DNA from: Oerskovia douganii
Lineage (GTDB): Bacteria; Actinomycetota; Actinomycetes; Actinomycetales; Cellulomonadaceae
Assembly (NCBI RefSeq): GCF_015142735.1
Contig: NZ_JACSPN010000002.1
Span: 124,001 to 188,000 of the forward strand
Direction of reading: 5' to 3'
Length of the DNA stretch: 64,000 nt
The translations under genes and the position numbers were made by a program. The number at the start of each line of letters is the position of its first letter. Within the stretch, counting starts at the first letter, position 1. Positions 1-64,000 of this stretch are shown here, piece after piece. The notes under the pieces were generated by a model. That model was not told where the DNA came from, did no database searches, and worked only from the letters and a program-made list of their open reading frames with translations.

Positions 1-278
1 CGAAAGCCGGTGAGCTTGATGCCGACGAACTGTTGGCGACTCGGGTCGACGTCGAGCGGTTGGAGCGGTCGTCCGCTGCTCCGCGCGGTGGTCTCGGGGA
101 CCTCACGAAGCACGCCGCTGTCGACCAGCGGCTTGGTGATGCGGGTCAGGCTCGCGGTGGACAGGTCGAGCCGTCGAGCGAGTTCGGTGCGTGCCAGAGG
201 CCCATGGACGAGCACTTCGAGCGCCACGCGGCGCGAACTGGGGGACAACGGCGTCCAGGGTGATGCGGAGTCGAGCAC
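1..278 (-). CDS. ROK-family transcriptional repressor, N-terminal part (cut by window edge)
   Basis: Reading the minus strand from a GTG at 276-278 gives an open frame to the window edge. It begins MLDSASPWTPLSPSSRRVAL and continues with a MarR-like winged helix (ARTELARRLDLSTASLTRIT, then LVDSGVLREV) and the start of the ROK sugar-kinase-like domain (FVGIKLTG). A GAGGAG ribosome site lies 8 nt upstream and an in-frame stop lies just before it, which fixes the start. ROK repressors of this layout bind operators near sugar-transport operons and are released by a sugar ligand. It is divergent from the alpha-glucoside ABC operon, so it probably controls that operon and itself. The C-terminal part, including the zinc and sugar sites, is outside the window. 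Confidence 0.85.
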   Translation of the reverse strand, partial: MLDSASPWTPLSPSSRRVALEVLVHGPLARTELARRLDLSTASLTRITKPLVDSGVLREVPETTARSSGRPLQPLDVDPSRQQFVGIKLTGF

Positions 279-372
279 CAGCGCTCCTCACTGAGTCGGA
301 TACTGGAGATAGTACCGCCACGAAACTTGAAGGCAACCCCCGCTGCGTGACGGAACTGTGATCTTCCGCGAC

Positions 373-423
373 TTGACGCCAGGTTGACCCCTGGTAGTTA
401 ATGTTGCCACGAAGAAAACCTTC
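373..423 (+). promoter_or_regulatory. Promoter and candidate ROK operator of the alpha-glucoside operon
   Basis: TTGACG (373-378) and TAGTTA (395-400), 16 nt apart, look like -35 and -10 boxes. The spacer contains a perfect inverted repeat, CCAGG at 379-383 and CCTGG at 390-394 around TTGACC, placed where a bound repressor would block RNA polymerase. A second short inverted repeat, GAAG/CTTC, lies at 411-423. The site is between the divergent ROK gene and the binding-protein gene. Function is inferred from position. Confidence 0.5.
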
Positions 424-515
424 GTCACGGATCGAGGGCGATCCTGGGCAGCGTCGGTGACGCCTGCTAGGCCCGAGAACTGGACGACGACGTAGTCGAC
501 TCAGGAGGAAGTGGA

Positions 516-1802
516 ATGCGGAAGCACATGGCGGTGCTGGCGGCTGGTTCGCTCGTTCTCGCGTTGGGCCTTGCTGGCTGCGCGAGCGAGGGAGGGAGCG
601 GCGAGGCCGAGAACGGCAAGACGCTCAAGGTGTGGTGGTGGGAGAACGACGACAGCGCCTTGGCCCAGTCCTGGAACAAGGCGATCGACATCTTCGAGGA
701 GGAGCACCCGGGGGTCGAGGTCCAGTTCGAGCTCAAGACGTACGAGCAGATGCAGCAGTCCGGACAGCTCATCCTGGACTCGAACGACGCCCCGGACGTG
801 CTCGAGTACCTCAAGGGGAACGCCACTGCTGGTGTGGTCTCCAAGGCAGGGCTGCTCACCGACCTGACCGATGTTGCCGCCGAGCGCGGCTGGGCGGTCG
901 ACAACACCGCACAGGATGTGGGCCTGTACGAGAACGGGACGATGGGTTCTGGTCAGCGGTACGGAGTCACGAACTACGGCGAGTACGTCGGGATGTGGTT
1001 CAACCAGGACATGCTCGCCGCGCAGGGCGCACAGGTCCCCGAGACCCTCGATGAGCTCGAGGCAGTGATGCAGAAGTTCGTCGACGCCGGTATCACCCCG
1101 CTGGCGCTCGGCTCTGCCGACTACCCAGGCCCGCACCTCCTCTACGCGCTCGCCCTTGCGCACATGGATGCCGACTCGCTCGCCGCCTACCAGAAGTTCG
1201 ATGGCGAGCCGGACTGGGCCGCGTGGCAGAAGGCCGCGACCACCTTCGCTGACTGGGTCGACAAGGGCTATATCAGCACCGACTCGACCGGCATCCCCGC
1301 GCAGGACTCGGGCAATGCCTTCGCTGCAGGCAAGTACCCGCTCTTCTACTCCGGCACCTGGTGGGCGGGCCCCTTCGCGAGCGACATCGCCGACTTCGAG
1401 TGGGACCAGTTCCTGTTTCCAGGCAACGACCTGCACCCGGGATCGGGCGGCAACTTGTGGGTCGTGCCGTCCAAGGCGAAGAACAAGGAACTCGCGTACG
1501 ACTTCATCGAGATCACCCAGCGCCCCGAGGTGCAGAACGAGCTCGGGAATCTCGGTGGGGTTCCGGTCGCCGCCGAAGACGGCGGGGTGAGCGAGCCGGT
1601 CGGCGCGGTCGTCACCGCACGTTTCAACGAGCTGCTCTCGGGAGACGGCGGGACCCTCGCCTGGTACCCGGACTGGCCCGTCCCGGGACTCAACGACGTG
1701 TTCATCGCTCAGACATCGGACCTGGTCCAGGGCAACGTCGAACCTGCGCAGGTGGCATCGAACATCCAGGCCGCCTACGACGCCGGCAAGCCCCAGGGCT
1801 GA
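516..1802 (+). CDS. ABC transporter sugar-binding lipoprotein (family 1)
   Basis: This is the extracytoplasmic solute-binding component of a carbohydrate ABC importer. The 428-residue protein starts with a lipoprotein signal peptide ending in LAGC (Cys22), so it should be lipid-anchored outside the membrane. The mature part begins with the family-typical strand KTLKVWWWEN and contains aromatic patches expected for sugar stacking. AGGAGG lies 7 nt before the ATG. It is the first gene of an operon with two permeases and a GH13 glucosidase, so an alpha-glucoside such as maltose, isomaltose or trehalose is the likely cargo. No ATPase gene is present; such systems usually share an MsiK-type ATPase encoded elsewhere. 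Confidence 0.92.
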   Translation: MRKHMAVLAAGSLVLALGLAGCASEGGSGEAENGKTLKVWWWENDDSALAQSWNKAIDIFEEEHPGVEVQFELKTYEQMQQSGQLILDSNDAPDVLEYLKGNATAGVVSKAGLLTDLTDVAAERGWAVDNTAQDVGLYENGTMGSGQRYGVTNYGEYVGMWFNQDMLAAQGAQVPETLDELEAVMQKFVDAGITPLALGSADYPGPHLLYALALAHMDADSLAAYQKFDGEPDWAAWQKAATTFADWVDKGYISTDSTGIPAQDSGNAFAAGKYPLFYSGTWWAGPFASDIADFEWDQFLFPGNDLHPGSGGNLWVVPSKAKNKELAYDFIEITQRPEVQNELGNLGGVPVAAEDGGVSEPVGAVVTARFNELLSGDGGTLAWYPDWPVPGLNDVFIAQTSDLVQGNVEPAQVASNIQAAYDAGKPQG

Positions 1803-1843
1803 TCCGGTCCGCACTCCGTGCGGCGGCGCGGGCTCAGCCCGCG

Positions 1844-1855
1844 CCCCCCCCCCCC
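1844..1855 (+). repeat. 12-nt poly-C run in the binding protein-permease gap
   Basis: Twelve consecutive C residues lie in the 76-bp gap between the binding-protein stop and the first permease start. The run is non-coding, so length change would not shift a frame but could alter spacing or mRNA structure. Homopolymers of this length are also prone to sequencing error. Confidence 0.9.
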
Positions 1856-1878
1856 GCCGCGTCACGAAGGACTCGCAC

Positions 1879-2817
1879 ATGACCTCACAGACCGGCACGC
1901 CCACGCGTCGCCGCCGCGTCGTCTCAGAATCACCCGCCGGGTACTGGTGGTACATCGTCCCGGGAGCGATCGGCTTCCTCGCGGTGGTCCTGATCCCCTT
2001 CGGGATGAACGCCTACTACAGCCTGACCACCTGGAGCGGGGTCGGTGACCCGCAGTTCGTCGGGTTCGACAACTACACCCAGCTCATGGCGGACGCGACG
2101 TTCTGGACATCGTTCCGCAACAGCGTCTTCTTCATCTTCGCCATGGCGGTGATTCCCACTGCCATCGGTGTGGTCGTCGCCGCCGTCCTGTTCGACTTCA
2201 TCGCGCCGCGGTTCGGTGCACGCACCTCAAGCCTGCTTCGCGCCCTGTTCTACCTGCCGCAGATCTTGCCGATCGCAGTGGCTGGCGTCCTGTGGAAGTG
2301 GATGTACCAGCCCGAGTACGGGGTCATCAACACGATGCTCAGCGCGGTCGGTCTCGACGGGTTGCGCCAGAACTGGCTCGGGGACTCCGACCTGGCGATC
2401 TACTCGGTGATGAACGTGCTGATCTGGCTGCAGATCGGCTACACCGTCGTGCTGTTCATGGCGGGGCTCTCACGCGTGGACCCCGCTCTGCACGAGGCCG
2501 CCGAGCTGGACGGTGCAGGTTGGTGGCAGCGGTTCCGCATGATCACTCTCGTCCAGCTGCGCCCCGAGATCTCCGTCGTGCTCATCACGACGTCGGTCGC
2601 GGCGCTGAAGGTCTTCGCCCCGATCTATGTCCTGACCAAGGGCGGCCCAGGGACGAGCACGATCGTGCCGGCCTACTTCTCCTTCACCAACTTCTTCACC
2701 ACCACCCGAGTCGGGTACGGCGCCGCGGTAGCCACCGTCCTGGCACTGCTCGTGACGATCATCGCGGTCGCCCTGCTGCGCTACCAGACACGTACAACGG
2801 AAGGGTTCGACGAATGA
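1879..2817 (+). CDS. Carbohydrate ABC transporter permease, MalF type
   Basis: A 312-residue inner-membrane permease of the MalF/UgpA class. It has about six hydrophobic segments and the cytoplasmic coupling loop HEAAELDGAGWWQRFRMI, the EAA motif that docks on the ATPase. A GAAGGA site precedes the ATG. The stop overlaps the start of the next permease by 4 nt, so the two are translationally coupled. It would form the transmembrane channel with the MalG-type partner for sugar delivered by the lipoprotein encoded just upstream. Confidence 0.93.
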   Translation: MTSQTGTPTRRRRVVSESPAGYWWYIVPGAIGFLAVVLIPFGMNAYYSLTTWSGVGDPQFVGFDNYTQLMADATFWTSFRNSVFFIFAMAVIPTAIGVVVAAVLFDFIAPRFGARTSSLLRALFYLPQILPIAVAGVLWKWMYQPEYGVINTMLSAVGLDGLRQNWLGDSDLAIYSVMNVLIWLQIGYTVVLFMAGLSRVDPALHEAAELDGAGWWQRFRMITLVQLRPEISVVLITTSVAALKVFAPIYVLTKGGPGTSTIVPAYFSFTNFFTTTRVGYGAAVATVLALLVTIIAVALLRYQTRTTEGFDE

Positions 2818-3725
2818 GCGTCAACCTCGCGCCCGACACGGTCGCATCTGGACCTGCGGACCTCGGTCCGGCGCCGCTCCGCACACGCGGTGGTGCACGC
2901 AGCCGACGCCGAGTTAGTGGCTGGGTCGTCCTCGTCGTCGTCGCGGTGATCGCCGTGCTCATGGTCTTCCCGTTCTGGATCGCGCTGATCAACGGGTTCA
3001 AGCCCTCCGACCAGTACCTCGCAGGTGGACCGGTGTCGATCCCGACCGAGCTCGACTTCTCGTCGCTCGTCGACTTCTGGCACCAGGTCGACTTCAACCG
3101 CAAGCTGCTCAACAGCGTGGTGATCGCCGGCAGCGTGGCGCTCATCGCCGCAGCCCTGTCGATGTTGAGCTCGTTCGCCATCGGGATCGGCCGGATCAAG
3201 GGTCGCGTCTGGCTCCTGGCGGTGTTCATGGTCGCCTTCACGATCCCGCAGGAAGCGCTCGTCTACCCCCTGTTCGTCCTGACCCGAGACCTCGGGCTCT
3301 ACGACACGCTCCTGGGCGTCATCATCATCCTCGCCGTCCTTCAGAGCGCTTTCGGGACGTACATGCTCTCCTCGGTGCTGGGCGCATTCCCCAAGGAAGT
3401 CCTCGAAGCCGCGAGACTCGACGGGGCCAGCAGGCGCCAGGTCCTGGGGCGGATCGTCTTTCCCCTCACGCGCCCGATGCTCTCGGTGCTGGTCACCTTC
3501 TTCTTCATCTGGACCTGGAACGACTTCTTCCTGCCACTCATCCTCCTGCCTTCCGCGAAGAACCAGACGGTGTCCGTCTCGCTCGGAGCTCTCTCGGGTC
3601 AATACACCTCCGACCCGACGTCCCTCGCAGCCGCATCACTGGCAGGCATCCTGCCGGCCCTCGTCTTCTTCCTGATCTTCCAGCGCACCCTGATGCGCGG
3701 CGTCAATCTCGGCGCCGTCAAGTAG
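2814..3725 (+). CDS. Carbohydrate ABC transporter permease, MalG type
   Basis: A 303-residue permease of the MalG/UgpE class. The ATG at 2814 overlaps the TGA of the preceding permease and has GGAAGGG upstream; a longer open frame upstream is only the shadow of the malF-type gene. After a hydrophilic N-terminus of about 35 residues come six membrane spans and the EAA loop LEAARLDGASRRQVLGRI. It pairs with the preceding MalF-type subunit. The gene is followed after 40 bp by the GH13 glucosidase, consistent with import and hydrolysis of the same alpha-glucoside. Confidence 0.93.
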   Translation: MSVNLAPDTVASGPADLGPAPLRTRGGARSRRRVSGWVVLVVVAVIAVLMVFPFWIALINGFKPSDQYLAGGPVSIPTELDFSSLVDFWHQVDFNRKLLNSVVIAGSVALIAAALSMLSSFAIGIGRIKGRVWLLAVFMVAFTIPQEALVYPLFVLTRDLGLYDTLLGVIIILAVLQSAFGTYMLSSVLGAFPKEVLEAARLDGASRRQVLGRIVFPLTRPMLSVLVTFFFIWTWNDFFLPLILLPSAKNQTVSVSLGALSGQYTSDPTSLAAASLAGILPALVFFLIFQRTLMRGVNLGAVK

Positions 3726-3765
3726 CCCCCTGCCTGGACCGCTCGCCGTACCCGAAGGAACCATC

Positions 3766-5499
3766 ATGACGCTCACCCACACAGTCCCCGCCCCCTCAAG
3801 CACAACCTCCTCGTGGTGGAAGAGCGCTGTCGTCTACCAGGTCTACCCCCGCTCCTTCGCCGATTCCGACGGAGACGGCATCGGTGACCTGCGAGGCATC
3901 CGCGCACGCCTGGATCATCTTCAGCGCCTGGGGATCGACGTTCTGTGGCTGTCTCCGATCTATCGTTCTCCCCAGGCCGACAACGGCTACGACATCAGTG
4001 ACTACCAGGACATCGACCCGACCTTCGGCACGCTGAAGGACTTCGATGACCTGCTCGCCGACGTCCACGAGCGCGGCATGAAGCTCGTCATGGACCTGGT
4101 CGTCAACCACACCAGCGACGAGCACCCGTGGTTCGTCGAGTCACGCTCGAGCACGGACAACCCCAAGCGCGACTGGTACTGGTGGCGCCCCGCCCGCGAC
4201 GGCTTCGCACCGGGCGCCCCCGGCGCAGAACCGACGAACTGGGAGTCGTTCTTCTCCGGCCCCACGTGGACCCTCGACGAAGAAACCGGTGAGTACTACC
4301 TGCACCTGTTCGACCCCAAGCAGCCCGACCTCAACTGGGAGAACCCCGAGGTGCGCCAGGCCGTCTTCGCCATGATGCGCTGGTGGCTCGACCGTGGCGT
4401 CGACGGCTTCCGCATGGACGTCATCAACCTCATCTCCAAGAACACGAACCTCCCCGACGGTCCCGTGGGGAACGCAGGCCTCGGCGACGGATTTGCGCAC
4501 TACGCCAACGGACCCCGCGTCCACGAGTTCATGCAGGAGATGCGCCGCGAAGTCTTCGCCGACCGACCCGGCGACTACCTGACAGTCGGAGAGATGCCCG
4601 GGGTCACCTGGCAAGACGCAGTGCTGTTCACGGACCCGAGCCGTGGCGAGCTCGACATGGTCTTCCAGTTCGAGCACGTCAACCTCGACCACGGACCGGG
4701 CGGTAAGTTCGACCCCCGACCGCTCCAGGTCTCCGACCTCAAGGCATCGCTCGGGCGCTGGCAGCGGGAACTGGGGCCGACCGGCTGGAACAGCCTCTAC
4801 CTCGGCAACCACGACCAACCGCGCAGCGTCTCCAGGTTCGGTGACGACCGTGCGCACTGGCGAGAGTCAGCCACCGCACTCGCCACCGTGCTGCACCTTC
4901 ACCGAGGGACGCCATACATCTACCAGGGCGAAGAGATCGGCATGACCAACGCACCGTTCGCCTCCGTGGAAGACCTGCGCGACATCGAGTCGCTCAACCA
5001 CTACCGCGAAGCCGTTGTCACCCAGGACGCCGAGCACGTCATGACCGCCATCCGGCACATCGGACGCGACAACGCTCGCACACCAGTGCAGTGGGACGAC
5101 GGCCCTCAGGCAGGCTTTACCGCCGGGTCCCCTTGGATCGGCGTCAACCCGAACCATGCCTGGCTCAACGCGACAGCCCAGTACGACGACCCCCGGTCGA
5201 TCTACTGCTACTACCAGCACCTCATCGGGCTCCGGCACAACCTCCCCGTCGTCGCGCACGGCGACTTCACCATGCTCCTGGACGACCACCCCGCGGTCTA
5301 CGCCTACGAGCGACACCACGACGAGACCACGCTCCTCGTCATGGCCAACCTCGCGAGCGAACACGCCGACATCGAACTGGACGTCACGTCGGCCGAGCTG
5401 CTCCTCAGCAACACCGAGACCGGCACACCACCCAAGGAGGGGCGCCTCTCGCTCGCCCCTTGGGAAGCCAGGATCTACCTCTCGACATCGCTGCGGTGA
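3766..5499 (+). CDS. GH13 alpha-glucosidase (oligo-1,6-/alpha-1,4-glucosidase type)
   Basis: A 577-residue cytoplasmic glycoside hydrolase of family 13. The N-terminal region WWKSAVVYQVYPRSFADSDG is typical of the oligosaccharide alpha-glucosidases. The catalytic set is complete: nucleophile Asp218 in GFRMDVIN, acid/base Glu276 in TVGEMPG, and transition-state Asp350 in GNHDQPR. No signal peptide is seen. It should release glucose from imported short alpha-glucosides; whether it prefers alpha-1,4, alpha-1,6 or sucrose-type linkages cannot be told by eye. As last gene of the ABC operon it is followed by a strong stem-loop. Confidence 0.93.
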   Translation: MTLTHTVPAPSSTTSSWWKSAVVYQVYPRSFADSDGDGIGDLRGIRARLDHLQRLGIDVLWLSPIYRSPQADNGYDISDYQDIDPTFGTLKDFDDLLADVHERGMKLVMDLVVNHTSDEHPWFVESRSSTDNPKRDWYWWRPARDGFAPGAPGAEPTNWESFFSGPTWTLDEETGEYYLHLFDPKQPDLNWENPEVRQAVFAMMRWWLDRGVDGFRMDVINLISKNTNLPDGPVGNAGLGDGFAHYANGPRVHEFMQEMRREVFADRPGDYLTVGEMPGVTWQDAVLFTDPSRGELDMVFQFEHVNLDHGPGGKFDPRPLQVSDLKASLGRWQRELGPTGWNSLYLGNHDQPRSVSRFGDDRAHWRESATALATVLHLHRGTPYIYQGEEIGMTNAPFASVEDLRDIESLNHYREAVVTQDAEHVMTAIRHIGRDNARTPVQWDDGPQAGFTAGSPWIGVNPNHAWLNATAQYDDPRSIYCYYQHLIGLRHNLPVVAHGDFTMLLDDHPAVYAYERHHDETTLLVMANLASEHADIELDVTSAELLLSNTETGTPPKEGRLSLAPWEARIYLSTSLR

Positions 5500-5564
5500 C
5501 ACTGAACCCGACCGCCTCCAGAGGTCGCACCCGACGAGCCTCGAAGGGATAGATCACCCGACGG

Positions 5565-5608
5565 GATCCCTGATCGCGCCTCACGACACCCGCGCGCGAT
5601 CAGGGATC
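5565..5608 (+). terminator. Stem-loop terminator after the alpha-glucoside operon
   Basis: Perfect 15-bp arms, GATCCCTGATCGCGC at 5565-5579 and its complement at 5594-5608, with a 14-nt loop. There is no U-tract, as is common in high-GC actinobacteria. It ends the GH13 operon. Its arms also contain GATC and TGATC palindromes. Confidence 0.75.
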
Positions 5609-5666
5609 GACGGTGCCTTCCCGGTCGCCACCACGGTGTGCGCGAAAGGTGGGTGCTGAGCCCGGC

Positions 5667-5783
5667 ATGTCCACCCCCGCAGGCGGCACGTCGAGGGCGG
5701 TGGCAGAGGAGGTCGCCAGGTACCCCAGGCGCTGGCGCGCCAAGTGGGACCTCGAGGACGATGCCGCTCGCTTCGAGCGGTGA
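5667..5783 (+). CDS. Possible 38-aa protein, no recognised family
   Basis: An ATG at 5667 opens a 38-codon frame whose second half (ARYPRRWRAKWDLEDDAARF) has a plausible charged, aromatic composition unlike random frame shadows in this GC range. It lies alone in the 373-bp gap between the GH13 gene and the convergent FAD reductase. The ribosome site is weak (AGGTGG about 15 nt upstream). It could also be the remnant C-terminus of a lost gene. I do not recognise it. Confidence 0.25.
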   Translation: MSTPAGGTSRAVAEEVARYPRRWRAKWDLEDDAARFER

Positions 5784-5846
5784 CCCACCCTGTCTCTGGC
5801 CAGACCTCAACACCCCGTCCATCCGCAGCGAGATGGCTCAGTACGG

Positions 5847-5867
5847 CGGGGCACCCCGCGTGCCCCG
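5847..5867 (-). terminator. Stem-loop after the FAD reductase gene
   Basis: CGGGGCAC (5847-5854) pairs with GTGCCCCG (5860-5867) across a 5-nt loop, 6 nt beyond the reductase stop codon. It would serve the minus-strand gene. Confidence 0.6.
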
Positions 5868-5872
5868 GTCGG

Positions 5873-7111
5873 TCAGTCGCGGAACGCCTCCAGGGCGTCG
5901 CGGTCGACCGGCCCCGCGGCGCGGACGATCTCCTCGACCCGTCCCATCTGCTCCCAGGTGTTCACGGCCATGCCCGCCTGGACCCGGTCGTCCGCGACCC
6001 AGAACGCGACCAGCTCGTGGTCCTCGAGCGACCCGCTCACCACGACCTCGGTCGCAGCCGGGTCCTCGACGAACCCCAGGTACTCCATGCCCACGTCGTA
6101 CTGGTCGGAGAAGAAGTACGGCAGCTTGTCGTAGGGCTCGCGCGAGCCCAGCATCGCGCGCGCCGCGTGGGGCCCCGTCTCCAGGGCCACGGCCCAGTGC
6201 TCGACGCGCAGGGGGCGGCCGTACCGCGGCGAGGGGACGCTCGCGACGTCCCCCGCGGCCCACACGTCCGGGGCCGAGGTCGCGAGCGTCCCGTCGACCG
6301 CGAGCCCACCCCCCAGGGCGGCCTCGCGCAGCGCGATCCCGGCCGCCTCCGCGAACCCGACGTTCGGCGTGACGCCCACGCCCACCACCACGACGTCGGC
6401 CTCCACGTGCGTGCCGTCCGCCATGTCGAGACCGGTGACCCGCCCCTCGCTGCCCGTGATCCCGATGACCTGGACGTTGCGGTGCAGGTGCACGCCGTGG
6501 TCCGCGTGGACCCTGCCGTACATCTCGCCCAGCAGGGGCCCCAGGACCCGGCCCAGCGGGTGCACCGCGCGTCCGACGACCGTGACGTCGAGGCCCAGGG
6601 TCCGCGCGGACGCGGCGACCTCCATCCCGATCCACCCGTCGCCCACGACCGCGAGCCGGCCCGCGCCCTCGCGCGCGGAGGCCTCGAACGTCGCGGCCAG
6701 GAGGTCGGCGTGCTCGATCGTGCGCAGGTAGTGCACCCCCTGCAGGTCGGCGCCCGGCACGGTGAACGAGCGCGGCGTCGAGCCCGTCGCGAGGAGCAGG
6801 CGGGAGTACGGCAGGACGGTCCCGTCGATCAGCGTGAGGGAGTGGTCCGCGACGGCGATCCCCGCGGCCCGGGTCGCGGTCCGCAGGTCGACGTGGTGCT
6901 CGGGGTACCAGTCCTCCGACAGGGGGAACAGGACGTCGCGCTCGGCCTCGCCCCGCAGGTAGTCCTTGGACAGGGGTGGGCGCTCGTAGGGCCGGTGGGG
7001 CTCGCTCGAGACGACCACGAGGTCGCCGTCGTACCCCTCGGCCCGCAGGGCCTCGGTGGCCTTCGCGGCGGCGAGGCCACCTCCGACGATGACGATCGGC
7101 TCCTGGGCCAT
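5873..7111 (-). CDS. FAD-dependent NAD(P)H oxidoreductase, ferredoxin-reductase-like
   Basis: A 412-residue pyridine-nucleotide-disulfide-type flavoprotein. It has an N-terminal FAD dinucleotide site (VIVGGGLAAAKATEAL), the YERPPLSKDYLRGE stretch typical of rhodocoxin/putidaredoxin reductases, a second Rossmann site for NAD(P)H (VVGDGWIGMEVA), the FAD-binding DVWAAGDVA motif and a C-terminal reductase domain (FFSDQYDVGMEYLGF). There is no redox CxxC disulfide. It should pass electrons from NAD(P)H to a ferredoxin or similar carrier; no partner ferredoxin or P450 is adjacent, so the partner is unknown. GGAGG precedes the ATG. Confidence 0.9.
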   Translation of the reverse strand: MAQEPIVIVGGGLAAAKATEALRAEGYDGDLVVVSSEPHRPYERPPLSKDYLRGEAERDVLFPLSEDWYPEHHVDLRTATRAAGIAVADHSLTLIDGTVLPYSRLLLATGSTPRSFTVPGADLQGVHYLRTIEHADLLAATFEASAREGAGRLAVVGDGWIGMEVAASARTLGLDVTVVGRAVHPLGRVLGPLLGEMYGRVHADHGVHLHRNVQVIGITGSEGRVTGLDMADGTHVEADVVVVGVGVTPNVGFAEAAGIALREAALGGGLAVDGTLATSAPDVWAAGDVASVPSPRYGRPLRVEHWAVALETGPHAARAMLGSREPYDKLPYFFSDQYDVGMEYLGFVEDPAATEVVVSGSLEDHELVAFWVADDRVQAGMAVNTWEQMGRVEEIVRAAGPVDRDALEAFRD

Positions 7112-7215
7112 GTCGACCTCCGACGCTGGGGGTGATGGACCCTCATCGTGACACCGGAAGGTGGGGCCTGCACAGGGCGGTCACCGCGGGACGTCGCCTC
7201 GTGGGGCGGGGACGA

Positions 7216-7250
7216 CGAAGGCCCGGAGTCCAGTGGACTCCGGGCCTTCG
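7216..7250 (-). terminator. Terminator of the tRNA-Pro gene
   Basis: A near-continuous palindrome: arm CGAAGGCCCGGAGTCCA at 7216-7232 and its exact complement at 7234-7250. It begins 4 nt after the encoded CCA end of the minus-strand tRNA, so it is almost certainly the tRNA terminator. Confidence 0.85.
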
Positions 7251-7253
7251 TGC

Positions 7254-7330
7254 TGGTCGGGGTGACAGGATTCGAACCTGCGACCTCGTCGTCCCGAACG
7301 ACGCGCGCTACCAAGCTGCGCCACACCCCG
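7254..7330 (-). tRNA. tRNA-Pro (anticodon CGG)
   Basis: The minus strand from 7330 to 7254 folds as a 77-nt tRNA including the encoded CCA end. The acceptor stem is CGGGGTG paired with CACCCCG, the D-arm contains GCGCAGCTTGGTAGCGC, the anticodon stem CGTCG/CGACG closes the 7-nt loop TTCGGGA (anticodon CGG), and the T-arm carries GGTTCGAATCC. CGG reads CCG, a heavily used proline codon in this GC-rich genome. It is a single gene with its own terminator. Confidence 0.97.
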
Positions 7331-7453
7331 ATTGCCCCTGTTGCGCCTGGTCCGTGGAGAGTCCTCGAAAGGTCCCGCCAAACCTGCGCGCTGGAGCCTG
7401 CCTAGAATAGCCGACGTTTGCCCCTGCGACGAAACCGGCTCCTCAGCGCGTGC

Positions 7454-8398
7454 TCAGGGTGCCGTGAGCGTCACGACGGTGGCCTCCGGGCGGCACGCGA
7501 ACCGGAACGGCGCGTAGGGCGACGTGCCTGCCCCGGCCGACACGTTGAGCCACGTCGACCCCTCGCCGCCGGGGGCGTCGGGCCGTGCGCCGGGCCAGCC
7601 GTGCAGGCCCTTGGCCCGCCCGCGGTCCAGGTCGCAGTTGGTCACGAGCGCGCCGTAGAACGGGACGCAGAGCTGCCCGCCGTGCGTGTGACCGGCGAGG
7701 ATGACGTCGGCGCCGTCGGCGTGCATCTGGTCGAGGACGCGCACGTAGGGCGCGTGCACCACGCCCATCCGCAGGCCCGACGGCGTCGCGTCCCTCTCGG
7801 CACCGCTCGCCGCGCGCACGGGCGCGGCAGGGAAGACGTCCCGGTCGAGGTGCGGGTCGTCGACGCCCACGAGGTCGATCGACAGCCCCGCGACCTCGAC
7901 CGTGTCCCGGCGGTTGGTGAGGTCGATCCAGCCGGCCCCGCTGAAGGCGGCGGCCAGCTTGTCGGCCGGCAGGCGCGGCGGGTCGATCTTGTGGAAGATC
8001 CGGGCGTCGGGCAGCAGATAGCGGGCCGGGTTCTTGGGTGAGGGTGCGAAGTAGTCGTTCGACCCCATGACGAACGCGCCCGGTGCGGTGCTCAGGAGCG
8101 GCTCCAGCGCGTACAGGAGCGGCTCCAGGGAGTCCACGTGCGCCAAGTTGTCGCCCGTGTCGACCACGAAGTCGGGGCGCAGCGCGGCGAGGGACCGGAT
8201 CCACTCGATCTTGCGCTCCTGCGTGGGGGTCAGGTGCAGGTCCGAGAAGTGCAGGACGCGCACGTCGGCGTGCCCCGGGGGGAGCACGGGGACCGTGACC
8301 TCACGCAGCGTGAAGAGCTTGGTCTCCAGGTGGGCGTAGGCGAGCGCGCCCGCACCGGCCGCGGCGAGAGCGCCGGCGCCGACCAGTGCGGGGTGCAC
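7454..8398 (-). CDS. Membrane-anchored metallophosphoesterase
   Basis: A 314-residue calcineurin-like phosphoesterase. The chosen GTG at 8398 starts 11 nt after the PBP stop, with AGGG 5 nt before it; the N-terminal segment VHPALVGAGALAAAGAGALA is a membrane anchor or signal. Metal-binding motifs appear in order: HFSDLHL, TGDN, GSNDY (in place of the usual GNHD) and GHTHGGQ. Proteins of this class next to class A PBPs are common in actinobacteria and may act on cell-envelope phosphodiesters. The substrate is not known. It is probably co-transcribed with the upstream PBP gene. Confidence 0.88.
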   Translation of the reverse strand: MHPALVGAGALAAAGAGALAYAHLETKLFTLREVTVPVLPPGHADVRVLHFSDLHLTPTQERKIEWIRSLAALRPDFVVDTGDNLAHVDSLEPLLYALEPLLSTAPGAFVMGSNDYFAPSPKNPARYLLPDARIFHKIDPPRLPADKLAAAFSGAGWIDLTNRRDTVEVAGLSIDLVGVDDPHLDRDVFPAAPVRAASGAERDATPSGLRMGVVHAPYVRVLDQMHADGADVILAGHTHGGQLCVPFYGALVTNCDLDRGRAKGLHGWPGARPDAPGGEGSTWLNVSAGAGTSPYAPFRFACRPEATVVTLTAP

Positions 8399-8409
8399 GC
8401 GGGCCCTGG

Positions 8410-10737
8410 TCAGTCCTGCTCCCCGTCGGGCGCGGTCTCGCCGCCGCCGTTCCCGCCGCCGTTGTTTCCACCGCCGCCGTTGCCGTTGCCGTTGTTGCCG
8501 CCGCCGTTGTCGTTGCCACCGCCGCCGTTGTTGCCGCCGCCGTTGTTGCCGCCGCCGTTCTCGCTGTCGCTCGGCGGCTTGGTCGGGGTCGGCGCCTGGA
8601 CCGGCCCGAGCATCTTGGGGTCGGGCTCGGGGAATGCCTGGGCGGGGGTGCCCGCGAGGACGGTGTTCATGTAGTCGCGCCACGTGGGGGCGGCGAGGTC
8701 CGAGCCGAACCACCAGTTCTTGCCGACGCCGTTGATGACGAAGCGCCCGTTACCGCTGTTGCGCATCTCGACGGCCTTCTCGGCGTTGCCGATCCAGACG
8801 GCCGTCGACACCTGGGGGGTGTAACCCACGAACCACGTGTGGGTGTTGAGCTGGGCCGTGCCGGTCTTCCCGGCGCTGGGGCGGCCGTCGAGCTGCGAGC
8901 TCACGCCCGATCCCTTGGTCATGACCTGCTGGAGCGCGTAGGTCACGGTGTTGGCCACCGCGGGGTCCAGGGCGTTCGGGTTGCAGTTCGCCGAGGGGAC
9001 CTCGAGCTCCTTGCCGTTCGCGTCCACGATCCGGGTGATCGCGACGGGGTCGCAGTACGTGCCGCCGCTCGCGAACGTCGCGTACGCCGCGGCCATCTGC
9101 AGCGGAGAGGTCTCCTGGGTCCCGATGACCATCGAGGGCCGCATCTGGACGCCGTTGGCCTGGTCGGCGGTGACCGCCGGCTTGAACCCGATGGACTCGG
9201 CCGTCGACTTGATGTCGCACAGGCGCAGCTCGGACTCCATGGCCACGTAGGCGGTGTTGAGCGAGTTGTACGTCGCCCGCAGGACCGAGACGTTGCCCTG
9301 GTCGGTCCGGCCGTCCGAGTTGCTGGGGCTCCACGGCTTGGGCTCGTTGCGGACCGTTCCGCCGCACCAGTCGAAGTCCTTGTTGTGCCAGCCACGCTTG
9401 TTCGCGCTCACGGTCTCGTTGAGCGTGTGGCCGGACCGCAGCCACTCCGCGAGCAGGAACGGCTTCCAGGTCGAGCCGGGGGAGAAGCCCCTGGACGAGC
9501 CGTGCGCCTGGTCGGCGCTGTAGTTCTGCGCCGTCGTCCCCGGCTCGGGCTCGAACGCGGCGTCGTAGGGACGGTTCTGGGCCATCGCGAGGATGTTCCC
9601 GGTGCCGGGCTCGATCGAGACGATCGCGTCCTCGACGCCGGACGAGTCGTCGGTCGGCACCGCGGCGAGCGCGCTCGCCTCAGCGGCGGCCTGCATCGCG
9701 GGGTCGAGCGTCGTGGTGATGTCGAGGCCGCCGCGGTACAGCATCGCCTCGCGCTCGTCCTCGGTCTCCCCGAAGATCGGGTTGGAGAGGATGACCTTGG
9801 TCACGTAGTCGCAGAAGAAGGCTGCGCCCTGGGCGGCCTGGCAGCCGACCCGCACGGGCACGACGTTGAGCGTGTCGGTGACGGAGGTCGCCACGGCCGC
9901 GTCATGGTCCGCCTGCGTGATGTACCCCTGCTCGAGCATGTCGCCCAGCACCTGGTTGCGGCGCTTCTCGGCCTTCTCCGGGTTGGCCACGGGGTCGTAC
10001 TTGCTCGGCGCGTTGGTCACGCCCGCGATGGTCGCGGCCTCGACGATCTCGAGCTCGGACGCGCTCTTGCCGAAGTAGTGCCGTGCGGCGGTCTCCACGC
10101 CGTAGACCTTGATGCCGAACTGCGCGATGTTGAGGTAGCCCTGGAGGATCTCGTCCTTGGTCATGCGCTTCTCGAGCGAGATCGCGAGCTTGGCCTCGCG
10201 GGCCTTGCGCTCGATCGTGTCGTCCTTGACGGCGTCGGCGGCGATGGGGTCGCCCTCGCGCACGGCCTTCTCGATCAGGACGTTCTTGACGTACTGCTGG
10301 GTGAGGCTGGAACCACCCTGCTTGGCACCGCCGGAGGCGTTGTTGAGCGCGGCCCGGAGCGTGCCCATGGTGTCGATCCCGCCGTGCTCGTAGAAGCGGC
10401 GGTCCTCGATCGCGACGACCGCGTTCTTCATGTGCTCCGAGACCTGGTCGAGGGGGACCACGATGCGGTTCTCGACGTAGAAGGTCGCGAGCTGTGTGAC
10501 GGCGTCCTTGGCGTAGACCCGGGACTGCTCCGACAGGGGGCCGGGCTCGAGCTCGTCGGGCAGCTCGTCGAAGATCTGGACGCTGCTGTCCGTGAGCTGG
10601 CTGGCGCCCGCGGCGACGGGGATCAGCAGGCCCGCGCCGAGCACGCCGCCGACTCCGGAGACGAGGACGAACGCCAGCAGCAGGGCGATGAGCTGATAGG
10701 CGTTGACTTGTCGACGGGGACGCGCAGGGGAAGCCAT
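8410..10737 (-). CDS. Class A penicillin-binding protein (transglycosylase/transpeptidase)
   Basis: A 775-residue bifunctional peptidoglycan synthase. One membrane span (about residues 14-45) is followed by a GT51 glycosyltransferase domain with EDRRFYEHGGID (catalytic Glu111) and GGSSLTQQYVKN, then a penicillin-binding transpeptidase domain with the active serine Ser422 in SPGSTWKP and the KTGTAQ box. The last 45 residues are almost only Gly and Asn (repeats of GGGNN), encoded by a GTT/GCC-rich tract at about 8440-8560, then an acidic tail. Such low-complexity tails are usual for actinobacterial PonA-type proteins. The metallophosphoesterase follows closely. Confidence 0.93.
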   Translation of the reverse strand: MASPARPRRQVNAYQLIALLLAFVLVSGVGGVLGAGLLIPVAAGASQLTDSSVQIFDELPDELEPGPLSEQSRVYAKDAVTQLATFYVENRIVVPLDQVSEHMKNAVVAIEDRRFYEHGGIDTMGTLRAALNNASGGAKQGGSSLTQQYVKNVLIEKAVREGDPIAADAVKDDTIERKAREAKLAISLEKRMTKDEILQGYLNIAQFGIKVYGVETAARHYFGKSASELEIVEAATIAGVTNAPSKYDPVANPEKAEKRRNQVLGDMLEQGYITQADHDAAVATSVTDTLNVVPVRVGCQAAQGAAFFCDYVTKVILSNPIFGETEDEREAMLYRGGLDITTTLDPAMQAAAEASALAAVPTDDSSGVEDAIVSIEPGTGNILAMAQNRPYDAAFEPEPGTTAQNYSADQAHGSSRGFSPGSTWKPFLLAEWLRSGHTLNETVSANKRGWHNKDFDWCGGTVRNEPKPWSPSNSDGRTDQGNVSVLRATYNSLNTAYVAMESELRLCDIKSTAESIGFKPAVTADQANGVQMRPSMVIGTQETSPLQMAAAYATFASGGTYCDPVAITRIVDANGKELEVPSANCNPNALDPAVANTVTYALQQVMTKGSGVSSQLDGRPSAGKTGTAQLNTHTWFVGYTPQVSTAVWIGNAEKAVEMRNSGNGRFVINGVGKNWWFGSDLAAPTWRDYMNTVLAGTPAQAFPEPDPKMLGPVQAPTPTKPPSDSENGGGNNGGGNNGGGGNDNGGGNNGNGNGGGGNNGGGNGGGETAPDGEQD

Positions 10738-10949
10738 GGCGCAAGCCTACGGGAGGCCGCCGACGCCCTTCCGGGAATCGTGGCCCCGGTCGGTGTGCGG
10801 GTTGTGTGAGCATCTGCGGGCCAGGTCGAGGAGCCCGGGAGCCCTGGGAGCGGGCTGGGCGGCGTCTGGGAGCGGCGTCGGCCCGGGGCGTGCCGCGAGG
10901 GACCGGTCAGCCCGTGAACGCGCGCCCGATCGCGACTACGCTCGGGCGC

Positions 10950-11114
10950 ATGGCAACCACCTGGGAGTACGCGACCATCCCCCTCATCATCCACAACACC
11001 AAGGCAGTCCTCGACCAGTGGGGCTCGGACGGCTGGGAGCTCGTCCAGGTCGTCACGGGCCCGGACGGCAACGGCCTCGTGGCCTACCTCAAGCGACCGA
11101 CCGGCGAGAAGTAG
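10950..11114 (+). CDS. DUF4177-type small protein
   Basis: A 54-residue protein, MATTWEYATIPLIIHNTKAV followed by LDQWGSDGWELVQVV, matching the compact DUF4177 fold pattern (WEY...LNxxGxxGWELV). Function is unknown in the family. A TACGCT box at 10937-10942 sits 7 nt before the ATG, so transcription should start at or next to the start codon (leaderless mRNA). Its stop overlaps the start of the RidA-like gene by 1 nt, a pairing often seen in actinobacteria. Confidence 0.85.
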   Translation: MATTWEYATIPLIIHNTKAVLDQWGSDGWELVQVVTGPDGNGLVAYLKRPTGEK

Positions 11115-11602
11115 TGGCCGGCGTCGTCGACGCCCGGCTCGCCGAGCTGGGCATCACGCTGCCCGACGTCGCAGCACCCGTCGCGGCGTACGTCCCGGCG
11201 GTCCGCACGGGGCGGTACGTGTACACCTCGGGCCAGCTCCCGTTCGTGGCCGGCTCGCTCCCGGCGACCGGCAAGGTCGGTGACGGGGAAGGCCTGGTCA
11301 CCCCCGACGCGGCGGCCGGGTACGCCCGGACGAGCGTGCTCAACGCGCTCGCCGCGGTCAGGGCCGTCGTGGGAGACCTCGACCAGGTCGTGCGGGTCGT
11401 CAAGGTCGTCGGGTTCGTGGCGAGCGACCCGTCGTTCACCGGGCAGCCCGCGGTGATCAACGGCGCCAGCACGGTCCTCGGTGAGATCTTCGGCGAGGCG
11501 GGCGTCCACGCGCGCAGCGCGGTCGGGGTCGCGGTCCTCCCGCTCGACTCACCGGTCGAGGTCGAGCTCGTCGTCGAGCTCGCGGACGACGCGGAAGGCT
11601 GA
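11114..11602 (+). CDS. RidA/YjgF-family protein
   Basis: A 162-residue member of the RidA (reactive imine deaminase, formerly L-PSP endoribonuclease) superfamily. The GTG start at 11114 overlaps the TAG of the upstream gene. Features include the [14 protein letters not shown] strand, [22 protein letters not shown] helix and a C-terminal [18 protein letters not shown] strand. Its lid region lacks an obvious canonical arginine of classic RidA, so it belongs to one of the other Rid subfamilies. It is likely a trimeric cytosolic enzyme acting on enamine/imine intermediates. Confidence 0.85.
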
Positions 11603-11640
11603 GCGGCCGCCCGCACCGTCCGGGCCGCACGCCGTGACGG

Positions 11641-11686
11641 CGAGAGGCCGGTCGCTCGACCCGGAGGGCGGGCAACCGGCCTCTCG
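11641..11686 (+). terminator. Bidirectional stem-loop between the RidA-like and Crp genes
   Basis: CGAGAGGCCGGT (11641-11652) and its complement (11675-11686) form 12-bp perfect arms with a 22-nt loop, between two convergent genes. Confidence 0.65.
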
Positions 11687-11705
11687 GCGGTCCGTGGGCC
11701 GGAGC

Positions 11706-12383
11706 TCAGCGCGCGCGGCGCTCGAGCCGGTCGACGTCGAGGAGCACGACCGCGCGGCCCTCGCGCCGCACCCACCCGCGGGTGGCGAAGTCGGCAAGGG
11801 CCTTGTTGACCGTCTCGCGCGAGGCGCCGACGAGCTGGGCGAGCTCTTCCTGCGTGAGGTCGTGGGCGACGCGCACGCCTTCCTCGGTCTCCTCGCCGAA
11901 GCGGGTCGACAGGTCGAGGAGCGCCTTGGCCACACGGCCCGGGACGTCGGAGAACACGAGGTCCGCGAGCGTCTCGTTGGTGCGGCGCAGCCGGCGGGCG
12001 AGAGCGTTGAGCAGGTGCTTCGCGACGCTGGGGTGCTTCTCGATCCACTCGATGAGCTGCTCGTGGCGCAGCTCGTAGAGGAGCGCGTCGGACACCGAGC
12101 TGGCCGTGGCCGTGCGGGGGCCCGGGTCGAAGAGCGAGAGCTCACCGAACATCTCGCCGGGCCCGAGGATGGACAGGAGGTTCTCCCGGCCGTCGTTCGA
12201 GCGTCGGCCGAGCTTGATCTTGCCCTGCGCGATCACGTACAGCCGGTCACCGGGCTCGCCCTCGCGGAAGAGCACGTCTCCACGGGTGAGCTCGATCTGC
12301 TGCATCGAGTCGAACAGCGTCCGGGTCTCTTCGCGGTCCATGGTGGCGAAGAGGGGGGCCGAGAGCACTACGTCGTCGTCCAC
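11706..12383 (-). CDS. glxR: Crp/FNR-family global regulator (GlxR type)
   Basis: A 225-residue cyclic-nucleotide-type regulator. The GTG at 12383 is chosen because the mature family N-terminus ([19 protein letters not shown]) begins there and GAAGGA lies 6-8 nt upstream; the longer frame to 12476 lacks support. Residues of the cNMP pocket ([19 protein letters not shown]) are followed by a dimer helix and a Crp helix-turn-helix ([20 protein letters not shown]). In actinobacteria this regulator senses cAMP and controls carbon and respiratory genes. Its position beside nth matches the conserved crp-nth neighbourhood of mycobacteria and relatives. Confidence 0.92.
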
Positions 12384-12578
12384 GCGATGTCCTTCGAGGT
12401 TGAGCGGACTTTCCCGGCATGTGCCCGTCTGCATCGGCGGAGGTTCGAGCGAACCGGTACTCGTGATTCCTCCCACAAGTCTGCCTCATGCGCGCAACTC
12501 GGGTCGCCACCTGTCCTGGGCGGCCTGCAAGAATTCCGTGGGAGAGGTGTGTGGGTGGGGCCGAGTAGGCTGCCGAAC

Positions 12579-13310
12579 GTGACCACTTCGGGCGGTACCT
12601 CGAGTCCTGCACCACTGCTGCACGCCGAGTCACGGCTCGCCCTGGTGCGCCGCGCACGCCGCACCAACCGCGAGCTGGCCCAGACCTACCCGGACGCCCG
12701 GTGCGAGCTGGACTTCACCACGCCGCTCGAGCTGCTGGTCGCGACCGTCCTGTCCGCCCAGACCACGGACAAGCGCGTCAACATGACCACCCCGGAGCTG
12801 TTCTCGCGCTACCCGGACGCCGCGGCGTACGCGGCGGCGGACCGCGAGGACCTCGAGGACATCCTGCGTCCCACGGGGTTCTTCCGGGCCAAGGCCCAGG
12901 CCCTGATCGGGATCGGCCAGGCGCTCGTCGAGCGCTACGACGGTCAGGTCCCGCGCAGGCTCGACGACCTCGTGACGCTGCCCGGGGTCGGCCGCAAGAC
13001 CGCGAACGTGGTCCTGGGAGACGCCTTCGGCGTCCCCGGCCTGACGGTCGACACCCACTTCGGACGCCTCGTGCGCCGGCTCGGCTGGACCACGGAGGAG
13101 GACCCGGTCAAGGTCGAGACGGAGGTGGGCGAGCTCATCGAGAAGCGCGAGTGGACCATGCTCTCGCACCGCCTGATCTTCCACGGGCGCCGGGTCTGCT
13201 TCGCGCGCAAGCCCGCGTGCGGCGCGTGCACCGTGTCCCACCTGTGCCCGTCGTTCGGGATCGGGGAGACGGACCCGGCCGTCGCGGCCACCCTGGTCAA
13301 GACCGACTGA
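12579..13310 (+). CDS. nth: Endonuclease III (DNA glycosylase/AP lyase)
   Basis: A 243-residue base-excision repair enzyme removing oxidised pyrimidines. It carries the helix-hairpin-helix [13 protein letters not shown] with catalytic Lys140, catalytic Asp158 in TVDTHFGR, and a C-terminal [4Fe-4S] cluster ligated by Cys207, Cys214, Cys217 and Cys223. The GTG start follows a TAGGCT -10 box (12566-12571) by 7 nt, indicating a leaderless transcript. It is divergent from the GlxR-like gene, a conserved actinobacterial arrangement. Confidence 0.96.
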
Positions 13311-13312
13311 CC

Positions 13313-13339
13313 GGCCGCGGGATCGCGCGGCCCGCGGCC
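13313..13339 (+). terminator. Stem-loop after nth
   Basis: GGCCGCGG (13313-13320) pairs with CCGCGGCC (13332-13339) over an 11-nt loop, directly after the nth stop and before the convergent hydrolase gene. Confidence 0.55.
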
Positions 13340-13355
13340 ACCGAGGGCGCCCGAC

Positions 13356-14288
13356 TCAGCCCTTCGTGGTCGGCAACCACTCCAGCAGGAGCCGCGTGAC
13401 GTCGTCGGGCGCCTCCTCCGGGAGGAAGTGCCCCACCCCGTCGAGGACCTCGAAGCGCAACGAGCGCGAGACGGCTGCCGCGTCCGCGTCGGTGAGGTCG
13501 CGACGCAGGAACCCGTCGTCCCCGCCGTGGACCTGGAGCGTCGGGACGCTGATCGGCCGGCGCAGCGCGCTGCGGAAGCGGCGCCCGTCGGGCCGGGGCG
13601 TGGAGCGCACGGACCAGCGGATGGCCTCCATCGCGGAGTGCGCAGCGAACGGGATGCGCATCACGGCCCGGTAGGTGTCCACGACGTCGGGCGCGAACGG
13701 TGTCGCGGCCCCGTCCGCGAGGACACGCCCGACGAGGTCGTCCCGCGTCAGGGCGCGCTCGGGGAGCGTCGGGAGCTGGGCGAACGCGAGGTGCCGCTGC
13801 GCGACCGGCGTGAGCAGCCGGCGACCCGACGCGTGCACGTGCGCCGGGTGCGGCGCGGCGAACGCCGCGACCCCCGCGGTCACCGCGGGCTGCAGCGCGG
13901 CCATGGCCCACGCGAGCCCACCGCCGGTCCCGTGCCCCACGACGACGGCGCGGTCCGCACCGAGCGAACGGACCACGCCCGCGATGTCGCGCGTGCGCGT
14001 CGGGGCGTCGTAGCCGATGGGCGGCTTGTCGGAGGCCCCCGTGCCGCGCAGGTCCATGGCCGCGACGCGGTAGCCCGCGTCGGCCAGGGCCTCGAGCTGG
14101 TGCCGCCACGCCCACCAGAACTGGGGGAACGAGTGCAGTAGGAGCACGAGCGGGGCGTGCGAGCCGCCGCCCCGCGGGTCGGGTCCGGCCAGCGCGAGGT
14201 GGAAGCGGGCGCCGTTGGCCGGCACGAACTCGTGCCGCCAGGGGCCGTCGACGAGGGCTGCGGAGAAATCGCTCGAGTCGGTCGTCAC
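13356..14288 (-). CDS. Alpha/beta-hydrolase-fold protein, epoxide-hydrolase-like, nucleophile replaced
   Basis: A 310-residue alpha/beta-hydrolase-fold protein. It has the oxyanion [13 protein letters not shown] and [11 protein letters not shown] segments of epoxide hydrolases/dehalogenases and a late [10 protein letters not shown] with the catalytic-type His. The nucleophile elbow reads VVGHGTGGG, so the position normally Asp or Ser is Gly. This suggests loss of classical hydrolysis, or a different mechanism. The GTG start overlaps the TGA of glnR by 4 nt, so it is translated from the glnR transcript. An epoxide hydrolase near nth/crp is also known in mycobacteria (ephE region). Confidence 0.87.
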
Positions 14289-15079
14289 CCGGACGAACCT
14301 ACCTGCTCGCTCGAGTCGGTGGGCGCGGTCGCCTCCGTGCCCTGGGCGCGGTCGGCCCCGTCACCCCCGGGAGCGTCGACCTCGGCAGGGGCCGCGGACC
14401 GGCGGTCCTTGGGCGGGTCGAACCGGTAGCCGACGTTGCGCACGGTGCCGATGAGCTGCTCGTGCTCGGGCCCCAGCTTGGCGCGCAGGCGCCGCACGTG
14501 GACGTCGACCGTACGCGTGCCCCCGTAGTAGTCGTAGCCCCAGACCTCCTGCAGGAGCTGGGCGCGCGTGAAGACCCGCCCGGGGTGCTGCACCAGGTAC
14601 TTGAGGAGCTCGAACTCCTTGTACGTCAGGTCCAGAGGACGCCCGCGCAGCCGGGCCGTGTAGCCGCCCGCGTCGATCGCGAGCTCGCCCGCGGAGATCT
14701 CCTGCGGGGCCTCCTCCGCCCGGCCGTGCGCCGACCGCTCGATCACGAGCCGCAGCCGGGCCTCGACCTCGGCCGGGCCGGCGTGCTCGAGCAGCAGGTC
14801 CGCAGCCCCCCACTCGGCGGTGACGACCGTCAGGCCGCCCTCGGTCAGCACGAGCACCAGGGGCACGGTCAGCCCGGTGGCATGGAGCAGGCGACAGGTC
14901 GTGCGCGCGGCAGCGAGGTCGCGCCGGGCGTCGAGCAGGACGACGTCCGAGTCGGGCGCGTCGACGAGCGCCGACGGTTCCATGGGCAGCACCCGCAAGC
15001 GGTGCGACAGCAGTCCCAGCGCAGGCAGGATGTCGACGGACCCACCTGTCGCCGGTGTCAGGATCAACAGCTCTGCCAC
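14285..15079 (-). CDS. glnR: GlnR, global nitrogen response regulator
   Basis: A 264-residue orphan OmpR-type regulator. The atypical receiver starts [13 protein letters not shown], has [20 protein letters not shown] around the sole conserved receiver Asp, and lacks the usual acidic phosphorylation pocket, as known for GlnR. The DNA-binding winged helix contains [19 protein letters not shown] and [15 protein letters not shown] hydrophilic tail of about 45 residues follows. GlnR activates or represses glutamine synthetase, ammonium and nitrate genes. The GTG has GGAGGAGG 8 nt upstream and a clear promoter further up. Confidence 0.93.
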
Positions 15080-15120
15080 CGACGCACCTCCTCCCAGTGA
15101 CCCCCGAGGAGGCCGGAATC

Positions 15121-15149
15121 ATTACCGTAGCGCGTTGAACAGGGGTCAA
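15121..15149 (-). promoter_or_regulatory. glnR promoter
   Basis: On the minus strand TTGACC (15149-15144) and GGTAAT (15126-15121) are separated by exactly 17 nt, about 40 nt upstream of the glnR start. This is a good sigma-A type promoter. Confidence 0.6.
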
Positions 15150-15173
15150 CGGGGTGACCAGGGCCTTTGCGCT

Positions 15174-15189
15174 GTTACAACCTTGTTTC
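15174..15189 (-). promoter_or_regulatory. Candidate GlnR-binding site
   Basis: GTTAC-N6-GTTTC on the plus strand (GAAAC-N6-GTAAC on the minus strand) matches the two half-site types and the 6-nt spacing of GlnR boxes, though only in the b-to-a order of the tandem site. It lies 25 nt upstream of the glnR -35 box and upstream of the divergent membrane gene, suggesting autoregulation. Confidence 0.35.
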
Positions 15190-15298
15190 GTGTTGGGCGT
15201 GCCGTGTCATCTGGGAGACTCGTGTTCGTGCTCAGCCTTCCCGGACCCGGTCTCGTCCTCGTCCTCCCGCAGCTCGCGCCGTCGGGGGAGTGTGCCTA

Positions 15299-16033
15299 GT
15301 GGGCCTCTCCTCGCGTGCCGTCGCCACGTCCGTGGTGGCCGTCGCCGTCGCCGCCGCCGCATTCTTCGGACATCTCCCCCTCACGATCGCGGCCGCCGCG
15401 CTCGCCATCCTGATCGCGGTCGGCTGGCCCGCGCTCCTGGGGCAGCCCGCACCGGGCGGGTCCGGGCTGGTGATCGGCCTGACCGGGGTCGGGGCGGTCG
15501 GGGCCGTCGCCGCGACCGAGGGGGAGCCCTCGCTGCGCAACCTGCCGCTCGTCCTCGCGATGGGCATCGTGCTGGCGTTCGTCGCCGAGATGCTGCGGCG
15601 CGACGGGCGTCCCCGGCTCGTCGAGTCCCTGCTGGGCACCGTGAGCGGGCTCGTCGTGGCGGTGTCGGCCGCGGGCTGGATCGCGGCCGACCGCTCCGAC
15701 GCCGGGGTGGCCCTCGTCGTGACGTGCGCCGCGGCGCTCGCGGTCGCCTCGGCGGTCTCGGCGCTCCCGCTCGCCGGCTGGTGGAGCTCGATCCTGACGG
15801 TCGTCGCCGCGGCGGCGGCAGGCGGCGGGCTCGGCGTCCTGCTGCCCGACGTCGAGATCGGCAACGGGCTCTGGACGGGGGTGGTCTCGGGGATGCTGGT
15901 CGCGGGACTGCGCGCGCTGTTCGACCAGCTGCCGGCCCTCGAGCGCAGGCAGGCGGCGCTTGCTGCGATAGTGCTGCCCGTGACGGTCGGGGGGATCCTG
16001 GTCTTCGTGGTGGGGCGCGTGGTCGTGGGCTGA
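15299..16033 (+). CDS. Multi-span membrane protein, function unknown
   Basis: A polytopic inner-membrane protein of about 244 residues starting at GTG 15299 (GGGGGAG about 9 nt upstream); GTG 15290 is also possible. Roughly seven hydrophobic segments are seen, from SSRAVATSVVAVAVAAAAFF to the C-terminal VLPVTVGGILVFVVGRVVV, with a short charged loop EMLRRDGRPRL. I recognise no catalytic motif. It lies divergent from glnR and just upstream of a membrane thioredoxin, an arrangement that may reflect a small envelope redox operon. Confidence 0.75.
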   Translation: MGLSSRAVATSVVAVAVAAAAFFGHLPLTIAAAALAILIAVGWPALLGQPAPGGSGLVIGLTGVGAVGAVAATEGEPSLRNLPLVLAMGIVLAFVAEMLRRDGRPRLVESLLGTVSGLVVAVSAAGWIAADRSDAGVALVVTCAAALAVASAVSALPLAGWWSSILTVVAAAAAGGGLGVLLPDVEIGNGLWTGVVSGMLVAGLRALFDQLPALERRQAALAAIVLPVTVGGILVFVVGRVVVG

Positions 16034-16096
16034 GCCGCCCGCACCCGCCGTGGGGCGGTTCCCGCCGCGGAGCCGTACGGAGGAGAGGTCGAGGCA

Positions 16097-16528
16097 ATGG
16101 TCTGGCGCATCGTGGTCCTGGTCGTGCTGCTCGCCGCGAGCGTGGTGCTCGGGGTCTGGTGGCAGCGCCGGCAGGGCGTGGTCCGGGCAGGCCGCCCGGT
16201 CGCCGAGGAGGCTGCGGTCGACTGGACCGCGCGGGGGATCGTGCTGGGTGAGCACCGGACGTTCGTGCAGTTCTCGAGCGAGTTCTGCTCGCCCTGCCGG
16301 CACACGGCGCGCGTGCTCGACGACGTCGTCGCTGCCCGCGCCGACGTGACGCATCGCGAGATGGACGTCGACGAGCACCACGATCTCGTGCGAACCTTCG
16401 GCATACTGCGCACTCCGACGGTCCTCGTCCTGGACCCGTCCGGTCGCGAGGTCGCTCGGATGAGCGGCAGCGTGAGCCGGGCCCAGGCGGTCGAGGCGCT
16501 CGACGTCCCTGCCGGGTCCGTCGCCTGA
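16097..16528 (+). CDS. Membrane-anchored thioredoxin-like protein
   Basis: A 143-residue protein with one N-terminal membrane span (residues 3-22) and a thioredoxin fold outside it. The redox motif is CSPC (Cys64, Cys67) in SSEFCSPCRHTARVL, followed by the cis-Pro strand GILRTPTVLVLDPSGREV. It should act as a thiol-disulfide oxidoreductase at the outer face of the membrane. GGAGGAG precedes the ATG. The DUF4395 gene follows after 40 bp, a common pairing. Confidence 0.9.
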   Translation: MVWRIVVLVVLLAASVVLGVWWQRRQGVVRAGRPVAEEAAVDWTARGIVLGEHRTFVQFSSEFCSPCRHTARVLDDVVAARADVTHREMDVDEHHDLVRTFGILRTPTVLVLDPSGREVARMSGSVSRAQAVEALDVPAGSVA

Positions 16529-16568
16529 AACCGCTCGCCCTCCCGGGCGGGCCGACCGAGGAGCCGCC

Positions 16569-17027
16569 ATGTCGCACGATCCGCACCCCACGAGCACGGC
16601 CCGGGGCATCGACCCGCGCGGGCCCCGGGTCGGCGCCGGGATCACGGCCCTGCTGCTCGCCGTGACGCTCCTCCTCGGGGCGTCCCAGGCCGGGTTGTGG
16701 GTGCTGACGTTCATCGCGCTGAGCTTCCTGCTGGGGGCGCTCCGCGGCGCCCAGGGCACCTGGCAGGGCTGGGTCTTCAAGACCCTCGTCCAGCGCAGGC
16801 TCGGCCCGACGGCGGAGCGTGAGGACCCGCGGCCGCCTCGCTTCGCGCAAGGGGTCGGGTTCGTCATCACCGGGGTGGGTGTGGTCCTGGGGTTCACGGT
16901 GTCGCTCGTGGCCGTGCCGGTCGCCGCGGGGCTGGCGCTCGTCGCGGCAGTGCTCAACGCGGCGTTCGGGCTGTGCCTGGGCTGCGAGATGTACCTGCTG
17001 ATCCGGCGGTTCGCGCCTGCCCGGTGA
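16569..17027 (+). CDS. DUF4395 membrane protein
   Basis: A 152-residue membrane protein of the DUF4395 family. It begins with a short hydrophilic tail and IDPRGPRVGAGITALLL, and ends with the family hallmark FGLCLGCEMYLLIRR, containing two cysteines in a CxxC arrangement. Four hydrophobic segments are visible. Family members occur beside thioredoxins and sulfurtransferases; here it follows a membrane thioredoxin, so electron or disulfide transfer across the membrane is plausible but unproven. Confidence 0.88.
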   Translation: MSHDPHPTSTARGIDPRGPRVGAGITALLLAVTLLLGASQAGLWVLTFIALSFLLGALRGAQGTWQGWVFKTLVQRRLGPTAEREDPRPPRFAQGVGFVITGVGVVLGFTVSLVAVPVAAGLALVAAVLNAAFGLCLGCEMYLLIRRFAPAR

Positions 17028-17055
17028 GGCGCTCCCGCGGGCGTAGGGTCGTGCG

Positions 17056-17727
17056 GTGCCTGCTCAGACCGAGTCCTCGTCCACCGTCCCGCCGAGGATC
17101 AAGAGGCTGCGCGCCGGGGTCCGGTCGCCGGGCGACGCCACGGAGGTCGGCGCGGAGGACCGGCGCCACGACGAGCGGTTCGAGGGCGGGGACCTCTCGC
17201 ACGTCGACCTGTCGGACGTGACGTTCGAGCGCTGCGACCTCGTCGGGATCTCGTTGCACCAGGCCGACCTGCGGGCGGCGACGTTCAGCGAGTCGCGGCT
17301 CGAGCGGGTCGACGCTCCCGTCCTGAGCGCCCCGCGCTCGGTGTGGCACGACGTGGTCGTGGCCGGGTCGCGGATCGGTTCCGCCGAGCTCTACGAGGCG
17401 GGGTGGCGGTCGGTCGAGCTGGTCGACTGCAAGCTCGGCTACGTGAACCTCCGCGGAGCGACCATCCGTGACGTGCGGTTCACGCGGTGCAGCATCGAGG
17501 AGCTCGACCTGACGAACGCGCAGGCCACGCGTGTCGCGTTCGAGGAGACGTCGGTCGACCACCTGGTGCTGGCGAGCGCTCGCCTCGCGCACACGGACCT
17601 GCGGGGGGCGGCGCTGCGGCGGGTCACGAACCTCGGCGGGCTCGCGGGGGCGACGCTGAGCACGGCTCAGGTCGTCGAGCTCGCGCCCCTCTTCGCGGCC
17701 GGGCTCGGCCTGCGGGTCGAGGACTGA
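17056..17727 (+). CDS. Pentapeptide-repeat protein
   Basis: A 223-residue protein with pentapeptide repeats through most of its length, for example DLSHVDLSDVTFERCDLVG, LRAAT and LTNAQATRVAFEETS, which form a right-handed quadrilateral beta-helix. A short charged N-terminus precedes them. The GTG at 17056 follows TAGGGT (17044-17049) by 6 nt, a leaderless start. Cytosolic pentapeptide proteins have varied roles; some protect gyrase, but there is nothing here to choose a role. An 18-bp tandem duplication covers its stop codon. Confidence 0.88.
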   Translation: MPAQTESSSTVPPRIKRLRAGVRSPGDATEVGAEDRRHDERFEGGDLSHVDLSDVTFERCDLVGISLHQADLRAATFSESRLERVDAPVLSAPRSVWHDVVVAGSRIGSAELYEAGWRSVELVDCKLGYVNLRGATIRDVRFTRCSIEELDLTNAQATRVAFEETSVDHLVLASARLAHTDLRGAALRRVTNLGGLAGATLSTAQVVELAPLFAAGLGLRVED

Positions 17728-17751
17728 GCGCCCGTCGAGGACCGAGCGCCC
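17716..17751 (+). repeat. 18-bp tandem duplication across a stop codon
   Basis: GTCGAGGACTGAGCGCCC (17716-17733) is repeated at 17734-17751 with a single T to C change that removes the second stop. The first copy contains the end and stop codon of the pentapeptide-repeat gene. Confidence 0.9.
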
Positions 17752-17845
17752 GGCGGCCCCGGGTCTCCGGCCCGCGCAACGTGAGCCGCTCGCACGACCG
17801 GTGCTCCGCCGTCGGGCAGCCTGCGCACGTCGTCGGACCCGCGCG

Positions 17846-18256
17846 TCAGTAGACGAGGGCCTGCGCGCCCGGGCGCAGCGCCTCCTCGACGAACACCGAG
17901 GCGCCCGCGATGCGCACCCCCGGCAGCAGGTCGGCCTCGGTGATGCCGCGCCGCACCGCGCACTGCGTGCAGACCGTGACCGTCCCGGCCGCGAGGACCA
18001 CGTCGAGCAGGTCCGGCAGGGCCGTCGCGTGCTCGAGCTCGAGCTCGCCCGCGCGCCCCGGCAGGCCGAACCACGCCGACTCGCCCGTGAGCCACACGCT
18101 CACCTCGACCCCGGCCGCGACGGCGGCAGCCGCGACCGTGAAGGCCTGGTTGGTCGCCTCGGGGCGTTCGAGGCCCGCGGTCGACTTCACGACCAGCGAG
18201 CGGGAGGCGGGGGCCGGGACGGCCGTGGACTGCGGCGGGACGGGCTGGGTGGTCAC
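17846..18256 (-). CDS. DsrE/F-like family protein
   Basis: A 136-residue protein of the DsrE/DsrF/TusD-like fold. It has SLVVKSTAGLERPEATNQAF (typical DsrE N-terminal strand and loop), GVEVSVWLTGESAWF, and VCTQCAVRRGITEADLLPGVRIAGAS with a CxxC. Such proteins bind or relay sulfur on a cysteine. The GTG at 18256 is chosen since TAGGCT on the minus strand (18269-18264) lies 7 nt upstream, giving a leaderless transcript; a longer frame lacks support. It is divergent from a 37-residue membrane protein gene. Confidence 0.85.
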   Translation of the reverse strand: MTTQPVPPQSTAVPAPASRSLVVKSTAGLERPEATNQAFTVAAAAVAAGVEVSVWLTGESAWFGLPGRAGELELEHATALPDLLDVVLAAGTVTVCTQCAVRRGITEADLLPGVRIAGASVFVEEALRPGAQALVY

Positions 18257-18263
18257 GTGCGCG

Positions 18264-18287
18264 AGCCTAGAGGCCGGACGGTAGGAT
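18264..18287. promoter_or_regulatory. Back-to-back leaderless promoters
   Basis: Minus-strand TAGGCT (18269-18264) is 7 nt from the DsrE-like GTG, and plus-strand TAGGAT (18282-18287) is 7 nt from the ATG of the small membrane gene. The two -10 boxes are only 12 bp apart, so the two polymerases must overlap each other's -35 region. Confidence 0.6.
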
Positions 18288-18294
18288 CGGCGAC

Positions 18295-18408
18295 ATGTCC
18301 ACGCATGCACTCGAGCTCATCTTCCTGGGACTGCTGATCGCCGCGACCGTGACCATCACGTGGTTCGCCGGGTTCGTCGTCTACAAGCTGTACAAGGGTC
18401 AGCGCTGA
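18295..18408 (+). CDS. 37-aa single-span membrane protein
   Basis: The ATG at 18295 gives a 37-residue protein: MSTHALELI, a hydrophobic span (IFLGLLIAATVTITWFAGF) and a short basic tail (VVYKLYKGQR). The span length, positive-inside tail and a TAGGAT -10 box exactly 7 nt upstream support a real leaderless small gene. I know no function. It lies between the DsrE-like and nitrobindin-like genes. Confidence 0.7.
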   Translation: MSTHALELIFLGLLIAATVTITWFAGFVVYKLYKGQR

Positions 18409-18506
18409 CCTGAGCGTCACGCCGGGCGCTCGCGCCCGGAGGGGCCGGCCCGGTCCCGCCCTTGTCGTCGTCACCGGTCCGCTGGGACCGTCGGAGGTAC
18501 CACCTG

Positions 18507-19127
18507 ATGGCTTTCGCGTTCCCCGAGGGGCTCGCCCCCGAGGCCTACCCGCTCGCGTGGCTCGTGGGCTCCTGGCGCGGCGAGGGAGTCATCGCCTACC
18601 CGGGGATCCCCGAGACCGCGTTCGTCCAGGACGTCGTGTTCGACCACGACGGCGGCCCGTACCTGCGCTACGAGTCGACGATCCGCGTCCTCGAGGCCGA
18701 GGTCCCGGAGACCGTGCCGGAGGCCTGGACCACCGACGACGCCGCCGAGCCGTCCGCTCACCCGTCGAGCGACCAGACCGAGCCGAGCAGCGAGGGCCAC
18801 CTCGCGCCGGGCCGCATCTGGTCCACCGAGACGGGCTACTGGCGTGTCTCGCCCGAGCGCCCCGAGGGGCTGCCGGAGGACAAGTCCGCGATCGAGGTCA
18901 TGATCGCGGACCCGTCGGGCCGCATGACCCTCTACCTGGGCGTGGTCGGCAACGGCCGGGTGGACCTGTCCAGCGACGCCATGGTGCGCACGTCCACCTC
19001 GGCCGAGGTGACGGCGTCGAACCGGCTCTACGGCAACGTCCAGGGCCAGCTCCTGTGGGTCTGGGAATTGGCGGCCTTCGGTCAACCGTTGCAGTCGTAT
19101 GCGTCGGCGAAGCTGGACCGTCTCTAG
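18507..19127 (+). CDS. Nitrobindin-like beta-barrel (FABP-like heme-binding family)
   Basis: A 206-residue protein of the nitrobindin/THAP4-C family. The hallmark LAWLVGSWRGEGVIAYP is near the N-terminus, followed by alternating beta-strands of a 10-stranded barrel, with an acidic insert (DDAAEPSAHPSSDQTEPSS) in one loop. Family members bind ferric heme and isomerise peroxynitrite or react with nitric oxide. The ATG at 18507 has GGAGG 9 nt upstream. The canonical proximal His cannot be assigned with certainty by eye. It is followed by ygfZ. Confidence 0.82.
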   Translation: MAFAFPEGLAPEAYPLAWLVGSWRGEGVIAYPGIPETAFVQDVVFDHDGGPYLRYESTIRVLEAEVPETVPEAWTTDDAAEPSAHPSSDQTEPSSEGHLAPGRIWSTETGYWRVSPERPEGLPEDKSAIEVMIADPSGRMTLYLGVVGNGRVDLSSDAMVRTSTSAEVTASNRLYGNVQGQLLWVWELAAFGQPLQSYASAKLDRL

Positions 19128-19211
19128 GTCCTCCGACGTGCGAGTCCCGGCCGCCGCCGTCGCGCGGCCGGACGGACGTGCGCCCACCGGCGCCGAGGAG
19201 GTTGTTGCACC

Positions 19212-20435
19212 GTGACCGCTGGACCTGAGAACGCCACCCAGGACGGGGCCCCGTCCGCTGCTCGCACGAGCCCTCTGCTGTCGCGCCCCGGCGCGGTCGC
19301 GGGCTCGGGACCCGACGCGGGGGTCGCCTGGCACTACGGGGACCCGACGGGCGAGCAGCGCGCGCTCGAGTCGGGTGGCGCGGTCGTGGACCTCTCGCAC
19401 CACGGCGTCGTGCGGGTCACCGGCCCCGACCGTCTCACGTGGCTCAACTCCATCACGTCCCAGAGCCTCCTGGGCCTCGCGCCGCGCACCTCGACCGAGC
19501 TGCTCGTCCTGAGCCCTCAGGGGCACGTCGAGCACGCGGCCGGCGTCGTGGACGACGGCGAGTCCACGTGGCTCGTGACCGAGGGCTCGCACGCCCCGAC
19601 GCTCGCGGCGTGGCTCGACCGCATGAAGTTCGCGCTGCGCGTCGAGATCACCGACATGACCGACGAGATCGCGGTCCTGGGGGAACCCCGCGACGCCGAG
19701 GGCACCGAGGGCGAGCCCGTCACCTGGCGCGACCCGTGGCCGCGCACCGCACCCGGCGGCACGCGCTACGGCCCCGCGGACGACGAGCACCCCGGTGCCC
19801 ACCGGCCGTGGCGTCTGGTCCTGGTGCCGCGGGCAGAGCTTCCCGACGCCGTCGCGTCCCGCGAGGCCGCCGGGTGGCGGCTCGCCGGGACCTGGGCCAG
19901 CGAGGCCCTGCGCGTCGAGGCCTGGCGCCCGCGCCTCGCGACCGAGGTGGACCACCGCTCCATCCCGCACGAGCTCGACTGGCTCCGGACCGCGGTCCAC
20001 CTGCACAAGGGCTGCTACCGCGGCCAGGAGACCATCGCGCGCGTGCACAACATGGGCCGCCCGCCCCGTCGCCTCGTGATGCTCCACCTCGACGGTTCGG
20101 GGCACCTGCTCCCCGTCGCGGGGGCCGAGGTGCGGCTCCCGGGCGGGGGCGGGGCCCCCGGCCCGGACGGGGTCGCTCTCGCCGGTCGGCCCGTGGGCGT
20201 CGTCACGTCGGTCGCGCGGCACCACGAGCTGGGCCCGATCGCGCTCGCCGTCCTCAAGCGCAGCGCCCCCGAGGACGTCGAGCTCGTGGTCGACTGCGAC
20301 GGGGGAGCCGTGGCCGCGGCCCAGGAGGTCGTGGTCCCCGGCGAGGGCGTGTCGGTCGACCGGCCCGCGCCGCGCGGCCCGGTCGCACGCGGCATCACGC
20401 CCTGGGGTGCGGGTGCGCCCCAGAGCATGATCTAG
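19212..20435 (+). CDS. ygfZ: YgfZ-type folate-binding protein (Fe-S cluster assembly)
   Basis: A 407-residue relative of the glycine-cleavage T-protein. It contains the aminomethyltransferase-like folate domain (LERGGAVVDLSHHGVVRVTG-type start, GPDRLTWLNSITSQ) and the YgfZ signature HKGCYRGQET with conserved Cys268. YgfZ proteins use tetrahydrofolate to support repair or assembly of Fe-S enzymes. GAGGAGG precedes the GTG. It is followed by a perfect 10-bp terminator hairpin, and its stop codon lies at the junction of a 12-bp tandem duplication. Confidence 0.92.
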   Translation: MTAGPENATQDGAPSAARTSPLLSRPGAVAGSGPDAGVAWHYGDPTGEQRALESGGAVVDLSHHGVVRVTGPDRLTWLNSITSQSLLGLAPRTSTELLVLSPQGHVEHAAGVVDDGESTWLVTEGSHAPTLAAWLDRMKFALRVEITDMTDEIAVLGEPRDAEGTEGEPVTWRDPWPRTAPGGTRYGPADDEHPGAHRPWRLVLVPRAELPDAVASREAAGWRLAGTWASEALRVEAWRPRLATEVDHRSIPHELDWLRTAVHLHKGCYRGQETIARVHNMGRPPRRLVMLHLDGSGHLLPVAGAEVRLPGGGGAPGPDGVALAGRPVGVVTSVARHHELGPIALAVLKRSAPEDVELVVDCDGGAVAAAQEVVVPGEGVSVDRPAPRGPVARGITPWGAGAPQSMI

Positions 20436-20445
20436 AGCATGATCT
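20422..20445 (+). repeat. 12-bp tandem duplication at the ygfZ stop codon
   Basis: AGAGCATGATCT at 20422-20433 is exactly repeated at 20434-20445. The TAG stop (20433-20435) spans the junction. Confidence 0.9.
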
Positions 20446-20450
20446 GATGT

Positions 20451-20474
20451 GTCGTGCCGGGTGTCCGGCACGAC
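20451..20474 (+). terminator. Terminator after ygfZ
   Basis: GTCGTGCCGG (20451-20460) and CCGGCACGAC (20465-20474) form a perfect 10-bp stem with loop GTGT. Confidence 0.8.
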
Positions 20475-20496
20475 GGGACGCGGTGAGCAGGAGCAC

Positions 20497-21648
20497 ATGA
20501 CGCAGGCGCGGGAGTCCGCCGGGGGCACGGCGACCCCGGAACCGGGGGCGGTCGAGTCGGCCCGCAAGGCGTTCCGTCGGCTGCTGCTCCGGGCCAGGCT
20601 GCGGCAGGGGAGGTCCCGGGTGCGGGCGGCGTTCTGGCCCGTCATCCAGGCCTCGCTCGCGTCGGGCGTCGCGTACGGGATCGCGCACTACCTGTTCGGG
20701 CACCCGTACCCGTTCTTCGCGCCGGTCTCGGTGTGGATCTGTCTCGGGTTCAGCCTCGACCGGCAGGTGCGCAAGGTCGGCGAGCTCGCGATCGGCGTCG
20801 CGGTCGGCGTGGGGCTGGGCGACCTGATCGTCCACTTCATCGGCTCCGGGTGGTGGCAGGTCGCCGTCGTCCTCGCGACGTCGGCCCTGGTGGCCCGCTT
20901 CATCGACCGGGGGGCGCTGCTCGCGACCCAGGCCGGGGTGCAGGCCATCGTGATCGTGGGACTTCCCGCGACCCAGACGGGCGGCCCGGGGGGCCGCCTG
21001 GTCGACGCCCTCGTGGGTGGTGCGATCGCGCTGCTCGTCGCGACGCTCACACCGGGCGACCCGCGCCGTCGGCCCCGTGCCCTGGGGGACGAGGGGACGA
21101 CCGAGCTCGCCGAGACGCTCGAGCTCCTCGCCCGGGGCTTCCGCTCGGGCGACGTCGACGACCTCGACGCGGCGCTCGTGCGCGGGCGGGCGTCCGAGCC
21201 CGCGCTCGAGGAGTGGCAGGCGACCGCGACGAGCGCCCAGGAGCTGTCCCGGGTGAGCCCCGTGGGGCGCAAGCACCGTGCCGAGCTGGGGGTCATCGAG
21301 CGCCAGGCCCTCCTGGTCGACCGGGCCATGCGCAGCGTCCGCGTCCTCGCCCGGCGTGCGCGCCCCGTCGCCGGGGTCGACCACGACCTCCTGCCCGTCG
21401 CGGCGATCGTCGACAGGTTCGCCGCCGGGACGCGGGTGCTGGCGGAGGCGATCGGGGCGGGCCGCGACCCGGTGACGGCCCGCGAGATCCTGGCGGGCAC
21501 CGCCGCGGCGGCCGACCCACGGACCGTGGGGGCCGGCGACTGGCAGGTCCAGTCGCTCGTGATGCTCCTGCGGTCGCCGATCGTCGACATGCTCGAGGCC
21601 GCCGGGATGTCCCCGCAGGACGCGCGGGCGGCCCTGCACGAGCTCTGA
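20497..21648 (+). CDS. FUSC-family membrane protein (aromatic-acid-exporter-like)
   Basis: A 383-residue protein. After a basic N-terminus come about four to six membrane spans with the FUSC-type segment HYLFGHPYPFFAPVSVWICL and an internal positively charged RQVRKVGELAIG loop typical of the family, then a cytoplasmic helical domain of about 190 residues. Relatives include AaeB and FusC exporters. The ATG at 20497 follows GAGCAGGAG. Substrate unknown. It sits alone between the ygfZ terminator and the toxin-antitoxin pair. Confidence 0.83.
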   Translation: MTQARESAGGTATPEPGAVESARKAFRRLLLRARLRQGRSRVRAAFWPVIQASLASGVAYGIAHYLFGHPYPFFAPVSVWICLGFSLDRQVRKVGELAIGVAVGVGLGDLIVHFIGSGWWQVAVVLATSALVARFIDRGALLATQAGVQAIVIVGLPATQTGGPGGRLVDALVGGAIALLVATLTPGDPRRRPRALGDEGTTELAETLELLARGFRSGDVDDLDAALVRGRASEPALEEWQATATSAQELSRVSPVGRKHRAELGVIERQALLVDRAMRSVRVLARRARPVAGVDHDLLPVAAIVDRFAAGTRVLAEAIGAGRDPVTAREILAGTAAAADPRTVGAGDWQVQSLVMLLRSPIVDMLEAAGMSPQDARAALHEL

Positions 21649-21676
21649 GCCGGTCCCTCGCGCCCGCGGGGAGCTC

Positions 21677-21708
21677 GCCGGGCGGGTGCCGGGCGGGTGC
21701 CGGGCGGG
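21677..21708 (+). repeat. Three tandem copies of an 11-bp GC unit
   Basis: GCCGGGCGGGT occurs at 21677-21687 and 21688-21698, with a third near-complete copy at 21699-21708. A related unit (CCGGGCGGGTGCCGG) recurs near 21787 before the antitoxin start. This is non-coding DNA between the FUSC-like gene and the VapBC-like pair. Confidence 0.8.
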
Positions 21709-21813
21709 CGGCTCGGGGGCGACGTCGGGCTCCGAGCGCGCTCCCAGCAGATCCGCAGGACTGGCACGCGTGGAGGTCTACGCATTCCGGGCGGGTGCCG
21801 GTACCTTCAGGGG

Positions 21814-22077
21814 ATGGAGGTTTCCGTCAGCGCCCTGCGGGCCGAGCTGAAGTCGTGGATCGAGCGGGCGCGTGACGGGGAGGACGTGGTGATCACCGAG
21901 CGCGGCATCCCGGTCGCCCGGCTGAGCGCCGTCGGGAGCGCCGACCTGATCGCGTCGCTGACGCGGGACGGCCTGCTGACGCCGGCCTCCGAGGAACGGC
22001 CCGTGCACACCCCGCCCGCGCGCCCGGTCGCCAAGCAGTCGGCGATGTCCGGCCTCGTGCGCCGCATCCGACGCTGA
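21814..22077 (+). CDS. vapB: Phd/YefM-type antitoxin
   Basis: An 87-residue antitoxin. The N-terminal DNA-binding part is the Phd/YefM fold (MEVSVSALRAELKSWIERAR, then GEDVVITERGIPVARL), and the C-terminal half is Arg/Pro-rich and likely disordered until it wraps the toxin. The ATG follows AGGGG directly and a TACCTT box 6 nt upstream, so the mRNA may be leaderless. It is followed after 13 bp by a PIN-domain toxin, so it should neutralise that toxin and repress the operon. Confidence 0.88.
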   Translation: MEVSVSALRAELKSWIERARDGEDVVITERGIPVARLSAVGSADLIASLTRDGLLTPASEERPVHTPPARPVAKQSAMSGLVRRIRR

Positions 22078-22090
22078 GCCGGCGCACCCC

Positions 22091-22516
22091 GTGGCACTGG
22101 TCTACTTCGACGCGAGCGCGCTCGTGAAGCTGTGCGTCGCCGAGCCCGGCTCGGAGCTGGCGAGCGCCCTGTGGAACCGGGCGGACGTGGTCAGCACGAG
22201 CCGCCTGTCGGACACCGAGGTCCGTGCCGCCCTGGCGGCGGGCGAGCGGGCAGGGGTCCTCGACGCCGCGGAGCGGGTCCAGGCGCTCGCCACCTGGGAG
22301 CGGTTGTGGCCGGCGCTGCACCTGGTCGAGGTCTCGCCCGAGGTGCTGGACAGGGCGAGCGCCCTCGCCGGGGGCAACGGTCACTCGCTGCGGGGCGCGG
22401 ACGCCGTGCACCTCGCGTCGGCCCTGGTGCTGCAGCACGAGGACGCGATCTTCGCGGTGTGGGACGAGCGGGTCGCGAGCGCGGCACGCGCGGAGTCGTT
22501 GCGCGTCCTGCCGTAG
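22091..22516 (+). CDS. vapC: PIN-domain toxin (VapC type)
   Basis: A 141-residue PIN-domain ribonuclease. The acidic metal site is complete: Asp7 (VYFDASALVK), Glu43 (LSDTEVRAAL), Asp104 (LRGADAVHLA) and Asp125 (AVWDERV). VapC toxins cut initiator tRNA or rRNA when freed from the antitoxin. The pair is followed, with only 9 bp between, by a conserved DUF2516 gene, so the module sits tightly in a housekeeping context rather than in obviously mobile DNA. Confidence 0.9.
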   Translation: MALVYFDASALVKLCVAEPGSELASALWNRADVVSTSRLSDTEVRAALAAGERAGVLDAAERVQALATWERLWPALHLVEVSPEVLDRASALAGGNGHSLRGADAVHLASALVLQHEDAIFAVWDERVASAARAESLRVLP

Positions 22517-22525
22517 GCTCGTGTC

Positions 22526-22873
22526 GTGTTCGGAGCAGCCCAGACCCTCGTCTACCTCGTCCTCTTCCTCGCGGTGTTCGTCGCGCAGCTCGTCGCGCTC
22601 CTGGACGCCGCGAGCCGACCCAAGAACGCCTACACGGCCGAGGGGAAGCTGACCAAGACGATCTGGCTGCTCATCCTCGGGGTGTGTGCCGCGCTGGGCT
22701 TCATCGCCCTGCCGCCCATGGGGGCGAGCGTCGGCTTCCTCAACATCTTCGCGGTCGCGCCGGCCGTGATCTACCTGGTCGACGTGCGCCCGCGCCTCAA
22801 GCCGTACGGCCGCGGGTCGGGCGGCTCGGGTGGCGCGGGCGGGAACCGCGGCGGTCGGCCGGGCGGATGGTGA
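22526..22873 (+). CDS. DUF2516 family membrane protein
   Basis: A 115-residue protein with about three hydrophobic segments ([54 protein letters not shown]) and the family ending [10 protein letters not shown], then a Gly/Arg tail. Function unknown. TAGGCT (22514-22519) is 6 nt before the GTG, indicating a leaderless transcript starting within the end of the vapC gene. Its end overlaps the asparaginase start by 7 bp. Confidence 0.88.
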
Positions 22874-23877
22874 CCTCGGTGCTGGACTCCGCCGGCCCGC
22901 TCGCCGAGGTCGTCCGGGGGGACCTGGTCGAGTCCGTGCACCTGGGGCACCTGGTGACGCTCGACGCGTCGGGGGCGGCGGACGTGGTCGTGGGCGACCC
23001 GTCGACCGTGATCTGGCCCCGCTCGTCGGTCAAGCCCTTCCAGGCCGTCGCGATGCTCCGCCACGGGTTGTCCCTGCCGCCCCGCCTCCTGGCGCTCGGT
23101 GCCGCGAGCCACAACGCCGAGGACTTCCACCTCGCGGGGGTGCGCGAGATCCTCGCGGGCGTCGGGCTCGACGAGTCCGCGCTGCGCAGCACGCCCGACA
23201 TGCCGATCTACCCGCCTGCCGCGTTCGCGTGGCAGGAGCAGGGCAACGGCCCGGCGTCGATCACGCAGAACTGCTCGGGCAAGCACGCCGCGATGCTCGC
23301 GACGTGCGTCGCGGCCGGTTGGGACACCTCGACGTACCTCGAGCCGACGCACCCCCTCCAGGTCGCGATCCGCGAGACGCTGCTCGACCTCACGGGCGAC
23401 GACGCGGCGGACCTCCGGGTCACGGTCGACGGCTGCGGCGCGCCGTTGTTCTCGACGACTTTGGTCGGCTTGGCGCGGGCGTTCGGCCGCCTGGCCGCCG
23501 CGCCGTCGGTCGCGCCCGGCTCGCCGGAGGCTCTCGTGGCGCGGGCGATGTCCTCGTTCCCGGAGATGGTGGGCGGGACGGGACGCGACGCGACCGAGGT
23601 CATGCAGGCCGTGCCGGGGCTCGTCGCCAAGGACGGCGCGGACGGCGTGTACGGTGCGGGGCTCCCGGACGGGAGGGCGCTCGCGTTCAAGGTCCTCGAC
23701 GGCTCGCCGCGCCCGCGTCCCGCGGTGCTGGTCGCGGCGCTGGCGGCGCTCGGGGCGCAGGCCGTCCCAGGTGCCGACGGCGCCGCGCTCGACCGCGTCG
23801 GCCGTACCCCGGTCCTGGGCGGGGGAGAGCCCGTGGGCGAGGTGCGGGCCGTGCTCGGACCGGGCCGCACCGCATGA
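22867..23877 (+). CDS. L-asparaginase II family protein
   Basis: A 336-residue member of the asparaginase II family (PF06089, Rhizobium etli AnsA type, unrelated to E. coli asparaginases). It shows [45 protein letters not shown] and [10 protein letters not shown], including the cysteine and Ser-x-x-Lys residues of the active site. It should hydrolyse asparagine to aspartate and ammonia in the cytosol. The start overlaps the DUF2516 gene and its end overlaps dtd by 4 nt, so three genes are coupled. Confidence 0.92.
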
Positions 23878-24299
23878 GGGCCGTCCTGCAGAGAGCGACG
23901 CGCGCGAGCGTGAGCGTGGGCGGCGAGGTCGTGGGCAGCATCGACCGGCCGGGCCTGGTAGCGCTCGTGGGCGTGACGCACGACGACGGCCCCGCGCAGG
24001 TCGAGCTGGTGGCGCGCAAGATCGCCGAGCTGCGGATCCTGCGTGACGAGCGCTCGGTGCTCGACGAGGGGGCACCGGTGCTCGTGGTCAGCCAGTTCAC
24101 GCTCTACGCCGACACCAGGAAGGGCAGGCGGCCGTCCTGGAACGGTGCGGCACGGGGCGACGTGGCGGAGCCTCTCGTCGCGGACGTGGTCGCGGCGCTG
24201 CGCGCGCGGGGCGTCGAGGTCGCGACGGGCGTGTTCGGTGCGGACATGCAGGTCGAGCTGGTGAACGACGGTCCGGTGACGATCCTCGTCGAGGCGTAG
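23874..24299 (+). CDS. dtd: D-aminoacyl-tRNA deacylase
   Basis: A 141-residue enzyme that removes D-amino acids (and Gly from tRNA-Ala) from mischarged tRNA. Its signatures are [33 protein letters not shown] and the cross-subunit [10 protein letters not shown] loop. The ATG overlaps the asparaginase TGA. Full length for the family. Confidence 0.97.
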
Positions 24300-24320
24300 C
24301 GTTCGCGGGCTCGCAGGAAG

Positions 24321-24348
24321 GTACCGCTCGTAACGTTTCGAGCGGTAC
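24321..24348 (+). terminator. Stem-loop between dtd and the first chitinase
   Basis: GTACCGCTCG (24321-24330) and CGAGCGGTAC (24339-24348) form perfect 10-bp arms around an 8-nt loop. It is either the dtd terminator or an operator of the chitinase gene. Confidence 0.6.
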
Positions 24349-24506
24349 GTCGGACATCTACGGGAAATCCCTTATGTGAGCACTCCGAACCATGTGGACA
24401 ACCCGTACATCTTTCGGCTGGATCCGTGGCTAGGTTCGAACTGCCCAGCATCTGGGGCTCCGGAACGGACCGGAGCCAGCAGCACGGAAGACGAAGAGGC
24501 CTCCCT

Positions 24507-26129
24507 TTGCACGCATCCCGCATCACTCCCTCGCACCCACGCCGCGGCCGCCGCGCCGCCGGTGCCGTGGTGACCGCGACGACCCTCGCCCTCGTGGGGT
24601 CCGGCCTGGTCGCAGCAGGCACTGCCACCGCCGCACCGGCCGCCGCTCCTGCGGTGGTCAGCCCCAACGGTGACAACGACATCAACGGGTACCGCAACGT
24701 CGGCTACTTCATGTCCTGGGCACCGGAGAACTACGGCTACACGGTCAAGGACTTCCAGGAGACCGGCCAGGCCGACCAGATCACGCACATCAACTACGCG
24801 TTCGGGAACATCCACCCGACCGACCTGACGTGCTTCATCTCCGACAAGGTCGGTACGCCCGAGCCGGGCGGGAACGACGGCGCCGGCGTCGCCGGTGCGG
24901 ACTTCGTGGACGCGGTCAGCGCCGCGGACTCGATCGACGGCGTCGCGGACACCGCGGACCAGGCGCTCGCGGGCAACTTCAACCAGCTCCGCAAGCTCAA
25001 GGCGCAGAACCCCGACACCAAGGTCCTGGTGTCGATCGGCGGCTGGACCTGGTCCAAGTTCTTCTCGAAGGCTGCGGCGACGCCGGAGTCCCGCACCAAG
25101 CTCGTGTCGTCCTGCATCGACCTGTACCTCAAGGGCAACCTGCCGGTCATCGACGGGCGCGGCGGCCCCGGCGCGGCGGCGGGGATCTTCGACGGGATCG
25201 ACATCGACTGGGAGTGGCCCGGCGCCCCTGACTGGTCGCAGCACCCCGAGAACATCATCGACCCGGTCAAGGACAAGGCGAACTTCACGGCGCTCCTCGC
25301 CGAGTTCCGCAAGCAGCTCGACGAGTACGGCGCGTCGCAGGGCGACGAGTACCTCCTCTCGTCCTACATCCCGGTGAACCCGACGGTCATCAACGCGGGC
25401 TGGGACGCCCCGGCGATCTTCGACTCGCTCGACTACGGCAACATCCAGGGCTACGACCTGCACGGCGGCTGGTCGCCGAACCTCGCGGGCCACCAGTCCA
25501 ACCTGAAGGACGACCCCTCCTACTCGGGTGACATCTCGGTCGAGCAGGGCATCAACCTGTACCTGAGCCGCGGCGTCGACCCGCAGCAGATCACGCTGGG
25601 CATCCCGGCCTTCGGGCGCGGCTGGACCGGCGTCCAGGACGGCGGCACGGCGGGCGCCTGGCAGGCCGCCACCGGGGTCGCACCGGGCACGTTCGAGGCG
25701 GGCAACAAGCAGTACTTCGAGCTGCGTGACCTGGGCACCGAGTACTTCGACGAGGCGACGGGCTCCTCGTGGCGCTACGACGGCAACGAGTGGTGGAGCG
25801 TCGACACCCCGCGCGCGGTCGAGTACAAGGCGAAGTGGGTCGCGGAGAAGGGCCTCGGCGGCTCGATGTGGTGGGACCTCGCGGGCGACTACGAGGACGA
25901 GCTGGTCGGGACGGCGGCGGACGTCTACCGTGCGTCGAAGGCTGGTCCGGTCGACTCGGACGCCCCGGGCGGCTGCTACGCCGGCTGGAGCAAGGCGGGC
26001 ACCTACACGGCCGGCCGTGTGGTCTCGTACCAGGGTGTCAACTACCAGGCGAACTGGTGGGTCCACACCAACGCACCGGGCACCGAGAAGTACTGGGGCC
26101 CGTGGCGGACGGTCGGCACCTGCGCCTGA
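24507..26129 (+). CDS. Secreted GH18 chitinase with C-terminal CBM5/12
   Basis: About 540 residues from a TTG start at 24507, chosen because the signal peptide (HPRRGRRAAGAVVTATTLAL ending ATAAPA) begins there with GAAGAGG about 8 nt upstream; an ATG at 24426 would add an unlikely hydrophilic stretch. The n-region RRGRR could allow Tat export. The family 18 barrel carries DGIDIDWEWPG (Asp229 to Glu236, catalytic Glu236). A short linker leads to a chitin-binding module (CYAGWSKAGTYTAGRVVSY to WGPWRTVGTC). It should hydrolyse chitin outside the cell. It is paralogous to the chitinase at 31.3 kb. Confidence 0.93.
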   Translation: MHASRITPSHPRRGRRAAGAVVTATTLALVGSGLVAAGTATAAPAAAPAVVSPNGDNDINGYRNVGYFMSWAPENYGYTVKDFQETGQADQITHINYAFGNIHPTDLTCFISDKVGTPEPGGNDGAGVAGADFVDAVSAADSIDGVADTADQALAGNFNQLRKLKAQNPDTKVLVSIGGWTWSKFFSKAAATPESRTKLVSSCIDLYLKGNLPVIDGRGGPGAAAGIFDGIDIDWEWPGAPDWSQHPENIIDPVKDKANFTALLAEFRKQLDEYGASQGDEYLLSSYIPVNPTVINAGWDAPAIFDSLDYGNIQGYDLHGGWSPNLAGHQSNLKDDPSYSGDISVEQGINLYLSRGVDPQQITLGIPAFGRGWTGVQDGGTAGAWQAATGVAPGTFEAGNKQYFELRDLGTEYFDEATGSSWRYDGNEWWSVDTPRAVEYKAKWVAEKGLGGSMWWDLAGDYEDELVGTAADVYRASKAGPVDSDAPGGCYAGWSKAGTYTAGRVVSYQGVNYQANWWVHTNAPGTEKYWGPWRTVGTCA

Positions 26130-26165
26130 CCTGATGCGGTAGCGGCTCCGGCCCTGCGCACTCCC

Positions 26166-26211
26166 GACGCCGTCGGGACCACGACCTGCCTGTCGTGGTC
26201 CCGGCGGCGTC
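26166..26211 (+). terminator. Terminator after the first chitinase
   Basis: A 20-bp stem with one T-G pair (26166-26185 against 26192-26211) and a 6-nt loop, between the convergent chitinase and CorA genes. Confidence 0.85.
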
Positions 26212-26258
26212 CGTGCGTCCGGGGGCCGACCTACCCCGGCGCGGACCGGCCAGGGGGC

Positions 26259-27269
26259 TCAGCGGAGCCAGCCGCGCCGCTTGATGTAGACGAGCGGGAT
26301 GACCGCCGCGACGAGCGTCACGAGCACGACCCACGGGAACCCCAGCTCCCACTCGAGCTCGGGCATGCGCGTGAAGTTCATGCCGTAGAACGACGTGATG
26401 AGCGTCGGGGGCAGGAACACCGCGGTGATGATGGTGAACACCTTGACGATCTGGTTCTGCTTGACGTCGAGCGAGGTCATGATGGCCTGCTGGAGGTAGC
26501 GGACCTTGTCGTGCTCGAAGCTCGCGTGCTCCTTGACGCCGTCGACGTCCGCGATGAGGGTCTCGACGAGGCCCGCGAGCACCGGGTCGGAGTCCGCGAT
26601 CTCGCTGCGCAGGTGCCGGGCGGCCCGCGCGAGCGAGAGCTGGGACTCCTGCGTGCTGGAGACGATCTCCTCGGCCCGGTTCATGCGTGCGATGGTCCCC
26701 TGCATGTCGGTCACACCGATCTCCCGACCGCGCCGGTCGTAGCCGAGCGTCGCCTCCTCGATCTGGTCGGACATGTCCTCGAGCAGGTCGCTCGCGTGGA
26801 GGATGACGCGTTCGGCGGCCTCGTTGAGGGCGTACAGCAGCGCGTACATCACGCCGTACGACGTGCTGATCAGGCGCGGTGTGCGCCGCATGCGGGCGAT
26901 CGCCTTGTCGAAGATCGGGTAGTGCCGGGTGGGCTGCAGGGTCACGACACGCGCGGGCGACAGCGCGAACATGAGAGTTTCACGCTCGATGCTCTCGCCG
27001 CGCCGGTAGGTCGCCACGACGGGCAGGTACACGTGCTCGTCGGTCTCCCAGACCCGCCCCGACGCGAGCGCGAAGTCGACGCCCGCGACGTGGGCGCGGG
27101 GGAGGGCGGCCGGGTCCTCGGCGGCGACCTGGAGCCAGCGTCCCCGGAGGGCCTGGGGGTCGAACCGGCCGTCGTGGGCGCCCGGGGTGGCCGCCGTCGT
27201 CGGGCGGTGCGCGGGGGAGGGCAGGGCGGCGCGAGGCGCCTCGACGACCGCGGGCGTCAGGCGCGTCAC
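26259..27269 (-). CDS. corA: CorA-family Mg2+/Co2+ transporter
   Basis: A 336-residue CorA-type channel: a large cytosolic domain (about residues 1-270) with a long stalk helix, then two C-terminal membrane spans. The signature YGMNF joins the spans (TAVFLPPTLITSFYGMNFTR) and the tail is basic (YIKRRGWLR). It imports Mg2+ down its gradient. The N-terminal 35 residues are Ala/Pro-rich and disordered. The GTG at 27269 overlaps the end of the upstream small membrane gene by 4 bp, so the two are coupled. Confidence 0.93.
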   Translation of the reverse strand: MTRLTPAVVEAPRAALPSPAHRPTTAATPGAHDGRFDPQALRGRWLQVAAEDPAALPRAHVAGVDFALASGRVWETDEHVYLPVVATYRRGESIERETLMFALSPARVVTLQPTRHYPIFDKAIARMRRTPRLISTSYGVMYALLYALNEAAERVILHASDLLEDMSDQIEEATLGYDRRGREIGVTDMQGTIARMNRAEEIVSSTQESQLSLARAARHLRSEIADSDPVLAGLVETLIADVDGVKEHASFEHDKVRYLQQAIMTSLDVKQNQIVKVFTIITAVFLPPTLITSFYGMNFTRMPELEWELGFPWVVLVTLVAAVIPLVYIKRRGWLR

Positions 27270-27565
27270 GGCGTCACCGTCAGGGGTGCGGCTGCGGGAA
27301 CGGGCGGCACGCCCGACGGCGCCGTGTCGGAGGAGGAGGTCGTCGCGGCGGGCGCGGGGGCGGCGGCGTGCCCCGAGGCCAGCAGGTGCGTCCCGAGGAG
27401 TGCCGTGCAGATGAACAGGTAGAGGCCGATCGTGAAGGTGATCGACTGGCGCTCGAGGTCAGGGCGTCGAGGCGCGGCGGCGCCTGCCCGGTTCGTCCGG
27501 GTCGGTGTCGCCCTCTGGCGAGCGGGGGCGTGCAGGGTTGCACTGGGGTGGGTGGTCGTCGACAT
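27266..27565 (-). CDS. Small single-span membrane protein coupled to corA
   Basis: A 99-residue protein with a basic, Thr/Ala-rich cytosolic N-terminus, one hydrophobic span (ITFTIGLYLFICTALLGTHLL) and an Ala/Pro-rich exterior tail. GGGAAGG precedes the ATG. Its stop overlaps the corA start. No family recognised; as the first gene of the CorA unit it may be an accessory subunit or regulator of the channel, but this is inferred from coupling only. Confidence 0.7.
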   Translation of the reverse strand: MSTTTHPSATLHAPARQRATPTRTNRAGAAAPRRPDLERQSITFTIGLYLFICTALLGTHLLASGHAAAPAPAATTSSSDTAPSGVPPVPAAAPLTVTP

Positions 27566-28032
27566 GGTGAGCCTTCCCGGCGCCGTGCTCTCGACGGTGC
27601 CGACCGGTCGCCGGGCGTCCCGTGGCGTGCGTGGGCACGAGGTCGGGGCGGGGCGAAGGGGGACGGTGCGATGGAGCGCACTGGCGACCGACCCGGAGGC
27701 CGTGGCGGGCTGACCGGAGGGTCAGCGGGCAGGGCGGAGGGGAGCGAGCGCGCAGTGCGGGGATCTATGACTGCTGCCGTCCGGCATCGCTCTCACCTCC
27801 TTCTCATCTGCTTCTGGTTCCGTGCTCGTCTGAGGTGCCGAGAACTCTCGGCAGTGATGACGCACGGAACGAGGTCACCCTAGACCTGGTGGAAGGCCCC
27901 GGCAAACCGCCTCCACGGCGACGCCGCCGAAGATACTTACGGGTAACAGGACAGGATGCCCGCCTTTACGTCGGGTTGTTAACATTCCTGAGAGTCGTCC
28001 GGCCATCGTTGCCCCGGACGGGAGGGTCTGAC
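27566..28032. promoter_or_regulatory. Divergent control region, CorA operon and large LuxR regulator
   Basis: This 467-bp gene-free stretch holds the leader ORF above, a perfect 18-bp palindrome at 27836-27853 (TGCCGAGA, AC, TCTCGGCA), a minus-strand TAGGGT box near 27880 that could start the corA leader transcript, and a plus-strand region with GTTAAC near 27979 before the LuxR-type gene. An overlapping plus-strand 38-codon frame (27767-27883) has a poorer ribosome site and is less likely to be translated. Confidence 0.5.
27722..27787 (-). CDS. 21-codon leader ORF upstream of the CorA operon
   Basis: The minus strand has a near-perfect Shine-Dalgarno (GAAGGAGGTG, rc of 27794-27803) 6 nt before an ATG at 27787. 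It opens a 21-codon frame, MPDGSSHRSPHCALAPLRPA plus Arg, then TGA. Four of 21 codons are proline. It lies in the 157-nt leader of the small-membrane-protein/corA operon. Proline-rich leader peptides control Mg2+ transport genes in other bacteria (mgtL, mgtP), so attenuation is possible. No downstream structure has been verified. Confidence 0.45.
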   Translation of the reverse strand: MPDGSSHRSPHCALAPLRPAR

Positions 28033-31000
28033 ATGCCAGCCAGCCAGCAAGACGTCCTGACCTCGGATCAGGTGCGCACGTCCCGCACGTCCACCGAGCA
28101 CCGGCCCGAGCGCCTCTCGTCCCGACGCGCCGAGATCGACCTCGCGCTCGCAGCGGTCGCCGACGGCCGCGGAGCGTTCGTCTGGACCGGCGAGCCCGGC
28201 ATGGGGGCGAGCACCACGCTCGAGCTCGTCCACGAGGCGCTCCACGAGTCGCCAGGACCGCACCCGCCCCTCGTCCTGCGGGTCGCGCAGGCGGTCGGTC
28301 TGCAGCGGTCGGGGGCCGCGGTGCGCTCGCTCGTGACCCAGGTCGCCCAGGTGACGGGGCACGCCGTGCCGAACCGCCTCGTCCGGCCCCTCGACGTCGC
28401 CGACCCGGAGTACGGCTACCTCCCGGAGGTGGGGGCCGTCGCGCTCGCCGAGTACCTCGACGAGGCCGTGCCCGACCGCACGGTCGTCCTCCTCGCCGAC
28501 GACCTCCACCTGGTCGACGAGATCAGCCGCGCCGTGATCGTGGGCCTGGTCGCCCAGCGTCGCGCCTCCCTCGTGCTCCTCGCGACCGCGGTGCCCGACG
28601 GGTTCGACCGGCCGCTGCCCTACCCGATCGAGGTCCGGGAGCTGACGCCCCTGGGCCCGGCGGAGGCGCTGCACCTCCTGCTGGTCGAGGAACGGCTGGC
28701 GGTCGCGCCCCACGTCGCGTCGCGCCTCGCCCAGAACCTCGCGGGCAACGCGGCCGCGATCTCCCAGACGGCGCGGCTGCTGTCCGCGGAGCAGCTCGCG
28801 GGCACCGCGATCCTGCCCGACCCCCTGCCACCCGTCCCCGCGGTCCGTGCCCTGCTGGGCGACCGGCTCGACGACCTCGCCCCCGAGGAGCTCCGCGCCC
28901 TGCTCGTGGCCGCGGTGGCCGTGGTCGAACGGACCGACGTCCTGCTGGCCGCGTCCGGCCTGAGCATCGAGGAGGTGCTCGACGGCCCGCTCGCGGGGCA
29001 GCTCTCCCTGGTCTCGGGCCGCTTCGCGTTCACCGACCCGAGGGTGCGCTCCCTCGTCCACGGCGACGCCCGCCTCGCGGACCGGACCGCCGCGCACCTG
29101 CGCCTGGCGACCGTGCACACCGCCGCCGGCGAGGAGGACATCGCCACCTGGCACACCGCCCTCGCGACCCTCGCGGGCGACCCGACGCTCGCGCCGGGCC
29201 TCGTTTCCCTCGCCCGCCGCCTGCTCGAACGGGGCGACGTGGTGTGGGCCCACGAGGTGGCGCGCGAGGCCGCGAGCCAGGCGACCGCGGCCGAGCGCGG
29301 GGAGGCGTACGTGCTGGCCGGGACCGCGGCGCTGCAGTCGGGCCACGTCCACGACGCCGCGGACTGGCTGCGCCGCGCCGCGCGCTGCGAGGGAGGCGTG
29401 AGCCCCGCCCGCATCCTGGGCCCGCTCGTCGTCGCGCTCACGCACGTCCAGGGCCAGGTGCCCGACGACGTCATCGCCCCCTTCCTGGCGCTCGCGGACA
29501 ACGACGACGCGTGCACGTGCTGCGTGGACCGTGAGGGGCGCCCGCGCGACGCCGCCGGGGGCTGCGAGATCGGCGACGTCGTCACGGGCCTCACGAGCGC
29601 GGCCACGCTGCACGCCGAGCGGGGTGACGGCGTCGCCGCCTCGCAGGCGTTCGACGCGGCGAAGCGGCTGGCGCGCCGGTGCACGCAGGGGGTGGGCGGA
29701 CTCGAGGTGGTCCGGTCGTGGCTCGCCAACTACGGGGTGGGGGAGCGCGGGAAGGAGGTGAGCCTGCCCGGCTCGGGCCTCTCCCCGGAGCGCGAGGCCT
29801 ACGCCCAGGTCAGCCGGGCGATCTCCCTGGCCGACGAGGACGCCCTCGACGTCGCCGGGCAGGCGCTCGCGAGCGCTGTCGCGAACCTCGCGCCGGTCCG
29901 CAACGGCGGCCGCTGGTTCGACGCCCCGTCCGGGGCCGTGACGCCCTACGTCGAGGCGCACCTGCGTCTGGCCCAGGTGCTCGTGCACTTCTGGGCGGGG
30001 AACATCACCAAGGCGCGCCGCGAGCTCGAGGAGGCGGCGTTCCGCCTGCCCGTCGGCCTGCCGTTCGCGGGGACCGGGGTCGCGGTCGCCCGCCGCCTCG
30101 ACATGGCGGTCCACGGCAGCGTCGGGACGGTCGCCACCGCGCTCGAGGAGACCTGCTCGTGCCCGACGTCGCGGCCGGTCCGCCTCGGCCTCCTCGTGGA
30201 CCGGGCCATCGGTGCGTCGTTCGCCCGCCACCACACGCAGGCCGCCACGCTCCTGGAGCTGGCCGCCGAGACGGACCGTCGCGACTGCGCCCACATGCTG
30301 CACCTGCCCGGGATGGACGACGTCGAGGCCTGGGTGCTCGCCGGGCGCCCCGACGCGGCGGAGCGCGCGCTCGCGCGGCGGCGTGTCGAGGCCAAGGACC
30401 TGTCGCCGGCGAACCGTGTTGCGACCCTGGCGCGCGCGGAGATCGTGCTGGCGCGTCCGGAGGACGCCGTCGCGCTGCGCGACGCGGTCGCGTCCGCAGG
30501 TCGGGGGATCGCGTCGCCGTTCGAGCACGGGCGCACCGAGCTCTGCCTGGGCCGTGCGCTGACCCGCTGGGGAGACCTTCCCGCGGCTCACGAGCACCTG
30601 CTCTCCGCGGTCGAGCTCCTCACGCAGTCGGGTGCCTGGGCGTGGGCCCGGCAGGCGCAGGAGGAGCTCGCGGCCGTCCTCGCGCACCTGGGGGTGCTCG
30701 ACGCGCCGGCAGCCAGCGCCGAGCACCCGCCCGTCGGGACCACCGGCGGCGGGGGCGCCGCCGCGCACGTGGTCGCGCCGGCGTCGGGCACGGGGAGGCC
30801 GCGCCTCGCCGCACGCGAGTCCGACGTGTCCGACGACGCGCTCGACGAGCTGCGCGCCCGCTGGGCCGACGAGCTCACCGAACGCGAGCTGGACGTGGCG
30901 CTGCTGGTCGTCCAGGGGGGATCCAACCGGGAGGCGGCGGACCAGCTCTACCTGTCGGTGCGCACCGTCGAGGTGCACCTCGGGCGCGTCTTCCGCAAGC

Positions 31001-31056
31001 TCGGCGTGCGGTCGCGGGTCGAGCTCGCAGTCCTCGCGCACCGCGTCGGACGCTAG
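28033..31056 (+). CDS. Large LuxR-type regulator with degenerate ATP-binding domain
   Basis: A 1007-residue regulator of LAL-like layout: N-terminal AAA/NACHT-like domain, long helical middle (TPR-like), and C-terminal LuxR helix-turn-helix (LTERELDVALLVVQGGSNRE, then LYLSVRTVEVHLGRVFRKLG). GGAGGG precedes ATG 28033. The Walker A segment reads GEPGMGAST (53-61), with Ala59 where Lys is required, while the Walker B-like VVLLADDLHLVDE remains. The middle contains a Cys cluster (DDACTCCVDREG, GGCEIGD, ETCSCPTS). It lies between two chitinase genes and may control one of them; that is inference. Confidence 0.88.
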   Translation: MPASQQDVLTSDQVRTSRTSTEHRPERLSSRRAEIDLALAAVADGRGAFVWTGEPGMGASTTLELVHEALHESPGPHPPLVLRVAQAVGLQRSGAAVRSLVTQVAQVTGHAVPNRLVRPLDVADPEYGYLPEVGAVALAEYLDEAVPDRTVVLLADDLHLVDEISRAVIVGLVAQRRASLVLLATAVPDGFDRPLPYPIEVRELTPLGPAEALHLLLVEERLAVAPHVASRLAQNLAGNAAAISQTARLLSAEQLAGTAILPDPLPPVPAVRALLGDRLDDLAPEELRALLVAAVAVVERTDVLLAASGLSIEEVLDGPLAGQLSLVSGRFAFTDPRVRSLVHGDARLADRTAAHLRLATVHTAAGEEDIATWHTALATLAGDPTLAPGLVSLARRLLERGDVVWAHEVAREAASQATAAERGEAYVLAGTAALQSGHVHDAADWLRRAARCEGGVSPARILGPLVVALTHVQGQVPDDVIAPFLALADNDDACTCCVDREGRPRDAAGGCEIGDVVTGLTSAATLHAERGDGVAASQAFDAAKRLARRCTQGVGGLEVVRSWLANYGVGERGKEVSLPGSGLSPEREAYAQVSRAISLADEDALDVAGQALASAVANLAPVRNGGRWFDAPSGAVTPYVEAHLRLAQVLVHFWAGNITKARRELEEAAFRLPVGLPFAGTGVAVARRLDMAVHGSVGTVATALEETCSCPTSRPVRLGLLVDRAIGASFARHHTQAATLLELAAETDRRDCAHMLHLPGMDDVEAWVLAGRPDAAERALARRRVEAKDLSPANRVATLARAEIVLARPEDAVALRDAVASAGRGIASPFEHGRTELCLGRALTRWGDLPAAHEHLLSAVELLTQSGAWAWARQAQEELAAVLAHLGVLDAPAASAEHPPVGTTGGGGAAAHVVAPASGTGRPRLAARESDVSDDALDELRARWADELTERELDVALLVVQGGSNREAADQLYLSVRTVEVHLGRVFRKLGVRSRVELAVLAHRVGR

Positions 31057-31122
31057 GCGGGAGGACGTGCCGACGCTGGGTCGACCCCGTAGGCCCAGGG
31101 TCGGCGCGTAGGGGGTTACACC

Positions 31123-31200
31123 TACACGCCCGTGTGTATGTACGCGAGGTGAACAATGTGGGAAACGCTGATTCACGAGGGCACGGTCGCTCCCTAGGGT
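31123..31200 (+). promoter_or_regulatory. Promoter region of the second chitinase
   Basis: A short palindrome, ACACG-CC-CGTGT (31124-31135), and a TAGGGT -10-like box (31195-31200) about 69 nt before the ATG lie in the 212-bp gap after the LuxR-type gene. The palindrome is a candidate operator. Confidence 0.35.
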
Positions 31201-31268
31201 CGAGGTGTTCCTGGGCAACGACGTCCGGGTCACCGGGCCCACGGCCCCCAGCCAAGTGAGGCAGACAC

Positions 31269-33275
31269 ATGCGACTGAGAACTCCACGAGGACGTGCGAG
31301 GAAGGTGGCCGCGGGACTGACCGCCGCTGCCATGCTCGCGACGTCCCTGGTCGCCGGCACCGTCGCCGCGACCGCGACCCCCCTCCCCGCAGCCACCACG
31401 ACCGCCGAGTCCGGCGACAGCGCGATCAACGGCTACCGCAACGTCGCCTACTTCACCCAGTGGGGTGTCTACGGGCGCGACTTCAAGATGAAGGAGCTCC
31501 AGGACTCCGGCGCCGCCGCCGACCTGACGCACCTCAACTACGCGTTCGGCAACATCCACCACCAGACGCTCACGTGCTTCGAGGCCAACAAGGCGCAGGG
31601 CACCGGCCCCAACGGGTCGGACGGCGCGGGCGACGCGTGGGCCGACTACGGCATGGGCTACACGGCCGCCAACTCGGTCGCGGGCGTGGCGGACGCCTGG
31701 GACCAGCCGCTCGCCGGCTCGTTCAACCAGATCAAGCAGCTCAAGGCCAAGAACCCCCAGATCAGAGCCATGCTGTCGATCGGCGGCTGGACCTGGTCCA
31801 AGAACTTCTCGAAGGCCGCCGCGACCGATGCGAGCCGCAAGAAGCTCGTGTCGTCCTGCATCGACCTGTACCTCAAGGGCAACCTGCCCGTCGTCGACGG
31901 TCGGGGCGGACCCGGCGCGGCGGCAGGGGTGTTCGACGGCTTCGACATCGACTGGGAGTGGCCCGGCTCGAACAACGGCGAGGTCGGCAACATCGTCGAC
32001 GTCGCGAACGACAAGGCCAACTTCAAGGCGCTCCTCAAGGAGTTCCGCACCCAGCTCGACGCCTACGGTGCCACCACGGGCAAGAAGTACCAGCTCAGCG
32101 CGTTCCTGCCCGCGAACCCCGACGACATCGCGTCGGGCGGCTGGAACGACCCCGAGAACTACCAGTACCTCGACTTCGGGAACATCCAGGGCTACGACCT
32201 GCACGGCGCCTGGAACAAGACCCTCACGGGGCACCAGGGCAACCTGTACGACGACCCGACCGACACGCGCCCCGCGAACCGCCGGTACAGCGTCGACAAG
32301 GCGGTCAAGGCCTACCTCGACGCGGGAGTCCCCGCCAAGCAGCTCACCATGGGCCTCGCGATGTACGGGCGAGGCTGGAAGGGCGCGACGTCGTCGGCTC
32401 CCTGGGGCGTCGCGACCGACGCCGGACCCGGCACGTGGGAGGCCGGCAACGAGGACTACGACAAGCTGAAGAACCTCGGCACGGGCTACTTCGACCCGGT
32501 AGCCGTCGCCTCGTGGCGCCACGACGGCAACCAGTGGTGGAGCTTCGACGACCCCAGGTCCGTCGCGGTCAAGGGCGACTACATCGCCGCCAAGAAGCTC
32601 GGAGGGGCCATGTGGTGGGACCTGACGGGCAACCAGGACGGCTCGCTGCTCAAGGGGCTCGCGACGAAGTTCCGTGCGGTGCCCGCGGGGCCGGTGACCG
32701 GTGACCCGACGGGCGGCGGTGGCACGACCGGTGGGACGACCGGTGGCACGACCGGTGGGACGACCGGTGGCACGACCGGTGGCACGACCGGTGGGACGAC
32801 CGGCGGCACGACCGGTGGGACCACGGGTGGCACGACCGGTGGGACCGGGACGGAGTGCGCCGCCGCGTGGACCGCGACGGGCGTCTACTCGGGCGGGGCG
32901 ACGGTCTCCTACAACGGCAAGAACTACAAGGCCAAGTGGTGGACCCAGAACGAGACGCCCGGCACGGCCGGTGGACCCTGGGAGCTCGTCGCCGCCTGCG
33001 GCACCGGCGGCACGACGGGTGGGACCACGGGTGGCACGACCGGTGGCACGACCGGTGGGACGACCGGCGGGACGACCGGCGGGACGACCGGCGGCACGAC
33101 GGGTGGCACGACCGGCGGGACCTGCACGGCCCCTGCCTGGTCGGCCTCGACCGTCTACAACGGCGGGGCTCAGGTCTCGTACAACGGCCAGAAGTACACC
33201 GCCAAGTGGTGGACGCAGAACAGCGTCCCCGGGGCCGAGCAGTACGGCCCGTGGCAGGCGCTCGGCGCCTGCTGA
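31269..33275 (+). CDS. Secreted GH18 chitinase with two CBM5/12 modules on Gly-Thr linkers
   Basis: A 668-residue exported enzyme. Signal peptide RGRARKVAAGLTAAAMLATS ending near ATATP; family 18 barrel with DGFDIDWEWPG (Asp223 to Glu230, catalytic Glu230); two chitin-binding modules (CAAAWTATGVYSGG and CTAPAWSASTVYNGG, each with the AKWWTQN aromatic patch). Linkers of TTGG repeats (about 32707-32850 and 33004-33120) are encoded by near-identical 12-bp units. GTGAGG precedes the ATG. The two barrels at 24.5 and 31.3 kb share long identical stretches, for example SSCIDLYLKGNLPV, so they arose by duplication. Confidence 0.94.
   Translation: MRLRTPRGRARKVAAGLTAAAMLATSLVAGTVAATATPLPAATTTAESGDSAINGYRNVAYFTQWGVYGRDFKMKELQDSGAAADLTHLNYAFGNIHHQTLTCFEANKAQGTGPNGSDGAGDAWADYGMGYTAANSVAGVADAWDQPLAGSFNQIKQLKAKNPQIRAMLSIGGWTWSKNFSKAAATDASRKKLVSSCIDLYLKGNLPVVDGRGGPGAAAGVFDGFDIDWEWPGSNNGEVGNIVDVANDKANFKALLKEFRTQLDAYGATTGKKYQLSAFLPANPDDIASGGWNDPENYQYLDFGNIQGYDLHGAWNKTLTGHQGNLYDDPTDTRPANRRYSVDKAVKAYLDAGVPAKQLTMGLAMYGRGWKGATSSAPWGVATDAGPGTWEAGNEDYDKLKNLGTGYFDPVAVASWRHDGNQWWSFDDPRSVAVKGDYIAAKKLGGAMWWDLTGNQDGSLLKGLATKFRAVPAGPVTGDPTGGGGTTGGTTGGTTGGTTGGTTGGTTGGTTGGTTGGTTGGTTGGTGTECAAAWTATGVYSGGATVSYNGKNYKAKWWTQNETPGTAGGPWELVAACGTGGTTGGTTGGTTGGTTGGTTGGTTGGTTGGTTGGTTGGTCTAPAWSASTVYNGGAQVSYNGQKYTAKWWTQNSVPGAEQYGPWQALGAC
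32707..33120 (+). repeat. Two arrays of 12-bp units coding the chitinase linkers
   Basis: Tandem units close to GGTGGCACGACC and GGTGGGACGACC run from about 32707 to 32850 and again from 33004 to 33120, separated by the first chitin-binding module. Each unit codes GGTT. In-frame length change through slippage is expected. Confidence 0.9.
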
Positions 33276-33537
33276 GAGCCGAGCCGGGGGGCGGGTTCCC
33301 CGCCCTGCCCCCCGGCTCGCTCCCCACGACCCCCGCCGAGGGCCGACGCCGATCGAGGCTCGGTCACCGGTGGGCACCATGTCGGGTACGGGATATCCCG
33401 TACCTCGCCGGGAAGGATGTGGGAACCCCTCATCACCCTTTCCGGCAGCCATCAGTAGCGTGAAATCGTCCGAGGCCCCGGCGTGACCTTCCCAGTGGGT
33501 CATGCCGGGGCCGACCTACATGAGTGAGGCAGTACCC

Positions 33538-34239
33538 GTGCACAAGCACCGTGTGATCCATTCTTCGGCCGCCGTGGCAACAGCATCCCCGCAGGCCCGA
33601 CGGCGTCGCGCTGGTCGTGCGGGCATGCTCCCGTTCGTCGGGCTCGTCCTGGGCGTGGGGCTCCTCGCCTCGGCCTGCTCCGGTGGCGCAGCGACGGACA
33701 AGGGCACCGCGGAGACCGACCCCTCCGGCTCGGGCCCTGCGGCCTCCGACACGCACGACGAGCACGAGGGTCAGCACACCAACACCGTGGACGTCGGCCC
33801 GCTGGCCCTGTTCGCCGCGGACTACTGGTCCGTCGTCGAGCCGTCCGAGGGCGTGACGCAGGTGCGGGCGGGCGGGTGCCCCGAGGCCGAGGCGTGCCCG
33901 ACGTTCGAGATCCTCAACGGCGAGGCGGCCGCGGCGGTCGACGCGACCGAGGCGTACGTCCCCGAGGGTGCGTTCTGCCCGGGCACCGGCAGGCTCACGG
34001 TGGGGTCGTCGAAGGAGACCAGCAAGCTGGACGTCGAGATCGACGAGCAGCCTGCGACCTTGACCCGGTTCGAGCTGAGCTGTGTCGACGAGTCGGGCGC
34101 GGAGCAGATGACCGTCGAGCAGATGCAGTGGTTCGTGCCGGACTCGCCCAACGGCCCGACGCTCATCGCCGACCGCTGGGCCTTCGAGGGCCTCGAGCAG
34201 CGGCTCTACGCTGCGACCTGGACGACCGCGGCAGCCTGA
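33538..34239 (+). CDS. Secreted lipoprotein, function unknown
   Basis: About 233 residues from GTG 33538, which has GTGAGGC about 9 nt upstream; ATGs at 33520 and 33502 are in frame but poorly placed. A basic n-region ([11 protein letters not shown]) and hydrophobic core end in LLASAC, a lipobox, followed by a Gly/Ser/Thr linker with DTHDEHEGQH. The domain that follows has four cysteines in two likely pairs (GGCPEAEACPTF, FCPGTG, LSCVDES). I do not recognise the fold. It lies just after the second chitinase and ends in a very strong terminator. Confidence 0.8.
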   Translation: MHKHRVIHSSAAVATASPQARRRRAGRAGMLPFVGLVLGVGLLASACSGGAATDKGTAETDPSGSGPAASDTHDEHEGQHTNTVDVGPLALFAADYWSVVEPSEGVTQVRAGGCPEAEACPTFEILNGEAAAAVDATEAYVPEGAFCPGTGRLTVGSSKETSKLDVEIDEQPATLTRFELSCVDESGAEQMTVEQMQWFVPDSPNGPTLIADRWAFEGLEQRLYAATWTTAAA

Positions 34240-34251
34240 CGGGACCTGTCG

Positions 34252-34306
34252 GACGCACGACGAGGGCCCTCGGTGATCGGATCACCGAGGGCCCTCGTCG
34301 TGCGTC
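34252..34306. terminator. 27-bp perfect bidirectional terminator
   Basis: Arms at 34252-34278 and 34280-34306 are exact complements over 27 bp with a single central base, between two convergent genes. The core is CGAGGGCCCTCG-like. Confidence 0.9.
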
Positions 34307-34318
34307 GTGCAGGGTGTG

Positions 34319-35026
34319 TCAGGCGTTGCTCTTGCGGCCGCGGCGGGCGACCAGGACCAGGCCACCGCCGACCAGCAGGAGCGCTGCCCCGACACCGACG
34401 ATGGTGCCGACGGTGGCACCGGTCGCCGCGAGACCGCCTTCGGAGCCGGAGGTGTCAGCGACGTTCGAGACCTTCGAGACGTCGCCGCCGGGGGTCGTCG
34501 GCGTGCCGGGGGGGTTCGTGCTGCAGTTGGGGCTCGACGGCGGGTAGTCCACCGAGACCGTCATCTCGGGGTTGACCTGGAACAGCACCTCGACGGACGG
34601 GCGCACCCAGCCGAAGTCGCCGCCCTCGACCCACTCGCCGTCCTCGAACACCCAGCCCGGCCAGCCCGTGGGCTCGCCGGCGGCGTTCACGGTGGCCCCG
34701 GGCCACAGGACCCGACCGGAGAGAGGCAGCCCGGCCTGGACGACGTCGTCGCCCGTCGGGTTGAGCCAGGTGATCGTGACGGTCTCGTTCGGGGTGCCGG
34801 TCACGGCGACGTCGTACACGAGGTAGGGCACGTCACCGTCGCACACGGGCTGGAGCACCGTGAGGTCGATCGTGGGAGGCGGCGTCGGGGAGACGTACCC
34901 GTCGGTCGCGGAGGGGTCGGGAGTCTCGACCGAGGCGGTGGCCGTGGGGGCGACGAGAGCTGTCGCACCGAGGAGCCCTGCGACGAGCGCCCCCCGCGCC
35001 CAGAGTGCGGTCCTTGAAGTGCTCAT
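34319..35026 (-). CDS. Cell-wall-anchored protein with LAATG sorting signal
   Basis: A 235-residue exported protein. It has a signal peptide (ALVAGLLGATALVAPTATAS), a beta-rich extracellular part with one cysteine pair (PVCDGDVPYLVYDV, NCSTNPPG), a Pro/Thr linker, and a C-terminal sorting signal: LAATG, a hydrophobic span (VGTIVGVGAALLLVGGGLVL) and RRGRKS. LAxTG is the recognition motif of class E sortases of high-GC actinobacteria. No sortase gene is in the window. The ATG at 35026 is preferred over an upstream start because the signal peptide begins there. Confidence 0.87.
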   Translation of the reverse strand: MSTSRTALWARGALVAGLLGATALVAPTATASVETPDPSATDGYVSPTPPPTIDLTVLQPVCDGDVPYLVYDVAVTGTPNETVTITWLNPTGDDVVQAGLPLSGRVLWPGATVNAAGEPTGWPGWVFEDGEWVEGGDFGWVRPSVEVLFQVNPEMTVSVDYPPSSPNCSTNPPGTPTTPGGDVSKVSNVADTSGSEGGLAATGATVGTIVGVGAALLLVGGGLVLVARRGRKSNA

Positions 35027-35203
35027 GGCGTCACCAGTCTGTTCGTGGCGGTCGTTGAAAGGATGGGTCGAAGCCCCGGCGCGCCGCCGTACCGTCACAG
35101 GACCCTGGCTTTTGAGGGTAGCGACTATCGGTCAGGAAGTGGACGGTTGTCCGGGTGAAAAGGAGGGGGTCGGCAATTGTTATCCGGCCGTGATTTCCGA
35201 CAT

Positions 35204-37033
35204 TCACCCGCAAGCCGGGACCTCGATGGTCGCGAGGCCTCCCTGGCTGAGCGTCGGGGTCGTCCACAGGTCGAACCACCGGGTGCCCGACGCGCCCTCT
35301 CCGTCGTCGCTCGTGACCGTGAACGTCACGCTCGTGGCCTGCCCCGGCGCGAGCTCGCGCGGCAGGGTGGCGACGGCGCGTTCCTGGATCTCGACGACCT
35401 CGCTGCCCGTCAGGGCCCCGTCGGCCGTCACGTCGACGACCCGGCCCCCGCGGGGCGGGTAGAGGAACAGGTCGGTGCGGACGTTCCCCGGCGGGGTCCC
35501 GGAGATCCCTCCGCCGGTCACGTACCAGGGCAGGTCGGTCGCGGCGTCGGCGGGAGCCGTGGACGTGAGGTCCACGCGGAACGTGTCCGCGCGCCCTGAC
35601 GCCGTGCACTCGCTCGACACGTGCTCGACCGCCGTGTCCAGGTAGTAGCCCATCTTTCCTGCGGTCGCGTCGTTGAAGAAGACGCCGACGGTGTCCGCAG
35701 CGCGGTCGGAGGCCCCGATGTCGCCCGAGACCACGGTGTCGGCCAGCCGGGCCTGCTCGTCCGCGTGGCTCGACCACACGAGCGACCGGTGCTCGCTCGA
35801 GCTGCGCTGGACCGCGCTGAGCAGGCTCTGCGGGTCCGTGTCCCCCGACAGCGCGGAGGTGAGGACCGCGGCCGCGACGTCCGCGAAGAACGCGTCGGTC
35901 TCGGGACCGGGCTCGAGCTCCGTGTAGGCGTCGGAGAGGAGCGTGTCGACGGCGTTCGACGCATCGATCGTCGTCCCCGCGACCTCGACGGGACCCGTGG
36001 CCTCGAGCAGGTAGGACAGCGCGACCGGGTCGAGGGTCAGGACCCCGTCGACCGCCTGCCCGGTGGCCTCCTCCCACATCGCCGCGGCCAGGGGCGCGGC
36101 CGTGGGGAAGTCGGGCGTGTACACGGTGTCCTGGACGTAGACGGCCATGTTCGTGCCGAAGAGCTCCTGGTCGGCCGGCGCCAGGGGGGCGATGCCCTCC
36201 GGGAACGGGCCGACGTCCTGCGTCGAGGCCTGGTCGAGCAGCGCGATGTGCCCGGCGTCGGTGCCGATCAGGGCGAACGCACCGGGGATCCCCCCGGGCG
36301 CGCGGAGCTCGGCCGTGTTGAGCGCCATGACGAGGTACGTCCGCGGGCCGTCGGCGCCGAGCATCGCGGGCAGGAGCGTCGTCGCCCGGTCTGCGGTCGA
36401 CACCAGCCCTTCGAGGGTCCAGACCTTGTCCTGGAGGTCGGAGACCGGTCCGGCGAGCACCCCCTGCAGCGTGGACACGTCGATGCCGCCGACCCGGTCG
36501 ACGACGTCCGACATGGTGCCGGCTGCGACGGACACCTCGGGGGCTGCGGCCGTGAGCGGAGCGAGGTCGACGGTCCCGCCCTGGACCTGGATCCCGCCCT
36601 CGGAGACGAGCGCCGCCGCCTGGGTGAGGGGCGGCAGGACGTCGTGCGTGATCTCGTCGACCGCCCACGCTGCCGTCGAGAAGGCGCTGGCGTCCGCACC
36701 GACGAACGGCAGGCGGCCGGCGACCCACCAGAGCGGGCCGTCCGTGTGGCCCCGGGCGTCGGCCGTGAGGGGCTGGACCTCGGCCAGCGCGGCCTCCGCG
36801 GCGGCGCCGTCACCGGTGCGCAGCGCCTCCTCGACCGCGGGCAGCCGGTCGATCGCGTCGGTCAGCGAGGAGCGGGCGGCGAGCGCGTCCCGCACGAGGA
36901 GCCCTGCGCACACCAGGATCGCGACCAGCAGCAGGAACAGCACGAGCACCACCCGTCCGGCCCGGCGTCCTGCGCGACGACCGCCGCGGGAGGCGGGGGG
37001 CGTCGTCGGGCCTGCGTCGTCGGTGGCGCTCAT
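35204..37033 (-). CDS. DUF4012 membrane-anchored surface protein
   Basis: A 609-residue protein with a basic cytosolic N-terminus ([12 protein letters not shown]), one membrane span (about residues 28-48) and a large exterior region containing the DUF4012 domain (PLWWVAGRLPFVGADAS, RTYLVMALNTAELRAPGGIP, FDLW near the end). DUF4012 proteins resemble LytR-like and polysaccharide-linked surface proteins; function is unknown. TACCCT on the minus strand (37045-37040) is 6 nt before ATG 37033, so the mRNA appears leaderless. It is divergent from an ECF sigma factor. Confidence 0.87.
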   Translation of the reverse strand: MSATDDAGPTTPPASRGGRRAGRRAGRVVLVLFLLLVAILVCAGLLVRDALAARSSLTDAIDRLPAVEEALRTGDGAAAEAALAEVQPLTADARGHTDGPLWWVAGRLPFVGADASAFSTAAWAVDEITHDVLPPLTQAAALVSEGGIQVQGGTVDLAPLTAAAPEVSVAAGTMSDVVDRVGGIDVSTLQGVLAGPVSDLQDKVWTLEGLVSTADRATTLLPAMLGADGPRTYLVMALNTAELRAPGGIPGAFALIGTDAGHIALLDQASTQDVGPFPEGIAPLAPADQELFGTNMAVYVQDTVYTPDFPTAAPLAAAMWEEATGQAVDGVLTLDPVALSYLLEATGPVEVAGTTIDASNAVDTLLSDAYTELEPGPETDAFFADVAAAVLTSALSGDTDPQSLLSAVQRSSSEHRSLVWSSHADEQARLADTVVSGDIGASDRAADTVGVFFNDATAGKMGYYLDTAVEHVSSECTASGRADTFRVDLTSTAPADAATDLPWYVTGGGISGTPPGNVRTDLFLYPPRGGRVVDVTADGALTGSEVVEIQERAVATLPRELAPGQATSVTFTVTSDDGEGASGTRWFDLWTTPTLSQGGLATIEVPACG

Positions 37034-37185
37034 GGCAACAGGGTAGAGGCAGTCGAGGCGCGGCCGGGGCGACGTCCCGGACCGCCGGGTGGCGGCCCCC
37101 GGTGACCCGGCTGGCCCGCACCCGGACGCACGGGCGGGGCGAAGGGTGCAAGGATCGGGGTGGCCAGGACACAGGGAGGTAGACG

Positions 37186-37809
37186 ATGCCGGCGATCCCA
37201 CCTGGAGCCTCAGTGACGCCCCCGCCCCGCGACGACGCCTGGTTCGAGGCGCTCTTCACCACGCACACGACCGCCGTCTACCGCTACTTCCGCCGCAGGC
37301 TCCCGGCGGGCTCGGGAGGCGCCGGCCCGGACACCGAGGACCTCACCGCAGAGGTCTTCGCGACCGCCTGGCGCCGCCGGGAGGACGTCCCCGAGGGGGC
37401 CGAGCTGCCCTGGCTCTACCGCACCGCGGGTTTCGTCCTCGCCAACCACCGGCGCAAGATGCGCCCGGTGCTCGTCGCGGACGTGCCCGAGGAGGCGGAC
37501 GACGTCGACCCGCAGGCCCTCGCGCTGACCGACGACCACGTGCGCCGCGTGCTCGGGGTGCTCACCCCGCGCGACCGGCGCATCCTGCTCCTCAACGCCT
37601 GGGACGGGCTGACGGGCGACCAGCTCGCCGGGGTGCTCGGGGTGAGCAGGGGAGGCGCCGACGCCGCGCTGTCCCGGGCCCGGTCCCGGCTGCGGGACGC
37701 CTGGGCCGCGCAGTCGAGGGCCGGCGACACCGGCGAGGTGCCCGTCGCGACGGTCCGCGCCCGCACGGCAGCGCCGGCGTCGCGTCCCGTGCAAGAGGCC
37801 GGTCACTGA
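37186..37809 (+). CDS. ECF-type RNA polymerase sigma factor
   Basis: A 207-residue sigma-70 family factor. Region 2 is FEALFTTHTTAVYRYFRRRL plus TEDLTAEVFATAWRRRE; region 4 is LTPRDRRILLLNAWDGLTGD followed by LAGVLGVSRGGADAALSRARSRL. AGGGAGG precedes the ATG. A 30-residue C-terminal tail follows. The next gene, 56 bp on, encodes a membrane protein with a cytosolic N-terminus that is the natural candidate for its anti-sigma factor. Confidence 0.92.
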   Translation: MPAIPPGASVTPPPRDDAWFEALFTTHTTAVYRYFRRRLPAGSGGAGPDTEDLTAEVFATAWRRREDVPEGAELPWLYRTAGFVLANHRRKMRPVLVADVPEEADDVDPQALALTDDHVRRVLGVLTPRDRRILLLNAWDGLTGDQLAGVLGVSRGGADAALSRARSRLRDAWAAQSRAGDTGEVPVATVRARTAAPASRPVQEAGH

Positions 37810-37865
37810 CGACACAGACGGGGTAGAGGATCCGGGCCCCCGGATCGACGAGCTGGAGGCTCCCG

Positions 37866-39335
37866 ATGAGCACCGACGACCAGGCCCCCGGAACACCCCC
37901 TGACGACACGGGGGACGAGGCGTACCACCGGGTCCGCGACGCCGATCCGGCGGCGACCGCGACCCCCGACCTCTCGGCGATCGCGGCCAAGGACGCGACC
38001 GTGCGCGCGCACCTGGGCGAGGCGGTCCCCCCGGTCACGGGCTCCCCGGGCGAGCAGGACCCCGCGACCGGTGCGACGGCGTCGGGCGAGGACGCCGAGG
38101 AGGTCGACGAGCTGGCCGTCCGCCGCGAGCGCAGGCGGCGCCGCGTGCCGCTGGTCGGCGCCGTCGCCGCGGGTGTCGCGGGCGTGCTCGCGTTCGGGGT
38201 CGGCGGGTACGCGCTCGGGAACGCCGGCGGAACGTCGGGAGGAGCGTCGGCCGCGGTCGCGGACGCGCCCATCTCCCTCCAGGAGCGCGCCGCGGGCGAC
38301 CAGTCGGCGCCGGCCGCGCCCGAGGGGGCGTCGTCGTCGGCCGCCGACGCCAGGATGTCCGGGCTCGCCGGGTTCGGGGGCCGGACGGTGTTCCGGTCGT
38401 CGGGGCTCGGGACGGAGGGGGCCTCTGCGCCCGCGTGGGCGTACGACGCCGCGGGCACGTTCTCGGCCGGGACGACGGCGAAGGTGGCGGCGGCGCTCGG
38501 CGTCGCGGGGGAGCCGCGGCAGGAGTACGGCGCATGGGTCGTCGGGGCGAACGACGGGCAGGGGCCCACCGTGAGCCTCCAGCCCGACGGGACGACGAGC
38601 GTCTCGTTCAACGACCCCGGCAAGGACCCGTGGGCGTGCTCGGTCGTCGTGACCCCTGAGAGCGGCTCGGCGACCACCGAGGAGATGATCGATCCCCAGG
38701 CGGGGTGCGGTCAGCCGGACCTCGGCCCCGCGCCGTCCGCGGACGCCGCGATCTCGGCGAGCAAGGACGTGCTCGGCTCGCTCGACCTGGATCCCGCGGG
38801 CTTCGAGTACACGACCGAGTCGTACGACACCGAGGGCAAGGTCCTCGCGGTGACCGCGTCCCAGGTGGTCGACGGGCAGCGGACCGGGGTCGTGTGGAGC
38901 CTGACGTACTCGGGGGCGGGGTTGTCGTCGCTCTACGGTTCGCTCGCGCCGACCGTGTCCGTGGGCGACTACGCCGTGGTGAGTCCCAGCGCGGCCGTGG
39001 AGCGGCTCGGGGACCCGCGGTTCGGGAGCCCGGGCTTCGTCGCGTACGCCCGCCCCGCGGGAACGGCGACGACGCTCGAGGGGTTCGCGACGGAGGTCGC
39101 CCCGGCCGAGCCCGAGGTGCCGACGGTGCCACCGACGGCTGGTGAGGGGGCGGCGGTCTCGTGGCCCGTGGCCGAGGTGACCATCACGTCGGCCCGTCTC
39201 GGCTGGGCCGTGCACTACCAGGCCGACGGCGGCGCCCTGCTCGTGCCGTCGTACGAGCTGAGCGACGCCGAGGGCAACGTGTGGTCGGTCGTCGCGGTGG
39301 TCGACGACCGGCTGGACTTCTCCCCGGCGGGCTGA
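37866..39335 (+). CDS. Single-span membrane protein, candidate anti-sigma partner
   Basis: A 489-residue protein with a cytosolic N-terminal region of about 95 residues (TPDLSAIAAKDATVRAHLGE, then EEVDELAVRRERRRRR), one membrane span (VPLVGAVAAGVAGVLAFGVG) and a large exterior domain with one Cys pair (WACSVVV, AGCGQPD). The topology fits an anti-sigma factor that senses an outside signal, but no zinc-binding HxxxCxxC motif is seen, so a standard ZAS domain is absent. Assignment is by position after the ECF sigma gene. Confidence 0.7.
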   Translation: MSTDDQAPGTPPDDTGDEAYHRVRDADPAATATPDLSAIAAKDATVRAHLGEAVPPVTGSPGEQDPATGATASGEDAEEVDELAVRRERRRRRVPLVGAVAAGVAGVLAFGVGGYALGNAGGTSGGASAAVADAPISLQERAAGDQSAPAAPEGASSSAADARMSGLAGFGGRTVFRSSGLGTEGASAPAWAYDAAGTFSAGTTAKVAAALGVAGEPRQEYGAWVVGANDGQGPTVSLQPDGTTSVSFNDPGKDPWACSVVVTPESGSATTEEMIDPQAGCGQPDLGPAPSADAAISASKDVLGSLDLDPAGFEYTTESYDTEGKVLAVTASQVVDGQRTGVVWSLTYSGAGLSSLYGSLAPTVSVGDYAVVSPSAAVERLGDPRFGSPGFVAYARPAGTATTLEGFATEVAPAEPEVPTVPPTAGEGAAVSWPVAEVTITSARLGWAVHYQADGGALLVPSYELSDAEGNVWSVVAVVDDRLDFSPAG

Positions 39336-39343
39336 GCGTCGGG

Positions 39344-39390
39344 GCGGGGCCGGGCGGCGCGAGAGCGTCGGCCCGGCCCCGCGTTCTTTT
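39344..39390 (+). terminator. Rho-independent terminator with T-tract
   Basis: GCGGGGCCGGGC (39344-39355) pairs perfectly with 39371-39382, followed by TTCTTTT (39384-39390). It ends the sigma/membrane-protein unit and insulates the ebo-type operon. Confidence 0.88.
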
Positions 39391-39434
39391 GTCGTCCGAT
39401 CTGGCAGACCAGGCCGGGGGCCTTCGCCTTTTGA

Positions 39435-39463
39435 TTGACCATCGACAAAAGCCGGGCTATGGT
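39435..39463 (+). promoter_or_regulatory. Promoter of the ebo-type operon
   Basis: TTGACC (39435-39440), exactly 17 nt, then TATGGT (39458-39463). The spacer carries CGACAAAAG (39443-39451), whose exact inverse CTTTTGTCG lies at 39386-39394 inside the preceding terminator tail, a possible operator pair. The leader to ATG 39603 is about 130 nt. Confidence 0.65.
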
Positions 39464-39602
39464 CGCTGCACGACTCGGCCTGGTGGCGCAGGCGCTCGTT
39501 CGCGAGCGTACGCCCGTCCGGACCGAGCCGGTCGAGAGCGACGAGGCCCTCGACTCCGCACATCGGTCCTGCCAGCGGGGACCGACGGGACCAGGAGCGA
39601 CG

Positions 39603-40823
39603 ATGCACCTTCCACCCCACCACCCGACCTGGGACCACGGCCGTACGGGCATCTGGTTCGTCGGGGCCCGAGGATCCGTCGCGACGACCGCCACGCTCGG
39701 GCTGGCCGCGATCGCCTCGGGGCTGACGAGCCCCACGGGGTGCGTCACCGCACAGCCGCCGCTCGACACCGTCACGCTGCCCGCGTTCGCGGACCTCGTC
39801 GTCGGCGGGCACGACATCAGCGACACCCCGCTCGGCAAGCGCGCCGAGATGCTCGTCGAGGCCGGCATGATCCCGTTCCGCCTCCTCGAGGCCGTGCGCC
39901 CCCAGCTCGATGCCGCCGACGCAGAGATCCGGCCCGGCTACGACCCCGGCCACCGCACGGGCTCCCAGGCCGCGGCGGCCGAGGGCCTCGCGGCGGACAT
40001 CCGGTCCTTCCGCGACCGTCACGGGCTCGCCCGGGTCGTCGTGATCGACCTCGCCTCGACCGAGCCGCTGCCCGCCCCCGCTCCTGAGCTCGAGGACCTC
40101 GACCTCCTGCGCGCGGCGCTCGACGACCCCGAGCGCGAGGTCCTGCCCGCGAGCTCGGTCACGGCGTACGCCGCGCTCCTCGCCGGCGCGCCGTACGCGG
40201 GCTTCACGCCCTCCGCGAGCATGAACCTCCCGGCGCTGCACGCGCTCGCCGCCGAGCGCGGCGTGCCGTTCGCGGGGCAGGACGGCAAGACCGGCCAGAC
40301 ATGGCTGCGTTCCGTCCTGGCGCCGGCGTTCGCGGCCCGCGGCCTGCGCGTCCTGTCCTGGGCGGGGTCGAACCTCCTGGGCGGCGGTGACGGCGCGACC
40401 CTCGCCGACCCGCACGCCGTCCAGAGCAAGCTCGTCTCGAAGAACCGTGGTCTGCAGGACCTGACAGGGACCACCGTGACCCCGCTGCACATCGACAACG
40501 TCCCCGACCTGGGCGACGTCAAGGTCGCGTGGGACCACATCCACGTCGAGGGCTTCCTGGGCTCGCGCCTGACCCTGCAGACCACGTGGAGCGCCTACGA
40601 CTCGATGCTCGCCGCGCCGCTCGTGCTCGACCTGGCCCGCCTGCTGGCGCTCGCGGACGCCGCGGGCCTGTCCGGACCGGTGCCGGAGATGGGCTTCTTC
40701 TTCAAGGACCCGTGGGGGTCGGACGTGCACGCGTTCGCGGACCAGTCGCGCGAGCTGGGCGTGTGGGCGCACCGGACGAGCGCCCAGGCGGACCTGGCAC
40801 GGGCCGAGGCGAGCGAGCCGTGA
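39603..40823 (+). CDS. myo-Inositol-1-phosphate-synthase-like cyclitol phosphate synthase
   Basis: A 406-residue member of the inositol-3-phosphate synthase family. The NAD site is WFVGARGSVATT (Gly21-Thr29); the active region shows FAGQDGKTGQTWLRSVLAP and LGGGDGA, and the C-terminal catalytic half has HVEGFLGSRLTLQTTWSAYD plus LAAPLVLDLARLL. The family cyclises glucose 6-phosphate to inositol phosphate using NAD. It is divergent from standard actinobacterial enzymes used for mycothiol and PI lipids, and is the first gene of a coupled ebo-type operon, so it may make a related cyclitol phosphate. AGGAG precedes the ATG. Confidence 0.88.
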   Translation: MHLPPHHPTWDHGRTGIWFVGARGSVATTATLGLAAIASGLTSPTGCVTAQPPLDTVTLPAFADLVVGGHDISDTPLGKRAEMLVEAGMIPFRLLEAVRPQLDAADAEIRPGYDPGHRTGSQAAAAEGLAADIRSFRDRHGLARVVVIDLASTEPLPAPAPELEDLDLLRAALDDPEREVLPASSVTAYAALLAGAPYAGFTPSASMNLPALHALAAERGVPFAGQDGKTGQTWLRSVLAPAFAARGLRVLSWAGSNLLGGGDGATLADPHAVQSKLVSKNRGLQDLTGTTVTPLHIDNVPDLGDVKVAWDHIHVEGFLGSRLTLQTTWSAYDSMLAAPLVLDLARLLALADAAGLSGPVPEMGFFFKDPWGSDVHAFADQSRELGVWAHRTSAQADLARAEASEP

Positions 40824-41833
40824 GCCTGCGCGACTACCTCGACCTGGTCCGTGCTCCTGCGGTCCTGTCCGTCCTCGGCGACACGCTCGCCGGGGCGGCG
40901 GCAGGCGGCCGGTTCGCCGCGGCAGGCCACGCCCGCCGGGCCGGGGGCCCGCCCGGTCCCGCGGACGTGCGGACGTGGCGCCTCGCGCTCCTGCCGCTGT
41001 CCTCGGCCTGCCTGTACGCGGGCGGCATGGCGCTCAACGACTACGCGGACCGCGAGCTCGACGCGGTCGAGCGACCCGAGCGTCCGCTGCCCTCGGGGCG
41101 GGTCTCGCCCGCCCAGGCCCTGGCGGTCGCGTCGGGTCTGACCGTCGCAGGACTCACGCTCGCGGGAGCGGGCGGAGGCCGGCGGTCCTTCGCCCTCGCG
41201 GTCCCGCTCGCGGCGAGCGTCTGGACCTACGACCTCGTCGCGAAGGACCGCGCCGCCGGCCCGGCCGTCATGGCGGCCTGCCGGGGCCTCGACGTGCTCA
41301 TGGGCGCGGGCAGGGGACGGCTGCGGGCGGCGCTCCCGGCCGCGTCCGCCCTCACGGCGCACACCGCGGGCGTCACGGTCCTCTCGCGCGGCGAGGTCCA
41401 CGGCACGAGGACCTGGGTCGCGGCCGCTGTCGCCGCGGGTACGGCGGGCGTCGCGGGCACGGTCGCGGGCGGAGCGCTGCAGGGACTGCGACGAGGCCTG
41501 ACGTCACGGCGCGGCGCGGTGGCCCGTGACGGCCGTGGCGCCCAGGCGGTCGCGGCCCTCTCCGCCCTCTCAGCCCTCGCGTCGACGGGGGTGTACGTCG
41601 CGTCGTGCCTCCCGAAGCAGCTCTCGGCCGTCGCGCTGCCCGACGCCGCGGGCGCGTTCACGGCGACCAAGGCCGGCATCCGGGCGATGGTGCCGCTCCA
41701 GGCCGCCCTCGCGGCACGGGGAGGGAGCATGGGCGCGGTCGCGGTCCTGGCGGGGGTCGAGGTCGCGGGGCGTGCGCTGCGCGCCCGTGCACGACGCAGC
41801 CCGAGCCCGCGACCCGGGCTGAGCGAGTCGTGA
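40820..41833 (+). CDS. eboC: UbiA-family prenyltransferase (EboC / SCO3242-like)
   Basis: A 337-residue polytopic prenyltransferase. The first Mg2+-prenyl-diphosphate motif is NDYADRELD (Asn73, Asp77, Asp81) followed by RPLPSG; the second is YDLVAKDRAAG with CRGLDVLMG. Seven to nine hydrophobic segments are present. It should transfer a polyprenyl group onto a polar acceptor, which in this operon could be a cyclitol or its derivative. The GTG overlaps the TGA of the upstream gene by 4 nt, and the next gene overlaps likewise. Confidence 0.9.
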   Translation: MSLRDYLDLVRAPAVLSVLGDTLAGAAAGGRFAAAGHARRAGGPPGPADVRTWRLALLPLSSACLYAGGMALNDYADRELDAVERPERPLPSGRVSPAQALAVASGLTVAGLTLAGAGGGRRSFALAVPLAASVWTYDLVAKDRAAGPAVMAACRGLDVLMGAGRGRLRAALPAASALTAHTAGVTVLSRGEVHGTRTWVAAAVAAGTAGVAGTVAGGALQGLRRGLTSRRGAVARDGRGAQAVAALSALSALASTGVYVASCLPKQLSAVALPDAAGAFTATKAGIRAMVPLQAALAARGGSMGAVAVLAGVEVAGRALRARARRSPSPRPGLSES

Positions 41834-42771
41834 GCGACCAGGTACCCGCAGGGCCGGTCCCGCCCGTCCCCTTCGCCCTCGGGTACGGCACCAACGGGTT
41901 CACCGACCACCCGCTCGACGTCGCGCTCGACGTGCTCGCGCACGAGGGCTACGGCGCCGTGGCGCTCACGCTCGGGCACCCGCACCTGGACCCGTTCGCG
42001 CCCGACGCCGACCCGCAGGTCGCCCGGCTGCGCGAGCGCCTCGACGACCTGGGCATGCGCGTGGTCGTCGAGACCGGCACCCGCTTCCTGCTCGACCCGT
42101 TCCGCAAGCACCACCCGACCTTCCTCGACCCGGACGAGGACCTCGCGGACGTCCGCGTCCGCTTCCTGTGCCGCGCGGTCGAGGTCGCGGCGGGCCTGCG
42201 CGCGGAGTGCGTGTCCTTCTTCTCCGGAGTCCTTCCCGCAGGCACGACGGCGGAGGCCGGGTGGGAGCGCCTGCTCGCCCGGGTGCCGCGCGTCGTGGCC
42301 CACGCCCACGAGCACGGGGTCCGGCTCGCCCTGGAACCCGAGCCGGGGATGCTCGTCGAGACCGTGGCGGACGCCCTGCGGCTGCGCACGGACGTCGGGT
42401 CACCCGCCGGGCTGGGGGTCACGGTCGACCTGGGGCACTGCGTGGTCGTCGAGCCCGGGGGAGTGCGGGGCGCGCTGCTCGCCGCAGCACCGCACCTGCT
42501 CAACGTGCAGGTCGACGACATGCGGCACACCGCGCACGAGCACCTGCCCTTCGGCGAGGGCGAGCTCGACCTGGCCCTGGCCCTCGGCACGCTCGGCGAG
42601 ATCGGGTACACGGGCGTCGCGGCCGTCGAGCTGCCCCGCCACTCGTACGACGCCCCCGGGCTCGCGCACCGCAGCATGACCGCGATGACCGGCGCCTGGG
42701 CCGCGTGGAGCGCGACCGACCCGACCGCCACGACGACCACCGCATCCACACCCCAGGAGGCACTCCGATGA
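41830..42771 (+). CDS. Sugar-phosphate isomerase/epimerase (xylose-isomerase-like TIM barrel)
   Basis: A 313-residue AP-endonuclease-2-type TIM barrel. It starts FALGYGTNGFTDHPLDVALD and has metal-ligand candidates in LALEPEPGM (Glu), GVTVDLGHC (Asp, His), NVQVDDMRHTAHEH and VAAVELPRHSY (Glu). The family isomerises or epimerises sugar-like substrates. Coupled by 4-nt overlaps to the UbiA and EboA genes. It is a second barrel distinct from EboE downstream and may tailor the cyclitol or sugar part of the product. Substrate unknown. Confidence 0.85.
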   Translation: MSDQVPAGPVPPVPFALGYGTNGFTDHPLDVALDVLAHEGYGAVALTLGHPHLDPFAPDADPQVARLRERLDDLGMRVVVETGTRFLLDPFRKHHPTFLDPDEDLADVRVRFLCRAVEVAAGLRAECVSFFSGVLPAGTTAEAGWERLLARVPRVVAHAHEHGVRLALEPEPGMLVETVADALRLRTDVGSPAGLGVTVDLGHCVVVEPGGVRGALLAAAPHLLNVQVDDMRHTAHEHLPFGEGELDLALALGTLGEIGYTGVAAVELPRHSYDAPGLAHRSMTAMTGAWAAWSATDPTATTTTASTPQEALR

Positions 42772-43502
42772 CCACCCCCGCCCCGACCCCGGCAGCGGGC
42801 ACCACGCCCCCCGGCCTCGCAGCCGGTCGCCCCGACGCCCTCGCGGGACTGCTCACCGACGAGCAGGCCGCCTGGCTGGCCACGGCCCGCAGCGAGATCG
42901 CCGCGGACCCGGGCACCGCCGTCGGGCACCTGGCACGGGCCGGGCGGGCCGTGGGACGCACGCCCCTGGCGCCCGCCGCGGACCCCGCGGGCGTCCTTCA
43001 CGGGACGCTCGACGACGCCGCCCGTGCGCACCTCGTCGGGGCGCTCGCGGCCGCACTGCCCGCCGACGGCGAGTCCCTCGCGACGCACCTGACCGAGACC
43101 TACCAGCGCGGCGACACGGCCGAGCGCCGCGGCGTGCTGCGCGGGCTCGACGCCCTCGCGCTCGGCGGGACCGTGCCCCCGGCCGTCGCGTCGGCGGCCA
43201 CGGCGCTCGCAGCCGACGCCCTGCGTGCGAACGACCAGAGCCTCGTGGCCGCGGCCGTCGGGCCGTTCGCGGCCGCGCACCTCGACGACCACGCGTGGCG
43301 CCACGCGGTCCTCAAGCTCGTGTTCATGGGCGTGAGCCTCGACGCGGTCGCGGGGCTCGACGAGCGCGCCGACGACGAGCTCGCGCGCATGGCCCACGAC
43401 TTCGCGGCCGAGCGCCGCGCCGCGGGCCGCACGGTGCCCGACGACGTCGCGCGCATCGCGCCCGACCTCACCCTCCGCACGACTCACGGCAAGGACGCCT
43501 GA
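42768..43502 (+). CDS. eboA: EboA-domain protein
   Basis: A 244-residue helical protein of the EboA family. The ATG at 42768 is supported by CCAGGAGG 7 nt upstream. After a Pro/Ala-rich N-terminus, the core LTDEQAAWLATARSEIAA, ERRGVLRGLDAL, and the C-terminal AVLKLVFMGVSLDAVAGLDE with RADDELARMAHDFAAERRAA match the family ending. No enzymatic motif is known; EboA marks ebo clusters from cyanobacteria to algal plastids. Overlaps both neighbours. Confidence 0.88.
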   Translation: MTTPAPTPAAGTTPPGLAAGRPDALAGLLTDEQAAWLATARSEIAADPGTAVGHLARAGRAVGRTPLAPAADPAGVLHGTLDDAARAHLVGALAAALPADGESLATHLTETYQRGDTAERRGVLRGLDALALGGTVPPAVASAATALAADALRANDQSLVAAAVGPFAAAHLDDHAWRHAVLKLVFMGVSLDAVAGLDERADDELARMAHDFAAERRAAGRTVPDDVARIAPDLTLRTTHGKDA

Positions 43503-44380
43503 TGCGCATCTTCGACCCCCACATCCACATGACCTCCCGCACGACCGACGACTACGAGGCCATGTACGCCGCGGGCGTGCGGGCGCTCGTCGAGCCCGCG
43601 TTCTGGCTCGGCCAGCCGCGCACGACGGTCGGCTCGTTCCTCGACTACTTCGACGCGCTGCTGGGCTGGGAGCGGTTCCGGGCCACGCAGTTCGGGATCC
43701 GCCACCACGCGACCATCGCGCTCAACCCCAAGGAGGCGAACGACCCGCGCTGCACCGAGGTGCTCGACGAGATCCCGCGCTACCTCGCCAAGGACGGCGT
43801 GGTCGCGGTCGGGGAGGTCGGGTACGACTCGATGACCCCCGCCGAGGACGAGGCGTTCACGCGCCAGCTCGCCATGGCGATCGACGCGGCCCTGCCCGTC
43901 ATGGTCCACACCCCGCACCGCGACAAGCTCGTCGGGACCCACCGCACGCTCGACGTGGTGCGCGAGTCCGGGATCGCCCCCGGGATGGTCGTGGTCGACC
44001 ACCTCAACGAGACCAACGTCGCCCTCGTCAAGGACGCCGGGGCCTGGATGGGCTTCTCGGTCTACCCCGACACCAAGATGGACGAGCACCGCATGGTCGC
44101 GATCCTGCTCGAGCACGGCACCGAGCGGGTCCTGGTGAACTCGGCCGCGGACTGGGGCCGGTCCGACCCCCTCAAGACGCTCAAGACCGGGCGCGCCATG
44201 CTCGCGGCCGGGTTCACCGACGACGAGGTGGACCAGGTCCTGTGGCGCAACCCCGTCGAGTTCTACGGGCAGTCCGGCAACCTGCTGCTCGACCCCGTGC
44301 CCGGGTTCGTCGAGGGCGAGGCGCCCGCCCCGACCGCGAGCTTCGAGGGCAGCTCGGTGCTGCGCGGGGCACGGGCCTGA
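43502..44380 (+). CDS. eboB: TatD-family metal-dependent hydrolase (EboB)
   Basis: A 292-residue amidohydrolase-fold enzyme. Metal ligands are visible in order: FDPHIHM (His7, His9), VVAVGEVGYD (Glu), VMVHTPHRDK (His), VVVDHLNETN (His) and VNSAADWGRS (Asp). Its role in ebo clusters is not established biochemically. One-nucleotide overlaps join it to eboA and eboE, so stoichiometric translation is likely. Confidence 0.9.
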   Translation: MRIFDPHIHMTSRTTDDYEAMYAAGVRALVEPAFWLGQPRTTVGSFLDYFDALLGWERFRATQFGIRHHATIALNPKEANDPRCTEVLDEIPRYLAKDGVVAVGEVGYDSMTPAEDEAFTRQLAMAIDAALPVMVHTPHRDKLVGTHRTLDVVRESGIAPGMVVVDHLNETNVALVKDAGAWMGFSVYPDTKMDEHRMVAILLEHGTERVLVNSAADWGRSDPLKTLKTGRAMLAAGFTDDEVDQVLWRNPVEFYGQSGNLLLDPVPGFVEGEAPAPTASFEGSSVLRGARA

Positions 44381-45666
44381 TGCTGCTGTCCTACTGCACC
44401 AACGTCCACCCCGCGGAGGACCTCGACGGCGTGGTCGAGCAGCTCGCCCGGTACGCGGGGCCCGTGCGAGAGGCCGCAGGGCTCGACGTGCTCGGGGTCG
44501 GGCTGTGGCTGCCCGCCTCGCTCGCGCACCGGCTCTCGGCCTCGCCGCGCGCGGCCGGCGACCTGGCCCGGCTGCGGGCCGCGCTCGCCGAGCACGGCCT
44601 CCAGGTGCACACGCTCAACGCGTTCCCGTACGGCGGGTTCCACGACGACGTCGTCAAGCTCGCGGTCTACTCGCCCACGTGGGCCGACGCCGAGCGGCTC
44701 GCCTACACGCTCGAGTGCGCCGAGGTCCTCGCGGCCCTCCTGCCCGACGGCGTCGACGGGTCGATCTCGACGCTCCCCCTCGCGTGGCGCGAGCCGGGCG
44801 GGGAGCCGTGGTCGCCCGCGCAGGACGCGATCGCGACCCGGGCGTTCGAGGAGCTCTCGGCCGGGCTGCGCGACCTCGCGGCCCGCACGGGCAAGGTCGT
44901 GCGCGTCGCGGTCGAGCCCGAGCCCGGGTGCGTGCTCGACACGGTCGAGGACGTCGTGACCTGGCTCGAGGCGCGCACGGGCGGGGCCGACGAGCCCGAC
45001 GGCGCGGCCGGCACGGGGCGCACCGGCGGCATCGACCCCGCGTTCGTCGGGGTCTGCCTCGACACGTGCCACCTCGCGGTCTCGTTCGCCGACCCGGCCG
45101 CAGCCGTCGCGCGGATCACGGGGGCCGGGCTGCGCGTCGTCAAGGTGCAGGCCTCGGCCGCGCTCCACGTGGCCGAACCGTCCACGCCCGAGGCGCGCGA
45201 CGCCGTCGGGCAGTTCGTCGAGAAGCGCTACATCCACCAGGTGCGCGAGCTCGCCCCGAGCGGCGACGTGCTGCCCGTCGACGACCTGCCCGACGCGCTG
45301 GGCGAGGGTGGGGAGCCCGGGCTCCCGGGCCAGGGGCCGTGGCGCGTGCACTTCCACGTGCCCCTGCACCACGAACCCGCCCCGCCGCTGGCGGCGACGA
45401 CCGACGTGCTGCGCGAGGCCGTCGCCGCCGTGCGCACGGCGCCCCACGGCGACGAGGCGCACCTCGACGTCGAGACCTACACGTGGGCCGTGCTGCCGCC
45501 CGACTCGCCGGCGTTCGCGTCCGACGGGACCGGCGAACCCCTCGTCGCCGGCATCGCGGCCGAGCTGCGCTGGGCCACCGACCACCTCCTCGCGCCCGGC
45601 GGCGTCCACCGCCCCGGTCCCGCGCCCTCCTCGCACACCCCCCGGACCACAGGAGTCCCCGCATGA
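44380..45666 (+). CDS. eboE: EboE, metabolite-traffic TIM-barrel protein
   Basis: A 428-residue protein, longer than ordinary sugar-phosphate isomerases. It begins LLSYCTNVHPAEDLDGVVEQ, shows barrel motifs VHTLNAFPYGGFH, RVAVEPEPGCVLDTVEDV, GVCLDTCHLAVSFADP and the EboE-type VVKVQASAALHV, then a His-rich C-terminal region (VHFHVPLHHEP, LDVETYTWAVLP). ATG 44380 overlaps the eboB stop by 1 nt; an upstream extension is only a frame shadow. In cyanobacteria ebo genes are needed for export of a scytonemin precursor; the reaction of EboE is unknown. Confidence 0.9.
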   Translation: MLLSYCTNVHPAEDLDGVVEQLARYAGPVREAAGLDVLGVGLWLPASLAHRLSASPRAAGDLARLRAALAEHGLQVHTLNAFPYGGFHDDVVKLAVYSPTWADAERLAYTLECAEVLAALLPDGVDGSISTLPLAWREPGGEPWSPAQDAIATRAFEELSAGLRDLAARTGKVVRVAVEPEPGCVLDTVEDVVTWLEARTGGADEPDGAAGTGRTGGIDPAFVGVCLDTCHLAVSFADPAAAVARITGAGLRVVKVQASAALHVAEPSTPEARDAVGQFVEKRYIHQVRELAPSGDVLPVDDLPDALGEGGEPGLPGQGPWRVHFHVPLHHEPAPPLAATTDVLREAVAAVRTAPHGDEAHLDVETYTWAVLPPDSPAFASDGTGEPLVAGIAAELRWATDHLLAPGGVHRPGPAPSSHTPRTTGVPA

Positions 45667-47069
45667 AGCCCGTGCTGCTGCTCGACGTCGTCGGGCTCAC
45701 CGAGAAGGCCATCGCCCACATGCCCCGCCTGCGCCAGATGGCTGCGGGCGGCTGGCAGACCCAGCTCGCGACCGTCCTGCCCGCGGTCACGTGCAGCGTC
45801 CAGGCGACCATGATGACGGGCCTCGCACCCGCCCAGCACGGGGCCGTGGGCAACGGCTGGTACTTCCGCGAGCTCGGCGAGGTGTTCCTGTGGCGCCAGC
45901 ACAACAAGCTCGTCGAGGGCGAGAAGATCTGGGAGGCCGCGCGCCGCTCGAACCCCGACCACCGGACCGCGAACGTCTGCTGGTGGTACGCCATGGGCGC
46001 CACCACCGACGTGACCGTCACCCCCCGGCCGATCTACCACGCCGACGGGCGCAAGTCGCCCGACGCGTACATCCGCCCGCCCGCGCTGCACGACGAGCTC
46101 ACCGGGCGGTTCGGCGAGTTCCCCCTGTTCACGTACTGGGGCCCGACCGCCGCGATCACGTCCTCGGCCTGGATCGTCGACGCGACCCGCCACGTCCTGC
46201 GCACCCACTCGCCCGAGCTGACCATGGCCTACGTGCCGCACCTCGACTACGACCTGCAGCGGTTCGGCCCCGACTCCGCCCAGGCCGACGCCGCGGCCGC
46301 CGAGCTCGACGCCGTCCTCGCCCCGCTGCTCGACGACGCGGCCAACAACGGGGTCGCGGTCGTCGTGGTCTCCGAGTACGGCATCGCCGAGGCAACCCGG
46401 CCCGTGCACCTCAACCGCATCCTGCGCCGCGAGGGCCTGCTCGAGGTCTACGTGCAGGACGGCAAGGAGCAGCTCGACCCCTGGACGTCCAAGGCGTTCG
46501 CGGTCGCCGACCACCAGGTCGCGCACGTCTACGTCGACGACGCCTCGCGGCTCGCGCGCGTCGCCGACCTCCTGCGGGCCGTCCCGGGCGTCGACGAGGT
46601 CCTCGACCGCGAGGCGCAGGCCCGCTACGGGCTCGACCACGCGCGCTCGGGGGACCTCGTCGTGGTGGCCGAGCCCGGCGCCTGGTTCACCTACTACTAC
46701 TGGCTCGACGACGCCCGCGCCCCCGAGTACGCGCGTGGCGTCGACATCCACCGCAAGCCCGGCTACGACCCGGCCGAGCTGTTCTTCGACCCCGCCGACC
46801 GGCTGGCCAAGGCCAAGGCCGGCCTCAACCTCGTCAGGAAGAAGGTCGGGCTGCGGTACGCCATGAGCACGGTGCCGCTCGACGCGTCGTACGTGCGCGG
46901 CACGCACGGGCGGCTGCCCGACTCGGCGGCAGACACCCCGCTCATCCTGTGCTCGGAGGCGGAGATCCCGGCGTCGGTCGCGGCGCTCGTCGAGCGTGGG
47001 GGACAGGTGCCCGCCGCGGCGGTCAAGGGCCTGGTGCTCGAGATGCAGAACCTGGGCGTGCGGGTCTGA
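45663..47069 (+). CDS. eboF: EboF-like nucleotide pyrophosphatase/phosphodiesterase
   Basis: A 468-residue alkaline-phosphatase-superfamily protein. Features are VLLLDVVGLTEKAIAHMP (N-terminal metal Asp), PAVTCSVQATMMTGLAPAQHG (nucleophile region), VPHLDYDLQRFGPDS and VVVVSEYGIAEATRPVHLNR. In classical NPP enzymes the last motif is SDHG; here it is SEYG, so one metal-ligand set is changed. It may hydrolyse a phosphodiester or phosphate from the cluster product. ATG overlaps the eboE stop by 4 nt. It ends the seven-gene operon. Confidence 0.87.
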   Translation: MKPVLLLDVVGLTEKAIAHMPRLRQMAAGGWQTQLATVLPAVTCSVQATMMTGLAPAQHGAVGNGWYFRELGEVFLWRQHNKLVEGEKIWEAARRSNPDHRTANVCWWYAMGATTDVTVTPRPIYHADGRKSPDAYIRPPALHDELTGRFGEFPLFTYWGPTAAITSSAWIVDATRHVLRTHSPELTMAYVPHLDYDLQRFGPDSAQADAAAAELDAVLAPLLDDAANNGVAVVVVSEYGIAEATRPVHLNRILRREGLLEVYVQDGKEQLDPWTSKAFAVADHQVAHVYVDDASRLARVADLLRAVPGVDEVLDREAQARYGLDHARSGDLVVVAEPGAWFTYYYWLDDARAPEYARGVDIHRKPGYDPAELFFDPADRLAKAKAGLNLVRKKVGLRYAMSTVPLDASYVRGTHGRLPDSAADTPLILCSEAEIPASVAALVERGGQVPAAAVKGLVLEMQNLGVRV

Positions 47070-47133
47070 GACCGCCCTCACCGACCTGCCGGGGCGAGCG
47101 TGAGCATGGGGCCACGCCCGCTCCGGCACGGCT

Positions 47134-47155
47134 CCCCGGGCCGCCGGGCCCGGGG
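47134..47155 (+). terminator. Stem-loop after the ebo-type operon
   Basis: CCCCGGGCC (47134-47142) pairs with GGCCCGGGG (47147-47155) over a 4-nt loop, 65 nt after the eboF stop. Confidence 0.6.
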
Positions 47156-47165
47156 GAAGCCCGAA

Positions 47166-47186
47166 GGGGGGGGGGGGGGGGGGGGG
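47166..47186 (+). repeat. 21-nt poly-G tract
   Basis: Twenty-one consecutive G residues in the 234-bp gap between the convergent eboF and subtilase genes, 11 nt beyond the GC stem-loop. It could form a G-quadruplex, vary in length, or be an assembly artefact. Confidence 0.9.
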
Positions 47187-47250
47187 ACCGGTCGGGCGCG
47201 CCCTTCAGACTTTCCCGTTCACCGGGTGCTCGTCGCGTCCCCGTCAGGAC

Positions 47251-47274
47251 GGGAGCGGCCCCATGCACGCTCCC
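47251..47274 (-). terminator. Stem-loop after the subtilase gene
   Basis: GGGAGCG (47251-47257) and CGCTCCC (47268-47274), 10-nt loop, 30 nt beyond the stop of the minus-strand protease gene. Confidence 0.5.
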
Positions 47275-47303
47275 GCCCCGACAAGGCCCGGCTGGTCGAG
47301 GCG

Positions 47304-50300
47304 TCAGCCGCAGCTGATCGCCTCGTACCCGGCTTCGTAGGGCGTCGTGACCGTGATGCCCTCGACGATCGCGGTGCCCGTGACCGTCGCCGTGCCGGCG
47401 TCGATCGTGGCCGTCCGCGAGCTGAACGTCTGCGACGCTGACTTCCCGGGCGAGACGTTCTTGAACGTCTTGGTGCCGAACGGCGTCGCGACCGCGACGT
47501 CGGCCTTCACGTCGCCGTCGTTGACCGCGCGGACCGAGACCTGCGCCGTGCCCGCGACGCAGCGCGACTGCGCGGTGACCGTGAGCTCGACCGACGCGTC
47601 GAGGTTCGCGACCCCGACCGTCTGCCAGCGCTTGGCCGCCGTGGCGTTGTGCAGGTGGAGGAGGAGCAGCTCGCCCGTCCCGGCCTCGGCCGCCGCAGCA
47701 GACCGGTTGACCGTGACCGGCGCGTCGTCGGCGCCCACGAACAGGAGCTGACCACCACCGCTGAACCAGTACGCGGGGTCGTACGGGTCGCCCGTGAACG
47801 GACCGACCCGGTCGATCGACTGGTCAGGCTGAATCCCGTAGTACGAGTACGTCGCGACCGTGAACGACGGCACCGTGCCCGGTGCGATGCCGAGCGCGCC
47901 GATCGCGACCGGCACGACGAGCACGTTGCTGTCGAAGACCGACGTGTCGACGTTCGCCCAGACCGAGTTGACCGGCTCGCGCAGGACCGGTGCCCCCGCC
48001 GCGTGCTGGCGGCCGTCGGGTGCCGTCCACGCCTCGAGCGTGTACGTGGTCGCCAGGGTCAGGTCCGACTCGCCGTACTTGCGGACCACGGTCTCGAACT
48101 CGGCCGAGCCGTCGCCGTCCACGTCGGTCTCGACCGACGGGAACATGACCGACCCGAGCGACGCCCAGTCGCCGTCCATGGCCACACCGATGCCGATCCG
48201 CCCCGCGCCCGGGTCCCCGCCCGCGGCCGCGTACTGCGGCGCGCTCGACGTGAAGCCGACCGCACGGATGTCGCCCGACGCCACGGCCGAGGCCGAGGAC
48301 CCTGCCGCCGCGTCGGACTCGAGCCGCGGGCTGGTCGCCTTGAGCTCGAACGGCGCGACGAGCGACGTCCAGCCCCCGGAAGCCACGCCCCTGCCGTCGA
48401 GGTCGAGCGTCGCGGCCGTGTCCTGGTTCAGGAACGTGACGTCCTTGGCCGTCAGGTCGCTCACGAGCCTCGGTGCGGCCTGCACCGGGACGCGCAGCTC
48501 GCTGCCCGACCCCGGTGTCAGGACCAGGCGGCCCGTGAGCATGCCCACGAAGTCGCGCGGCACGCCCGAGGCCGTCGCTGCCGACGTCGGGTCGAGCTTC
48601 TTGGCGAGGGTCGCCGGATCGGCCGAGAGGGTCAGCGTGACCGTCCGGGTCTGCCCCGCCGGGATGGTGAGGTTCGCCGGCGAGACCGTGACGGCCGCGC
48701 CCCCCGCCGTGCTCGACGTCGTGAAGGCCGTCGCGTACGTCGCGGACGCGGAGCCCGTGTTCTGCACGTCGACCGTCCTGCGCACCGTCACCTTCTTGTC
48801 CGCCACGGGCACCAGCCCGAACGACACCGAGACGAGGTCCTTGTCCTGCGCCGAGAAGGCCAGGGTCGAGTTCTGCACCGCGTCGACCGCGTCCACGCGC
48901 CCCGACCCGACGCGCTCGGGACCGTGGGCCACGCCCGTGCCCCCCTTGCCCGTCCACACGTCGTGCGAGGCCGTGTTCATGACCGCCGTCTTGACCTGCT
49001 GAGCGCTCCAGCCCGGGTGGGCCTCCTTGACGAGCGCCGCGATGCCCGCGACGTGCGGGGTGGACATCGACGTGCCCGACTTGATGCCGGGCTGCGTGAG
49101 GCGACCCGAGGCCACGGAGGAGATCCCCGTGCCCGGTGCGGCGACGTCGGGCTTCACGACGCCCAGCGAGCCGTGCACGCCGCGGGACGACCCCGCGTTG
49201 AGCGTGTCCCCGATCGCGGGGATCTCGACGAACGACGAGTTCGCGAGCGACGGGCCGAGCGTCAGCACGACCCCGCCGGCCTCGATCGCCGGGCGCAGCG
49301 CGTCGTGGCTCGGGCCCGTGAGCTGCGCACCCGGGATGCCCGCGTTGCCCGCGATCCCGGCCGCGAAGACCTCGAGCTCGGACGACAGCAGGACGCCGAC
49401 GGCGCCCGCGGCCTGCGCGGCGTTGAAGCGAGCCGCGCTCCCGCACTGGCGCGTCGCGTCGTCGTCGTCCCAGTAGAGGAACGCGATCTTGCCCGCCGTG
49501 GCGGCCGCCTGGGCCGGGGTCAGGGGCGTGCACCCGCTGACCGTGGCGCCCAGGAACGCGACCTCCGCGGTCACGTCCGCCGAGCCCGCGTAGCTCTGCG
49601 AGTTCTGCGCGGGGTACGAGCCCGCGACGCCCGCCGGGGCCGTGACCTCGACGCCGTCGAACGTCTGGGTGTTGCCCACCGAGTTCGCGACCGTGAGCGC
49701 GGTGCGCGCGTTGCCGGGCGAGCCGCCGACGTCGGTCACGTCGCCCGCGTTGCCCGACGCGACCACGGCGAGCGTGCCCAGGCGCGAGAGCTGGTCGATG
49801 AACAGGTTCTCCGGGTCGTCGGCCGGGCTGTCGTCCGAGCCGAGCGACAGGTTGACGACGTCCAGGCGGTCGGACAGGTCGCCGTCGCCGTCCGGGTCGG
49901 CCGCGAACTCGAGAGCGTCGACCACGACGCTCGTCGAACCGCCCAGGTCACCGAAGACCTTGAGGGCGTAGAGGCCCGACTCGGGCGCCGAGCCCGGCCC
50001 GACCGTCCAGTCGGAGATGTCCGTGAGGGTCGAGTAGTCGCCGTCGAACGTCTTGCCGTCCGCCGTGACGCCGTAGCCGCCCGTGGTGCCCGCGACGTGC
50101 GAGCCGTGCCCGGAACCGATCGAGTCGAGCGAGTCGATCGGGTTCTCGTCCGGCGTCGGGATCAACGACGTGCCCGGGACCGTGCCCGACGCGTCGTAGT
50201 CGTACCCCGCGAAGTCGTACCCGCCGAGGAACTTCGCGTCGTCGAACGTCCCCGCCGGGACGGGCCCCTGGCCCTTGTCGCCGTACGCCTCGTCGTAGGC

Positions 50301-50933
50301 AGCCTGCGTGCCCGGCCCGCCGAAGCCCGCGTGCGTGTAGTCGATGCCCGTGTCGATGATGCCGACCCGGACGCCCTGCCCCGTGAAGCCCGTGCTCTGC
50401 CACGCCTCGAGGGCGCGCGTGAACGCGTCGGTGCCCTTGTTCGAGGGCGTCTTGGGGATGATGCGGTACACCGTGACGACCTTGTCGTCGGCGGCCAGCG
50501 ACCGGACCTGCTCGGCGTCACCCGTCACGACGACGCCCGGGACCAGCCTGCTCGTGACGGACACCTGCTGCGGGGCCCCCGCGGCGCGAGCACCGCGGGC
50601 GTTCGTCTGCGCGGGGACGACGGTGTCCGCGAGGCGCTCGACGACGGCCTGGTTGTCTTCCACCTGCGCAGGGCTCGCGCCCTGGTCCGCGAGGTCCGCC
50701 CCCGACGGGGTGTCGAGCTGGACGAACGCGGTCACCGTCCCGGAGGACTCGGCGAGCGACGGGGCGACCTTGCCCGCCTCGCTCTCCGTGGGCGAGAGCG
50801 AGCCTGCGGACTGCGACGTGAGGTCGGGGCCGGACGGACCGGCGGGATCGGCGGACGCGGCGGGCAGCGTCGATGCTGCGACCACCGCCAGTCCAGAGAG
50901 AGCAGCTAACAACGAACGGTGCTTCATCGACAC
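47304..50933 (-). CDS. Secreted S8 subtilase, multidomain
   Basis: A 1209-residue exported serine protease. Signal peptide (SLLAALSGLAVVAASTLPAA), an I9-like prodomain, then the S8 catalytic domain with Asp194 (GIIDTGIDYTH), His276 (GSGHGSHVAGT), oxyanion Asn395 (VASGNAG) and Ser622 (SGTSMSTPHVAG). A PA-type insert with two cysteines lies at about residues 430-560. Several beta-sandwich domains fill the remaining 550 residues. There is no sortase signal or membrane anchor, so it is released. A GTG start is used. It probably degrades extracellular protein. A small secreted protein, possibly its inhibitor, is divergent. Confidence 0.93.
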   Translation of the reverse strand: MSMKHRSLLAALSGLAVVAASTLPAASADPAGPSGPDLTSQSAGSLSPTESEAGKVAPSLAESSGTVTAFVQLDTPSGADLADQGASPAQVEDNQAVVERLADTVVPAQTNARGARAAGAPQQVSVTSRLVPGVVVTGDAEQVRSLAADDKVVTVYRIIPKTPSNKGTDAFTRALEAWQSTGFTGQGVRVGIIDTGIDYTHAGFGGPGTQAAYDEAYGDKGQGPVPAGTFDDAKFLGGYDFAGYDYDASGTVPGTSLIPTPDENPIDSLDSIGSGHGSHVAGTTGGYGVTADGKTFDGDYSTLTDISDWTVGPGSAPESGLYALKVFGDLGGSTSVVVDALEFAADPDGDGDLSDRLDVVNLSLGSDDSPADDPENLFIDQLSRLGTLAVVASGNAGDVTDVGGSPGNARTALTVANSVGNTQTFDGVEVTAPAGVAGSYPAQNSQSYAGSADVTAEVAFLGATVSGCTPLTPAQAAATAGKIAFLYWDDDDATRQCGSAARFNAAQAAGAVGVLLSSELEVFAAGIAGNAGIPGAQLTGPSHDALRPAIEAGGVVLTLGPSLANSSFVEIPAIGDTLNAGSSRGVHGSLGVVKPDVAAPGTGISSVASGRLTQPGIKSGTSMSTPHVAGIAALVKEAHPGWSAQQVKTAVMNTASHDVWTGKGGTGVAHGPERVGSGRVDAVDAVQNSTLAFSAQDKDLVSVSFGLVPVADKKVTVRRTVDVQNTGSASATYATAFTTSSTAGGAAVTVSPANLTIPAGQTRTVTLTLSADPATLAKKLDPTSAATASGVPRDFVGMLTGRLVLTPGSGSELRVPVQAAPRLVSDLTAKDVTFLNQDTAATLDLDGRGVASGGWTSLVAPFELKATSPRLESDAAAGSSASAVASGDIRAVGFTSSAPQYAAAGGDPGAGRIGIGVAMDGDWASLGSVMFPSVETDVDGDGSAEFETVVRKYGESDLTLATTYTLEAWTAPDGRQHAAGAPVLREPVNSVWANVDTSVFDSNVLVVPVAIGALGIAPGTVPSFTVATYSYYGIQPDQSIDRVGPFTGDPYDPAYWFSGGGQLLFVGADDAPVTVNRSAAAAEAGTGELLLLHLHNATAAKRWQTVGVANLDASVELTVTAQSRCVAGTAQVSVRAVNDGDVKADVAVATPFGTKTFKNVSPGKSASQTFSSRTATIDAGTATVTGTAIVEGITVTTPYEAGYEAISCG

Positions 50934-51235
50934 TCATTTCCCCGGTACGGACCGGCGGCGTTGAAGGTGCGTGGTGGTTCCCCCGTGGTGGTCGCCGACG
51001 GCTGTGTGCAGGCGACCGTGCCTGCACGGTATCGGCGAAGCCCCGGTCCCGCGCGCTGCGGGACCATTCCGGGGCCGGCCGCCCGGTCGGGGGACAAACC
51101 GGGACAGGGCGCACCGGTGCCCCTACTATCGGGGCGGGGGAGCGGGACACCGAGGTTCCGCTGCTGGTCCTCACCCACGTGTCAGGTCGGCCGCGGGCAG
51201 CGGACGACCTGGCCCACGCTGTGAAGGAGCATCAC
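50934..51235. promoter_or_regulatory. Divergent promoter region, subtilase and crystallin-like gene
   Basis: For the plus-strand gene, GGGACA (51101-51106), 17 nt, TACTAT (51124-51129) is a plausible promoter with a leader of about 100 nt. GGGACA occurs twice close together (51091-51096, 51101-51106). No clear promoter was found by eye for the subtilase. No additional ORF is supported. Confidence 0.45.
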
Positions 51236-51898
51236 ATGTCATCACGTCCGACCCGCGTCGCGGCAGTCACCGCGGCTCTTCTCCTCGTCGGGGCGCTGGG
51301 CGCCTCCCCGGCCCTCGCCGACGGACCCGACCTCACCTCGAAGTCCTTCGACTCGCAGGAGGAGGTCTGCACGGTCGTCGCGCAGCCGACCCCGCTCGGG
51401 CAGGACGTCGCGTTCACACCCGAGCCCGCGGTCGAGTGCTACGACTCGCTCGGCGAGGCGCTCGAGTCCGTCTCGGGAGAGGCCGTGACGGACCCCGACG
51501 TGCTCGCCGGGGACCCCACGGCGCTGCGCCGGTACGCGCAGGAGCAGGTGGCGAGCCAGGCCAGGACGGCGGCCGCGCCCCTGGCCGCTGGAAGGCTGCT
51601 CGGGGTCTCGTACCAGGGGAAGAACCACACGGGCCAGAACAAGGTCTACTACGGGACCGGCAGCAACGGCGCCGGTTGCATCGGGGTCACGTGGGGGTTC
51701 CCCAAGCTGTCCGTCTACCTGCAGAACAACGTCATCAGCTCGATGCTGACCCTGGCCAACTGCTGGTCGACGCTCTACGACCTCGAGAACTACGTCAAGG
51801 GCACCTCGACCAACTGCGTCCCCGACTGCCTGACGCTCGGATCGATGGACAACCGCGCGTCGTCCCTCGTCTTCCGCCCCATCGGCACCATCGACTGA
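51236..51898 (+). CDS. Secreted beta/gamma-crystallin-like protein, possible peptidase inhibitor
   Basis: A 220-residue exported protein: signal peptide (AAVTAALLLVGALGASPALA), an acidic pro-like segment with CTVVAQPTPLG and VECYDSLGEALESVSG, then a C-terminal domain with LLGVSYQGKNHTGQNKVYY, GCIGVTWGFP, NNVISSMLTLANCWSTLYDL, NYVKGTSTNCVPDCLTLGSM and NRASSLVF. The Y-x-N-x-x-G, ISS and NRASSL pattern resembles beta/gamma-crystallin and family I36 (SMPI) peptidase inhibitors. GAAGGAG precedes the ATG. It is divergent from the S8 protease and shares GPDLTS after the signal peptide with it. Confidence 0.75.
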   Translation: MSSRPTRVAAVTAALLLVGALGASPALADGPDLTSKSFDSQEEVCTVVAQPTPLGQDVAFTPEPAVECYDSLGEALESVSGEAVTDPDVLAGDPTALRRYAQEQVASQARTAAAPLAAGRLLGVSYQGKNHTGQNKVYYGTGSNGAGCIGVTWGFPKLSVYLQNNVISSMLTLANCWSTLYDLENYVKGTSTNCVPDCLTLGSMDNRASSLVFRPIGTID

Positions 51899-51925
51899 CC
51901 AGGGGCCGCGAGGCGGCCGGACCCT

Positions 51926-51959
51926 CGTCGAGGTGGAGGCGGACGCCCCCACCTCGACG
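51926..51959. terminator. Bidirectional stem-loop
   Basis: CGTCGAGGTGG (51926-51936) and CCACCTCGACG (51949-51959), perfect 11-bp arms with a 12-nt loop, between the convergent crystallin-like and P-type ATPase genes. Confidence 0.75.
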
Positions 51960-51970
51960 CCGGACCTCCC

Positions 51971-54793
51971 TCAGCGCTGCCGCGACCGCCCCAGCGCCTT
52001 GGCGGCCTCGACCAGGAGGAACACCACGATCGACAGCCCCAGCGTGATGCCCCACTCCCGCAGGCCGATGGGCGCCGAGCCGAACCACGAGTGCATGAAG
52101 GGCGCGTAGACGAACACGGCCTGGAGGGCGACCATCGACCCGGCCGAGTACCAGACCGCCCGGTTGCCGCGCAGGACCGCGAGCGTGATGGACGACCGGT
52201 CGAGGAACCGGCAGTTGAACAGGTACGCGAGCTGGCCGAGCGCGAGCATCGTGACCGCGGTCGTCTGGGCCTCGGCCACGCTCATGCCCTGCTCGCGCTC
52301 GATGAAGTACACCGCCATGGTCGCACCGCCGATGAGGACCGAGACCAGCAGGATCCGGCGCAGGTACGCCGCGGTGAGGATCGAGGCCTTGGCGTCGCGG
52401 GGCCTGCGGGCCATGATGTCCGGCTCGGCGCGCTCGTTGGCCAGCGCGAGCGACAGCGTCACGGCCGTGACCATGTTGATCCACAGCACCTGCACGGGCT
52501 GGAGCGGCAGCGCCCAGCCCAGGAGCACGGCGACCAGGATCACGAGCGACTGCGCGCCGTTGGTCGGCAGGAGGAACAGCACCGACTTGCGGAGGTTGTC
52601 GTAGATCCGCCGACCCTCCTCCACGGCCCGTTCGATCGTCGCGAAGTTGTCGTCGGCCAGGACGACCTCGGCGGCCTCCTTGGTGGCCTCGGTGCCCTTG
52701 ATCCCCATGGCGACTCCCACGTCCGCCTGGGTCAGCGCCGGGGCGTCGTTGACGCCGTCACCCGTCATGGCCACGACCTCCCCGTGGGACTGGAGCGCCG
52801 AGACGATGCGGATCTTGTGCTCGGGGCTGGTCCGGGCGTAGACGTCGACGTCCCGGACGACCGCGCGCAGCTCCTCGGTGCTCATGGCCTCGAGCTCTGC
52901 CCCCGTGAGGACCTTGGTGTCCGCGTGGGCCTCCGCGGCCCCGGCTCCGTCCCCGGCCGCCGCCCCCTCGCCCGGGGACGCCCCTCGGACGATGCCCATC
53001 TCGCGCGCGATCGCGAGAGCGGTGCCCGAGTGGTCGCCCGTGATCATCTTGACCGTGATCCCGGCGTCCTGGCACTGCGCGATGGCCTCGACGGCCTCGG
53101 GCCGGGGCGGGTCGACGATCCCGACGAGGCCCACGAGCTCGAGGCCCGTGTCGAGGTCGGCGGCGTCGAGGGTCGTGCGGCCCGGCTCGGCCGACGTGCG
53201 GGCCGCGGCCAGGACCCGCAGGCCCTGCGCGCCGATCGCGTCGATCTGGTCGGACCAGAAGTCGCGGTCGAGGGGCTCGGGACGGCCGTCCACCCCGGTC
53301 TGGGTGGTGCACCGTTCGAGGACCCGGTCGGGGGCACCCTTGACGAGCACGTGGAGGCCGCCGTCGGGATCCTCGGTGAGCGTCGCCATGTACTTGTTCT
53401 CGGACTCGAACGGCACGACCGCGACACGGCGCCACCCTGCCGGGTCCAGACCCGCCTTGAGGCCCAGGGTCCGCAGCGCGCCCTCGGTGGGCTCGCCCAC
53501 GAGACGCCAGCCGGGCGCACCGCCGCCGGCAGCGTCCCCGTCGACACCTGCGCCGTCACCGCTGTCCCGGACGATGCGCGCGTCGTTGCACGACGTCATG
53601 ACTTCGGTGAGTCGACGCAGGTCGGGGTGCTCGGCGAGCCCGGCGGGCGCACCGTCGAGCGTGACCTCGCCGTCGGGCGCGTAGCCGATCCCGGTCACCG
53701 CGTACTCGTGCCCGGCGGTCCGCACCGTGCGGGCCGTCATCTCGTTCTTGGTCAGCGTCCCGGTCTTGTCCGAGCAGATCGTGGTGACCGAGCCGAGCGT
53801 CTCGACGGCGGGCAGGCGGCGCATGATCGCCCGTCGTCGGGCCATCTGCTGCACGCCCAGGGCGAGCGTGATCGTCACCAGGGCCGGCAGGCCCTCGGGG
53901 ACGGCCGCGACGGCGAAGCCGATCGCGGCGGACACGAGCTCGGGGGTCTCGAACCCGTGGAACACGCGCCCGATCACGACCATGACCACGGCCATGACGA
54001 GGATCAGGACCGCGAGCTTCTTGCCGAACGCGTCGAGCGTGCGGGACAGCGGCGTCTCGAGCGAGGGGACCTCGGCGATGAGGGTCTGGATGCGGCCGAT
54101 CTCGGTCGTCCCGCCGGTCTCGACGACCACGCCCGTGCCCGTGCCCGCCGCGACCAGGGTGCCGGAGAACAGCATGCTCGACCGGTCGCCCACCCCGGCG
54201 TCGGCCGGGACCTCGTCGACGGACTTGGCCGCGGGTACCGACTCACCCGTGAGCGCCGACTCGTCGACGCGGAGGTTGACGCCGGTCAGCAGGCGCAGGT
54301 CGGCCGGGACGCGGTCGCCCGAGCGCACGCGCACCACGTCGCCGGGCACCAGGTCGTCGGCGTCGATCTGCGTCCAGGCCCCGTCGCGGCGGACCTGTGC
54401 ATGGACCGAGAGCATGCTGCGGATCCCGTCGAGGGCCTTCTCCGCCCGTCCCTCCTGGATCAGGCCGATCGCGGCGTTGATGACCGCGACCGCGAGGATC
54501 ACCGTGAAGTCGATCCAGTCGCCCACGATCGCCTTGAGCACCGCGGACACGAGCAGGATGTAGATGAGGACGTCGTCGAACTGCGTGAGCACCCGGCGCC
54601 ACCACGGGGTCCGTGGGGGCGGGGCCAGCCGGTTGGGACCGACCTTCGCGAGCCGGGTGCGCGCCTGGTCCGCCGTGAGGCCGGTGTCGCTCGACCCGAC
54701 CTCGGCGAGCACCTCCTGGGGCGTCAGGGCCCACGGCGTCGGGTCGGCAGTCGCGGGGACGAGGGGGGTGTCCGAGGCTGTCATGCCTCCCAT
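51971..54793 (-). CDS. P-type cation ATPase (P2A, Ca2+-type)
   Basis: A 940-residue cation pump. It has an N-terminal cation-ATPase domain (TGLTADQARTRLAKVGPN), the A-domain LTGESVP, M4 motif AAVPEGLPALV, phosphorylation motif CSDKTGTLTKNEM (catalytic Asp), KGAPDRVLERC, and the hinge GDGVNDAPALTQADVGVAMG, with four C-terminal membrane spans. PEGLP in M4 suits a Ca2+- or mixed Ca2+/Mn2+-exporting enzyme. A Gly/Ala loop insertion (about residues 600-620) is seen. Start is ATG 54793 or 54784; neither has a well-spaced ribosome site. Confidence 0.94.
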   Translation of the reverse strand: MGGMTASDTPLVPATADPTPWALTPQEVLAEVGSSDTGLTADQARTRLAKVGPNRLAPPPRTPWWRRVLTQFDDVLIYILLVSAVLKAIVGDWIDFTVILAVAVINAAIGLIQEGRAEKALDGIRSMLSVHAQVRRDGAWTQIDADDLVPGDVVRVRSGDRVPADLRLLTGVNLRVDESALTGESVPAAKSVDEVPADAGVGDRSSMLFSGTLVAAGTGTGVVVETGGTTEIGRIQTLIAEVPSLETPLSRTLDAFGKKLAVLILVMAVVMVVIGRVFHGFETPELVSAAIGFAVAAVPEGLPALVTITLALGVQQMARRRAIMRRLPAVETLGSVTTICSDKTGTLTKNEMTARTVRTAGHEYAVTGIGYAPDGEVTLDGAPAGLAEHPDLRRLTEVMTSCNDARIVRDSGDGAGVDGDAAGGGAPGWRLVGEPTEGALRTLGLKAGLDPAGWRRVAVVPFESENKYMATLTEDPDGGLHVLVKGAPDRVLERCTTQTGVDGRPEPLDRDFWSDQIDAIGAQGLRVLAAARTSAEPGRTTLDAADLDTGLELVGLVGIVDPPRPEAVEAIAQCQDAGITVKMITGDHSGTALAIAREMGIVRGASPGEGAAAGDGAGAAEAHADTKVLTGAELEAMSTEELRAVVRDVDVYARTSPEHKIRIVSALQSHGEVVAMTGDGVNDAPALTQADVGVAMGIKGTEATKEAAEVVLADDNFATIERAVEEGRRIYDNLRKSVLFLLPTNGAQSLVILVAVLLGWALPLQPVQVLWINMVTAVTLSLALANERAEPDIMARRPRDAKASILTAAYLRRILLVSVLIGGATMAVYFIEREQGMSVAEAQTTAVTMLALGQLAYLFNCRFLDRSSITLAVLRGNRAVWYSAGSMVALQAVFVYAPFMHSWFGSAPIGLREWGITLGLSIVVFLLVEAAKALGRSRQR

Positions 54794-54939
54794 TCAACGC
54801 CCGGTCGCCCCCGAGCACCCGGGGAGCGGTGAGGGTGGGACGAAGCGTTCCAGCGCACCCCGCCGGTGCGCACCGCCCGGGGACCTCCTACGGTGAAGGG
54901 GACGTCGCGCACGACGTGCGACCGTGAGGAGGACGTACC

Positions 54940-55257
54940 GTGCTGGTCTCCACCATGAACGATGTCCCGGGCCGGACCGTGCAGCAGGTCGTCGGCGAGG
55001 TGACGGGACTGACCGTCCGGTCGCGCAACGTCGGCGCGCAGATCGGGGCGGGGCTCAAGTCGATCGTCGGCGGCGAGCTCAAGGGCCTGACGAAGCAGCT
55101 CCAGCAGTCGCGCGACGAGGCCGTCGCACGCATGGTCGAGGAGGCCACGGCTCAGGGCGCCAACGCGATCCTCGCGATGCGTTACGACAGCGACGAGGTG
55201 GGCAACGGGTACCAGGAGATCGTGGCCTACGGCACGGCCGTGGTCCTCGCCCCCTGA
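54940..55257 (+). CDS. YbjQ/UPF0145 family protein
   Basis: A 105-residue protein with the UPF0145 pattern: MLVSTMNDVPGRTVQQVVGE, GLTVRSRNVGAQIGAGLKSI, GGELKGLTKQLQQSRDEAV and GANAILAMRYDSDEVGNGYQ. Members form a pentameric beta-structure; function is unknown, and heavy-metal or stress links have been suggested. GAGGAGGA precedes the GTG. Confidence 0.92.
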   Translation: MLVSTMNDVPGRTVQQVVGEVTGLTVRSRNVGAQIGAGLKSIVGGELKGLTKQLQQSRDEAVARMVEEATAQGANAILAMRYDSDEVGNGYQEIVAYGTAVVLAP

Positions 55258-55340
55258 GCCGGGTGGCGCCCGGACGCCCTTCCGCCGTCCCGCGGGTCTT
55301 CGCTAGGGTGCGGGCGACGATTTCGCGAGGGGGATGCGTG

Positions 55341-55892
55341 ATGAGGCGAGCGACCGTGGGCGTGCTGGTCGTCGGTGTGCTGGGGGTGACCGGGTGCTCG
55401 GCCGACACCGAGGGGGAGATGAGGTTCGAGGCCGACACGTCGGTGACGCTCACGGTGCCCGAGCGGGACGCCCCAGAGCTCCCGCTGCGCCCGGAGCACC
55501 CCGAGGGGCCTGCGGGTGCGTCGTCCTTCCTGAGCGGGCTCCTGGCGGACGACGAGCGGTTCGGCACGGTCAGGCTCGACCGCTCCGGTTCGCTCGTCCT
55601 CGTGTGGCACGGCGACCCGCCGCTGGAGGCGTTGGCCTCGGTCGCGGAGGCCTACCCGGACGTCCCGGTGCGGGTCGAGCCGCTCGGCGTGCTGCCGGGT
55701 GACCTCCAGGGCCTCGCGGAGTCCCTCCTGGGGGGTGAGCGCCGGCCCGGGATCGGCGCGGCCTCCGTCCGTGACGACCTCTCGGCGATCGTCGTGCAGG
55801 TCGCCGGCCCCGTGGCCAACCCGCTCACGCTCGCCGAGCGGCTCTCGGCCGAGGTCGGGTTCCCGGTCGAGGTGGAGGTCTCGGCCCCCTGA
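55341..55892 (+). CDS. Small secreted lipoprotein
   Basis: A 183-residue protein with signal MRRATVGVLVVGVLGVTGC, a lipobox ending at Cys19. The exterior part has alternating strands (FGTVRLDRSGSLVLVWHGDP, LASVAEAYPDVPVRVEPLG) typical of a small alpha/beta domain. I recognise no family. It stands alone downstream of the YbjQ-like gene, with GAGGGGG just before the start. Confidence 0.78.
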   Translation: MRRATVGVLVVGVLGVTGCSADTEGEMRFEADTSVTLTVPERDAPELPLRPEHPEGPAGASSFLSGLLADDERFGTVRLDRSGSLVLVWHGDPPLEALASVAEAYPDVPVRVEPLGVLPGDLQGLAESLLGGERRPGIGAASVRDDLSAIVVQVAGPVANPLTLAERLSAEVGFPVEVEVSAP

Positions 55893-56096
55893 GCTCCGCG
55901 GTTGCGGGGCCGCCGGGTGTCCGCGCCCGCACGTGCCCGACGGCGCCGCTCCCCGCGTGCGGGCGGGCTCGCCGGGTCGGCGCCGTCCTCGTGCCCGGTC
56001 CCGGCGCGGTGGACGCCGCTGCGGGCCGGTGGCCCCGGGGTTACGGTCGGGAGGTACGGTCTCGTACCCCGAACCCCCGCACGAAGGAGCCACATC

Positions 56097-56534
56097 ATGG
56101 CAGTTCGCACCGCCCGCACGGCCTGGAACGGCACGCTCATGGAGGGCAGCGGCCAGGTCGAGCTCACGAGCTCGAGGACCGGCACGTTCGACGTCACCTT
56201 CCCGCGCCGTACGGCCGACGAGGCACAGGGCACGAGCCCCGAGGAGCTCATCGCGGCCGCCCACTCCTCGTGCTACTCGATGCAGCTCTCCGGGGAGATC
56301 GCCCAGGCAGGCGGGGTGCCCGTCGCGCTCGAGGTCACGGCCGACGTCACGCTCTCGCCGGACCCCGCGGGCGGCCTGCGCATCTCCACGATCGCGCTCA
56401 CGGTCCGTGGCGAGGTCGAGGGGCTCGACGAGGCGGGCTTCCTCGCCGCGGCCGAGCAGGCCAAGGCCACGTGCCCGGTCTCCAAGGCGCTGACCGGCAC
56501 GACCATCACGCTGGACGCGACGCTCGAGTCCTGA
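56097..56534 (+). CDS. OsmC/Ohr-family peroxidase
   Basis: A 145-residue OsmC-type protein with the two peroxidatic cysteines Cys59 (AAAHSSCYSMQLSG) and Cys126 (AKATCPVSKAL). The N-terminal RTARTAWNGTLMEGSGQVEL and the FPRRTADEAQGTSPEELIA loop match the OsmC rather than the Ohr branch. It reduces organic hydroperoxides using a dithiol donor. GAAGGAG precedes the ATG. It ends in a 24-bp hairpin. Confidence 0.93.
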   Translation: MAVRTARTAWNGTLMEGSGQVELTSSRTGTFDVTFPRRTADEAQGTSPEELIAAAHSSCYSMQLSGEIAQAGGVPVALEVTADVTLSPDPAGGLRISTIALTVRGEVEGLDEAGFLAAAEQAKATCPVSKALTGTTITLDATLES

Positions 56535-56542
56535 CGCTCCCG

Positions 56543-56606
56543 GTGCCGAACCCGAGGTTGGTCAGGCAATTCGCCCGGATCACCTGACCAACCTCGGGTT
56601 CGGCAC
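56543..56606. terminator. 24-bp perfect bidirectional hairpin
   Basis: Arms at 56543-56566 and 56583-56606 are exactly complementary over 24 bp (core CCGAACCCGAGGTTGGTCAG), with a 16-nt loop, between convergent OsmC and epimerase genes. The hairpin ends 6 nt from the epimerase stop. Confidence 0.85.
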
Positions 56607-56611
56607 CCTGG

Positions 56612-57652
56612 CTATGTCGGCAGCAGCGGCGGGCTCTGCGTCCCGGCCCCCTCGACGAGCCCCCCGACGACCTCGGTGACCGTGGCCTGCGCGTCGTGCA
56701 CCGGCTCCCAGTGCATCAGCGTGCGCACGCGTGACGCGTCCAGGACGGGGACGGCGAGCGCGACGTCGAACCACGACGGGTCCAGCGGCACCAGCCGCGC
56801 CGCCCAGGCCAGGGCGACCCAGCGGCGCAAGGACCCGGGCGACACCTCGCGGAGACGTCCCTGCGAGACGATCGCGGCGACGTCGGGCCCGGTGAGGACG
56901 CCCTGCGCAGCGACGTTGAACGCGCCCGCGTGACGTCCCACCACGATCTCGCGGTAGGCGTCCGCCAGGTCGTCCGCGTGCACCACCTGCAGCCGCATGC
57001 CCCGCGGCCACACGAGCGTCGGCAGGTGCCCCTTGCGTCGCAACGGGGCGGGCAGGATCCTGCCGAAGAACAGCCGCGACACCTCGCCGGCCGCGTCGCG
57101 CTGGAACGTGAACGGCGCACGCACCCGTGTCACCACGACCCCGGGGTGCTGCTCGCCGAACCGGTCGAGGAACTCCTCGACCTCGACCTTCTGCGCGCTG
57201 CTCACCGACCCCGCGACGCCCGCCGTCGGCCAGTGCTCGTCGCGCGGGACGTCGTCGAACGCGGGCGAGTACGCGCTCGCGCACGACGCCACCACCAGGT
57301 GGCCCACGCCCGCGCGCGCCGCGGCGGCCGCGACCCGCCGCGTCCCCTCGACGTTCACGCGCGCCAGCTCGTCGCGGTCGTGCGCGGGGTCGAGCGCCCA
57401 CGCCAGGTGGACCACCGTGTCCGCGCCCACGAACGCCCCCGCGAGACGCGACGCCACGGCGTCCTCCGGGTCGGTCAGGTCGCAGCGCACCCACTCGGCC
57501 GTGTCGAACGGCGGCACGACCGTGCTCGAGCCGTCGGCGCGGGGCACCCTGCTCGCGACCCCCACGACCGACGTCACCACGGGGTCGTCCGCGAGCCTGC
57601 GCAGCAGGGCCGAGCCGACGTTCCCGCTCGCTCCGACGATCACGACACGCAT
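56612..57652 (-). CDS. NAD-dependent epimerase/dehydratase (extended SDR)
   Basis: A 346-residue extended short-chain dehydrogenase. The nucleotide site is VVIVGASGNVGSALLRRL. Later come VVHLAWALDP, VASCASAYSPAF and SSAQKVEVEEF: the catalytic tyrosine position of YxxxK appears as SxxxK, with Ser instead of Tyr, so activity may differ. The ATG at 57652 has GAGGAG 7 nt upstream; an extended frame upstream is not supported. Substrate unknown. Monocistronic and convergent with osmC. Confidence 0.86.
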   Translation of the reverse strand: MRVVIVGASGNVGSALLRRLADDPVVTSVVGVASRVPRADGSSTVVPPFDTAEWVRCDLTDPEDAVASRLAGAFVGADTVVHLAWALDPAHDRDELARVNVEGTRRVAAAAARAGVGHLVVASCASAYSPAFDDVPRDEHWPTAGVAGSVSSAQKVEVEEFLDRFGEQHPGVVVTRVRAPFTFQRDAAGEVSRLFFGRILPAPLRRKGHLPTLVWPRGMRLQVVHADDLADAYREIVVGRHAGAFNVAAQGVLTGPDVAAIVSQGRLREVSPGSLRRWVALAWAARLVPLDPSWFDVALAVPVLDASRVRTLMHWEPVHDAQATVTEVVGGLVEGAGTQSPPLLPT

Positions 57653-57858
57653 GGGGTCTCCTCTCGACGCCTGTCCACCCCACGCTACCGACCGGGCGCG
57701 TGCTCGGCCGGGGCAGGGCGGACCTTCACCCGTCGGAGGTGCCCGACGACGCACCGCGGCCGGGCGGACAAGGTGCGCCCGCGCGGGGTCCAACGGAAGA
57801 TCGACACGAGACTCGGACGCGGCCGATCCGCACGGGGCTCGCCACGAGAGGACACACG

Positions 57859-58782
57859 GTGCAGATCGCGTTGGAGGACGTCCAGGTCGAGGGCCGCCGG
57901 GCCCCGATGCTCGAAACCACCAGCCTGACCGTCTCGTCGGGGGAGTGCGTGCTCCTCGCGGGCGAGCCGGGTCACGGGCACACCGCGCTCGCGCTCGTCG
58001 CGACGGGCCGCCTCGCCCCGTTCACGGGCACGGTCACGCTCGTGGACGACGACGGCGCGACCACGACGTCCACGGCCGCGCTGCGCCGGGTCACCGCGGT
58101 CGTCGACGTCCCCGGCATCTCCGAGCCGGACGACGAGCTCACGGTCGGCGACGTCGTGGCCGAGGAGCTCTCGCTCGCCGGGCAGCGCTCGCTGCCGGGC
58201 GACGCCACCCGGTGGCTCGACGTGCACGACCTGCTCGACCGCCGCAAGGACCGTGTCGACGAGCTGCACGGCGCCGTCCGGACCGCGCTCCTGTCCTCGC
58301 TCGCGTCCGAGCGCGAGGAGGTCCGGTTCGTGGTCCTGACCCTGCCCGACCGGCACCGGGGCGAACCCTCGGGCTGGTGGTCGGTCGCGGAGTCGCTCGC
58401 CTCGCTCGGGTACGGGGTGGTCGTGCAGTGCACCCGGTCCTCCGCGCGCGACCTCGGCGCGGACCTGCCACCGGCGCGCGGCGACGACGCCCTGCGTGCC
58501 GCGCCGATCGAGGCGCTGCGCACCCGGCCACCCGTCGCGGTCCCCCTCGCGCCACCGGGGAGCCCGCCCGAGGAGGCGCCCGCCGGCCCGTCCGAGGAGG
58601 CGCCCGGGAGCCCGCCCGCGAGCCCGCCCGAGGAGGCGCCCGCCGGCCCGCGCGGGGACGACGACCGGGGCCCGGCCGACTCCGGCGACCCGGCCGACTC
58701 ACGTGACCCGGCCGACTCACGTGACCGGACCGACCCGACGGGCCCTCCTGGCCCGACTCCGGACGAGGAGACCGACCGATGA
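57859..58782 (+). CDS. Degenerate ABC-ATPase-like protein coupled to YhgE/Pip
   Basis: A 307-residue protein with an ABC-ATPase-like fold, starting MQIALEDVQVEGRRAPMLET and SLTVSSGECVLLAGEPGHGH. The P-loop is GEPGHGHT (35-42), with His41 in place of the required Lys, no LSGGQ signature is visible (LHGAVRT at that place), and Walker B reads VVLTLPDRH without the catalytic Glu. The last 80 residues are Pro/Glu/Asp-rich repeats (PPEEAPAGP, DPADSRD). It is probably a non-hydrolysing partner. The GTG has GAGAGGA 8 nt upstream and its end overlaps the next gene by 4 nt. Confidence 0.8.
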   Translation: MQIALEDVQVEGRRAPMLETTSLTVSSGECVLLAGEPGHGHTALALVATGRLAPFTGTVTLVDDDGATTTSTAALRRVTAVVDVPGISEPDDELTVGDVVAEELSLAGQRSLPGDATRWLDVHDLLDRRKDRVDELHGAVRTALLSSLASEREEVRFVVLTLPDRHRGEPSGWWSVAESLASLGYGVVVQCTRSSARDLGADLPPARGDDALRAAPIEALRTRPPVAVPLAPPGSPPEEAPAGPSEEAPGSPPASPPEEAPAGPRGDDDRGPADSGDPADSRDPADSRDRTDPTGPPGPTPDEETDR

Positions 58783-60872
58783 CCGCCGTCCGACTCGGCA
58801 TCTCCGAGCTGCGGCGCATCAGCGCCGGCACCCTGCCCAAGCTCGCGATCCTCGCGATGATCATCATCCCGACGCTCTACTCGGGCCTCTACCTGTTCGC
58901 CAACGAGGACCCGTACGGCCGGCTCGCCGAGGTCCCCGCGGCCCTGGTGGTCCAGGACCGTGGCACGACGGTCGAGAACTCGGTCGACGGGACGTCGACC
59001 GAGACGAACTTCGGGGACGAGGTCGCCAAGCAGCTCGTCGACGGCGACGGCGGGTTCGGGTGGGTCGAGACGACGCAGGCCGACGCCGAGGCCGGGGTCC
59101 GCTCGGGCCGCTTCGACGCGGCGCTCGTGATCGGCCCCACCTTCTCCGCGGACCTCGCCTCGTCGGGGAGGTTCGAGCCGCAGCAGGCGAGCCTGATCCT
59201 CATCACGAACGACGCCGACAACTACCTCGCGACGACCATCGCCGACACGATCGTGGGCCAGGTGCGGGACTCGATCGCCGAGCAGGTGGGCACCGAGGCC
59301 GCAGACACGTTCCTCAAGGGCTTCGCGTCGATCCACACGAACCTCGCCAGCGGCGTCGAGGGCGCGCAGAAGCTGGTCGACGGCGCCGCACAGCTCTCCG
59401 ACGGGACCGTGCAGCTGGTCGACGGCACGGCGCGGCTCGCGTCGGGGGCGGGCGAGACCGCGGCTGGTGCCTCGAAGGTCGCGGCGGGCGCCGACGAGCT
59501 CAGGTCCGGGAGCAGCACGCTCGCCTCGGGGGCGGCCACCCTGTCCGACGGCCTCGACACCCTCCGCAGCAAGACCGCGGACCTGCCGGCCCAGACGAAG
59601 GAGCTGGCCGACGGTGCGCAGCAGGTCGCCGACGGCAACGCCCAGGTCGCGGGCTACGGGCAGGACGCGGCCACGGCGGCGCGCGACGTCGTCGGGCTCC
59701 TGGACACCGCACGCACCGACCTGGAGGCACGCCTCGCGGAGCTCGTCGCGGCGGGCGTCATCACCCAGGAGGAGGCCGACGCCGTCACGCAGGTCCTCGA
59801 GGACGCGCGCACCCCGGTCGAGGACGCCGCCGCGACGGTCGAGGGCGCGGCGGCCAGGCTGGACGAGCTCAGCTCGGGGTCGTCGCAGGTCGCGAACGGG
59901 GCGGCGACCCTCGCGGCCGCGACGCCCGAGCTCACCCAGGGCATCGCGACCGCGGCGTCGGGCGGGGACCGGCTCGCGTCGGGGGCGGCGGAGCTCGAGT
60001 CCGGGGCGGGCACGCTCGCGACCGGGGCGAGCAGCCTCGCGTCGGGCACGGTGCAGGTGTCCGACGGCGCGGCCGAGCTCGCGACCTCGAGCGTGACCCT
60101 GCGCGACGGCGCGGGCGAGCTGCTGTCCGGCATGACCGAGCTGCGCGACGGTCTGGCCGCGGGCCTGGGCCGGATCCCGGACCTCGACGAGCAGACGCAG
60201 GAGGACACCGCGAAGACGATCGGCAACCCCGTCGCCGTCAAGAAGGACGTCATCGCGAACGCGGGCACCTACGGTGCGGGCCTCGCACCGTTCTTCATGT
60301 CCCTCGCGGCGTGGATCGGAGCGTACGTGCTGTTCCTGCTCGTGCGACCGCTGTCGAACAGGTCGCTCGCCGCAGGGCGGCCCGCGTGGCAGACGGCGCT
60401 CGGCGGGTGGCTCACCCCGGCGCTGATCGGCGTGGCGCAGGTCGCGCTCATGTTCACGGTCGTGAAGTTCGCGCTCGACATCGACCCCGTGCACGGCGTC
60501 GGGACCGCGGTCCTGCTCGTGCTCGCGTCGGCGACGTTCGTCGCGATCCTCCAGGCGCTCAACGTGTACCTGGGAGCCGTGGGGCAGTTCCTGGGCCTCG
60601 TGCTCATGCTCGTCCAGCTCGTGACCGCGGGAGGGACGTTCCCGTGGCAGACGATCCCCGAGCCGTTGCGCGCCCTGCACCGCTTCCTGCCCATGTCCTA
60701 CACGGTCGAGGGCCTGCGACAGCTCCTGTACGGGGGCGACCTCGCGACCGTCGCGCGCGACATCGGGGTGCTGCTGGCGGTGCTCGCGGTCGCCCTCGCG
60801 GCCACGACGTACGCGGCGTACCGGCAGCGGGTGTGGAGCCCGACGAGGCTGCAGCCGGAGCTGGTGCTCTGA
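58779..60872 (+). CDS. YhgE/Pip family membrane protein
   Basis: A 697-residue protein of the YhgE/Pip family. One N-terminal span (LPKLAILAMIIIPTLYSGLY) is followed by a large exterior domain with repeated DGxxxL/ASGA helical heptads (DGAAQLSDGTVQLVDG and similar, about residues 195-460), and five or six C-terminal spans (ABC-2-type). Relatives include the phage-infection protein and the YkoT/EsaA-like and MmpL-type accessory proteins. Its start overlaps the stop of the pseudo-ABC gene, so the two probably form one complex. Its stop lies inside a 22-bp tandem duplication. Confidence 0.92.
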   Translation: MTAVRLGISELRRISAGTLPKLAILAMIIIPTLYSGLYLFANEDPYGRLAEVPAALVVQDRGTTVENSVDGTSTETNFGDEVAKQLVDGDGGFGWVETTQADAEAGVRSGRFDAALVIGPTFSADLASSGRFEPQQASLILITNDADNYLATTIADTIVGQVRDSIAEQVGTEAADTFLKGFASIHTNLASGVEGAQKLVDGAAQLSDGTVQLVDGTARLASGAGETAAGASKVAAGADELRSGSSTLASGAATLSDGLDTLRSKTADLPAQTKELADGAQQVADGNAQVAGYGQDAATAARDVVGLLDTARTDLEARLAELVAAGVITQEEADAVTQVLEDARTPVEDAAATVEGAAARLDELSSGSSQVANGAATLAAATPELTQGIATAASGGDRLASGAAELESGAGTLATGASSLASGTVQVSDGAAELATSSVTLRDGAGELLSGMTELRDGLAAGLGRIPDLDEQTQEDTAKTIGNPVAVKKDVIANAGTYGAGLAPFFMSLAAWIGAYVLFLLVRPLSNRSLAAGRPAWQTALGGWLTPALIGVAQVALMFTVVKFALDIDPVHGVGTAVLLVLASATFVAILQALNVYLGAVGQFLGLVLMLVQLVTAGGTFPWQTIPEPLRALHRFLPMSYTVEGLRQLLYGGDLATVARDIGVLLAVLAVALAATTYAAYRQRVWSPTRLQPELVL

Positions 60873-60908
60873 GCGCGCACCGCGCGTGCTCTGAGCGCGC
60901 ACCGCGCG
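60865..60908 (+). repeat. 22-bp perfect tandem duplication across the YhgE/Pip stop
   Basis: The 22-bp unit TGCTCTGAGCGCGCACCGCG plus CG at 60865-60886 is exactly repeated at 60887-60908. The first copy contains the stop codon (60870-60872). Confidence 0.93.
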
Positions 60909-60912
60909 ATCT

Positions 60913-60976
60913 TGTCAGAACGAGCGTGGGCTCTGGGGCACGCTCGTTCTGACACAGGCTCCGGCCGGCGCCGAAT
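60913..60976 (+). repeat. Hairpin repeat, copy 1 (left of the AbiE module)
   Basis: TGTCAGAACGAGCGTG (60913-60928) and its exact complement (60939-60954) form a 16-bp stem with a 10-nt loop. Sequence similarity to copy 2 at 62886 continues through GGCTCCGGCCGGCG to about 60976. It may also end the YhgE/Pip transcript. Confidence 0.85.
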
Positions 60977-60980
60977 CTCG

Positions 60981-61030
60981 TCCACTCTTGATGGATGTAC
61001 AACAAGAGTGGACGTCCACTCTTGTTGTAC
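60981..61030 (+). promoter_or_regulatory. 34-bp perfect palindrome, operator of the AbiE module
   Basis: GTACAACAAGAGTGGAC (60997-61013) is directly abutted by its exact complement (61014-61030), 17 bp per arm and no spacer, 10 nt before the ATG of the antitoxin gene. A third half-site, TCCACTCTTG, is at 60981-60990 in the orientation of the right arm. This is the expected form of an autoregulated AbiEi operator. Confidence 0.8.
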
Positions 61031-61040
61031 GTTGTGAGAC

Positions 61041-62012
61041 ATGGACCAGACCTCGAACGTCGATCTCGAAGTCCTCGATCGGATCCAGCAGGCCGTGGGT
61101 CAGCGCGGTGTGCAGATCCACGCTGACGGCGAGAGTGTCACGCTGGAGGTCGACGGGCACACGTTGCGGCGGCCGGTGAGGTGGCTGACCGAGGATCCGT
61201 CGGCTCGTTCTCCCCGAGCGCTGCGCACAGGAGCCCGGGACCAGTTCTTCCTCGCCAGCAGGATCGGGCCGTCGCTGGCGCGACGGATCCGTGACGACGG
61301 CGGCTGGTACGCGGACGCTGCCGGCAACATGTTCGTGCGCGCGCCCGGCGTGCTCATCGAGGTCGAGGGCCGACTGCCTGCTTCCTCCCGCAAGCCTGCC
61401 CCCGCGAGGAGGAACGCTCGCAACCTCGTCAGCCCGGGTCGTGCCCAGGTCGTGTTCTCGCTGCTCACGTGGCCGCACCTCGTCACCCGTTCCATGAAAG
61501 AGGTCGCCGAGGTCGCTGGTGTCTCGTCGTCACTGGTCCACACCGTGTTCCTCCTGCTCGAGCAGGAGCGATACCTCTCGGTGACCTCGAGGGGCCTGGA
61601 GCGGCGAGATGAGCTCATCGACCTGTGGGCGGCCGCCTACCCGCTCGGCCTCGCGCGATGGACGGAGCTCGGTCGCTTCAGCGGTGAGCCCAGGCCACGA
61701 GCATGGTCCGAGCTCGGCCATCAGGTCTACACCAGCGGTGAGTACGCCGCCGAGAACATCTCGGGGCCGGACCTCGTCCTGTACGTGCCGGAGCTGGAAC
61801 CCCGGGCACTCATGAGCGCGCGCTGGAAGCGCCCCGCGCCACAGGAGCATGCCAACATCATCGTGCGCAAGGCGTTCTGGGCCGACCCGGACGCGATCAC
61901 TCTCGAACCTCGCGTCGAGCGGGCGCCTCAACTGCTCGTCTACGGCGACCTCCTGGCCTCCAACGACCCACGCCAGCGCGAAGCCGCCGCCGCGATGCGA
62001 GGAGAGCTGTGA
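61041..62012 (+). CDS. abiEi: AbiEi-type antitoxin / transcriptional regulator
   Basis: A 323-residue member of the AbiEi_2 family (type IV toxin-antitoxin). It has an N-terminal domain with VTLEVDGHTLRRPVRWL and the central winged helix HLVTRSMKEVAEVAGVSSSL plus HTVFLLLEQERYL, then ELIDLWAAAYPLGLAR and SGEYAAENISGPDLVLYV. AbiEi proteins bind inverted repeats to repress their own operon and neutralise the toxin without direct contact. Codon use is slightly less GC-extreme than in neighbours. Its stop overlaps the next start. Confidence 0.88.
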   Translation: MDQTSNVDLEVLDRIQQAVGQRGVQIHADGESVTLEVDGHTLRRPVRWLTEDPSARSPRALRTGARDQFFLASRIGPSLARRIRDDGGWYADAAGNMFVRAPGVLIEVEGRLPASSRKPAPARRNARNLVSPGRAQVVFSLLTWPHLVTRSMKEVAEVAGVSSSLVHTVFLLLEQERYLSVTSRGLERRDELIDLWAAAYPLGLARWTELGRFSGEPRPRAWSELGHQVYTSGEYAAENISGPDLVLYVPELEPRALMSARWKRPAPQEHANIIVRKAFWADPDAITLEPRVERAPQLLVYGDLLASNDPRQREAAAAMRGEL

Positions 62013-62857
62013 TCGACATCGCTCGAGCGCACGGCATGCTCGAACACGCAGTGGCTCCCGTGGTCGAGGTGCTGGCAGAGCTCAGCCCAGGCCTGCCGGA
62101 CGTCCTGGTCGTGGGAGCCGTCTGCCGAGATGCCCTGCATCTCGCCGCTGGCCACGATCCTGCACGGCTGCGGGCCACCGACGACCTCGACATCGCCCTC
62201 GCTGCCGACGGCTGGGACCACTACGAGACCATCACCGCTCAGTTGGAGCCGATGACCGGAGCAGGATCAGCGATCCGCTACCGCATCGCTGGACACCCCG
62301 TCGACATCGTTCCTTTCGGGGACCCCGTGGAGTACCCCGACGGGGTCGTCTCTCCCACCCGTCGGGATGTCGCGATGAGCGTCTTCGGCTTTCAGGACGT
62401 CTGGGCCTCCGCCTACCAGGTGCAGTTGAACGGATCGATCACCATCCGTGTGCCGACGGCGCCCGGATACACCCTCTTGAAGCTCAAGGCCTGGGCAGAC
62501 CGCTCGGCCGCGCATCAGTACAAGGACGCGCAGGATCTGGCCACAGCCATGCACTGGTACCAGGAGGACGTCGACCTGATCGACGCCCGCCTCTGGGAAT
62601 CGCCCACCGGCCTCGAGCTGCTCACCGAGGTCGAGTTCGACGTGCCTGAGGCCGCCGTGCGACTGCTCGTCTCGGACGCCCGTGCCGTGCTCGCTGGTGA
62701 TCGGCAGCAGGAACTCGCCGCGGTGTGGCGGGACCTCGTGAGGGATGACGTCCTGGCCGACAACCTCGCGAACGGATCCTTGCCTGGATGGCCGCCCCGT
62801 GGTGATGCGCGGCTGAGCGCCTACGCACGTGCCGTGAGGCAGGTCATCGTCCAGTGA
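62009..62857 (+). CDS. abiEii: AbiEii-type nucleotidyltransferase toxin
   Basis: A 282-residue AbiEii/AbiGii-family nucleotidyltransferase. The nucleotide site is VVGAVCRD (residues 34-41) and the metal-binding aspartates are in ATDDLDIAL (Asp59, Asp61). Downstream GYTLLKLKAWADR supplies the lysine and the charged motif typical of the family. Such toxins transfer nucleotides to tRNA or another target and stop growth, often in phage defence. GAGGAGA precedes the GTG, which overlaps the antitoxin TGA by 4 nt. Confidence 0.88.
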   Translation: MIDIARAHGMLEHAVAPVVEVLAELSPGLPDVLVVGAVCRDALHLAAGHDPARLRATDDLDIALAADGWDHYETITAQLEPMTGAGSAIRYRIAGHPVDIVPFGDPVEYPDGVVSPTRRDVAMSVFGFQDVWASAYQVQLNGSITIRVPTAPGYTLLKLKAWADRSAAHQYKDAQDLATAMHWYQEDVDLIDARLWESPTGLELLTEVEFDVPEAAVRLLVSDARAVLAGDRQQELAAVWRDLVRDDVLADNLANGSLPGWPPRGDARLSAYARAVRQVIVQ

Positions 62858-62884
62858 CCTGCTGCGCGCTCACGTCCCGCGCAC

Positions 62885-62949
62885 GTGTCAGAGCGAGCGT
62901 GGGCTATGGGTCACGCTCGTTCTGACACGGGCTCTGGCCAGCGCTCGGC
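62885..62949 (+). repeat. Hairpin repeat, copy 2 (right of the AbiE module)
   Basis: GTGTCAGAGCGAGCGTG (62885-62901) pairs with 62912-62928 (17 bp, one G-T pair), 10-nt loop. It matches copy 1 in the same orientation, including the trailing GGGCTCTGGCCAGCGC. The two copies bracket the abiEi-abiEii genes. Confidence 0.85.
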
Positions 62950-63025
62950 GATGACTTTCGCGCGCCGCACCGGTCTGCACCTTCACCGAGCACCGATCGA
63001 GCACCGATCCCCGGAGGACAGCACC

Positions 63026-63598
63026 ATGCGGAGACTGACCTATGGCATGAACGTGAGCCTGGACGGCTACATCGCCGCCCCGGGGGATGACATCGGCTGG
63101 AGCGTGCCGAGCGCGGAGCTGTTCCAGTGGTGGTCGGACCGGGTCGTGGACACCGGGGGCGCCCTGTACGGGCGCAAGCTGTGGGAGACGATGAGCTCCC
63201 ACTGGCCGACGGCCGACCAGCAGCCCGGCGTCACCCCGGCCGAGGTCGAGTACGCCCACCGCTGGCGCGCCATGCCCAAGGTCGTGTTCTCCTCGACGCT
63301 CGGCACGCTCGGCGATGTCGACGAGAACGCGCGCCTCGTCACAGGGGACGCGGTCGCGGAGATCATCCGGCTCAAGGCCGAGGAGGGCGGTCCGCTCGAG
63401 ATCGGCGGCGCCACGCTCGCCGCAGCGGCCATGCGGGCAGGCCTGATCGACGAGTACGTGCTGGCGACCGCGCCCGTCCTGGTGGGCGCCGGCACGCCCT
63501 TCTTCACGGCCCTCGACGACTGGGTCGACCTGAGGCTCGTGGAGACCGTGACGTTCTCCGAGGGCGTGGTCCTGACGCGGTACGAGACCCGGCGCTAG
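63026..63598 (+). CDS. Dihydrofolate-reductase-like (RibD C-terminal domain) protein
   Basis: A 190-residue protein of the RibD C-terminal/DHFR-like family. It has LTYGMNVSLDGYIAAPGDDI, GGALYGRKLWETMSSHWP, KVVFSSTLGTLGD, LEIGGATLAAAAMRAGLIDE and the strand PVLVGAGTPFFTALD. Members bind NADPH and reduce pteridine- or flavin-like substrates. GGAGGA precedes the ATG at 63026. It stands alone. Confidence 0.9.
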   Translation: MRRLTYGMNVSLDGYIAAPGDDIGWSVPSAELFQWWSDRVVDTGGALYGRKLWETMSSHWPTADQQPGVTPAEVEYAHRWRAMPKVVFSSTLGTLGDVDENARLVTGDAVAEIIRLKAEEGGPLEIGGATLAAAAMRAGLIDEYVLATAPVLVGAGTPFFTALDDWVDLRLVETVTFSEGVVLTRYETRR

Positions 63599-63753
63599 GC
63601 CCCGGGCGAGCACCGCGCGTCCACGGCGGCCCCGGGGAGCCGCGCGCCGCCGTCGGGCGTCCTGGCCCGGCCCGTCCCACGCGGAACCCCCGGATCCGGA
63701 CACTCCCCGGACGCTCGTCCGCGGCCCCGGGGAGTGGTGGGAGAATCGCCGAC

Positions 63754-64000
63754 GTGACTGCTGAACTCGACGCCGCAGGAGCCCCCGTCCCGCCCGAGCG
63801 ACCGGAGGCGGACGCCCGGGCCGCGACGACGACCGCCGCCGAGGAGGCTGCGCGGTCCACGGCCCGCCGGGAGGCGGAGCGGGCGGCCGACGCGGCGCGC
63901 GAGGCGATCGCGGCCGCGCTGCGCACCACGACGCGCGGCATCGTCGACACCGCGACGCGGCGCCGGGCGGAGTACTCGACGGACGCGTCGAACTACCGCG
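63754..64000 (+). CDS. FAD-linked oxidase, N-terminal fragment (cut by window edge)
   Basis: The GTG at 63754 opens a frame that runs off the window. The last 12 residues (RAEYSTDASNYR) match the start of the FAD-binding PCMH domain in glycolate/D-lactate-type FAD and Fe-S oxidases. Before it is an unusual Ala/Arg/Glu-rich helix (AAEEAARSTARREAERAADA) of about 45 residues. A GAGAAT box 8 nt upstream suggests a leaderless start. Only 82 residues are visible. Confidence 0.7.
   Translation, partial: MTAELDAAGAPVPPERPEADARAATTTAAEEAARSTARREAERAADAAREAIAAALRTTTRGIVDTATRRRAEYSTDASNYR

Follow-up and report, generated by a model that had tools for sequence, protein, structure and literature searches.

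The ebo cluster is widespread yet poorly understood, and the question raised by the locus described here is what such a cluster makes when the gene for its cyclase, EboD, is replaced by one of another family. In the canonical eboABCDEF operon, the product of EboC and EboD has been proposed to be an isoprenoid-cyclitol (Yurchenko et al. 2016; PMC5133447). In a 64,000-nt stretch of the Oerskovia douganii genome (the window), the slot of EboD is taken by a gene for an inositol-phosphate-synthase-like protein, here called INO. On balance we favour the reading that the locus represents a second biochemical type of ebo operon, in which INO would make a cyclitol that a matching EboC would prenylate to give a membrane lipid. 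The features of the locus, all on the forward strand, are as follows.

39435..39463, + strand: promoter-like site TTGACC-17-TATGGT, 5' of INO, a consensus match only
39603..40823, + strand: INO, inositol-phosphate-synthase-like cyclase of archaeal type with a putative EboD role (PF07994 and PF01658)
40820..41833, + strand: EboC-type UbiA-superfamily prenyltransferase of the SCO3242 family (NF045897)
41830..42771, + strand: TIM2, TIM-barrel protein resembling xylose isomerase, a companion of INO (PF01261, 125 bits)
42768..43502, + strand: EboA domain protein, predicted to be all-helical (NF035938)
43502..44380, + strand: EboB, metallo-hydrolase of TatD type, its metal ligands intact (PF01026)
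44380..45666, + strand: EboE, TIM-barrel protein (NF035939)
45663..47069, + strand: EboF, protein of phosphodiesterase fold whose metal site is remodelled (PF01663, 206 bits)

The stops and start candidates of the window bear out the seven consecutive genes (39603-47069) with overlaps of 1-4 nt that a previous, sequence-only reading had described: from INO to EboF, in the order INO, eboC, TIM2, eboA, eboB, eboE, eboF, successive genes overlap by 4, 4, 4, 1, 1 and 4 nt. The search for promoter-like sites returned the one site listed, against a mean of 0.0 in 50 shuffles. The five ebo genes named by the same reading are likewise present by NCBIfam and Pfam matches, although its EboC is closer to NF045897 than to NF035940. 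EboA, EboB, EboE and EboF are thus homologous to, and co-located as in, the operon of Bacteroidetes, cyanobacteria and eustigmatophyte plastids, and eboC is represented by an EboC-like UbiA gene; the UbiA-superfamily prenyltransferase and the operon layout are common to both (PMC5133447). The window departs from that operon by having INO for EboD, an extra TIM2 and an EboC below the NCBIfam equivalog cut-off. Since a dehydroquinate-synthase-like eboD is found neither in the cluster nor elsewhere in the genome, we file the locus as an ebo variant and not as a canonical ebo operon. No report of an INO variant of ebo, and no metabolite of any ebo cluster, was found in the literature searched (papers under CC0, CC BY or CC BY-SA licences), and no word beginning with 'inositol' occurs in the text of PMC5133447. 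SCO3243 of Streptomyces coelicolor is annotated, like INO, as a 'myo-inositol phosphate synthase', and the SCO3242/SCO3243 pair is treated within the CDA antibiotic region (SCO3210-SCO3249), with no mention of ebo in the passages concerned (PMC3610822).

Both inositol-phosphate-synthase domains are recognised in INO well above their cut-offs (PF07994, 169 bits against 25; PF01658, 101 bits against 27), and its closest solved relative is the myo-inositol-1-phosphate synthase of Archaeoglobus fulgidus (1u1i, 213 bits, the best PDB match; also 3qvs). Eight residues (K276, K280, K307, K368, D227, N257, D263 and D333) are invariant in all 18 aligned INO proteins, out of a set of 20 (L027 and L030 were left out). 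They correspond, in the same order, to K274, K278, K306, K367, D225, N255, D261 and D332 of the Archaeoglobus enzyme, which we take to be its catalytic lysines and their neighbours. INO differs from that enzyme in belonging to an ebo-like cluster, and its substrate is a prediction. INO also shares its superfamily with the mycothiol-type Ino1 and with the five-membered-cyclitol-phosphate synthase 6k96, but it scores 23.6 bits against the mycothiol-type model TIGR03450 (cut-off 638) and 31 bits against 6k96. In the tree of INO against mycothiol-pathway enzymes that the sequence-only reading had proposed, the two form completely separate clades; this tree comes from a rapid search, and the branch leading to the canonical Ino1 enzymes is very long in it.

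The same reading had staked the substitution on two points, namely that the genome holds another inositol-phosphate synthase and that it holds no EboD-like gene elsewhere, and both are borne out. The O. douganii genome contains two inositol-phosphate synthase copies, the other being of mycothiol type (703 bits; cut-off 638), and exactly two copies are also present in all 12 other carrier genomes picked for this comparison; INO as the sole source of inositol is therefore rejected. The single PF01761 match in the genome, the only dehydroquinate-synthase-like gene, scores as AroB, and the gene adjoining it reads by eye as a chorismate synthase. With at most 4-5 candidates scored per genome, no protein exceeds the cut-off of the EboD-like model NF004852 in either of two sets, one of 393 genomes from the class and one of 296 genomes; the model recognises all three EboD proteins tested of the eight available, and its sub-threshold matches in two genomes of the class reach 213 and 220 bits (cut-off 333). 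An EboD encoded elsewhere is thus also rejected for the genomes searched by either model.

The sample of the class comprised 97 regions, of which 89 are new places that exceed the EboE cut-off and the others are 8 of 16 partial matches; only regions with other ebo genes present were counted as ebo loci. EboE is not a sufficient marker of ebo, since 14 of the 97 regions contain an EboE homologue and no other ebo gene; six of these are full-length proteins that exceed the curated cut-off, eight are partial and under it, and the neighbours of three of the six full-length ones encode unrelated enzymes. INO is present in 78 of the remaining 83 loci and EboD-like genes in none, which agrees with the expectation that INO consistently takes the place of EboD next to EboA in actinobacteria. 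No contig end explains the absence of INO from L169 (a second copy) and L206, and two loci of the first sample, L025 and L041, lack it as well. Among the named loci, which are the best 80 of 568 confirmed relatives, the gene order of the window recurs in 37, and a further 23 differ only by an EboA not called separately; with 65 of the 97 class-sample regions showing it too, the order is conserved far beyond chance. Since the named loci and the class sample overlap in species, some contigs having identical lengths, all these counts are of regions and not of independent lineages. EboC has no space beside INO in three INO loci (L178, L184 and L234), and EboF is likewise not found in the first two of these; L181, L187 and L195 have no EboC call, yet each leaves 1.4-1.7 kb free that could hold the gene.

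TIM2 travels with INO, being present in 73 of the 78 INO-bearing class-sample loci and not found in five. It had been counted among the seven genes by the sequence-only reading and was not discussed there. A TIM2-EboA fusion is present in 24 of the named loci, themselves the best 80 of 568 relatives. A loss of EboA from 23 loci was considered and rejected: EboA lies fused behind TIM2 in all 24 loci tested (those 23 and one more), and it had been missed in the 23 because the calling rule kept one match per reading frame. EboA homologues of various Actinobacteria have been described as fused to a xylose-isomerase-like protein, as data not shown (PMC5133447). The EboA of the window matches NF035938 with 149 bits (cut-off 50), and its predicted model (pLDDT 91) finds no PDB match at E <= 0.001 in a fold search.

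Outside Actinomycetota, where nine of 16 plasmid records with EboE were covered, eight ebo loci contain EboD and neither INO nor TIM2, and the ninth, from Gemmatirosa, contains INO. In one of the EboD-type loci, from Ketogulonicigenium, another annotated sugar-phosphate isomerase lies beside EboB and is not matched by TIM2. Loci of the INO type also occur in three haloarchaea, in which INO, TIM, UbiA, TatD and EboF genes lie together, partly in divergent blocks, and EboE is not recognised; here eight of the listed non-actinobacterial INO records were covered, with H71, H77, H78, H80 and four unlisted ones left out. Searches centred on another class (66 genomes) found EboE in six genomes, all met before.

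The prenyltransferase of the window belongs to the SCO3242 family by the curated cut-off (NF045897, 303.2 bits against 260) and falls below that of the EboC equivalog (NF035940, 133.6 bits against 250), as do the EboC proteins of Azospirillum, Mycetohabitans, Halocatena, Halobaculum and Gemmatirosa; N73, D74, D77, D81 and R155 are kept in all 27 aligned sequences. The EboC tree, in which, as in those of EboB, EboE and EboF, the actinobacteria are represented by 17 chosen loci and the window, divides by cyclase type with support of 74/77 (100/100 without one long branch), the split being based on seven EboD-type sequences (the eighth, from L137, was not recovered). The best EboB, EboE and EboF trees show no such split. 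Forcing Gemmatirosa together with the actinobacterial sequences is rejected for EboB and EboF (AU p 8.6e-12 and 0.0086) and not significant for EboE (p 0.18). Trees with its EboC on the opposite side are not rejected either (AU p 0.0875 and 0.145). All these values are weaker than their face value, because the groups were chosen once quick trees had been inspected and because a long-branch warning applies to the EboB tree. A single origin of the INO type does not fit EboB and EboF, whose best trees require three and two changes. Cyclase, TIM2 and EboC clade co-segregate in the best trees, and a cyclase-TIM-prenyltransferase cassette seems to have been exchanged on a common scaffold, with one chimeric locus bearing most of this argument. 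The proposed replacement of EboD by INO stands as a general one, but it is not gene-for-gene, as TIM2 is added and the prenyltransferase is of its own clade.

In EboB, H7, H9, E105, H136, H167 and D217, presumably the metal ligands, are present in 28 of 28 aligned sequences, and in EboE (NF035939, 417 bits against a cut-off of 250) all eight candidate metal-site residues checked are kept in 25 of 25. EboF retains the NPP fold and lacks what we assume to be the canonical two-metal ligands of alkaline-phosphatase-like phosphodiesterases: compared with phosphonoacetate hydrolase, the window protein has Q199 for His and E238-Y239 for Asp-His, and among 28 aligned sequences the His is replaced by Gln (26) or Leu (2), Asp-His by Glu-Tyr in all, and the first Asp is kept in 16. 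These ligands are lost in INO-type and EboD-type loci alike. This altered site, together with the presence of EboF in loci of either type, led us to reject EboF as the phosphatase of a phosphorylated INO product.

Overall, these results allow a pathway to be proposed. To judge from its intact catalytic residues, INO would act on a hexose phosphate, with glucose 6-phosphate the likeliest, and yield an inositol phosphate in place of the cyclitol that EboD presumably forms from sedoheptulose 7-phosphate. Its linkage and its fusion suggest that TIM2 may isomerise or epimerise the sugar phosphate before ring closure, or the cyclitol after it. The matching EboC would then prenylate the cyclitol or its phosphate to give a membrane lipid, which EboA, EboB, EboE and EboF, common to both types, may either process or employ in moving metabolites across the membrane or anchoring them there, in the way reported for the scytonemin monomer in Nostoc. 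Two unrelated cyclases, each of a family that forms cyclitols from sugar phosphates, occupy the same slot and are never together in the loci examined; this swap amounts to a natural experiment favouring a cyclitol intermediate, and it supports, without proving, a prenylated cyclitol as the ebo product. We put forward only tentatively the wider view that ebo is a modular pathway to a previously undescribed class of prenylated cyclitol membrane lipids in bacteria, haloarchaea and plastids, in which the cassette is exchanged on a conserved EboB/E/F scaffold and a metal-altered EboF has been repurposed in both types. The head group would then derive from inositol in Actinobacteria and haloarchaea and from sedoheptulose in other lineages.

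We consider three other readings less likely. INO could be an extra supply of ordinary inositol for phosphatidylinositol, mycothiol or an osmolyte, with an inositol-free ebo product and EboD simply lost. The catalytic residues of INO do resemble those of an ordinary inositol-phosphate synthase, and INO relatives also occur without ebo genes, in nine of the 80 loci of the best 80 of 568 relatives, several of them with sugar-use genes and six of the nine with a glucose/sorbosone-dehydrogenase domain. We nevertheless regard this as unlikely, given that EboD was never found with INO in our samples, that the order is conserved across actinobacterial families and INO, TIM, UbiA, TatD and EboF genes occur together in haloarchaea, partly in divergent blocks, and in Gemmatirosa, and that another Ino1 is already present in the 12 carriers tested. 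Of 154 actinobacterial ebo regions retrieved, namely 71 from named loci and 83 from the class sample (five of the latter without INO), 75 also encode that dehydrogenase domain, as does one of the three haloarchaeal loci (L132) and none of the 14 regions with EboE alone; two such dehydrogenases scanned contain ThuA and 3-keto-disaccharide-hydrolase domains as well. The INO-type cluster might accordingly be an accessory of sugar oxidation, serving nearby secreted sugar dehydrogenases and 3-keto-sugar enzymes, with scytonemin-like export a special case. This seems improbable to us: the 64,000-nt window contains none of these neighbours, and the same search finds the dehydrogenase in none of the eight EboD-type loci, although one of them is annotated with a PQQ-dependent dehydrogenase nearby.

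It is also conceivable that no cyclitol lipid is made, EboC instead prenylating an aromatic or indolic metabolite that the cluster moves across the membrane while EboD or INO tune a sugar-derived part. Ubi-297, a relative of EboC, farnesylates 8-hydroxyquinoline-2-carboxylic acid in vitro, with a preference for an aromatic acceptor (PMC9235831); in Nostoc mutants of eboA, B, C, E and F and of the whole cluster (not eboD) the scytonemin monomer stays in the cytoplasm (PMC6282210); and the EDB cluster of Pseudomonas makes indoles from tryptophan (PMC9655573). However, the substrates described for Ubi-297 are aromatic, with no cyclitol among those given as tested in the relevant parts of that paper (PMC9235831), and a swap between unrelated cyclitol-type cyclases would go unexplained if the ring were incidental, so that we give this reading little credence.

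The INO variant offers a handle on the ebo product. It also predicts that cyclase and prenyltransferase can be exchanged only jointly. The inositol type would start from an established metabolite that is simple to label, and it is found in Streptomyces, a tractable genus that accounts for 28 of 47 EboE-bearing plasmid records and for 25 of 44 that have an INO relative, so that the question becomes testable by isotope labelling and gene deletion.

Seven genes run on the + strand with overlaps of 1 or 4 nt between neighbours, in the order INO, EboC, TIM2, EboA, EboB, EboE and EboF, and the names assigned by the sequence-only reading were borne out by family scans. The features referred to by position are as follows:

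39435-39463: promoter-like site, 5' of INO
39603-40823 (+): INO, inositol-phosphate-synthase-like cyclase
41830-42771 (+): TIM2, xylose-isomerase-like TIM barrel
45663-47069 (+): EboF, labelled 'phosphodiesterase'

Given the promoter-like site, the transcription unit probably begins with INO. TIM2, an extra gene that the sequence-only reading did not discuss, is distinct from EboE in the family scans. Among the best 80 of 568 INO relatives, the closest named one is that of Oerskovia enterophila (90% identity).

It had been proposed that INO consistently takes the place of EboD, the dehydroquinate-synthase-like cyclase of the usual ebo clusters, and this was upheld by samples of actinobacterial genomes. 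In the phylum sample, 18 of 296 genomes have EboE, the window genome among them, and 18 regions were fetched from the 17 others. INO was present in 16 of these regions. It was not detected in the other two: L025, an additional ebo copy alongside a full one in the same genome, and L041, where EboC and TIM2 were also undetected and the EboE match is split in two pieces. At the class level, EboE was found in 106 of 393 genomes, and the 97 regions fetched comprised 83 with an ebo cluster and 14 with an EboE homologue alone. INO was present in 78 of the 83 clusters and an EboD-like gene in none of them, nor in any other class-sample region fetched. Of the five clusters without INO, L177, L211 and L212 run into a contig end, L169 is a second copy and L206 represents a real lack. 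The search model for EboD-like genes (NCBI NF004852, cut-off 333) was passed by all three EboD proteins tested (531-585 bits) and scored AroB of the window genome at 169 bits. The alternative that an EboD-like gene of the same function resides elsewhere in these genomes found no support, as no match exceeded the cut-off in the 393 class and 296 phylum genomes, the weaker matches being of 213 and 220 bits in two class genomes. A third sample, drawn from named genomes, was limited to the best 80 of 568 INO relatives and comprised loci of Actinomycetota only; ebo genes adjoin INO in 71 and are absent in 9, and five of the 71 (L052, L058, L067, L106 and L127) are short stretches with INO and EboC only, with or without TIM2. 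The INO-type cluster also occurs in Mycobacterium gastri, M. szulgai and M. ostraviense (L086, L089 and L091), where TIM2 and EboA are fused. The genomes of both second copies without INO, L025 and L169, carry an INO-type copy elsewhere, and upstream of EboC in L025 is a protein that, by its first residues, resembles an FAD-dependent oxidoreductase.

INO contains both inositol-phosphate-synthase domains, and its top solved relative is Archaeoglobus Ino1 (213 bits); scores were weak for 1gr0, a mycothiol-type structure (33 bits), and 6k96, a five-membered-cyclitol synthase (31 bits). Eight catalytic residues of the Archaeoglobus enzyme, half of them lysines, are identical in all 18 INO relatives aligned, out of 20 then in hand and including one from a locus without ebo genes (L046). 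The substitution idea would be undermined if INO supplied all the inositol of the cell. However, a second inositol-phosphate synthase was found in the window genome; the mycothiol-type model (cut-off 638) gave this copy 703 bits and INO 23.6 bits. Exactly two copies were also counted in each of 12 further carrier genomes, chosen among the 80 loci of the third sample. The proposed comparison with mycothiol-pathway enzymes separated INO from them: in a quick-method tree of 118 rows with a very long branch, the 13 canonical rows form one clade (support 100) remote from all 105 INO rows.

Outside Actinomycetota, nine of 16 plasmid records with EboE were read. Eight of them, from Azospirillum, Aureibacter, Deinococcus (two records), Ketogulonicigenium, Salipiger, Mycetohabitans and Roseivivax, belong to the EboD type, all with a dehydroquinate-synthase-like gene and none with detectable INO or TIM2; in Ketogulonicigenium another annotated sugar-phosphate isomerase adjoins EboB. 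In the ninth, from Gemmatirosa (Gemmatimonadota), INO, TIM2 and EboC adjoin EboB, EboE and EboF. Searching by INO also revealed loci of the haloarchaea Halocatena, Halobaculum and Natronococcus with INO, EboF, TatD, UbiA and two TIM2-like genes, in which no EboE was recognised, and an INO relative without ebo genes in a fourth haloarchaeon, Halomarina.

We considered whether these genes travel together. Of the 78 INO loci in the class sample, 73 have TIM2, and in five it was undetected. In the third sample, TIM2 and EboA form a single reading frame at 24 of the 80 loci; similar fusions are mentioned as data not shown by Yurchenko et al. (PMC5133447). In the EboC tree one change parts INO-type from EboD-type loci, with support of 74/77, rising to 100/100 without the long Aureibacter row. 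The best EboB, EboF and EboE trees place Gemmatirosa outside the actinobacterial clade; its forced inclusion was rejected for EboB (AU p 8.6e-12) and EboF (p 0.0086) and not for EboE (p 0.18), and forcing its EboC to the EboD side was not rejected (p 0.0875 and 0.145). These tests are weaker than their numbers, because the groups were chosen once the quick trees had been inspected and because the EboB tree carries a long-branch warning. The best reading is that INO, TIM2 and EboC move as a cassette on a shared scaffold, a reading that depends mostly on a single chimeric locus. Some loci speak against a strict linkage: L178, L184 and L234 have no room for EboC next to INO, and in L178 and L184 TIM2 and EboF were also undetected. 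In Roseomonas, Methylobacterium and Hymenobacter, 5-6 kb separates relatives of INO and TIM2 at loci that have no ebo genes. On the Roseomonas (L046) and Hymenobacter (L139) plasmids they cluster with YcaO and Gfo/Idh genes, in Roseomonas also with methyltransferase and glycosyltransferase genes, and the unannotated Methylobacterium locus (L138) has a similar spacing.

Although unrelated, the dehydroquinate-synthase-like cyclases and the inositol-phosphate synthases both use NAD to turn a sugar phosphate into a carbocyclic ring. Inositol-phosphate synthases retain the phosphate during ring closure. It is expelled by dehydroquinate-synthase-like cyclases, according to PMC5133447, the paper that also describes the ebo cluster and proposes an isoprenoid-cyclitol product; a swap of cyclase next to a prenyltransferase of the same family is as that proposal predicts. 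If the INO type keeps the phosphate, the EboC acceptor may be phosphorylated, as in the glycerol-phosphate prenyltransferases that EboC resembles (PMC6282210), which might account for the switch of EboC clade that accompanies a switch of cyclase. EboF is probably not a simple phosphatase acting on the INO product, because it is found in both ebo types and its metal site is altered. In the window and 27 relatives of both types, Glu-Tyr replaces the Asp-His metal pair of phosphonoacetate hydrolase in 28/28, and one His is Gln in 26 and Leu in two haloarchaeal sequences. These losses make the usual 'phosphodiesterase' label doubtful, although Thr43, Asp195 and His415 are retained and the predicted model has an NPP fold. 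In EboB, the TatD-type ligands are retained in 28/28.

The actinobacterial ebo prenyltransferase is already named 'SCO3242 family' by NCBI, and SCO3243 is an annotated inositol-phosphate synthase of the CDA region (PMC3610822). Our literature search found no paper linking ebo, the SCO3242 family and SCO3243, nor any report of cyclase replacement. In Nostoc, ebo mutants fail to export the scytonemin monomer (PMC6282210). Two papers point in another direction: an EboC relative was shown to farnesylate a quinoline acid in vitro (PMC9235831), and the EDB cluster of Pseudomonas is tied to indoles (PMC9655573).

A flanking ORF cluster is common to 93 of 162 loci of other carriers, under single linkage that may have merged domain families; none of these conserved neighbours occurs in the window's own flanks. 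One of its members encodes a large protein that combines glucose/sorbosone-dehydrogenase, ThuA and 3-keto-disaccharide-hydrolase domains. The dehydrogenase domain occurs in 75 of 154 actinobacterial ebo regions, six of nine INO regions without ebo genes and none of 14 solo-EboE regions, counts that are not independent as species overlap. The ebo clusters may have a tie to extracytoplasmic sugar chemistry. Large multidomain proteins, also with CBM6 and PKD domains, recur near the cluster (for example L156:3-3761) and at a non-ebo INO locus (L090:5936-9769), accompanied by Gfo/Idh, ROK and sugar ABC transporter genes. Three Micromonospora loci (L078, L081 and L085) have INO relatives but lack ebo genes; in L081 the relative is accompanied by a DegT-type aminotransferase and a carrier-protein domain, which suggests an aminocyclitol pathway there. 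Full-length EboE homologues above the curated cut-off occur without other ebo genes in L190, L220, L224, L225, L228 and L239; among the neighbours scanned in L190, L224 and L239 are genes for aldehyde dehydrogenase, E1 dehydrogenase/transketolase and FAD oxidoreductase.
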